The translations under genes and the position numbers were made by a program. From a virus, in IMG/VR virus record IMGVR_UViG_3300027973_000147, positions 1 to 32,890 of that record: 32,890 bases of DNA. One strand, 5' to 3'. The notes beneath the pieces were generated by a model that saw only the letters and a program-made list of their open reading frames with translations, was not told where the DNA came from and ran no database searches. Below are positions 1-32,890 of this stretch, in pieces. The first letter of the stretch is position 1. The number at the start of each line of letters is the position of its first letter.

Positions 1-1
1 G

Positions 2-223
2 ATTCGGATTAAAGCGTTAGAGTTATTGGGTAAAGTTGCCGATGTCGGGCTATTTGCCGACCGCACCGAGATCACTATTAAAGATAAAACGACCCGAGAT
101 CTTGAGAAAGAGCTTGAGGCGTACTTTAATAAGTACGTGCAAGAAGTTGAGCCAATAGACGACACCCCCGAAGATACCCCCGAAGATACCCCCGAAGAAG
201 AGGTTCCATTTGATGAACCTTGA
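2..223 (+). CDS. terS: Small terminase subunit, C-terminal part (5' truncated)
   Basis: The reading frame is open from the window edge, so the true start lies upstream. The visible 73 residues begin with IRIKALELLGKVADVGLF, a helix-plus-LGK pattern common near the end of phage small terminase subunits, which bind the packaging site and recruit the large subunit. An acidic tail follows, containing three DTPE units encoded by a 12-bp tandem repeat. A TTG at 26 could act as an internal start but needs no separate gene. The stop overlaps the start of the large terminase gene by 11 bp, which supports the assignment by context. The DNA-binding N-terminal domain is not in the window, so the call rests on the C-terminal pattern and gene order. 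Confidence 0.7.
   Translation: MRIKALELLGKVADVGLFADRTEITIKDKTTRDLEKELEAYFNKYVQEVEPIDDTPEDTPEDTPEEEVPFDEP
161..196 (+). repeat. Three 12-bp tandem units in the small terminase tail
   Basis: The units are GACACCCCCGAA followed by two copies of GATACCCCCGAA. They encode three DTPE units in the acidic tail. This looks like slippage-driven expansion that stays in frame. Confidence 0.85.
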
Positions 224-1742
224 TCCGGTTGCAATACAGTCGGCACTTGCCGTTATGCCGCCGGAGATTAGGGAGAAGGCATCTTCCCTACTGCAAGAAT
301 TAAACCGTCGACGTAAAGTCGAGGGGTGCAAGTCTGATTTCTTGTTGTTTGTGCAAGATATGTGGCCGGGGTTTATTCACGGCAAGCACCATAGGATTAT
401 GGCTGATGCGTTTGAGAAAGTAGCCGAAGGTGAGATCAAGCGCGTTATTATCAATATGCCGCCACGGCATACCAAATCCGAGTTTGCATCCTTCCTACTG
501 CCAGCATGGTTCCTTGGTCGCTTTCCAGAAAAGAAAGTAATTCAGACTTCGCATACGTCGGAGTTGGCGACCGGCTTTGGTCGAAAGGTGCGTAACCTTG
601 TTGACTCCGACTCCTATAAGACAATCTTCCCAGAGGTCTCCCTTCAGGCAGATTCCAAGGCTGCTGGACGCTGGAGCACTAATAAGGGAGGTGACTATTT
701 CGCTATCGGTGTGGGGGGCGCGGTTACCGGTAAAGGTGCCGACCTGCTTATTATTGATGACCCCCACTCTGAACAAGAAGCTGCTCTAGGAGAGACCAAC
801 CGTGAGGTCTACGACAGGGTGTACGAGTGGTACACGTCCGGGCCGCGTCAGCGTCTGCAACCGGGGGGCTCTATTATTATAGTGATGACGCGCTGGTCTA
901 AGCGAGATCTCACGGCGCAGGTCATAAAAAGCTCCCTCACCCGTGGCGGTGAGGAGTGGGAGGTGATCGAGCTACCTGCCATCATGCCCTCGGGTAAACC
1001 CCTATGGCCTCAGTTCTGGTCTCTAAAAGAACTTCAGGCCCTTAAAGACGAACTGCCGGTCCACAAGTGGGACGCACAGTACATGCAGCAGCCCTCCGGT
1101 GCCGGGGGCTCTATTATTAAGAGGGAGTGGTGGCGAGAGTGGGAGAAAGAAGACCCACCGGACGTTGACTATATTATACAGTCGTGGGACTGCGCGTTTT
1201 CCGCCAAGGAACGAGCCGACTACTCTGCCTGCACCACGTGGGGCGTGTTCAACAAAGAGAATGAGCACGGCGACAAGATGCCTAACCTGATCCTGCTTGA
1301 TGCGTTCAAGGCGCGGATCGACTTTCCCGACTTGAAGAAGAAGGCACTAGAGTTATATAAAGAGTACAACCCGGACACCTGCATAATCGAGGCAAAAGCG
1401 TCAGGTACTCCGCTAATTCAAGAATTGCGTAGCATGGGAGTCATGCTTTCAGAGTATACTCCGTCAAGAGGCTCCCGAGCGGCGAGCAACGACAAGATAT
1501 CGCGTGTCAATTCAATAGCAGATTTGTTTGCAAGTGGCGTAGTATGGGCACCGCAGACGCGGTTTGCTGATGAAGTTATCGAGGAATTCGCATCTTTCCC
1601 TGCCGGAGAGAACGATGACTTGGTAGACTCCTGCACGCAGGCCCTGATGCGGTTCCGTCAAGGTGGGTTTATTCAATTACCGAGCGACGAGAAGGACGCT
1701 GAAGAGTATTTCAAGTCTCGCCGCCGCCTAGCGTACTACTAA
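213..1742 (+). CDS. terL: Large terminase subunit (packaging ATPase and nuclease)
   Basis: This 509-aa protein is the DNA-packaging motor. The ATPase domain has a Walker A variant at residues 83-90 (PPRHTKSE), a Walker B at 178-184 (LLIIDDP) and a TRW motif near 226-228 that may serve as the coupling motif. The C-terminal RNase H-like nuclease shows D326 in QSWDCAF, E393 in CIIEAKASG and D468/D469 in ENDDLVDS, as in the Terminase_6C family. Length is normal for the family. I chose ATG 213 over TTG 210 because GAGG at 200-203 is well spaced. The gene overlaps the small subunit and is followed by the portal, the classic packaging order. Confidence 0.96.
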   Translation: MNLDPVAIQSALAVMPPEIREKASSLLQELNRRRKVEGCKSDFLLFVQDMWPGFIHGKHHRIMADAFEKVAEGEIKRVIINMPPRHTKSEFASFLLPAWFLGRFPEKKVIQTSHTSELATGFGRKVRNLVDSDSYKTIFPEVSLQADSKAAGRWSTNKGGDYFAIGVGGAVTGKGADLLIIDDPHSEQEAALGETNREVYDRVYEWYTSGPRQRLQPGGSIIIVMTRWSKRDLTAQVIKSSLTRGGEEWEVIELPAIMPSGKPLWPQFWSLKELQALKDELPVHKWDAQYMQQPSGAGGSIIKREWWREWEKEDPPDVDYIIQSWDCAFSAKERADYSACTTWGVFNKENEHGDKMPNLILLDAFKARIDFPDLKKKALELYKEYNPDTCIIEAKASGTPLIQELRSMGVMLSEYTPSRGSRAASNDKISRVNSIADLFASGVVWAPQTRFADEVIEEFASFPAGENDDLVDSCTQALMRFRQGGFIQLPSDEKDAEEYFKSRRRLAYY

Positions 1743-1751
1743 AGGCTAAAA

Positions 1752-4109
1752 ATGGCTGTAAATATTGAAGATATGGGTGATTTTGAGGCAGAAATGCCCC
1801 CAGTCGAGGAGGATTTGCTAAATCCGGTCGATTTTGAGGTGGAATTGCCCGATTTGATGGATGAAAACGACGCCGATGTCGAAATTATCATCAGCGAAGG
1901 CGAAATTGACGCCGAAGATGAGGATTTTGACGCAAATTTGGCCGAATTTATGTCGGAAAGCGAGCTTTCTGGCATCGCAGATGACATCGACGAGCTAGTA
2001 ACGGCAGACATTAATAGTCGAAAAGACTGGGCAGATACCTACGTGCGGGGCCTAGAAGTGCTTGGGCTCAAGTATGAGCAGCGTACCGAGCCGTGGGATG
2101 GCGCATGTGGCGTGTTCTCCACCGTGCTGACCGAGGCGGCTATCAGGTTCCAAGCCGAGACAATTATGGAGACTTTTCCGGCTCAAGGGCCGGTAAAAAC
2201 CCAGATTATTGGCGAAATTGACGAGATTAAGGAAGAAGCGGCGGATCGTGTCAGGGATGACATGAACTACCAGCTTACCGAGAAAATGACGGAGTATCGC
2301 TCAGAGCATGAGCGCATGCTGTTTAGCCTTGGACTTGCTGGTGCTGCGTTCAAGAAGGTCTACTTTGACCCGTCCCTAGATCGCCAAGTATCGCTATATG
2401 TCTCGGCTGAAGACCTGATCATGCCGTACGGGGCGTCAAACCTCCAGACGGCTGAGCGTGTTACGCACATGATGCGTAAGACCAAAAACGAGATCCGCAA
2501 GCTGCAAGTAGCTAGGTTTTACCGTGACGTTGAGCTTGGCGAGCCTGTCAGTATCGCAACCGACATCGAGAAGAAGAAAGCCGACGAGCAAGGCTACTCT
2601 ATTACTGACGATGACCGGTATCAGACGTGCGAAGTCCATATTGACTACGACCTGCCGGGATATGAGGACCCTGACGAGATCGCCCTGCCGTACATCATCA
2701 CGTATGAGCGTGGGACTCAGAAAGTTCTAGCAATCCGTCGCAATTGGGACCCAGATGACCAGAAACGACTCAAGCGACAGCACTTCGTGCAGTACAACTA
2801 CATTCCGGGGTTCGGAGTGTATGGCATGGGCCTTATTCATATTATTGGTGGCTATGCTCGTGCCGGTACTTCTCTTATTCGTCAGCTTGTCGACGCTGGT
2901 ACTCTCTCTAACTTGCCGGGTGGACTGAAGACACGGGGGTTGCGGATCAAAGGCGACGACACGCCCATCTCCCCCGGAGAGTTTAGGGACGTGGACATTC
3001 CTAGCGGAGCGTTGAAAGACAACGTAATGCCGCTGCCGTACAAAGAACCTTCGATGGTTCTGTCTGGTCTGTTGGACAAGATCACGGAGGAAGGTCGCAG
3101 GCTTGGTGCTATATCAGATATGAACATATCTGATATGAGTGCAAATGCGCCTGTCGGGACCACGCTGGCTCTGCTTGAGCGCACTCTCAAAACGATGTCT
3201 GCCGTGCAGGCACGGGTGCACTTCTCGATGAAGGAGGAGTTCAAGCTCCTCAAGAACATCATCCGAGACTATACGCCTCCGGAGTATAGCTACACGCCAG
3301 ACTTCACGTCTGACCGCAAGGTCAAGCAAGCTGACTATGACATGGTGGAGGTCATACCGGTCAGCGACCCCAACAGCAGCACGATGGCACAACGCATCAT
3401 GCAGTACCAAGCTGTTATCCAGTTAGCGAGCACCGCGCCTCAGATCTACAACCTGCCAAACCTGCACCGGCAGATGATCGAGATCCTTGGTATTAAGAAT
3501 GGCGAGGACTTGGTTCCGGTCGAGGATGACGAGAAGCCTCGTGATCCGATAAGCGAGAATATGTCAGTGCTCAAGGGTAAACCTGTAAAAGCGTTTATCT
3601 ATCAGGACCACGACGCGCATATTGCAACGCACAATTCGTTCATGCAAGATCCGATGATCATGAAGCAGATGGGCCAGAACCCTCAGGCTCAGATGTTGAT
3701 GGCATCCATGCAAGCACACATTGCTGAACACCTAGGGTTTGCGTATCGCAAGCAGATCGAGGACCGGATGGGCGTGCATATGCCAGCGCCAGATGCCGAG
3801 ATGCCTCCAGAAGTTGAGGTTCAGTTGTCACGCATGGTCGCGCAGGCCAGCCAGCAGCTACTCCAGATTCACCAAGGTCAGGCGGCTCAACAACAGGCGC
3901 AGCAAGTGGCACAAGATCCTCTCATCCAGTTGCAGCAGGCTGAGTTGCAGATCAAGCAGCAAGACGTGCAACGCAAGACTCAGAAAGACCAGACTGACGC
4001 TCAGATTGCACAACAGAAACTTCAGCTTGAGCGGGATCGGATCGGGGTTGACGCAAACATTCGGGCCGCGCAGGTCAGAGCACAGGCTAACCGCCCACAG
4101 GGGAAATAA
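1752..4109 (+). CDS. Portal protein, P22-like
   Basis: This 785-aa protein would form the dodecameric ring at the capsid vertex through which DNA enters and leaves. Residues 1-85 are very acidic and probably disordered. The conserved core starts near residue 90, with EQRTEPWDGACGVF (109-122) and later ANAPVGTTLALLERTL, patterns I associate with P22-like portals of aquatic phages. Residues about 690-780 are glutamine-rich and helical, resembling the barrel region of long portals. The length fits P22-like portals (over 700 aa) better than the shorter HK97 type. It lies directly after the large terminase. An exceptional palindrome lies inside codons 454-462. Confidence 0.92.
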   Translation: MAVNIEDMGDFEAEMPPVEEDLLNPVDFEVELPDLMDENDADVEIIISEGEIDAEDEDFDANLAEFMSESELSGIADDIDELVTADINSRKDWADTYVRGLEVLGLKYEQRTEPWDGACGVFSTVLTEAAIRFQAETIMETFPAQGPVKTQIIGEIDEIKEEAADRVRDDMNYQLTEKMTEYRSEHERMLFSLGLAGAAFKKVYFDPSLDRQVSLYVSAEDLIMPYGASNLQTAERVTHMMRKTKNEIRKLQVARFYRDVELGEPVSIATDIEKKKADEQGYSITDDDRYQTCEVHIDYDLPGYEDPDEIALPYIITYERGTQKVLAIRRNWDPDDQKRLKRQHFVQYNYIPGFGVYGMGLIHIIGGYARAGTSLIRQLVDAGTLSNLPGGLKTRGLRIKGDDTPISPGEFRDVDIPSGALKDNVMPLPYKEPSMVLSGLLDKITEEGRRLGAISDMNISDMSANAPVGTTLALLERTLKTMSAVQARVHFSMKEEFKLLKNIIRDYTPPEYSYTPDFTSDRKVKQADYDMVEVIPVSDPNSSTMAQRIMQYQAVIQLASTAPQIYNLPNLHRQMIEILGIKNGEDLVPVEDDEKPRDPISENMSVLKGKPVKAFIYQDHDAHIATHNSFMQDPMIMKQMGQNPQAQMLMASMQAHIAEHLGFAYRKQIEDRMGVHMPAPDAEMPPEVEVQLSRMVAQASQQLLQIHQGQAAQQQAQQVAQDPLIQLQQAELQIKQQDVQRKTQKDQTDAQIAQQKLQLERDRIGVDANIRAAQVRAQANRPQGK
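3111..3136. repeat. Perfect 12-bp inverted repeat inside the portal gene
   Basis: ATATCAGATATG (3111-3122) is followed by AA and then by its exact reverse complement CATATCTGATAT (3125-3136). The RNA would fold as 11 bp closed by a GAAC loop. It coincides exactly with codons for ISDMNISDM. The two serines use different codons (TCA and TCT), as the palindrome requires. Confidence 0.9.
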
Positions 4110-4307
4110 ATGGATGAACGGATGTTCCGATATTTACAAGAACGCAATCAGAGCAGGAGGGAGTCAATCACGGACTTCCTGAGTTCTGGTGGCGCTAAAG
4201 ACGTTGCAGAGTACCGCGAAGCGGTTGGAGTCATCAAAGGTCTACTCCAAGCAAATCAAGACCTTGAGGAACTTTTTGATCGTATGAAGGAATTTGAGAA
4301 TGAATGA
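4110..4307 (+). CDS. Small helical protein, unknown function
   Basis: This is a 65-aa, charged, probably all-helical protein beginning MDERMFRYLQERNQSR. It starts on the base after the portal stop, with AGGGG six bases upstream of the ATG, and its end overlaps the GroES-like gene by 8 bp, so the three genes are translationally coupled. I recognise no domain. Its position between portal and co-chaperonin suggests a head-assembly accessory, but that is only context. Confidence 0.75.
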   Translation: MDERMFRYLQERNQSRRESITDFLSSGGAKDVAEYREAVGVIKGLLQANQDLEELFDRMKEFENE

Positions 4308-4689
4308 CGCCGTGGATCTATCGCTGCTGCTAAATAAGACCGAAGAACAGAAAGCTACCCAGCTACCCCAGCCCAAAGGCTATAAGATCCTTGTGACATT
4401 GCCTGACATTGACGAGGAATACGAGAACGGAATCCTCAAGGCCAACACGACTGTGCACTACGAACAACTCCTCTCAAATGTCCTTTTCGTAGTCGAGCTT
4501 GGTGATATGGCGTACTCCGACACCACCCGGTTCCCCACTGGCCCGTGGTGCAAAAAAGGCGACTTCATCATGTGCCGCGCCAACACAGGTACGCGCTTCA
4601 AGATCCATGGCCGGGAGTTCCGTCTAATTAATGACGACTCAATTGAGGCAGTGGTTGAAGATCCCCGTGGCATTGGCCGCGTAAACTAA
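4300..4689 (+). CDS. GroES-like co-chaperonin (Cpn10 family)
   Basis: This 129-aa protein resembles GroES, the lid of the GroEL folding chamber. The beta-strand KILVTLP (29-35) leads into a segment where GIL (44-46) could be the hydrophobic tripeptide of the mobile loop that binds GroEL. Then come VLFVVELGDMAYSD (61-74), the roof-hairpin region, and KKGDFIMCR (85-93), which matches the KVGD.V core of Cpn10, and a C-terminal strand set ending near DSIEAVVED. Residues 1-25 extend beyond normal GroES. ATG 4300 is preferred over TTG 4294. The gene sits between portal and scaffold, so its likely clients are head proteins, as for T4 gp31, which supports folding of the T4 capsid protein. Confidence 0.8.
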   Translation: MNDAVDLSLLLNKTEEQKATQLPQPKGYKILVTLPDIDEEYENGILKANTTVHYEQLLSNVLFVVELGDMAYSDTTRFPTGPWCKKGDFIMCRANTGTRFKIHGREFRLINDDSIEAVVEDPRGIGRVN

Positions 4690-4699
4690 GGAGATATCC

Positions 4700-5671
4700 A
4701 TGGCTGATATGGAAAAAAACGATTTTAAGTTTCCCGATGAGGTGGAAATTAATGCAAAAGACGGGAAAGAAGATAAGGTCGAGTTTGAAATCGAAGACGA
4801 AGACGAGCCGGTAAAGCTAGAGGTTGTCGACGATACCCCTGCCGAGGACCGTGGGCGCAAGCCTATGGAGGACGAGCCGGATGAGGTTACCGACGAGGAG
4901 CTATCTCGGTACAAAGACACGCGCTTGCGTGATCGCCTGTCGCATTTGAGCAAAGCCCGTCATGAAGAGCGTCGCCATAAAGAGTCCGCGATACGTGAGC
5001 GGGAAGAGGCTATTAGTATTGCGCAGCGCATCCTCGCTGAGAATGAGCAGCTAAAGAGTTCCATGGGGAATAACCACAGGGTTATTCTGGATCAGGCAAA
5101 GACGGTTGCCGCGCAGGAATTTGCTCAAGCTAAAGCCCAATTTAAAGCCGCATACGAGTCTGGTGATTCCGAGGCGCTAGTCTTAGCACAAGAGGCATTC
5201 ACCAATGCAAAGCTCAAAGCTGACCGGATTGACGCGGCAAGGCAAAAATCTTTGCAAGAACAGGAAAATGTGGTACAAAGGCAACCACAGCCTCCAAGTC
5301 CTGCGAGGGAGGCCCCGACTGTAGATGATAAGGCGTTGCGGTGGAAAGACCGTAATAGCTGGTTCAACAAAGACCGGGAAATGACTGGCTTCGCTCTCGC
5401 AGTGCATGAGAGGCTGGTCGAAGAGGAAGGGATTAATCCTCAGTCTGATGCATATTACGAGCGTATCGACGCCCGTATGCGTGAGAAGTTCCCAGAGAAG
5501 TTTAGTAGTCAGCCCAGACGGTCGAACGTAGTGGCCCCGGCAACACGCAGCACTGCGCCAAAGAAAATCGTGCTGAAGTCGAGTCAGGTCAACTTGGCGA
5601 AACGTCTCGGAATTCCCCTAGAACTTTACGCAAAGCAAGTAGCTTTGGAAATGCGGAAGGAACGCGCCTAA
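4700..5671 (+). CDS. Capsid scaffolding protein
   Basis: This 323-aa protein probably directs procapsid assembly and is then lost. Residues 1-70 are highly acidic and include DDTPAEDRGRKPM (44-56), a signature I associate with scaffold-like proteins of aquatic phages. Residues 75-195 are predicted as long helix or coiled coil rich in Ala, Glu, Gln and Lys. A Pro/Gln linker follows near 194-205. The basic C-terminus (272-323) could contact the capsid protein, as in P22 scaffold. An excellent ribosome binding site, AAGGAG at 4688-4693, precedes the ATG. It lies upstream of the capsid gene, the expected place. No head protease is seen nearby. Confidence 0.85.
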   Translation: MADMEKNDFKFPDEVEINAKDGKEDKVEFEIEDEDEPVKLEVVDDTPAEDRGRKPMEDEPDEVTDEELSRYKDTRLRDRLSHLSKARHEERRHKESAIREREEAISIAQRILAENEQLKSSMGNNHRVILDQAKTVAAQEFAQAKAQFKAAYESGDSEALVLAQEAFTNAKLKADRIDAARQKSLQEQENVVQRQPQPPSPAREAPTVDDKALRWKDRNSWFNKDREMTGFALAVHERLVEEEGINPQSDAYYERIDARMREKFPEKFSSQPRRSNVVAPATRSTAPKKIVLKSSQVNLAKRLGIPLELYAKQVALEMRKERA

Positions 5672-6130
5672 ATGAAACCAGTCCAACAAAACCGTGATGA
5701 TCGTGCCGTTGAATCCCGCGTAGCTGCGGAGCGTCCAAAACAGTGGGCACCACCAACTCTGTTGCCAGACCCAAAGCCTCAAGACGGCTGGTCTTACCGT
5801 TGGATTCGTGTTGCAACACTTGGGCAAAACGATCCTACTAATATTTCCGCGAAGCTACGCGAAGGTTGGGAGCCGGTGCGTGCGGAAGACCACCCCGAAG
5901 TCCACGTCTATAGCGATGCAGATGCTCGCTTTAAAGATAGTATTGTGATCGGCGGGTTGATGCTTTGCAAAACACCTAGTGAATTCGTTCAACAACGGAA
6001 TGACTTTTATCAAAAGCAGACCGATGGTCAGATGAATTCGATTGATAGCCACTTCATGCGCGAGAATAACCCCAAGATGCCTCTCTTTAAAGAGCGGCGG
6101 ACTGAGGTAAGTTTCGGTAAAAGTAATTAA
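5672..6130 (+). CDS. Conserved head-module protein, unknown function
   Basis: This is a 152-aa soluble protein that starts on the base after the scaffold stop. It has a charged, proline-rich N-terminus, then YRWIRVATLGQNDPTNIS (47-64) and a compact mixed alpha/beta region, ending in a charged tail. I recognise the general pattern from similar phages, where it sits between scaffold and capsid genes, but I know of no demonstrated function. The strict coupling to scaffold suggests a role in capsid assembly. Confidence 0.75.
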   Translation: MKPVQQNRDDRAVESRVAAERPKQWAPPTLLPDPKPQDGWSYRWIRVATLGQNDPTNISAKLREGWEPVRAEDHPEVHVYSDADARFKDSIVIGGLMLCKTPSEFVQQRNDFYQKQTDGQMNSIDSHFMRENNPKMPLFKERRTEVSFGKSN

Positions 6131-6146
6131 TTTTTAGGAGCTTTAA

Positions 6147-7082
6147 ATGGCTTATCCGGTTATTAATGGCCCATACGGGCTAGTGCCGGTCAACCTGATG
6201 GGCGGTATTCCGTTCGCTGGGTCTACCCGGATGATTCCGATTGCACAGAACTACGCGACGAACCTGTTTAACGGCGACGTTATCGGTCTGTCTGGTGGTA
6301 ACGCAGTCATCACCCCTTACAACGCCAACAGCACCACCGCAGCGGCGGCAGGGCAGATCATTGGTGTGATGTTGGGTGCGCAGTACCCCGGTACTCCTCC
6401 CATCTTTGGTAACTTGCAAGGCCAGTACTACCCAGCTAGTACTAACCAGCCCGGCATGATTGCTTATGTTATGGACAACCCCACCGCGCTGTTTAAGGCA
6501 TGTGTTGTTACTCAGGCTCAAGGCTCGGCTAATACGCAAGCTAACACCGGCACGACGGTTGGCTACATGTCGCCACGGTTTGTTGGAACGAACGCCTTCC
6601 TCGTCGCCGGTAATTCCGGTAGCACGACGACTGGTAACTCAGCAATGGGCGTGTCCGGTGCTAACCCCACCGTGTCTAGCTCTGTAGCTGGAAACATCGT
6701 TCAGACGGTTGGCACTGGCTCGGCAACTTCGCCTTGTTTGCGCGTTGTTGAGTTGGTTCGGGAAACAGCCGTTACGGTTGCGACCACCCTGTCGAGCAGC
6801 CCATCAAACGCGACCACTTTCACTGTTGCTTCTACCGCCGGTATCCAGCCCGGTATGGCAGTGACGATTGGTGGCACCGTGTATTCGGGCGCAAGCACCG
6901 CACCGTTCCCAACGCTTTCAACTTTGGTTGTTACCGGCGTTGTAACTAGCACTTCTACCATTACCGTTAGTTCGGCAGTGACCGCCACCTCTGGCGCATC
7001 TGTTTCGTTCGTCGGTTTCCCAGAAGTGATCGTTGGCTGGAACTTCGGTTACCACAGCTATCTGCTCGCCGCTGGCGTCTAA
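6147..7082 (+). CDS. Capsid-associated or decoration protein candidate
   Basis: This 311-aa protein is rich in Ala, Gly, Ser and Thr and begins MAYPVINGPYGLVPVNL, a start that I associate with capsid-adjacent proteins of uncultured phages. The body is beta-rich with no membrane segment. Residues 209-288 look like an inserted Ig-like beta module (AGIQPGMAVTIGG, then TSTITVSSAV) that splits the pattern VVELVRE (201-207) from PEVIVGWNFGYHSY (292-305). TAGGAGC lies upstream of the ATG. It directly precedes the major capsid gene, so a decoration or cement role is likely but not shown. Confidence 0.65.
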   Translation: MAYPVINGPYGLVPVNLMGGIPFAGSTRMIPIAQNYATNLFNGDVIGLSGGNAVITPYNANSTTAAAAGQIIGVMLGAQYPGTPPIFGNLQGQYYPASTNQPGMIAYVMDNPTALFKACVVTQAQGSANTQANTGTTVGYMSPRFVGTNAFLVAGNSGSTTTGNSAMGVSGANPTVSSSVAGNIVQTVGTGSATSPCLRVVELVRETAVTVATTLSSSPSNATTFTVASTAGIQPGMAVTIGGTVYSGASTAPFPTLSTLVVTGVVTSTSTITVSSAVTATSGASVSFVGFPEVIVGWNFGYHSYLLAAGV

Positions 7083-7092
7083 GGAGTAAATC

Positions 7093-8004
7093 ATGGCTAT
7101 TTCACGCGCCCAACTACTCAAAGAACTGCTTCCGGGCCTCAACGCCCTGTTCGGTCTTGAGTATGCTCGCTATGGCGAGGAACACAAAGAGATCTACGAC
7201 ACCGAGACCTCTGAGCGTTCATTTGAAGAAGAGACCAAGCTTTCGGGCTTTGGTGCTGCGCCGGTTAAAAACGAAGGTCAGGCAATCTCGTACGACAACG
7301 CACAAGAAGCATGGACCGCTCGTTACAACCACGAGACTGTTGCGATGGGCTTCTCGGTTACCGAAGAAGCAATGGAAGACAACCTGTATGACAGCTTGTC
7401 CAGCCGTTACACCAAAGCATTGGCTCGCGCAATGTCGTACACCAAGCAGGTTAAAGCTGCCACCATTCTGAACAACGGTTTTAACGCCGCGTTCACGTAT
7501 GGTGACGGTAAGCCCCTGTTTAGCACGGCTCACCCGCTGGTCTCTGGTGGTACTAACAGTAACACCCCTTCGACCGCTGCCGATCTTAACGAAACCGCTC
7601 TTGAAAATGCAGTGATTCAGATCGCTGCGTGGACGGACGAGCGTGGTCTGCTGATCGCCGCTAAGCCGAAGAAGTTGATCATCCCGCCTGCTCTGATGTT
7701 CGTTGCGACCCGTCTGTTGGAAACCAGCCTCCGCGTTGGCACTACCGACAACGATATCAACGCGCTGAAGAACAACGGTTCGATCCCTGAGGGTTACACC
7801 GTTAACCACTTCTTGACCGACACGAACGCATGGTTCCTGACCACGGACGTTCCTAACGGTCTGAAGCACTTCGTGCGTGTGCCACTTTCCACTTCGATGG
7901 ACGGTGACTTTGATACCGGTAACGTGCGGTATAAGGCTCGTGAGCGTTATTCGTTCGGCGTGTCTGATCCGCTTGGTATGTACGGCTCGCCCGGTTCGAG
8001 CTAA
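7093..8004 (+). CDS. Major capsid protein, HK97-fold
   Basis: This 303-aa protein should form the icosahedral shell. It resembles the Mu gpT-like group of HK97-fold capsid proteins, with a charged N-terminal arm, the YDTETSERSFEE region (35-46), and YGDGKPLFSTAHP (136-148), a typical motif of the group, followed by helices and strands of the P and A domains. The length is normal. Balanced base composition, a strong GGAG site and its place as the last gene before a strong terminator all fit a highly expressed shell protein. Confidence 0.93.
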   Translation: MAISRAQLLKELLPGLNALFGLEYARYGEEHKEIYDTETSERSFEEETKLSGFGAAPVKNEGQAISYDNAQEAWTARYNHETVAMGFSVTEEAMEDNLYDSLSSRYTKALARAMSYTKQVKAATILNNGFNAAFTYGDGKPLFSTAHPLVSGGTNSNTPSTAADLNETALENAVIQIAAWTDERGLLIAAKPKKLIIPPALMFVATRLLETSLRVGTTDNDINALKNNGSIPEGYTVNHFLTDTNAWFLTTDVPNGLKHFVRVPLSTSMDGDFDTGNVRYKARERYSFGVSDPLGMYGSPGSS

Positions 8005-8026
8005 TCAATCTAGCCTCTGGCTGATT

Positions 8027-8051
8027 GGGGGCCCCTTCGGGGGCCCTTTTT
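8027..8051 (+). terminator. Rho-independent terminator after the capsid gene
   Basis: GGGCCCC (8029-8035), loop TTCG, GGGGCCC (8040-8046), then five T residues. Two G-T wobble pairs can extend the stem. A 7-bp GC-only stem on a UUCG loop is very stable, so this is a convincing terminator. Confidence 0.92.
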
Positions 8052-8052
8052 A

Positions 8053-8081
8053 TTGCGCGTCTCCAAAAACAATGTTATAAA
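8053..8081 (+). promoter_or_regulatory. Sigma70-type promoter candidate with extended -10
   Basis: TTGCGC (8053-8058) is 17 bases from TATAAA (8076-8081), and TG at 8073-8074 gives an extended -10 (TGTTATAAA). It lies immediately after the terminator and in front of a roughly 78-nt leader, which is the place expected for a restart promoter. No +1 can be proved from sequence. Confidence 0.6.
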
Positions 8082-8102
8082 GGCACATACCTAGACCACC
8101 CG

Positions 8103-8158
8103 ACTTGCTGACTGACTAGGCAGACTTCCCTCAAGAGACAGCAAGTTTTGATTTGAGG
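8103..8158 (+). promoter_or_regulatory. Leader RNA with possible pseudoknot covering the ribosome binding site
   Basis: ACTTGCTG (8103-8110) pairs with CAGCAAGT (8139-8146). CCTCAA (8129-8134), inside that loop, pairs with TTGAGG (8153-8158), which is the ribosome binding site of the next gene. The crossing pattern is that of an H-type pseudoknot. The second helix is only 6 bp, so this is tentative. Confidence 0.3.
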
Positions 8159-8165
8159 ATTTATT

Positions 8166-8630
8166 ATGGGTTTCGCTTCCCACCTTGGCCCTTGGCTGCT
8201 TGGCACTAACAAGTACACCACTGGCACCACTGCGGATACTACACAGAATATGGGCGCGGCTGTTGTTGCGCAACAGGCTAACGTCGCGTTCGGTACGCTG
8301 ACTGGTAATGCGTTTGTGCTCCCTGCTGGCGCAATGGTTACGCACGTTACAGTTGTAACTACTACCGTTTTTAGTGCTGCAACAACGCTTAAACTTAGCA
8401 TTGGCGGGGTTGACTTTACGACTACGGGCACGATTACTAGCGTAGGCGCGGTCAATCTAAACGCTAACGCTACGACCCCCGGCGGCTGGCTAAACGTCGG
8501 TGCCACTGATGCACAAGTGACTTACACGATGGCTGGAACTAGTTTGACAACTGGCGCGGCTACTGTGTTTATTATGTATGTCGTCAAAGGCTCCGACGGC
8601 GCGATGTACCCGACCAGTACGCAAAACTAA
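8166..8630 (+). CDS. Beta-rich virion structural protein, unknown
   Basis: This is a 154-aa Thr/Ala/Val-rich protein with no membrane segment. The alternating hydrophobic pattern (GAMVTHVTVVTTTV, then TTLKLSIGGVDF) suggests a beta-sandwich. GAGGA at 8155-8159 is well spaced to the ATG. It is the first gene after the restart promoter candidate and the first of the fibre module, so a surface or fibre-base protein is likely. No family is recognised. Confidence 0.7.
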   Translation: MGFASHLGPWLLGTNKYTTGTTADTTQNMGAAVVAQQANVAFGTLTGNAFVLPAGAMVTHVTVVTTTVFSAATTLKLSIGGVDFTTTGTITSVGAVNLNANATTPGGWLNVGATDAQVTYTMAGTSLTTGAATVFIMYVVKGSDGAMYPTSTQN

Positions 8631-8639
8631 GGGGCTGAT

Positions 8640-8990
8640 ATGCGCCCAGTTGTTTACACGATTACCGGCGGCGCTGGTACGCAGGTTGTATCGCGGGTGT
8701 GCCCGATTGACCACTACATTTCTCCGGCAAACATTGCTTTGAATGTGGTAGTCACGGGCACTATTACCTATACGGTGCAGTACACGTTTGACGATGTGTT
8801 TGCTCCGGGGTACGACCCCGCCAATGGCAACTGGACTAATCACCCAACGCTGGTGACAAAGACAGTTACTGCGGATTCAAACATTTCGTACCCTGTTCGC
8901 GGGATTCGGGTTATTTCCCCGGCGTCTCCTTCGTCTTCTGGCACTGCTACTTTGACCATCATCCAAGGTGGTGGATCAGGTTTAGCATAA
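8640..8990 (+). CDS. Beta-rich virion structural protein, unknown
   Basis: This 116-aa protein has the strand pattern of a small jelly-roll or Ig-like domain (GTITYTVQYTFDDVF, then TATLTIIQGGGSG). It follows the previous structural gene after 9 bases, with AAGGGG upstream of its ATG. Small proteins of this type often sit beside fibre genes in aquatic phages. The function is not recognised. A decoration or fibre-attachment role is inferred from location. Confidence 0.68.
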   Translation: MRPVVYTITGGAGTQVVSRVCPIDHYISPANIALNVVVTGTITYTVQYTFDDVFAPGYDPANGNWTNHPTLVTKTVTADSNISYPVRGIRVISPASPSSSGTATLTIIQGGGSGLA

Positions 8991-9003
8991 TTAAGGGGTT
9001 GCG

Positions 9004-10137
9004 ATGTCAGTTGTCCTTGCCGGAGAAAGCAGCGGAATTGTCCTGCTTACAGAACCATTTTCTGGTGGTGTTACTACGGTTAGCTTTGGGTCTACGGGAT
9101 TAACCCCCAATACCGCAACAGGCGGTGTAGTTACGGTAGCCGGTACTTTGGCTGTTGCTAGTGGTGGCACTGGAGTTACAGCGTCTTCTGGTGCAAACTC
9201 GGTAACTTTGCGTGACGCTAACGGAAACATCACTACCAACGCTACGTTCAACGGATTTACAAGTGTCGCCGCGTCTGGAACTTTAATCACGCTGACGGCG
9301 GCATCAACGCCTGTATATAACGTCACGGGTTCTGGTGGACAAGTTATTCAGTTGCCAAACGCAACCACATTACCAAACGGCACAATCTTTTCGTTCAACA
9401 ACAACCAGTCTAGCGGCGCAATAACCGTAAATAATGCTTCGTCTACGCTAGTTGTTTCTGTTCCTTCTGGCGGGTATGTAACAGTTGTTCTGTTATCAAA
9501 TGCAACCTCTGCGGGCAGTTGGGACAGACATGACCAGACTCCTAGCAACACTTCGTGGTCAACGAATACCCTTGACTATCCCGGTTCTATTACGTCAGCA
9601 ACGTGGAACGGGGTTGCAGTAGCTCCAAACAGAGGTGGCACTGGCGTAGCAAATAACACAGCCAGCACGATTACCATATCTGGGGCTTTTGGAACAACAC
9701 TTACGGTTTCCGGCACAACCGCTGTTACGTTGCCTACGACGGGAACACTTGCGACTCTAGCTGGAGCCGAGACGTTTACCAGTAAGACGCTGACCAACCC
9801 AACGATTACAAACTACACTGAAACCCGATATGCGGCGACGGTTACGGGTAATGCGATCACGCTTGATTTGACCAACGGAACCTTTCAAACCATTACGACA
9901 ATGGTTGGAGCAAATGCGATCACGCTGCCTGCGGTTGCGAGTGGGAAGTCTTTGACGGTGCAGGTGCTGTACGCCTCGACGCCTACGACGTTGACGTTTG
10001 CCACGCCATCTGGAACGCTCAAGTGGCCCGGAGGCACGGCTCCAACAGCTACGCTGACCAACACAAAGTACGACTTCTACACCTTTATTTCTGATGGCAC
10101 AAACTGGTACGGGATTCAATCAGGGGCAAACTTCTGA
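9004..10137 (+). CDS. Tail-fibre-like protein
   Basis: This 377-aa protein is rich in Thr, Gly, Ser, Ala and Asn. It carries fibre linker signatures: VASGGTGVTASSG near residues 52-64, RGGTGVANNTAS near 209-220, and a KTLTNPTITNY turn. The repeated short strands resemble trimeric fibre shafts, and the C-terminus DGTNWYGIQSGANF looks like a compact tip. It overlaps the next gene by one base (TGATG). Its exact place on the particle cannot be determined from sequence. Confidence 0.78.
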   Translation: MSVVLAGESSGIVLLTEPFSGGVTTVSFGSTGLTPNTATGGVVTVAGTLAVASGGTGVTASSGANSVTLRDANGNITTNATFNGFTSVAASGTLITLTAASTPVYNVTGSGGQVIQLPNATTLPNGTIFSFNNNQSSGAITVNNASSTLVVSVPSGGYVTVVLLSNATSAGSWDRHDQTPSNTSWSTNTLDYPGSITSATWNGVAVAPNRGGTGVANNTASTITISGAFGTTLTVSGTTAVTLPTTGTLATLAGAETFTSKTLTNPTITNYTETRYAATVTGNAITLDLTNGTFQTITTMVGANAITLPAVASGKSLTVQVLYASTPTTLTFATPSGTLKWPGGTAPTATLTNTKYDFYTFISDGTNWYGIQSGANF

Positions 10138-11183
10138 TGTTTTCAACCAGTAAGTTTTTTAGAAAGCCTAGCAGCGGCGGCGCAAGTTCCTCTATTGTAG
10201 TGTCAAACAGTACAAGCCCATATATTTACGCATTTCCTTGGGCTTCTGGTACTGGGTTTGGAACTAAATATGCAAATCCATCAGTTCTTCCATCTAGCGC
10301 CGCATACGCTGGCCCTAGCGTTGCATTTAGCAGTAGTGCAGTAGCCATTGCGTTTTTTGGGGCGTCACCATATATTAACGTTTACCCTTGGACTTCTAGT
10401 ACTGGGTTTGGAACTAAATACGCAAACCCATCCCCAGTTATAGGCGGGGTAGCGATTGGTCCAAGATTTAATCCGGCTGAGAATGTTATTGCTATAGGAA
10501 TTGATAGCTCTCCATATATTTCTGCTTATCTTTGGTCTGCTGGATTTGGGACTAAATACGCTAATCCATCTACGCTACCAACCGGTTATGGGGTAGAGGC
10601 AGCATTTAATTCTGCAGGGACTGCAATAGCAGTTGCTCACGGTACGTCTCCATATATTTCAACTTATCCTTGGTCTACTGGTTTTGGCACCAAATATGCA
10701 AACCCGTCGACCTTGCCGACTGGTACAGGAAACGGCGTAGCATTTAGTCCTGCTGGTAATGTTATTGCAATAGCTCATCAGACGTCTCCATATATTACCG
10801 CCTACCCTTGGTCTGCTGGATTTGGGACTAAATATGCAAACCCGGCTACATTGCCAGCTAGCAACGGAACCGCCGTAAACTTTAGTCCTTCAGGTAGTGC
10901 TATTGCAGTATCACATACTTTTTCTCCGGCTATTCGAGTTTATGCTTGGTCTTCTGGAAGCGGCTTTGGAACTTTATATACAGGCCCATCTCCTACAATA
11001 TCAAGCGATTCATACAGTGCTGCGTTTAATGCTGCTGGCACTGATATTTGCATAGGAATAGCTACTTCACCTTTTGGGGTTGCTGCGCACCCTTGGTCAG
11101 ACGCTACTGGTTTTGGAACTAAATATGCAGCCCCAGTTGGTCTGAACACTGGTGCAACAGCGGGCATAAGATTTTCACCTTAA
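10137..11183 (+). CDS. Predicted seven-bladed beta-propeller virion protein
   Basis: After a 26-residue leader, the 348-aa protein is built from seven repeats of 46-50 residues (the last is 38). The consensus is SPYIxAYPWSxGFGTKYANP followed by a strand pair like VAFSPAGNVIAIAH. The repeat resembles a WD40 blade. The last repeat lacks its final strand, ending IRFSP, while the N-terminus supplies SSSIVVSNST, as expected for the Velcro closure of a propeller. Repeats 3, 4 and 5 are nearly identical, suggesting recent duplication. No enzyme motif is visible. Its position after a fibre gene suggests receptor or glycan binding, which is an inference. Confidence 0.75.
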   Translation: MFSTSKFFRKPSSGGASSSIVVSNSTSPYIYAFPWASGTGFGTKYANPSVLPSSAAYAGPSVAFSSSAVAIAFFGASPYINVYPWTSSTGFGTKYANPSPVIGGVAIGPRFNPAENVIAIGIDSSPYISAYLWSAGFGTKYANPSTLPTGYGVEAAFNSAGTAIAVAHGTSPYISTYPWSTGFGTKYANPSTLPTGTGNGVAFSPAGNVIAIAHQTSPYITAYPWSAGFGTKYANPATLPASNGTAVNFSPSGSAIAVSHTFSPAIRVYAWSSGSGFGTLYTGPSPTISSDSYSAAFNAAGTDICIGIATSPFGVAAHPWSDATGFGTKYAAPVGLNTGATAGIRFSP

Positions 11184-11198
11184 CTAAAAGGAACTTTA

Positions 11199-11564
11199 AT
11201 GGTCACCGACCAAGAACATCTGAACAACCTCATTGTTGCCGCTTTTGGCCGTGAGATGGAAATCTATCAGTATCAAATCAACGTAGACAACTACGCCGTG
11301 ATGCTTGCTGCACTACCGCAGGAAAGCTGGCCGGATGATTTGGTTCAGTACAAAGAGGCTGCTATTGACAAGTTGCCTGAAAGCCTTGATGATGATGCTG
11401 TACTTACTATTTCTGAGCATCAATATCGGGACAGAATCCGCAATCTGCTACGCACGGAAAAGGTAGAGCAGAGCAAAGCCACCCGAGTTCGTGATGCGCT
11501 CAAGGCACAGATTGGTACGGACTATGACACCCTTGTGGCTGCGTACAAAGCTAACCAGCAGTAA
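11199..11564 (+). CDS. Small helical protein at the end of fibre module 1
   Basis: This is a 121-aa charged, all-helical soluble protein (MVTDQEHLNNLIVAAFGREM). AAAAGGAA lies upstream of the ATG. It ends the first fibre block much as the assembly chaperone ends the second, so a fibre chaperone is possible, but I see no motif of that family. The function is unknown. Confidence 0.7.
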   Translation: MVTDQEHLNNLIVAAFGREMEIYQYQINVDNYAVMLAALPQESWPDDLVQYKEAAIDKLPESLDDDAVLTISEHQYRDRIRNLLRTEKVEQSKATRVRDALKAQIGTDYDTLVAAYKANQQ

Positions 11565-11566
11565 TC

Positions 11567-11827
11567 ATGGCTAAATCTCCTGCATGGCAAAGAGCAGAAG
11601 GAAAGGACCCCAAAGGGGGTCTGAATGCGAAGGGACGCGCGTCCGCGAAATCACAAGGGATGAACTTAAAGCCCCCCGCCCCGAAACCAAAAACGAAAGA
11701 AGACGCCGGGAGAAGGAAGAGCTTCTGTTCGAGAATGGAAGGCATGAAGTCGAAACTTACCTCAGCGAAAACAGCCAAAGACCCAAACAGCCGGATTAAC
11801 AAAAGCCTGAGGAAGTGGGCATGTTAA
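11567..11827 (+). CDS. Small basic protein, DUF6321-like
   Basis: This 86-aa, strongly basic protein begins KSPAWQRAEGKDPKGGLNAK and ends KTAKDPNSRINKSLRKWAC. I recognise this pattern as DUF6321, a family common in marine and freshwater phages and of unknown function. It is probably disordered and may bind nucleic acid. The start follows the preceding stop by two bases, and the end overlaps the endonuclease gene. Confidence 0.8.
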   Translation: MAKSPAWQRAEGKDPKGGLNAKGRASAKSQGMNLKPPAPKPKTKEDAGRRKSFCSRMEGMKSKLTSAKTAKDPNSRINKSLRKWAC

Positions 11828-12261
11828 ACACAAAACGTGACTGGGGAAGAGTTCCCAAAGCTCCTGACGGGCAGGGAAGATATCGTTGTAGCAAATGCAA
11901 AGAGTGGAAACTTCCAACCGCGTTTAATAAAAACAAGACCCAAACTTCGGGCTTGTCGTATGCGTGTAAATCTTGCACAAAAGTAGAAGTGCGTAAGTAC
12001 AACTTACCCGCAAAGTATGGTATATCTGCGGCTCAGTTTGCTGAAAAACTTTTGGCGCAAGGCGGAAAATGTGCGTGTTGCTCCGTAGCGTTTGATATCG
12101 AAGGAAAAATATCAGACCGCCCTTGCGTAGACCATAACCACATCACCAATGAAGTTCGTGATTTGCTGTGCAGTCGGTGTAATTTGGCGGCTGGAAATGT
12201 GGGTGACAGCTCTTCTCGTGCTGAACAGTTGATGTCATACTTGAAAAAGTGGAAGTGCTGA
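11821..12261 (+). CDS. Recombination endonuclease VII-like (first copy)
   Basis: This 146-aa His-Me-finger nuclease resembles T4 gp49, which resolves branched DNA before packaging. The zinc ligands are likely C23/C26/C49/C52 and C84/C87/C117/C120. The catalytic motif VDHNHITNEVRDLLCSRCN lies at 103-121, with D104, H105 and H107 and the usual asparagine N121. I chose ATG 11821 because GAGGAAG (11809-11815) is ideally spaced, although GTG 11815 is in frame. Debranching replicated DNA for the terminase fits its late location. A homing nuclease is an alternative, since the HNH-type fold is shared. Confidence 0.88.
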   Translation: MLNTKRDWGRVPKAPDGQGRYRCSKCKEWKLPTAFNKNKTQTSGLSYACKSCTKVEVRKYNLPAKYGISAAQFAEKLLAQGGKCACCSVAFDIEGKISDRPCVDHNHITNEVRDLLCSRCNLAAGNVGDSSSRAEQLMSYLKKWKC

Positions 12262-12262
12262 G

Positions 12263-12499
12263 ATGGAACATACTATTTGGAACGCAGTTCTTTCGGTAGG
12301 CGTCAGCGTTGCGGGATTCTTCCTCAAGAGCGTCTTCGACGAGGTAAAACGCCTTCAAGTACTGATTAACAAGACCCGCGAAGAGATCGCCAAAGAGTAC
12401 GTTACCAAGACACAACTAGACGCAGACATCAACCGCATCTTTGACCGCCTTGATCGTCTTGAAAGTAAGATTGATCGGCTTATGGAGCAGCACAAGTGA
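12263..12499 (+). CDS. Membrane-anchored coiled-coil small protein
   Basis: This 78-aa protein has one hydrophobic segment at about residues 5-24 (WNAVLSVGVSVAGFFLKSVF), followed by a charged coiled coil with heptad-like DRLDRLESKIDRLMEQ at the end. Similar short phage proteins are known without assigned function. A holin-like or spanin-like role is possible, but a clear holin is present elsewhere in the window. The final stop overlaps the GTG of the next gene (GTGA). Confidence 0.72.
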   Translation: MEHTIWNAVLSVGVSVAGFFLKSVFDEVKRLQVLINKTREEIAKEYVTKTQLDADINRIFDRLDRLESKIDRLMEQHK

Positions 12500-13875
12500 G
12501 AAAGCTCAAAAAATTTAAGCGCTACGATGAAGGCGGAGCCGTAGGCGCAGGTTCGGGCGATCCGTTTTCATACACGGATTTTAGCAACCGTGCTCGCAAT
12601 CTTCGCAAACCATCTGAAGCTGCGGAAATTGACGACTCGCGAGAGCGTTACGCTTCGACTTCAGCGTCGGGGATGATGAATCCCTCCCTACGTCCGGGGC
12701 AAGGTAGACGGCGCGATGACGGCGATGGAGAACCTGCAAAAGCACCCCCACCTTCGGGGCGCAGAGAAATTCCTCCAACGCCTCTAACTAAAGAGGAAGA
12801 ACGTGCGGACTCTGATAAAGGCGCGGAATCTAGCAGCGTTACTATCGCCGGGGATGCTAAAAAAGCAGAAAAGTACCGCCAGTCTTTGATGCCGGTCAGC
12901 AAACCCAAACCCAAGCCACCGGCCCCTGCCGCTGAAAAAACTCCAGCCGCATCTTCTAAACCTAGCTATGTAGGAGCGGATGATAGCGACGATAGCGTCG
13001 ACACCAAGAAGAAGAATGAGCTAGAACGGCTCAAGCGAGTTGGTAGTGGTGCTGTCGAACAGACCATGATGGGTCCGGTTGAGACCATTGCTCTTGGGGC
13101 TTCCAAGCTCCCAGCCATGGCCCGTGCTGGTTTTGGTGCGGCTAGAAAAGCGTATGATGAGTTCACCAAACCAGCGCCCAAAGAAGCTCCTAGGACTGAA
13201 CCAAAACTAGACTCAAAGCCAGCGCCCAAACAGGGTGAGTTGTTTGACGCCAAGGGCAATCCCACTGCGGAAGCCACGCGGGTATCTCCAAAGAGAGAAC
13301 CTAAGCAGGGCAAACTATTTGACGACGAAGGTAATGTTACCGCTGAAGCTGCACGCAGCGGTCCTAAACCCGCGCCAAAAGAAGCTCCTAAAGCTGAACC
13401 AAAAGCCGAAACCAAGTCTGGCGCTATCCAGCCAACTGGCAAGGGACCTTCCGAAGCCGGTAAGAAGTTAATGGAAAAAGGCAGAGGTTCTTTGAAGGAC
13501 CAAGCCATGGAAGCTGTTAACAAGCAACGGGTAGCAACTAAAGATCCTCGCGGAACCGTGCGGCCCGAACCCAAAACTATCAAACCAACTGGTAAAGGGG
13601 TTTCCAAAGCCGGTAAAGAATTAATGGATCGGGCTAACAACCGTAGTTCGACCATCCTAGAAAAAGAACGCAAACCCGATCTTGCAATGCAAGAGTATAT
13701 TTCTGGTAGGGAAACGGCTCGTAATCGCGTAAAGGACTTGTCGGACGACGGGTTATCCGCTGAGAGGTACGCGAACAAGAAAGGTGGCAAGATCCCGGCC
13801 TTTAAGAAAGGCGGTCTGGTCGGTCGCGCAGACGGTTGCGCACAACGTGGTAAAACCAAAGGCAGGATGGTGTAA
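12496..13875 (+). CDS. Low-complexity basic virion-associated protein with GG tags
   Basis: This is a 459-aa, Lys/Pro/Ala-rich, probably disordered protein starting at GTG with GGAG 8 bases upstream. A GG tag lies near the N-terminus (YDEGGAV, 10-16) and two near the C-terminus (KKGGKIP, FKKGGLV), followed by DGCAQRGKTKGRMV. Internal duplications include KQGxLFDxxGNxTAEA (twice) and PTGKGxSxAGKxLM (twice). One hydrophobic stretch near residues 190-210 (MGPVETIALGASKLPAMA) could be a membrane-active helix. I recognise no enzyme. Coupling to the next gene (TAATG) and the tags place it in the tagged-protein group. Confidence 0.75.
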   Translation: MRKLKKFKRYDEGGAVGAGSGDPFSYTDFSNRARNLRKPSEAAEIDDSRERYASTSASGMMNPSLRPGQGRRRDDGDGEPAKAPPPSGRREIPPTPLTKEEERADSDKGAESSSVTIAGDAKKAEKYRQSLMPVSKPKPKPPAPAAEKTPAASSKPSYVGADDSDDSVDTKKKNELERLKRVGSGAVEQTMMGPVETIALGASKLPAMARAGFGAARKAYDEFTKPAPKEAPRTEPKLDSKPAPKQGELFDAKGNPTAEATRVSPKREPKQGKLFDDEGNVTAEAARSGPKPAPKEAPKAEPKAETKSGAIQPTGKGPSEAGKKLMEKGRGSLKDQAMEAVNKQRVATKDPRGTVRPEPKTIKPTGKGVSKAGKELMDRANNRSSTILEKERKPDLAMQEYISGRETARNRVKDLSDDGLSAERYANKKGGKIPAFKKGGLVGRADGCAQRGKTKGRMV

Positions 13876-14213
13876 TGCCTAGCACCAGCAAGAAACAGCA
13901 CAATTTCATGGAGGCGATTGCCCATTCGCCTTCGTTTGCTAAGAAAGCTGGTGTGCCCCAGTCCGTAGGTAAAGACTTTTCAGCGGCTGACAAAGGCCGC
14001 AAATTCTCCAAAGGTGGTGAAATGGCTGAATCGAAAGCAATGATTGGCAAAGAACTGTCCTTCATGAAAAAGAAGGGCGCTCCAGCCTCTATGATCAAAC
14101 ACGAGAAAGCGGAAGCTAAAGGCTACGCCAAGGGCGGCTCGATTGACGGCTGCGCTCAACGTGGCAAGACCAAACTCAAGCGGCCCAAGATGGCTGGCGG
14201 CGGTATGTGCTGA
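13875..14213 (+). CDS. Small basic tagged protein
   Basis: This 112-aa protein begins MPSTSKKQHNFMEAIAHS, followed by PSFAKKAGVPQSVGKDF, a pattern I have seen in small conserved proteins of aquatic phages. It is rich in Lys and Gly and carries FSKGGEM (44-50), AKGGSIDGCAQRGKTK and a terminal AGGGMC. The DGCAQRGKTK element is shared with the preceding gene. The start overlaps the upstream stop (TAATG). The function is unknown. Nucleic-acid or capsid-interior binding is plausible from charge. Confidence 0.78.
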   Translation: MPSTSKKQHNFMEAIAHSPSFAKKAGVPQSVGKDFSAADKGRKFSKGGEMAESKAMIGKELSFMKKKGAPASMIKHEKAEAKGYAKGGSIDGCAQRGKTKLKRPKMAGGGMC

Positions 14214-14464
14214 TGTTAGCCAGCCGTGGGATGGGGAAGATTGACCCATCCAAAATGCCCGGTAAGAAGAAGATCACCCGCAAGGATGATCCGAATCAGG
14301 TAGCCATGTACGCTGAAGGCGGGCATGTTGGTCTGTACGACAACATTAACGCCAAACGTAAACGTATCGCCCAAGGCTCTGGCGAAAAGATGAGGAAGCC
14401 CGGAGCCAAGGGCGCTCCTTCCAAGCAAGACTTTATCGACTCTGCTAAGACGGCGAAAAAATGA
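14213..14464 (+). CDS. Small basic tagged protein
   Basis: This 83-aa protein contains MYAEGGHVGLYDNINAKRKR and then GSGEKMRKPGAKGAPS, a conserved pattern in small proteins of related phages. I selected ATG 14213, which overlaps the previous stop (TGATG). GTG 14207 and ATG 14231 are alternatives. The end overlaps the next gene as ATGA. It has no membrane segment or catalytic motif, and its function is unknown. Confidence 0.75.
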   Translation: MLASRGMGKIDPSKMPGKKKITRKDDPNQVAMYAEGGHVGLYDNINAKRKRIAQGSGEKMRKPGAKGAPSKQDFIDSAKTAKK

Positions 14465-15171
14465 CAGTATCCGGGGTCGCCAACTTTGACATGAACTTCA
14501 CGGAACTCGCTGAAGAAGCGTGGGAACGTGCAGGGCGTGAGATGCGTACCGGCTATGATCTTCGGACGGCGCGGCGTAGTGCCAACATCATGATGGCTGA
14601 ATGGGCTAACCGTGGTATCAACATGTGGACGATTGAGTCTGGCTCAATCCCTTTGGTCCAAGGTACGGCAACGTACAACCTACCGGCGGACACGGTAGAC
14701 CTGCTAGAGCATGTAATCCGTACGGGGTCAGGCAACTCTGCTACTCAAGCGGATCTAACCATCACGCGCATTAGCGTCTCAACATACGCGACTATTCCAA
14801 ACAAACTTAGTCAAGCGCGTCCAATCCAAGTCTATATTGACCGCAAGCAAGCTATTCCGACTATCACCGTCTGGCCTATTCCAGATCAAGGTCCAAGCGG
14901 TAGCCCCTACTACACATTTGTCTATTGGCGGTTGCGTCGGATGGACAACATCGACACAGGTAGCAACACGGCTGATGTGAACTTCCGTTTCTTACCCTGC
15001 CTTACCGCAGGGCTGGCTTACTATATAGCCATGAAGATCCCTGAGGGGGCGCAACGCCTTGATATGCTAAAGACTGAATATGAGTATCAATGGGGGTTAG
15101 CGGCTTCTGAGGACCGGGAAAAAGCAGCGGATCGTTTTGTACCTAGACAGTATTTTATCGGTAGCAGCTAA
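14461..15171 (+). CDS. Head-tail connector candidate (P22 gp4/T7 gp11-like)
   Basis: This 236-aa protein starts with a helical region (ELAEEAWERAGREMRTGY, then RSANIMMAEWANRGINMWT), followed by a beta-rich middle (QGTATYNLPADTVDLLEHV; RPIQVYIDRK; ITVWPIPDQG) and a helical end (FRFLPCLTAGLAYYIAMKIP). This helix-beta-helix plan fits adaptor proteins that extend the portal and bind the nozzle. The family is widespread in aquatic phages. The exact equivalence to P22 gp4 or T7 gp11 is an inference. It is coupled to both neighbours. Confidence 0.65.
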   Translation: MTVSGVANFDMNFTELAEEAWERAGREMRTGYDLRTARRSANIMMAEWANRGINMWTIESGSIPLVQGTATYNLPADTVDLLEHVIRTGSGNSATQADLTITRISVSTYATIPNKLSQARPIQVYIDRKQAIPTITVWPIPDQGPSGSPYYTFVYWRLRRMDNIDTGSNTADVNFRFLPCLTAGLAYYIAMKIPEGAQRLDMLKTEYEYQWGLAASEDREKAADRFVPRQYFIGSS

Positions 15172-15560
15172 TGGGTAATCGGTTCGCCTCTGGCAAGATC
15201 GCTATTGCCGAATGCGACATGTGCGGGTTTCGGTACAAGTTAAAGGATCTCAAAAAGCTAGTAGTTAAGACAAAGCTAGTCAACATCAAGGTCTGCCCTC
15301 AGTGTTGGACGCCGGATCAGCCACAGCTACAGCTTGGTATGTATCCGATTGACGATCCTCAGGCACTGCGGGAACCTCGTAAAGACCTTAGTTACTATCA
15401 GTCTGGTACAAACGTGATTGGGTTTCCGTCAGAAGGCAGTAGAATTTTTCAGTGGGGTTGGAATCCAGTTGGCGGATCTAGGGGGTTTGATGATCCTTTG
15501 ACGCCAAACTACTTGGTTGCAACGACATACGTTGGTACAGTAACGGTTACGACATCATAG
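15171..15560 (+). CDS. Small Cys4 zinc-ribbon protein
   Basis: This 129-aa protein has two CxxC pairs, C15/C18 (CDMC) and C42/C45 (CPQC), separated by a basic linker, which is a typical zinc-ribbon layout. The second half (QLQLGMYPIDDPQALREPRK and onward) is aromatic and lacks catalytic motifs. Its opening, GNRFASGKIAIAECDMCG, matches a conserved protein of aquatic phages. It starts at TAATG directly after the connector candidate, so a structural zinc-stabilised role near the neck is possible. DNA or RNA binding is an alternative. Confidence 0.75.
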   Translation: MGNRFASGKIAIAECDMCGFRYKLKDLKKLVVKTKLVNIKVCPQCWTPDQPQLQLGMYPIDDPQALREPRKDLSYYQSGTNVIGFPSEGSRIFQWGWNPVGGSRGFDDPLTPNYLVATTYVGTVTVTTS

Positions 15561-15569
15561 GAGTCCGTG

Positions 15570-15746
15570 ATGGACAAGAAAGAAGTTAAAGCTATCGCGG
15601 ACACGGAAGTCCGTGCTCACGAGAAGAAAATGCACCCCGGCGCAAAAAAGATGAAAGCCGGTGGCCCGACCACGGACGACCGCATGAAGTACGGGAAGAA
15701 TTTGTCTCGTGCCATGAACCAGCGCAGCGGCGCGAGGGGGCGGTAA
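15570..15746 (+). CDS. 58-aa basic protein with GG tag
   Basis: This small gene is easily missed. ATG 15570 has AGGAG at 15559-15563, and its stop overlaps the next ATG as TAATG. It begins MDKKEVKAIADTEVRAHEKK and ends MNQRSGARGR, with KKMKAGGPTTDDRMKYGKN between. Almost every fifth residue is Lys or Arg. I have seen close relatives in other aquatic phage genomes. The function is unknown, but the spacing and coupling make it a real gene. Confidence 0.8.
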   Translation: MDKKEVKAIADTEVRAHEKKMHPGAKKMKAGGPTTDDRMKYGKNLSRAMNQRSGARGR

Positions 15747-16015
15747 TGGGTGGCTTCAGTATAAAAAAGGGCGGCAAAGAAGTTGGACCTGCTTCGACCT
15801 ACGCCGCACCGCATGACATGACTGGGAAAGCTAGTGTTGATCTGAGCAACAGCGGCTACGGTAAAAAGTCTCGCTCGATGAGCCTTGATGACCTGTGCGT
15901 CAGCGTTAGCAACATTTCAAGTAGCGAGTGCCCACCACCCAAGACCTCTGGTATCCAGATGCGGGGAACTGGTGCTGCCACTAAAGGTAAAATGTCTCGG
16001 GGTCCGATGGCATGA
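15746..16015 (+). CDS. Small Ser/Gly-rich tagged protein
   Basis: This 89-aa protein begins MGGFSIKKGGKEVGPASTYA and ends TSGIQMRGTGAATKGKMSRG followed by PMA. The C-terminal arginine/glycine tag is similar in style to the AQRGKTKGR tag of nearby genes. It is coupled on both sides (TAATG upstream, ATGA downstream). No enzyme motif or membrane segment is seen. It precedes the SU10-type adaptor, so it may be a minor neck or capsid component. The function is unknown. Confidence 0.77.
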   Translation: MGGFSIKKGGKEVGPASTYAAPHDMTGKASVDLSNSGYGKKSRSMSLDDLCVSVSNISSSECPPPKTSGIQMRGTGAATKGKMSRGPMA

Positions 16016-16662
16016 ACTACGCCGATCTGTGTGTAAACATCCAAGACATCACGGAGAATTCGTTCACCGCTGATCAATTGGCTATGTTTACGCAGCAGTC
16101 GGAGCAGAAGATCTATAACACGGTCCAACTGCCTAACTTGCGAAAAAACGTGACCGGTACGATTGCCGCAAACAATAAATACCTGTCCTGCCCCAGTGAT
16201 TTTTTATCCGTCTATTCGTTGGCGGTTTTCCCTACGGGCGGGGCGTATACGTTCCTTCTTAACAAAGATGTAAACTTTATCCGCGAGGCGTACCCAAACC
16301 CCACGGATACCGGAACCCCTGCGCATTACGCCATTTTTGGACCTCAATCCGTAGATCCAAAAGAGTTGACATTTATCCTTGGGCCAACCCCCGATGTGCT
16401 CTATAACGCGGAGCTGCACTATTATTACTATCCAGAGTCTATAGTGACCGCTGGGACCACGTGGCTTGGGGATAATTTTGATTCCGCTTTGCTCAACGGT
16501 GCATTGGTTGAAGCCATCCGGTTTATGAAAGGTGAGCAAGATTTGATTGCGGTCTACAAGGGTATGTACGACAACTCCTTGATTCTGCTCAAACAGTTGG
16601 GCGATGGTAAAGATCGTCAGGATGCGTACCGCAGTGGTCAGACCCGCGTGCCGGTGATTTAA
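16012..16662 (+). CDS. Phage adaptor protein, SU10/T7 gp11-like
   Basis: This 216-aa protein begins MNYADLCVNIQDITENSF and shows the adaptor pattern: N-terminal helices with QQSEQKIYNTVQLPNLRKNV, a beta-rich core (NKYLSCPSDFLSVYSLAVF; ELTFILGPTPDVLYNAELHY) and a C-terminal helical bundle (LLNGALVEAIRFMKGEQD). It should form the ring between portal and nozzle. The length is typical. Two adaptor-like genes are present (this one and 14461-15171). This is the better match to the SU10 family. Confidence 0.75.
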   Translation: MNYADLCVNIQDITENSFTADQLAMFTQQSEQKIYNTVQLPNLRKNVTGTIAANNKYLSCPSDFLSVYSLAVFPTGGAYTFLLNKDVNFIREAYPNPTDTGTPAHYAIFGPQSVDPKELTFILGPTPDVLYNAELHYYYYPESIVTAGTTWLGDNFDSALLNGALVEAIRFMKGEQDLIAVYKGMYDNSLILLKQLGDGKDRQDAYRSGQTRVPVI

Positions 16663-17084
16663 TGTCTATTATCCAGACTCAGACCACAAGTTTTAAGGCG
16701 GAGTTGTATCAGGCAATTCATAACCTGACGACCGACACTTTAAAGATTGCGCTGTATACCGGGGACGCCACCCTTAATGAAAGCACCACTGCATACTCCA
16801 CTACCAACGAAATCACGGGTACAGGGTACACGGCTGGGGGTGTGGTGATTACTGGGGTGACAGTTAACTCCTCGGAGTACACGGCGTACGTCAGTTTTAA
16901 CAACCCTAGCTGGCCCGCTGCTTCGTTTACAGCTCGCGCGGCTTTGATTTATAATTCTAGTAAAGCTAACAGGTCTATCGCGGTGCTGGACTTTGGGGCG
17001 GACAAGACGGTCTCTGGTAATACGTTTACCATCGCGCTTCCTACCAACAACGCAACGGATGCGTTGATTCGGTCATCTAATTAG
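16662..17084 (+). CDS. Beta-rich virion structural protein
   Basis: This 140-aa protein (TDTLKIALYTGDATLN, ARAALIYNSSKANRSIAV, FGADKTVSGNTFTIALP) has a compact beta pattern common among phage structural proteins of aquatic viruses. It overlaps the adaptor gene (TAATG) and opens the second fibre module. A head-fibre or tail-spike base role is possible. I recognise the family by pattern but not its function. Confidence 0.72.
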   Translation: MSIIQTQTTSFKAELYQAIHNLTTDTLKIALYTGDATLNESTTAYSTTNEITGTGYTAGGVVITGVTVNSSEYTAYVSFNNPSWPAASFTARAALIYNSSKANRSIAVLDFGADKTVSGNTFTIALPTNNATDALIRSSN

Positions 17085-17091
17085 GGTAATC

Positions 17092-17610
17092 ATGGAACAA
17101 AAAGCAGCAGCCAAAGGCGTTTTCCGTTTTGAGTGCTTCGGCCCAGATGGAAAACTGAAGTGGGCAGATGAGACGGACAACTTGGTTGTCAATGCGGGTC
17201 TTGCATATATGGCGGGCTCGGCGCTGACTAGCGTGACCCAAATCACTACGTGGTATATCGGGCTGTATGGTGCCGGGGCTTCAAACACTCCTGCGGCTGG
17301 TGACACGATGGCTAGTCACGCTGGCTGGACCGAAGCGGTTCCATATAGTAACGCGACCCGTGTGGCTTGTACTTTTGCTACGGCTACGACGGCTAACCCG
17401 TCAGTGGCAACCAACTCGGCTTCCCCCGCTGCATTTAGTATCAACGCTACTGCTACGGTTGGTGGCGCGTTCCTGACAAGTGGTAGTGCAAAGTCGGGTA
17501 CGGCGGGTACGTTGTTTTCTGCTGCCGACTTCTCCGCTCCGGGTGACCGTACGGTTGCTTCTGGTGATACGCTAAATGTGACGTACACGTTTAGCTTGAC
17601 TGCTACCTAA
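17092..17610 (+). CDS. Beta-rich virion structural protein
   Basis: This 172-aa protein starts with FRFECFGPDGKLKWADETDN, an opening shared by structural proteins of many tailed phages, and continues as a Thr/Ala/Ser-rich beta domain (TTWYIGLYGAGASNT; TFATATTANPSVATNSAS). It sits between two other surface-type proteins. It probably decorates the head or tail, which is inferred from context. There is no catalytic motif. Confidence 0.72.
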   Translation: MEQKAAAKGVFRFECFGPDGKLKWADETDNLVVNAGLAYMAGSALTSVTQITTWYIGLYGAGASNTPAAGDTMASHAGWTEAVPYSNATRVACTFATATTANPSVATNSASPAAFSINATATVGGAFLTSGSAKSGTAGTLFSAADFSAPGDRTVASGDTLNVTYTFSLTAT

Positions 17611-17621
17611 AGGATGAAAGC

Positions 17622-18395
17622 GTGGCTGAAGGCGGGTGGGGTTCCGGTGGATGGGGCATATCCGCTTGGGGTGGGTCTGGCTATGACCGCGCCGTTGCAG
17701 AAACGGCAAGCGGTGTGGACTCAATATCCGCAGCGCAATTATTTGTCTCGGCTGTTGCAGAGGCCGCGAGCGGTGTCGATTCTATTTCTTCAAGTGTTTT
17801 TTTATTTGGCGTTGTTTCTGAAACAGCGGGCATTGCAGATGTCCCATCAATCCAAGCAGTTTTTTATTCTGACCTTAGTGAAGCTGCCAGTGGTATTGAC
17901 TCGGTTTCTGCCAATTTTATTTTATTTAGTTTTGTTTCTGAGGCAGCAAGCGGAGCAGATGTCTTATCGGCTGTTCAGTTGTTTGCGTCAGCTATCGCTG
18001 AAGCGGCAAGTGGCGTCGACTCGCTTTCTCCCAATTTTGTTTTCTTTGCCGCTGTTGCAGAAGCGGCAAGTGGGGTTGACGCAGTTTCTGCGGCGCAGTT
18101 ATTTAGTTCTTCTCTTGCCGAAGCGGCTAGTGGTGTTGACGCGGTATCCGCTGCACAAACTTTTGCAACAAACATTTCAGAAACTGCCAGCGGGGCTGAC
18201 TCGGTATTGGCAGTCGTTGCTTTTTATTCAGCGGTTGCCGAAGCCGCTGGGATTTCTGATTCTGTTATTGCCGCGTTCCTTTGGAACTTGATCGACGATT
18301 CACAGACACCAAACTGGGCCGCAATAAACAATACGGAAACCCCAAACTGGTCTACAATCTCCACGGGCCAAACGCCGAACTGGACCGACATCTAA
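17622..18395 (+). CDS. Repeat-built tail or fibre protein (20-residue repeats)
   Basis: A 257-aa protein starts at GTG 17622. Residues 1-26 have a GWG motif (GGWGSGGWGISAWGG), which recurs in the nozzle protein. Residues 27-206 are nine exact 20-residue repeats of type EAASGVDSVSAAQxFxSAVA, with a partial tenth. The C-terminus has three TPNW repeats (QTPNWAAI, ETPNWSTI, QTPNWTDI). The repeats suggest a solenoid or helical rod. The next gene is a tail fibre, so it may be a shaft or linker. A second open frame (17614-18291) runs through the same repeats but is rejected. Confidence 0.82.
   Translation: MAEGGWGSGGWGISAWGGSGYDRAVAETASGVDSISAAQLFVSAVAEAASGVDSISSSVFLFGVVSETAGIADVPSIQAVFYSDLSEAASGIDSVSANFILFSFVSEAASGADVLSAVQLFASAIAEAASGVDSLSPNFVFFAAVAEAASGVDAVSAAQLFSSSLAEAASGVDAVSAAQTFATNISETASGADSVLAVVAFYSAVAEAAGISDSVIAAFLWNLIDDSQTPNWAAINNTETPNWSTISTGQTPNWTDI
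17700..18239 (+). repeat. Nine 60-bp tandem coding repeats
   Basis: Nine in-frame units of 60 bp encode 20 residues each and are diverged from one another. The consensus is EAASGVDSVSAAQ plus a variable hydrophobic part. A partial tenth unit continues after 18239. Confidence 0.85.
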
Positions 18396-18404
18396 GGATT
18401 TGAA

Positions 18405-20066
18405 ATGGCTACTTCGTATACGTCGCTTATTGGGCTTGCGTTGCCAGCAACCGGAGAGTTGTCCGGTACGTGGGGCGACACGGTTAACAACTACATATCT
18501 ACCTATATTGACTCGGCAGTTGCTGGGTCCGTGACCGTCACGACCGATACCACGCTCACTAAGACTACGGGTTCAAGTCTTGGGTCTACGTCCTCTCAGT
18601 ACGCCATCATCATTGCGTCCCCGGCGTCGGCCAATATCACCATCACGGCCCCGGCAGCAAGCAAAGCCTACATAATTAACAATACGTCAGGGACGTACAC
18701 GGTCAAGATTGTTGGCGCTGGACCCACGACGGGAGTAACGCTCCTTGCCAGTGAAAAAGCAATTGTTGCTTGGAACGGCTCGGACTTCGTAAAGGTTGCC
18801 TCGACTTCGGCTACTGTCATTAATTCTGGCTTATTGGCGGTTGGTTATGGTGGGACAGGAGTTACCACCTCAACGGGTTCGGGGAGCAACGTCCTATCGA
18901 CTTCTCCAACACTTGTAACTCCGGCGCTTGGCACCCCCGCCAGCGGTGTTCTTACGAATGCTACTGGGCTGCCTTTAACCACCGGCGTTACGGGAACTTT
19001 GCCAATTGCTAACGGTGGAACGGGGCTGACCACAACCCCAGCAAACGGCGCATTGGACATTGGTAATGGTTCAGGATTTACGCGCACTACGTTGACTGCT
19101 GGTTCTGGAGTAACAATTACCAACAGCGCGGGTGGAATTACGATTGCGGCATCTGGTTCTGGCGGAACTGTTACTTCTGTCACGGGAACTTCGCCCGTTG
19201 CATCTTCTGGCGGTTCAACTCCTGCGATTAGCTTGGCGGCCAGCTACGGGGACACCCAGAATCCATATGCATCAAAGACAGCAAACTACGTTTTAGCTGC
19301 ACCCAATGGTTCCGCTGGCGCTCCTACATTTAGAGCAATTGTCGCTGCGGATATCCCAACGCTGAATCAAAACACGACTGGCACCGCTGCCGGATTGTCA
19401 ACCGCGTTAGCGGTTAGTAGTGGAGGAACTGGGCTGTCGTCAACCCCGGCAAACGGGGCGTTAGATATTGGTAATGGTTCAGGATTTACACGCACTACGC
19501 TGACCCAAGGTACTGGAATAACCATCACCAACAGCACAGGTTCAATTACAATTGCTGCGACGGGTGGTTCAAGTGGGCTTGTCTTAATATCTTCAGGTAG
19601 TGTGGGAGCTGTAGGTGCATTCACTCTAACAAGTGGTCTTAGCAACACATATACCAATTATAGACTTATTTTTTCAAACCTTCTTTCGACCTTTGGCGGT
19701 AGTTACCCTGTTAATCTTCAATTTTATACCGGCGGTGCTGTTGATAGCAGTAGTAATTACGCTTATCAGCAGATGACATTAAATGCTTATGTATATAATG
19801 TTGCTTCTGCAACTACTCAGACGTCTATTCCTATAATGGCTGGTGTTCCTTCTGTTACCTCACCAAATTCAATAATTATGGATATAAATCGAGTAAATGG
19901 ATTAGGTACAAGTGGGTTTATTTCTTCAAATACACATCCAAATGAGCAAGGCCTCTTGACTACTTTTGGTTATAAAAATACAGGCAGCATTACAGGAATT
20001 TCTATTAGTGTTAATGCGGGTAATCTTGGTTCCACCGGTACATACACACTTTATGGGTTTGCATAA
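18405..20066 (+). CDS. Main tail-fibre protein with AT-rich tip
   Basis: This 553-aa fibre begins [30 protein letters not shown], a frequent start of aquatic-phage fibres, split here only by its own composition: residues 1-390 are GC-rich and 391-553 are AT-rich. The shaft has GGTG repeats ([24 protein letters not shown]) and a duplicated [20 protein letters not shown] module. The tip (from about codon 391, [13 protein letters not shown] onward) has a different composition and ends YTLYGFA, like receptor-binding tips. It overlaps its chaperone gene by one base (TAATG). Confidence 0.85.
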
Positions 20067-20392
20067 TGGAAAATAACTCTTTTAAAGTATCTGTCGATGG
20101 CGTAATTCGGGATGCAACGCCAGAAGAAATATTGCAATTTGAAATAGACAAAGAAAGATTTATACAAAATCAACTTGCTATTTCACTTATCAAAAAAAGA
20201 ACCGAGCGAAATGATTTGCTTATGAAATCAGATTGGATTGAATTACCCTCTGCCGTTTCTAGGCTTTCTCAAGCCCAAGTTGATTCTTGGTTAGAATACA
20301 GACAAAAATTAAGAGATGTTCCTCAACAACAAGGATTTCCAGAAAACATTATTTGGCCCACTGTTCCAGTCTGGACAAACCAGCCGGGATAG
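19579..20392. other. AT-rich fibre-tip/chaperone cassette
   Basis: Base composition falls sharply here. By hand count, 19741-19800 has 18 G+C of 60, while 18421-18480 in the same gene has 37 of 60. The tract covers the fibre tip and the whole tail-assembly chaperone gene. Confidence 0.7.
20066..20392 (+). CDS. Tail-fibre assembly chaperone (Phage_tail_APC-like)
   Basis: This 108-aa protein contains RTERNDLLMKSDWIELPSAV and WLEYRQKLRDVPQQQGFPEN (about residues 73-92), then IIWPTVPVW. This is the classic ending of Phage_tail_APC (PF16778)-type chaperones. These help fibres fold and trimerise. The gene overlaps the fibre stop and shares its AT-rich composition, so the pair was probably acquired together. 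I am confident of the family pattern, less so of the mechanism here. Confidence 0.85.
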   Translation: MENNSFKVSVDGVIRDATPEEILQFEIDKERFIQNQLAISLIKKRTERNDLLMKSDWIELPSAVSRLSQAQVDSWLEYRQKLRDVPQQQGFPENIIWPTVPVWTNQPG

Positions 20393-20488
20393 TTGAAGTA
20401 ACTTCTTTGTCTTCTGTAAACTGTAAGATTTTAGAGGGGTCACTCGCCCGCCGGGGTGCTCCCACCCTACCAACGAATGGAGTTTTTC

Positions 20489-20707
20489 ATGAAAGACCAA
20501 ATTATTGAAGTTCTTGAAGGTTCGGAGCCGGTCGACGCGTTGCAGGCTTTGATCGCCGCTACCTATGCCGTTGCAGATGCTAACGGTGTTAGCCGCTTCA
20601 CGCTGACCGAACTGTTCTCGGCCACGGTTGACGCTCACTTCGACGTTGCTGTTATGGCTGAAGAAGAGTCTGAAGAGTCTGAAGAAGACGAACAGACCGA
20701 CAACTAA
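20489..20707 (+). CDS. Small acidic protein, unknown
   Basis: This 72-aa protein has an N-terminal domain (MKDQIIEVLEGSEPVDALQA) and a very acidic tail (EEESEESEEDEQTDN). ATG 20489 is preferred over the in-frame start at 20456, because GGAG at 20479-20482 is well placed. The gene is separated from its neighbours by a 96-base gap upstream and a hairpin downstream. Host interaction or DNA mimicry is conceivable from the charge but not supported by any motif. Confidence 0.65.
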   Translation: MKDQIIEVLEGSEPVDALQALIAATYAVADANGVSRFTLTELFSATVDAHFDVAVMAEEESEESEEDEQTDN

Positions 20708-20714
20708 GGTCCGG

Positions 20715-20735
20715 CCCCGGTGCGACCCACCGGGG
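20715..20735 (+). terminator. Hairpin, possible weak terminator or processing site
   Basis: CCCCGGTG (20715-20722) and CACCGGGG (20728-20735) form an 8-bp stem with a CGACC loop, but only TTT follows before the next ATG at 20743. A weak terminator or an RNA structure near the endonuclease start are both possible. Confidence 0.5.
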
Positions 20736-20742
20736 TTTCAAA

Positions 20743-21183
20743 ATGCCATCTTGCGCTGTATGTACTGGAGAGTTTGCCAGAGAGGACCTTATTGTTCATG
20801 GTCGCAGGGACTATTTTCTCTGTAGCGCTTGTAAATCAGACATAAACCGACTTGACCGGTTCGGGTTGTCACCGTCAGATTATGACTTCCTGTTGAAGCT
20901 TCAGGGGTATAATTGTGCTATCTGTGACAACCCCCTCAAACTTAAACAGTACAAGTTTGCGGTAGACCACTGCCACGACTCTGATGATGTTCGTGGGATT
21001 TTGTGTGTGCGGTGTAACACAGCGCTAGGTAGCTTTGACGATGACCCGGACATGATCCTGCGAGCCGCAGAATACTTGAACAACCCGCCAGCCTTGGGTA
21101 GAGTCAAGAAACATGACGGGCGCAAAAAAGTTTCGTTTCTCCGGAGTGAGTACATCAGGAGGCACGGAGGTAGCAATGGCTAA
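20743..21183 (+). CDS. Recombination endonuclease VII-like (second copy)
   Basis: This 146-aa protein is a second endonuclease VII-type His-Me-finger protein. Zinc pairs are C4/C7, C27/C30, C58/C61 and C88/C91. The catalytic motif is VDHCHDSDDVRGILCVRCN (74-92), with D75, H76, H78 and N92. It has the same length as the copy at 11821 but low identity outside the motif. The two may have different substrates, or one may be a mobile nuclease. The end overlaps the endolysin start by 8 bp. Confidence 0.88.
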   Translation: MPSCAVCTGEFAREDLIVHGRRDYFLCSACKSDINRLDRFGLSPSDYDFLLKLQGYNCAICDNPLKLKQYKFAVDHCHDSDDVRGILCVRCNTALGSFDDDPDMILRAAEYLNNPPALGRVKKHDGRKKVSFLRSEYIRRHGGSNG

Positions 21184-21685
21184 TTTTGAACAAGCCTTCG
21201 AAAAAATGATCCGTGACGAGGGCGGCTATCAACTCACCAACATCCCGGGCGACCGGGGAGGGCAAACGTATGCAGGAATCGCAAGAAAGCCAAATTCAGA
21301 CTGGGCAGGATGGCAGTTCATTGATCGCAAGGATTTTGGATCGGCTACGCCACTGGTTCGTGAGTTTTACAAGTCTAATTTCTGGGATCGTGTCCGAGGT
21401 GACGACCTTAAGGAACAAGCTGTTGCCGAGACAATATTCAATTTCTCCGTCAATACCGGAGTTGGGATTGCCTCTAAGCTCGCCCAGCTTATCGTCGGAA
21501 CAACCCCAGACGGCGCAATCGGACCAAAAACCCTTGAACGGTTGAACATTTGTACGGTGGAGAAGTTCTTGCCAGCCTATGCCCTCGCCAAGATTAGCCG
21601 GTACGCGCAGATCTGCAACAAAGACCGGGGCCAGTCCAAATTCTTATTAGGTTGGATCAACCGAACCTTGCACGGACTCAAGTAA
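21176..21685 (+). CDS. Endolysin, GH108 muramidase-type
   Basis: This 169-aa protein resembles the GH108 family of peptidoglycan hydrolases (N-acetylmuramidase). Catalytic E15 is in IRDEGGY, followed by GGQTYAGIARKPNSDW and INRTLHGLK at the end. The C-terminal part (GTTPDGAIGPKTLERLN) resembles the PG-binding type-3 domain. ATG 21176 is chosen because GGAGG (21166-21170) is 5 bases upstream. No signal peptide is visible, so it depends on the downstream holin for release into the periplasm. Confidence 0.9.
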   Translation: MANFEQAFEKMIRDEGGYQLTNIPGDRGGQTYAGIARKPNSDWAGWQFIDRKDFGSATPLVREFYKSNFWDRVRGDDLKEQAVAETIFNFSVNTGVGIASKLAQLIVGTTPDGAIGPKTLERLNICTVEKFLPAYALAKISRYAQICNKDRGQSKFLLGWINRTLHGLK

Positions 21686-22122
21686 TGGATTTGATTGGGA
21701 TCGGGAGCATCATTGAAGGCGTTGGCAAGGTTGCGGACTCGCTATACACAACGGATAAAGAACGCCTCGAAATGGCGTTGGAAGAGCGCAGGCTTGACCT
21801 TGAGGAAAAAAGGATTGACCAAGAGACCGACTTGGCTCAGGTTGAAGTCAATAAGATTGAAGCGGCGAGTCCTAGCGTATTTGTCAGTGGCTGGCGTCCT
21901 GCTGTCGGGTGGGTTGGGGTTCTTGGCTTGGCTTACCAATTCCTTGGCTACCCCCTGATGCAATGGTGCTGGGTTTTTGGTCAAGGTTATGACATAATCC
22001 CCAAAGAGTTGAACCCCCCACCAGATCTGGACGTTGAGCAACTCATGACACTGCTGGCTGGGCTGTTGGGGTTTGGCGGTATGCGGTCATTTGAGAAGCA
22101 CAAGGGTGTAGCGAGCAAGTAA
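21685..22122 (+). CDS. Holin of the 3TM/GTA-type family
   Basis: This 145-aa protein has a charged N-terminal helix (about 20-60), then a membrane region at about 72-98 (RPAVGWVGVLGLAYQFLGYP) and another at about 117-134 (LMTLLAGLLGFGGMRSFE), matching Holin_3TM (PF11351)-type proteins. The FVSGWRPAVGWVG pattern is typical. It opens the inner membrane for the endolysin encoded just upstream, coupled through TAATG. The charged N-terminal helix is longer than in many members. Confidence 0.85.
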   Translation: MDLIGIGSIIEGVGKVADSLYTTDKERLEMALEERRLDLEEKRIDQETDLAQVEVNKIEAASPSVFVSGWRPAVGWVGVLGLAYQFLGYPLMQWCWVFGQGYDIIPKELNPPPDLDVEQLMTLLAGLLGFGGMRSFEKHKGVASK

Positions 22123-24245
22123 TGCCACTCAAAAAACTTCAACTTCGACCCGGAGTAAACAAAGAAAACACCCGCTACGCCAACGAGAACGGTTGGTTTG
22201 ATAGCGATAAAGTCCGGTTCCGCCAAGGCACGCCCGAGAAGATTGGTGGGTGGCAGCGCATTTCTTCCAGCACGTTTCTTGGCCTCTGCCGGTCGCTGTG
22301 GAATTGGGTGACGCTTGCTGCGCAGAATCTGCTGGGCGTAGGAACCAACTTAAAATTCTATATTGAGCAAGGTGGCGCGTACTACGACATCACTCCGCTC
22401 CGTGTTACCACTACTCTTGGGGCCAACCCATTTTCAGCCAACGGGACTACAACTGTCACAGTTACCGCTGCATCTCACGGCGCTATCACCGGGGACTACG
22501 TTACGTTCAGCGGGTCAACAACCGCCGTTTTCAATGCCGAATACGTCATCACGTATATTAATGTTAATTCTTACTCCATCACTCTAGCCTCGCCTCTTAC
22601 TGCCGGTACTTATGGCGGGTCCGCCGTTGTTGCTGCGTATCAAATTAGCGTTGGTGCAGAAGTCCAACTTCCAATTTCTGGGTGGGGTGCTGGTGGGTGG
22701 GGTTTAGGTACATGGGGTAACGGTGTTACTACCACTACTCCTATTAGGCTCTGGAGTCAAAATAACTACGGAGAAGACCTTATCTTTGCCCCTCGTGGTG
22801 GCAGTATCTACTACTGGGACGCAAATGGCGGAACTAGCACACGTGGTGTTTTGCTATCTTCTTTAGGTGGGTCTGTCACATTTACCAACGCCTCGCCCAC
22901 GGTAGTAACCCTGTCTACGGTATTTACTGTCGGTACTCCGGTCCAATTTGCGGCTGGTACAGGGGGGTCACTACCCACGGGCATTACGGCAAACACGACA
23001 TATTACTTAGAAAATATTGTTGGAGTAACTGCCAACCTATCGTTGACTCAGGGAGGTTCAACGTACGTAAACACCACATCGACTGGCTCTGGTGTTTATA
23101 TTTCAAATATAGTGGACGTTCCTACGATACAAAATAATATACTTGTATCTACCAACCGGTTTGTTTTTGCTTTTGGATGTAATGACTACGGCTCCGCCAC
23201 GTTAAACCCCATGCTTATCCGGTGGTCAGACTTTCAAAATCCCTATAATTGGACTTTGGGTCAAGATAGCCAAGCTAACTATACAGTGTTCTCTCACGGG
23301 TCTGAGATTATTACAGCGGTTCAAACTCGTCAAGAAATAGTTGTATTTACGGATTCTGCAATTTTTTCGTTACAGTACGTCGGGCCACCAGCGGTTTGGA
23401 GACAAGATATTCTTGGCGACAATATTTCAATTGTTAGCCAAAATGCGGCAATTCTTGCGTCAGGCCGAATATTCTGGATGGGGATAGATAAGTTCTACAT
23501 GTACGACGGGCGCGTCAACACACTTAATTGCGACCTGCGTAAATATATTTTCCAAGACATAAATTTTGGGCAGAACGAGCAGATATTCTGCGGGACGAAC
23601 GAAGGATTCAACGAAGTATGGTGGTTCTACTGCTCAATCACCGGGCCTAATGGCACTGGTACGGTACTCAATCCAAACACCACTATTGATCGGTATGTTG
23701 TGTATAACTACCTTGAGCCTGACGGTAAGGGCGGGCAGGGGGTTTGGTACTACGGGACGCTGGCGCGTACGGCGTGGTTAGACTCTGGCCTGCGTGATAA
23801 TCCTGTAGCTGCGACTTATAGTAACAACCTTGTGAACCATGAGAGTGGGGTAGACAATAACGAGACTGCTACTACGCTCCCTATTGAAGCGTACATATCT
23901 TCATCAGAGTTTGATATTGAGGATGGTGACCGGTTCGGGTTTATATACCGGATGCTGCCCGACGTAACTTTTGAAGGGTCTACCGCAGCCTCCCCCTCTG
24001 CCGTAATGACGTTAATCCCAATGCAAAATTCCGGGTCAGGGTATAACAGTCCTACATCAGTTGCCGGTAGCGACAACGCTACGGTTACCCGAACTGCCAC
24101 TATACCTATTGAGCAGTTTACCGGGCAGGTCTATATTCGGGTGCGTGGGCGTCAGATGATTATGAAGATCGCGTCTACCGGTCTCGGGGTCCAGTGGCAG
24201 TTGGGGTATCCACGGATTGACATACGTCAGGACGGCAGACGATGA
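22122..24245 (+). CDS. Tail nozzle/hub protein, P22 gp10-like
   Basis: This 707-aa protein begins with RPGVNKENTRYANENGWFDS and DKVRFRQGTPEKIGGW, a strong signature of nozzle or tail-hub proteins in aquatic short-tailed phages, of the P22 gp10/T7 gp12 superfamily. A WG-rich stretch (GWGAGGWGLGTWG) lies near 187-199. Two beta-module insertions are likely at 95-172 and 250-330. The propeller-like core continues to NDYGSATLNPMLIRWSDF and ends in a beta region. It would form the tail tip below the adaptor. It starts TAATG after the holin and overlaps the next gene as ATGA. Confidence 0.82.
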   Translation: MPLKKLQLRPGVNKENTRYANENGWFDSDKVRFRQGTPEKIGGWQRISSSTFLGLCRSLWNWVTLAAQNLLGVGTNLKFYIEQGGAYYDITPLRVTTTLGANPFSANGTTTVTVTAASHGAITGDYVTFSGSTTAVFNAEYVITYINVNSYSITLASPLTAGTYGGSAVVAAYQISVGAEVQLPISGWGAGGWGLGTWGNGVTTTTPIRLWSQNNYGEDLIFAPRGGSIYYWDANGGTSTRGVLLSSLGGSVTFTNASPTVVTLSTVFTVGTPVQFAAGTGGSLPTGITANTTYYLENIVGVTANLSLTQGGSTYVNTTSTGSGVYISNIVDVPTIQNNILVSTNRFVFAFGCNDYGSATLNPMLIRWSDFQNPYNWTLGQDSQANYTVFSHGSEIITAVQTRQEIVVFTDSAIFSLQYVGPPAVWRQDILGDNISIVSQNAAILASGRIFWMGIDKFYMYDGRVNTLNCDLRKYIFQDINFGQNEQIFCGTNEGFNEVWWFYCSITGPNGTGTVLNPNTTIDRYVVYNYLEPDGKGGQGVWYYGTLARTAWLDSGLRDNPVAATYSNNLVNHESGVDNNETATTLPIEAYISSSEFDIEDGDRFGFIYRMLPDVTFEGSTAASPSAVMTLIPMQNSGSGYNSPTSVAGSDNATVTRTATIPIEQFTGQVYIRVRGRQMIMKIASTGLGVQWQLGYPRIDIRQDGRR

Positions 24246-24571
24246 GCTACCTCATTACGTCAGAATATTTACTATTTCAGGCTGTTGCGCCCAGCCTGCC
24301 CCTTGCGCCTAATGAATACAACCGGCAGTATTTTGATCAGTTTAGTAGCGTCTTGCGGTTGTACTTCAACGAGCGTGATAAGGTTATTGGTCAGTTAAAA
24401 GCCAACGTGCCTTTAACGGTAGCCGAGTTACCCAGTGCGGTTACTTCCGGCGTGGGGTCTAGAGCGTTTGTAACAGATTCTTCTGTATCTACATTTGGCA
24501 CCACGGTAGCCGGTGGCGGGTCAACTAATGTGCCTGTGTATTCAGATGGCACAAATTGGAAAGTGGGTTAA
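24242..24571 (+). CDS. Small tail protein with fibre-tip-like end
   Basis: This 109-aa protein has a helical start (YNRQYFDQFSSVLRLYFNER) common in small proteins next to nozzle genes, and a C-terminal SAVTSGVGSRAFVTDSSV region ending YSDGTNWKVG that resembles fibre tips. It may attach fibres or cap the nozzle. It overlaps the nozzle gene by 4 bp. The function is inferred from position. Confidence 0.78.
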   Translation: MSYLITSEYLLFQAVAPSLPLAPNEYNRQYFDQFSSVLRLYFNERDKVIGQLKANVPLTVAELPSAVTSGVGSRAFVTDSSVSTFGTTVAGGGSTNVPVYSDGTNWKVG

Positions 24572-24573
24572 TT

Positions 24574-27500
24574 ATGGCGGATAGTTGGCAAGCGGGATAT
24601 GACACCCTTCTTAAACAGATGGGTGCGGTTCAAGGGAAAGCGGACGTTTACAAAAATGCGTCCCCTCTGTCCGCCGATACGCACATGCAAAACATTGCCA
24701 AAATTTTGGCAAAAGATTATGGTATTACCAGTATTGGTGATATCGGTGTGCGGTATGAAACTCGCCCTGCTTATGAAACAGGAAGCGATGAATCTCGCAC
24801 GATCATCCCAGAAGAACAACTACCGGTATACTATAACAAAAACAATCCTGACCAAATAATTTCCGCCTATAACAAAAAGTTTGGTTCTGAGAACGAAGGC
24901 GAAGGATTTAGCGAATATAATTTTCAGCCGGTTTCAGACGGGAAAGGTGGCACAATTGCCTTGCCTGTTCAGCAATATAGCAAATCTGGGATAGGCGCAC
25001 TTGCCCAAGATCTTGGGCCGGTTATGTCTGTGGTCAATCTAGCACTTATGGCTGAAGGGGTTCCACCCCTTTACGTAGCCGCAGGTAACGTAGCATTCCA
25101 AGGTGCCGCTGGGAACATCCATAATATTGGAGATGTACTACGAACCGCAGCGCCCGTTTTGGTTGGTGGCCCCGGAATTTTGGGTGATGCAGCTAAAGTC
25201 TATATGGCGTACGACGCCTTTGATAAAGGTAATGTACTTAGTGGGCTGTCTAGCCTCGCCAGCGCCGCTGGTATAGGTGGGTTGGCTAGTGAACTTCGAT
25301 TTATTGCCGCAATAAAAGATGGAAACTTACCCGGAGCGTTGACAGCTTTCGGTGGTATGTTCAATATTCCGCTAAAAGATGATTTAGGGAAGATAATTAA
25401 AGATGCAGATGGTGTAGTTCAAACAATAGGGAATTTTAAAATTGCTGGGGGGGCCGACGACTATATTACTGTGAAAGATGTAGTACAGGGCGCAAGTATT
25501 GCTGCCAACTTATTGTCTAGCAAACCAAATTACGGGCTGGCTATTCAGATGGCCGGGGACCTTGCTACCAGTAAAGACACAATTCTAGCGGGTAGAGCTG
25601 TATCTTTATTGGAAGCGGTCGCTTCTGAGAATCCCAGTGCTATTAACAATGCGGTTCTTAGCCTCGCTGGTCAGGTTAATAAGAAAGCTCCCGGCTCGGC
25701 CCCAATTGAAAACAGAACCGCAAATGCTGCGATTGCTGCGGCGACTGCACCTGATACTTCTGCTGCGGCTAACCAAGCCATAGCCAACGCGGACCCACTA
25801 AGTAATCTCACTGCAACAGATCTTGTAGCTAGAAACGCAGGGAACCAACTCACACAAGAACAAATTGCGGAGTTAAATGTTGCAAACGCCAGCGGTCTTC
25901 TTCAAGCAGACTTAGGTACAGGTGCTAAGTTAGGTACCGTAAATGTTACCGGGTCAACCCCTTCTTTTGTAAATGACGACACGATAACAGCGGGGGATAT
26001 AAAGTTAACGTCCCCAATTAGTCAACTTACGGCTAATCAAATTGCTGCACTTACCTCTACCAATTTAACCTCTTTAAATACCAAAGTTGCCCCCGCACTA
26101 ACCTCTGTACAAGTTACGGGTCAGAAAGAAGCTATTGGTTTAAATGATGACACTCTGACGGATACAGGTATAAAAGATACTACTGGTGGAAAAAAAGTAA
26201 CTCTTACGTCTGCTCAAATAGCCGCGCTTACCTCCGGGAATCTTACGTCTGCTCAAATAGCCGCACTAGACACCAAGGCTACTAATACGTTAGATACCGT
26301 AACAGTCAGGGCTACAGCAGATCTTATTGGTGCGAATAACGACACATTGACGGATACAGGCACAAAAACCACTTCGCAGATAACTAAGCTTACGTCTAGT
26401 CAGGTAGACGTAATTTCAACAGATAAAATCACCACGCTTTCAACAGATAAAATCACCACGCTTTCAACAGATAAAATTACTACGCTTCCAACAGATAAAA
26501 TCACCACCCTCACTTCTAATCAAATCGCTACCGGTACATCAGGGTCAACTGTTCTTACGTCCGACCAAATTGGTGCCATAACTACAACGCCAGCTCGTGG
26601 ACTGCAAGCACTACCGACTTCTGAAGCACGGTATTGGCGTCAGACTGGGGCACAGGGAACTGGTGGCAAAGGTGGTGTTAGGTTCTTTGACTGGTACGAT
26701 ACGCCTGAAAACAGGACAATGGCCCCCCCTGCAATGACGACGGCGACTTTTGGGGCGTTAACATCTCAACAGGTACCTATTTTAAAAGGTGGTGGTAAAG
26801 TGAAAGATCTATCTTCAAACGAAATGGTGCAGCATTTTGCTGGCGGCGGGGTATCTACTTCGCCTTCAGAGGATATCGGACATCTCCTGTGGCGTGTTGG
26901 TATAAACCGATATATGGCAGATGGTACGCGGACCGACGATTACGCCAGAATGGAAATTGATGAGGCTGCAACCATACTGCGAAGCTATGGTATAAACCCT
27001 ACCGGAATGCACGCAAGAACAGTGGCTAATGAAATACGAAAATTATTTCCTGATGTTCCCCATATTACAGTTATGGGTGATTTCGTATCTCCGCAATCCG
27101 CTACAGGTGGTGGTGCGACGGGAGGTGGTACAACGACAGGTGGAACTACAGGAATTGCAGGAATTGCGGGGACTACGGGGGCCGCAGGAACGGCTGGAGC
27201 GGGGAAATCGCTTAGCGTAATAAGTCATACTATTGCTCAATCTGCGCTATCAAGTAAGGGCCTTGATCCGTCAAAAATGTCTTATGCGCAGATGTCGGCT
27301 GAATTAGAGAAATTATATCCCGGTGAGAAGTTTAATATTGTTACGGACACCGGAACTACAAAAACTACAGGAACCACAGGCGGAACCACAGGCGGAACCA
27401 CAGGCGGAACCACAGGCGGAACCACAGGCGGAACCACAGGCGGAACAACGACAGGAACTACAAGCCCGGCTACGCTTACATCCAGCCAACTTCTCGCATT

Positions 27501-28662
27501 AACCACGACTCCAGCGTTAGGTCTACAGTCATTGCCGACTTCTGACGTGCGTAAAGTAATATTACCAGCGCCGGTAACTACAACAGCGCCGGTAACTACA
27601 ACAGCACCGGTAACCACAACAACACCGGTAACTACAACAGCACCTGTAACTACAACAGCCACCGCTGCAACCGCCCCTACGGCAAAACAATATTTCAATC
27701 AAGCAACGAATCGATATTACACAGACCCTACCGGAACATGGCAACCCCCCGCCGGTTGGACTCAAACAGGACTAAAAGGCGGTGGCGAAGTGGAAACTAA
27801 ACATTTTGATGGCGGTGGGGATGTTAGTTACGGGTACGACTGGGCAGAAGATCCTAGCTACGCTGATTACAGTCTGGGGATAGACCCCGGAGTTATGAAC
27901 ACCGACTATTCTAATATTTTTGACTATGATACAGGAATTGACAGTACCGCTGCTGGCAATTTTAATTACGAAGAAGACACTCTTACCCCTGCGCAACGTG
28001 AAGACTTAAATAACGCGCGTTGGGAAAGCGGCTACTTTGGGACTGAAGAGGATATAGCTAAAAATTACGGGAACGAAGGTAGGGCATACTCGGGCGAGAA
28101 CGCTATAGACCCGGTAACGGGCAGTCCAATAAATGCAAAAGTTGGCGTCCCTACTAGATCTCTCAAACCCAACCCACTCAAAGGTTTAGCCGATGCGGCT
28201 AAAAAGAACCCAGACCTAATGAAGATGCTGCTGGCCGCTGGGCTTGGCGGTCTTCTTGGTTACGCAGGGCGTCCAAAAGGTTTTAACCCTAAGGGTATGC
28301 AGGGGGGTAGCCTTGGTCTTAGCCAAAGCCAAGTCCATGGCGCTCTCAAGGGTGTGCCGGTTCAACGTGCTGAAGGTGGTGAAATTGATGGTTACGCTGG
28401 AGGCGGTGGATTGCGTTACCTCAAAAGCGCAGAGGACGGCATGGCCGACAAGATTCCTGCTACCATTGACAACAAGCAACCGGCGAAACTTAGCGGTGGT
28501 GAGTTTGTAATCCCTGCCGACGTGGTATCTCATTTAGGAAACGGCAACTCTGAGGCCGGTGCTAAACAACTTTATGCCATGATGGACCGCATCCGTCACG
28601 CCCGCACCGGTAATAAAGAGCAGGGCAAGCAGATTAACCCGGCTAAATTTACGCCAAAATAA
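24574..28662 (+). CDS. Large repeat-rich virion or ejection protein
   Basis: This is a 1362-aa protein with ATG 24574 chosen over TTG 24556. A hydrophobic glycine/alanine region (about 140-240) may be membrane-active. Residues about 480-680 contain LTSxQIxAL repeats, then four tandem STDKITTL units, GGTT units and PVTTTA units. GG tags appear as KGGGKV (about 736), KGGGEV (about 1067) and EGGEIDGYAGGGG (about 1265). The C-terminal ~75 residues (KLSGGEFVIPADVVSHLGNG and following) are a conserved tail domain that I associate with aquatic-phage proteins. An internal or ejected role, or a tail-associated adhesin, is inferred. No enzyme motif is visible. Confidence 0.75.
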   Translation: MADSWQAGYDTLLKQMGAVQGKADVYKNASPLSADTHMQNIAKILAKDYGITSIGDIGVRYETRPAYETGSDESRTIIPEEQLPVYYNKNNPDQIISAYNKKFGSENEGEGFSEYNFQPVSDGKGGTIALPVQQYSKSGIGALAQDLGPVMSVVNLALMAEGVPPLYVAAGNVAFQGAAGNIHNIGDVLRTAAPVLVGGPGILGDAAKVYMAYDAFDKGNVLSGLSSLASAAGIGGLASELRFIAAIKDGNLPGALTAFGGMFNIPLKDDLGKIIKDADGVVQTIGNFKIAGGADDYITVKDVVQGASIAANLLSSKPNYGLAIQMAGDLATSKDTILAGRAVSLLEAVASENPSAINNAVLSLAGQVNKKAPGSAPIENRTANAAIAAATAPDTSAAANQAIANADPLSNLTATDLVARNAGNQLTQEQIAELNVANASGLLQADLGTGAKLGTVNVTGSTPSFVNDDTITAGDIKLTSPISQLTANQIAALTSTNLTSLNTKVAPALTSVQVTGQKEAIGLNDDTLTDTGIKDTTGGKKVTLTSAQIAALTSGNLTSAQIAALDTKATNTLDTVTVRATADLIGANNDTLTDTGTKTTSQITKLTSSQVDVISTDKITTLSTDKITTLSTDKITTLPTDKITTLTSNQIATGTSGSTVLTSDQIGAITTTPARGLQALPTSEARYWRQTGAQGTGGKGGVRFFDWYDTPENRTMAPPAMTTATFGALTSQQVPILKGGGKVKDLSSNEMVQHFAGGGVSTSPSEDIGHLLWRVGINRYMADGTRTDDYARMEIDEAATILRSYGINPTGMHARTVANEIRKLFPDVPHITVMGDFVSPQSATGGGATGGGTTTGGTTGIAGIAGTTGAAGTAGAGKSLSVISHTIAQSALSSKGLDPSKMSYAQMSAELEKLYPGEKFNIVTDTGTTKTTGTTGGTTGGTTGGTTGGTTGGTTGGTTTGTTSPATLTSSQLLALTTTPALGLQSLPTSDVRKVILPAPVTTTAPVTTTAPVTTTTPVTTTAPVTTTATAATAPTAKQYFNQATNRYYTDPTGTWQPPAGWTQTGLKGGGEVETKHFDGGGDVSYGYDWAEDPSYADYSLGIDPGVMNTDYSNIFDYDTGIDSTAAGNFNYEEDTLTPAQREDLNNARWESGYFGTEEDIAKNYGNEGRAYSGENAIDPVTGSPINAKVGVPTRSLKPNPLKGLADAAKKNPDLMKMLLAAGLGGLLGYAGRPKGFNPKGMQGGSLGLSQSQVHGALKGVPVQRAEGGEIDGYAGGGGLRYLKSAEDGMADKIPATIDNKQPAKLSGGEFVIPADVVSHLGNGNSEAGAKQLYAMMDRIRHARTGNKEQGKQINPAKFTPK
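26203..26264 (+). repeat. Exact 23-bp direct repeat of a LTSAQIAAL unit
   Basis: CTTACGTCTGCTCAAATAGC plus CGC occurs at 26203-26225 and again at 26242-26264, 39 bp apart. Each copy encodes LTSAQIAA. The 39-bp offset equals 13 residues, so the frame is kept. Confidence 0.85.
26416..26511 (+). repeat. Four 24-bp tandem units (STDKITTL)
   Basis: Four consecutive in-frame 24-bp units encode STDKITTL three times and PTDKITTL once. The DNA units are near-identical, indicating recent tandem expansion. Confidence 0.88.
27370..27441 (+). repeat. Six perfect 12-bp tandem units
   Basis: GGAACCACAGGC occurs six times without mismatch, encoding Gly/Thr (GTTG) units. Imperfect copies flank the array, which makes it a candidate variable-number repeat. 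Confidence 0.93.
27568..27657 (+). repeat. Five 18-bp tandem units (APVTTT)
   Basis: Five near-identical 18-bp units of type GCGCCGGTAACTACAACA encode APVTTT repeats, a flexible linker-like tract. Confidence 0.9.
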
Positions 28663-28671
28663 GGAATCATC

Positions 28672-29673
28672 ATGGGCGATCCAGTAGCTACAGGCGTAAG
28701 AGAAAATACCGTATCAGATTGGGCTGCTCCCGTTGTAGGGGGCATTGTCAATGCTGCGGTTGACTTTGCTGCAAACCCTTATCAAGTCTACGGCGGCAAT
28801 CTAGTTGCCGGTCCTTCGGCGCTTCAAAGCTCAGCGTTTTCGGGGATTCAAAATCTAACTGTGCCAAACATGGCGCAGACCAACGCTGGCACTAACATGC
28901 AGGACGTGTATAGGGGTGCGGCTACCCAACCTGCGTACACGGGGACGACGTTCACGTCTAACACGTCGGGGATCAACAATCAGTTTGATCAAAAAGCGCT
29001 TGACAGTTACATGAACCCGTACCTGTCGACAATTCTGAATCCTCAACTTGCGGAAGCTAGGCGCAACGCAAATATTCAGCAGATGCAGAATCAAGCGAGC
29101 ATGATCAAGGGTGGGGGATTTGGCGGGGGTGGCGGTAACTTACTTGCTGCGGAAAACCAGCGCAATCTGGGGACCAAACTTGCCGACATTACCGGTAAAG
29201 GGTACGACACCGCGTACACCCAAGCACTGGGTCAATACAACACCGACCAAGACCGTCTGCTTAAAGCACTGGGCGAGAAACAAAATGCGTCAGAGTTTGG
29301 CGCAAAACAAGGTCTTGATTATCTCAAGCTTGCGGGGGATACGGCTCAGAACCAAGGTGCATTTGGTAACCAGCTTGCTGACCGACAGTTGGCAGCTAAC
29401 CTCCAACGAGCGGATCTTGGTAGTATCCAGCGTGACATTACCCAGCAAGGGCTGACTTCTGATTACAACATCTGGAAAGAACAGCGGGATTATCCGAAGA
29501 CTCAGATTGAATTCCTCAATAACGTCATGAAGAACTACCCAATGACCACCACCAATGAGTACGGCGAGCCTACTTCCGCTCTGAATTCTACTGTTGGCGG
29601 TGCGCTGACTGGCCTTAGTGTTGCTGAACGAATTGCTCAATTGGGCGGCACTACGACTACGCCTCCGAAATAA
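28672..29673 (+). CDS. Internal virion/ejection protein candidate
   Basis: This 333-aa Gln/Asn/Ala-rich protein has a short glycine cluster (KGGGFGGGGGN, about 146-156) and predicted helices throughout. YMNPYLSTILNPQLAEARRN and LLAAENQRNLGTKLADITGK resemble patterns in internal proteins of aquatic short-tailed phages. There is no enzyme motif. It lies between two larger ejection-type genes. The function is inferred from context and pattern. Confidence 0.7.
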   Translation: MGDPVATGVRENTVSDWAAPVVGGIVNAAVDFAANPYQVYGGNLVAGPSALQSSAFSGIQNLTVPNMAQTNAGTNMQDVYRGAATQPAYTGTTFTSNTSGINNQFDQKALDSYMNPYLSTILNPQLAEARRNANIQQMQNQASMIKGGGFGGGGGNLLAAENQRNLGTKLADITGKGYDTAYTQALGQYNTDQDRLLKALGEKQNASEFGAKQGLDYLKLAGDTAQNQGAFGNQLADRQLAANLQRADLGSIQRDITQQGLTSDYNIWKEQRDYPKTQIEFLNNVMKNYPMTTTNEYGEPTSALNSTVGGALTGLSVAERIAQLGGTTTTPPK

Positions 29674-29682
29674 GGACTAGAT

Positions 29683-31452
29683 ATGGGACCGACACTTGAA
29701 GAGACCCGCCGCGACCTGCGGTACATGCCGACCCAGTATCTGACGCAAGTTGCTCAGAGTCCTAACGACCGGGTTATTGGTGATATCCCCCTAAAAACTT
29801 TAGCGGGGTTGGAGTTGAGCCGCCGTGCGCAAATGCAGAACGAGTTAGCCGCTATGAACGCGCCTAATCCTCAGATGCCTACGGTGCTTGCTTCAACCGT
29901 CCAGTCGCTTAGCCCACAGCCCCAGCAAGGCATGATGCCGCCTCAACAACCGATGCCGCAACAGGCTGCGCCTCAACCACAACAGCCGCCAGCACCTCCT
30001 CCCCAACCGCAACCCCAGCAGCAACAGCAACCACCGCAAGCAAAGCCTAATCCCATTATGGGACTACCTGCTATGCAAGGGCCGAAGAAGATGGCCGGGG
30101 GTGGGGTCATTGCGTTTGCTGAAGGATCAAAAGAACCTATACCCAGTCAATACGCTGGTTGGGAAAATCTTGTATTGGGCTCGGATAAAGAACAACCCGA
30201 GAACAAAGACTTTAGCCCCCTTGTTGACCCCCGTGCGTACCCACGTCCACCTAAAGAGGAAAAGAAAGTACCACCTGCCGTCAAAGATGACGCTAAGAAA
30301 GACGAAGGTAAACCCAAAATCATCAAAGTCCCAGATCAAGCTAGTGGGTTAGCCGAACTCGCAAGAATTGCAGGGGGTATAGGTGGCGGTGGTGGGTTTG
30401 GTGGCCGTGGTAGTGGTGGTAGTGAACTTTCTGCCGCCGCTAAAAGACTTGCGGACTTTAGTGAGAGGGAAACCCCCGAACAGCAGGCATACAGAGCAAG
30501 TGCTCTTAAACGCGCCCAAGAGTTTGAAAATTACAAATCTCCCGCTATGTCGGAAGCGCAGCGTGAAGCTCTAGAAGAGAAACAATATAATAAGTACCAA
30601 GCGCGTTCTAAACCCCACTTCGACATGATGCAAAAGCTGATTGACGAAGAAAAAGCTGCGAACAACGCTGGTAAAGAAAGCGAATTTTATCAAATGCTGG
30701 GTAAGATGGGCGGCGCGTTGATGTCTAGCCGTGGTGCATTTGGCCCTGCGCTGGGCCGAGCCGTAGGTGAAGGTATTGACTACGCGGATAAAGCAGACGC
30801 TGCCCGTGCCGCCGCTGAGCGTTTGCGCCGTCAAGCTCAGATGGATCTTCTTAAAGCTCGCATGGCTGACGAAAAAGGCGATCAAAAATCTGCCCAAGAC
30901 TATATAAATGAGCACGACCGCAATATGCGGGATGCAGCTAGACTTGAGTTAGACGCAAAGAAAGCCAGCACGGAAATGCTCAAAGATGTTGCCGGGGCTG
31001 ATACTAAACGGCAGATTGAAGGCGCTAAACTGAGTAATGCGTTCGATATTGCTAGTATGAGAAACCAGCACGCGCTTGAAAAAGCTGGGCTTACTAACCA
31101 GATGGGTTTGATGAATCTTGCCTTGCGTATGCAAGGAATGGAAGATAAAAATCGCCCTACGATCTCAGATGTAGCCAAAGCAGAAGAACTTGCGGATAAA
31201 AAATTTATGGACTTTAAGCGTAGCCCCGAGGCAATGAAGTACATTTCTAGTATGGAAGAACTTGGTGGGGATAATCTCCTAAAAGCCGTTAATATGGGTA
31301 CTATGAAACCTGATAATCCTAAATTTTTAGCTGCTGTTGAAGCTGCTAAAAAGGCATATATAAAGGATCTTCTTAAGGGTACTCGCACAAGTGGCGGGGG
31401 TTCGGGCGTAACAATGGGTACTGACTACGCAGCAAGTATTGGCGCACGATGA
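29683..31452 (+). CDS. Internal virion/ejection protein candidate, Pro/Gln-rich
   Basis: This 589-aa protein has a helical N-terminus, then a Pro/Gln-rich low-complexity segment at about 75-125 and a GG tag, KKMAGGGVIAFAEGSKEP (about 136-153). Long charged helices (about 250-470) may form a coiled coil. There is a glycine-rich patch GGIGGGGGFGGRGSGGSE near 231-248. There is no signal peptide and no catalytic motif. It ends as ATGA overlapping the next gene. The position and low complexity match ejection proteins, but this is inference. Confidence 0.7.
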   Translation: MGPTLEETRRDLRYMPTQYLTQVAQSPNDRVIGDIPLKTLAGLELSRRAQMQNELAAMNAPNPQMPTVLASTVQSLSPQPQQGMMPPQQPMPQQAAPQPQQPPAPPPQPQPQQQQQPPQAKPNPIMGLPAMQGPKKMAGGGVIAFAEGSKEPIPSQYAGWENLVLGSDKEQPENKDFSPLVDPRAYPRPPKEEKKVPPAVKDDAKKDEGKPKIIKVPDQASGLAELARIAGGIGGGGGFGGRGSGGSELSAAAKRLADFSERETPEQQAYRASALKRAQEFENYKSPAMSEAQREALEEKQYNKYQARSKPHFDMMQKLIDEEKAANNAGKESEFYQMLGKMGGALMSSRGAFGPALGRAVGEGIDYADKADAARAAAERLRRQAQMDLLKARMADEKGDQKSAQDYINEHDRNMRDAARLELDAKKASTEMLKDVAGADTKRQIEGAKLSNAFDIASMRNQHALEKAGLTNQMGLMNLALRMQGMEDKNRPTISDVAKAEELADKKFMDFKRSPEAMKYISSMEELGGDNLLKAVNMGTMKPDNPKFLAAVEAAKKAYIKDLLKGTRTSGGGSGVTMGTDYAASIGAR

Positions 31453-32890
31453 AAATAGTAAATGTTCCCGGCGCAGGTCCGTTAGGTTTTAAAGACACGG
31501 ACTCTGATGAATTTATTTATGCAACTATTGCAAAAATTCAAGACCGCCTGAAACAGATTGACTTAGAGACTCGCCCAGACCCAAGGGATATCCCTCTTGG
31601 ACGGCAGTTTACTAATTCTCTTAAACGGGGAATTGGTGGGCTCGGTGCTACCGGCAGTGAGGCTATGGGTCTTGGGGCGTCTGCGCTAGGGTTTGATGAA
31701 GCCGCCACTAGATATTTGGAAACGGGTAAGGCAAAGCGCCAAGAGCTTGAAGAGCAATACCCTACGTCTTTTTCATCCGTTGATAAAGTCCGTGGCATTT
31801 CAGATATACCCGGATTTATTGCAGAGTCTGTCGGTGAAAACGTAGGCAACCTAGGGTTGATGGCGCTGACCGGAGGGGCTGGCTCTCTCGCTGCGCGTGG
31901 GCTTGCCAAAGGTGCTGTTGAAGCGGCGGCTGCTCGTGCTGCGGCGCAACGTGGTCTGGCTGGGGAGGCGGCTGAAGCATATGCTACCCGCCTAGGTAAC
32001 CGACTCGCTCCCGCTGCCAGAGCCAAAGCTGGGGATACTGGCCTGAGCGTTGGTATCGGTACAGGTAGTTTTGGTATTAACGCGCCTGAATCTTTTGCGG
32101 GTATTTACGAAGAGACCGGCGGGGAACTAAGACCCGGACTTGCTTTTGGTGCTGGCGGGATTAAAGCCATCCTTGATGGTGCTCTTCCTGCACGGTTGAT
32201 GCGTCAGCTAGGAGCACGTGGACAAGCCGAAGTAGCAAAAGAACTTGCTGAACGATCCACCATCGTGCCAGAGAGTTTCAAGTTGCGGCTGGCTAAAGAA
32301 ATTAGTAAAACCGCTGCTACTGAGAGTACCACTGAAGCTGTCCAAGAATCAGTCGACATCATCGCAGAACAACTTGCTGGCGCTCCGGGTGGGTTCTCTG
32401 ATCCTAAGAATGTAGACCGGCTATTGACCGCCGCTGCCAAGGGTGCGGCTGCTGGTACAGTTATTGGTACTCCGGGCGCTTTGGTTCAGACGATGCGGGA
32501 GACCCCCGCAAAAGAGCCTGAGCTACCACTCAACGAGACTAAACTTGCTGGATCTGTTGGCCCCGGCCCCGCTGAGAATCTTGCAGCGGCTATGCAGAAG
32601 CGCAAAGCTAAAGAGGCTATTACCGAGGATGAGTTCCAACTGCTCGTCCAAAACGGTGTTCTCAAAGATAACCCGCAGACAAGAGCTTCGGTAAAATTTG
32701 CCGCCCCTTCAACTGATCCGTCTCTAGAAGAACAAACCAACGCGGCTACTGCAAGCGAAGCCATACAGAATGACGAAGTAGCAAACGCCGCTATGGCGCA
32801 AGCTGCATTGCAGCAAGCACAACAACAGAATCAACAAAACGACCAAGTACGCCAAAATGCGCTGGCCCAAGCGCAAGCAGCTAATGAACA
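31449..32890 (+). CDS. Large internal/ejection protein, 3' truncated
   Basis: ATG 31449 overlaps the upstream stop (ATGA), and the frame stays open to the window edge, giving at least 480 residues. It begins MKIVNVPGAGPLGFKDTDSD. Residues about 52-75 (NSLKRGIGGLGATGSEAMGL) and 125-165 are Gly/Ala-rich amphipathic stretches. SFGINAPESFAGIYEETGG (about 205-223) and ATESTTEAVQESVDIIAEQL (about 290-309) resemble patterns in very large phage virion proteins that are ejected into the host. The visible end is a Gln/Ala-rich coiled-coil region. Enzymatic domains, if any, would be downstream. Confidence 0.8.
   Translation, partial: MKIVNVPGAGPLGFKDTDSDEFIYATIAKIQDRLKQIDLETRPDPRDIPLGRQFTNSLKRGIGGLGATGSEAMGLGASALGFDEAATRYLETGKAKRQELEEQYPTSFSSVDKVRGISDIPGFIAESVGENVGNLGLMALTGGAGSLAARGLAKGAVEAAAARAAAQRGLAGEAAEAYATRLGNRLAPAARAKAGDTGLSVGIGTGSFGINAPESFAGIYEETGGELRPGLAFGAGGIKAILDGALPARLMRQLGARGQAEVAKELAERSTIVPESFKLRLAKEISKTAATESTTEAVQESVDIIAEQLAGAPGGFSDPKNVDRLLTAAAKGAAAGTVIGTPGALVQTMRETPAKEPELPLNETKLAGSVGPGPAENLAAAMQKRKAKEAITEDEFQLLVQNGVLKDNPQTRASVKFAAPSTDPSLEEQTNAATASEAIQNDEVANAAMAQAALQQAQQQNQQNDQVRQNALAQAQAANE

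Follow-up and report, generated by a model that had tools for sequence, protein, structure and literature searches.

Why should a phage make a GroES of its own when its capsid protein is small? Chamber size is the usual explanation in T4: there, according to passages of PMC3012670, gp31 and GroEL fold gp23, and passages of PMC6318259 tie the larger chamber and the missing roof loops of gp31 to a substrate of about 56 kDa. By the size argument a capsid protein of about 33 kDa fits the ordinary GroEL–GroES chamber, yet the lid, as we shall call the phage co-chaperonin, is present in every record tested of the lineage with this capsid protein. A lid that accompanies a small capsid protein allows 'size' to be told apart from 'chemistry or timing' when one asks why a phage has a GroES, and it could reveal how protein folding is adapted by a virus to the shell it builds. 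The locus discussed here belongs to the virus record IMGVR_UViG_3300027973_000147, the entire 32,890 bases of which, probably a fragment, constitute our window.

The lid gene and its place in the head operon

The original prediction, made from the DNA letters, had put a Cpn10-like gene inside a head operon. It does lie there, with the portal gene upstream and scaffold-like and gpT-type capsid genes downstream (Table 1), the capsid gene being about 2.4 kb away in the window. It had further been placed between portal and scaffold: both flank it, but a 65-residue ORF that had gone unmentioned separates it from the portal gene, and shares eight bases with its start. That start leaves some latitude, as an in-frame TTG at 4294 is an alternative possibility, and AAGGAA at 4287–4292 makes a plausible ribosome-binding site. 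The N-terminal extension, announced as 25 residues long, is present and measures about 22–25 residues; its last part is conserved through to a GY pair (..EEKA.QLP.P.GY), with P23 and P25 invariant in all 57 non-redundant close relatives, and residues 1–20 are modelled with low confidence.

Table 1. Positions in the window of the lid gene, its notable segments and its neighbours.
Feature	Position	Strand	Basis or remark
Cpn10/GroES-like co-chaperonin (lid) gene, 129 aa	4300–4689	+	ORF, PHROG, family profile and fold match
N-terminal extension, residues 1–23	4300–4368	+	Start variable; ..EEKA.QLP.P motif at its end conserved
Mobile-loop region, residues 36–60	4405–4479	+	Four residues longer than in cellular GroES; predicted helix 49–57
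Codons of I45-L46-K47, aligned to GroES I25-V26-L27 (GroEL-contacting tripeptide)	4432–4440	+	Sequence alignment
Roof segment, residues 68–87 (G...FP.GPWCKKG)	4501–4560	+	About GroES length; alignment
Helical ORF, 65 aa	4110–4307	+	Precedes and overlaps the lid gene; PHROG 32603 for some relatives' counterparts
Portal protein gene	1752–4109	+	PHROG portal, E=3.8e-19
Scaffold-like gene, charged, helix-rich, 323 aa	4700–5671	+	Function inferred from position and composition; PHROG of unknown function
Major capsid protein gene, Mu gpT-like, 303 aa, 33 kDa	7093–8004	+	Pfam PF10124, E=9.1e-10; PHROG 371, E=1.4e-22

A homologous co-chaperonin GroES gene is found in HTVC023P-type pelagiphages, where passages of PMC9599517 list GroES among 13 core genes, in the roseophages CRP-901/902, in Caulobacter phage RW and in phage DSL-LC04. 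All share the order seen in the window, namely a small ORF, the lid, a scaffold-like ORF, an ORF of about 155 residues, a further ORF and the gpT-type capsid gene, whereas gene 31 of T4, which encodes gp31, sits between rIII and 31.1. In most of the named relatives the small ORF ahead of the lid carries a 'Y....G...GL' pattern. Directly ahead of the capsid gene of the window, a 311-residue ORF (6147–7082) has no family match; at this position the ORF of relatives runs to only about 190 residues, and that of the window may have an added C-terminal domain. No solved structure related by sequence to the portal, the capsid or this 6147–7082 protein was found at E<=1.

A divergent protein of predicted Cpn10 fold

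The lid matches the co-chaperonin GroES family of PHROG (3188) at E=3.1e-7, over positions 4–95 of 96. Taken alone, it aligns with the Pfam Cpn10 profile (PF00166) over its whole length (6–93 of 93) at E=0.026 and 15 bits, below the cut-off of 21.1 bits; 42 of 49 family members match that profile at E<=0.1, the best of them at 6.4e-6. An AlphaFold model built from 49 sequences (pLDDT 79, pTM 0.69), when submitted to Foldseek, placed Cpn10 chains first among solved structures (E 5.2e-6). Its best fold match is a GroES from the GroEL football complex (Z 10.4 over 91 residues, rmsd 2.7), with E. coli GroES (1aon) at Z 8.6 and T4 gp31, which like RB49 CocO is a phage protein of Cpn10 fold, at Z 7.3–7.9. 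The 16 top rows by Z (7.3–10.4) comprise 15 Cpn10, GroES or gp31 entries and one chain of 7ekq (CrClpP-S2c), and the next value is 5.5, that of the best unrelated barrel, a reductase. The claim that the predicted fold would be that of Cpn10 thus held, and the view that the gene encodes a divergent protein of this fold is well supported by profile and model together.

How far it departs from bacterial GroES is another matter. Fold and full-length alignment are common to both, but identity is about 20%, the lid of the window has extensions at its N- and C-termini, its loop is four residues longer in the alignment, and a Lys stands where bacterial GroES has Ile or Leu at the third position of the tripeptide that contacts GroEL. 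Because this tripeptide reads I45-L46-K47 and departs from the hydrophobic IVL type, we would class the protein, on its sequence, as a divergent Cpn10-fold relative and not as a functional GroES.

Relatives and selection

At least 80 IMG/VR loci carry relatives of the lid at 57–93% identity, and a tblastn search at E<=1 found one in 13 of 50,697 phage records, 11 of which are annotated as GroES or co-chaperone and two as hypothetical. A phage GroES of this kind is, as these annotations tell, already known. Seven of the lid records were opened. In each, a small ORF precedes the lid and a scaffold-like ORF follows it; the capsid gene comes later downstream, except in MinM2, whose record stops ahead of it and has a capsid match at the opposite end. 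The ratio dN/dS is 0.04–0.20 in every region of the lid (16 independent pairs). Given such values and the span of identity among relatives, the comparison of sequences argues that the gene is not a chance ORF.

When the window is set beside its relative L001 (lid at 3476–3865), the differences between the two proteins are confined to residues 41–54: the loop carries 12 nonsynonymous changes, while the core has 24 synonymous ones and not a single nonsynonymous. A recombined patch is possible, or a loop adapted to the host. Positive selection on the loop was considered and rejected, as dN/dS over the 16 independent pairs is 0.078 in the loop and 0.040 in the core, so that the contrast between these two lids is not general in the family.

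We found no description of the capsid linkage or of the Lys anchor in the open-licence literature, which is weak evidence of absence. Passages of PMC9382816 on the cyanophage Pam1 do not mention GroES, those of PMC10149686, PMC6487183 and PMC3542282 merely mention GroES or its parts, and a passage of PMC4294664 describes a GroES gene in a siphovirus.

Linkage to the gpT-type capsid gene

A search with the capsid protein reached 22 phage records, that is, the 13 that bear a lid and nine more. Seven of these nine were opened, MW202604 (equal to MW202601 in length and in the position of its match) and MT836833 (10.8 kb) being left out of the count, and Cpn10 was present in 7/7 of these named records, reached via the capsid gene and not via the lid. 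An annotated lid lies upstream of the capsid gene in five of them. A direct tie between lid and capsid is less clear in the other two, because the Cpn10 gene of vir526 stands upstream of the terminase gene, and the match in ct7ZZ929, which covers only part of the profile, falls outside the head operon. Taking 14 named phages and eight large IMG/VR contigs with a gpT-type capsid gene, we found Cpn10 in all 22, over the Pfam cut-off in 17; nine were first reached via the lid (seven named phages, L065 and L068), which leaves 13 as the unbiased test of the association. The control set consisted of 12 phages that share only a related terminase, distant relatives picked by hand among 60 matches listed; Cpn10 appeared in none of them, and T4 was detected in the same test. 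Fisher's test for 22/22 against 0/12 gives p=2e-9, a value that is too favourable, since neither relatedness nor the selection of the phages enters into it.

The linkage can also be read in both directions in IMG/VR. Wherever at least 3200 bp were available upstream of the capsid gene (54 of 80 loci), a lid was found 1.95–2.5 kb upstream (54/54); wherever at least 3200 bp were available downstream of the lid (144 of 254 loci, in four phage groups of 37, 38, 60 and 9), a gpT-type capsid gene followed at about 2–2.6 kb (144/144). The phages behind these co-occurrence counts are related to one another, which makes the counts non-independent, and adjoining head genes also descend together. The linkage supports a functional tie between lid and capsid protein, as far as gene order can speak for one, though part of it reflects shared descent of head operons. 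In a virus assigned to Methanomicrobiales (L171), a Cpn10 gene (1027–1383) lies upstream of the terminase gene and is accompanied by a related capsid protein.

The anchor residue and the mobile loop

In GroES, passages of PMC3514286 have the IVL tripeptide touch L234, L237 and V264 of GroEL, and report that an L27A GroES showed no interaction with GroEL. The loop of the lid had been called atypical for a GIL at 44–46. Atypical it is, but the odd residue is K47, which follows G44-I45-L46: aligned to Cpn10, by profile or with MAFFT, the tripeptide is I45-L46-K47. The equation of K47 with Leu27 comes from sequence alignment of the loop. K47 is invariant in 57/57 non-redundant close relatives, the window included, and the two residues ahead of it are hydrophobic in all 57, first Leu, Ile or Val, then Ile, Leu, Val, Ala or Phe.

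A tree of the lids was built from 107 non-redundant proteins (292 in all) with the loop columns left out. As its columns are few and many of its forks open, only the large two-way split was put to use. In the clade of the window (58 members, SH-aLRT 98) the third residue of the tripeptide is Lys in 53, Met in three and Arg in two, never aliphatic (0/58); in the 49 lids outside it, it is hydrophobic (L, I, V, F) in 47, with one Met and one Ser. Cellular GroES have Ile or Leu there in all 39 counted (9 + 30), the 30 being the best-scoring loci of one phylum, with loci read for 30 among 74 matches in 60 genomes. Left out of the loop alignment were L214 (the second GroES of one genome, its third residue being I), two proteins in long frames that were not extracted (L216 and L227), L226 (divergent, no Lys), two of the Lys type that belong to the clade of the window (L223 and L228) and seven further Cpn10 matches without a locus.

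The anchor is not the only part of the loop to have changed. Lids of the HTVC023P type and those of CRP-901/902, RW and DSL-LC04 combine Leu, Phe or a similar third residue with a loop that begins KT.GG, whereas the clade of the window combines Lys with a mostly YESG-like start. The Thr of the KT.GG stretch has become Tyr, Phe or His in 48 of the 53 Lys rows; since the remaining five keep Thr together with Lys, the change to Lys is probably older than the loss of KT.GG. Position 55 is Glu or Asp in 53/53 Lys rows as against 16/48 among rows whose third residue is none of Lys, Arg and Met. This co-occurrence suggests a contact within the loop between Lys47 and the acidic residue; shared descent could also explain it. 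The AlphaFold model has a helix at residues 49–57, and this helix is predicted from the model of the window lid alone, that of an HTVC027P-type lid (27 sequences) reaching a pLDDT of 46.

How the lid might act on the host chaperonin

We can now come back to the reason for a phage lid. The reading that we favour, with fair though far from complete confidence, is that the lid would replace host GroES on host GroEL, mainly for the folding of the gpT-type capsid protein, by way of a contact retuned in the clade. The phage-made protein, presumably a heptamer, would take the place of host GroES during head assembly; its main client would be the capsid protein encoded some 2.4 kb downstream, and GroEL would be bound through the residues around I45-L46. 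The hydrophobic contact lost at the third position might be replaced by the aliphatic part of K47, or by a K47–E55 salt bridge that orders the loop. The statement that the lid 'binds GroEL like GroES' is weakened by the change of the anchor to Lys, in view of what is reported for L27A. What the GroES–GroEL contact requires could in turn be probed with the natural swap of Leu27 for Lys, Met or Arg.

A phage co-chaperonin without a phage GroEL is a trait of the gp31 type, and the records with a gpT-type capsid gene share it: GroEL (PF00118) was found in 0/22 of them, the positive control being detected in 14/14 genomes, and there is none in the window record, possibly a fragment. The parallel with T4 that had been drawn for this locus is not supported in its details when set against the gp31 passages of PMC6318259. 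The capsid protein is of 33 kDa here and about 56 kDa in T4, and gp31 is without roof loops whereas residues 68–87 of the lid keep a roof of about GroES length. As a consequence the size argument is not transferable.

One may also entertain the thought, as a tentative one, that this widespread clade dropped its Leu27-type anchor, GroEL being gripped by a salt-bridged, partly ordered Lys loop (K47–E55), or the protein having become a GroEL-free capsid chaperone. As an alternative in its own right, and the main rival to the reading that we favour, a ring of Cpn10 fold independent of GroEL would act on capsid, scaffold or portal, the clade having lost GroEL binding. An aliphatic residue absent from the Leu27 position throughout the clade, the replacement of the KT.GG Thr and a predicted helix that suggests a less mobile loop all point that way; yet the two residues before K47 remain hydrophobic in every close relative, and most outgroup relatives have a canonical loop of the GGI-I-L type, so we consider it unlikely. 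A general supplement to GroES, with which the phage would increase the amount of lid available to all its proteins at a late stage of infection and favour none of them as client, would fit the Cpn10 homology and passages of PMC6318259 and PMC3012670 in which gp31 is reported to stand in for GroES with host proteins; it does not predict a linkage that tracks one type of capsid protein, and the changed anchor speaks against a simple copy of GroES, which makes it improbable in our eyes. That the lid would cap or jam GroEL for host takeover instead of aiding folding is very hard to believe, since purifying selection acts on the lid, which in each of the four phage groups tested precedes the capsid gene; that an altered anchor could change release is the one point in its favour.

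Replacement of host GroES, which we continue to prefer, brings up the identity of the host. Matches to the lid in genome contigs amount to 15 loci (L173–L187), all in metagenome-assembled genomes of unrelated groups, archaea included, and these look like phage contigs placed in wrong bins. Three records, OQ594354, OL906435 and PP438419, have identical length (65,014 bases) and match scores and are listed with three different cyanobacterial hosts; these host labels deserve a check.

Other features of the record

No tRNA genes were found in the window. An ORF of 1368 residues at 24556–28662, with low-complexity repeats of the TTGG and PVTTTA types, has no PHROG match, and two separate endonuclease VII-like genes are present, at 11815–12261 and 20743–21183.
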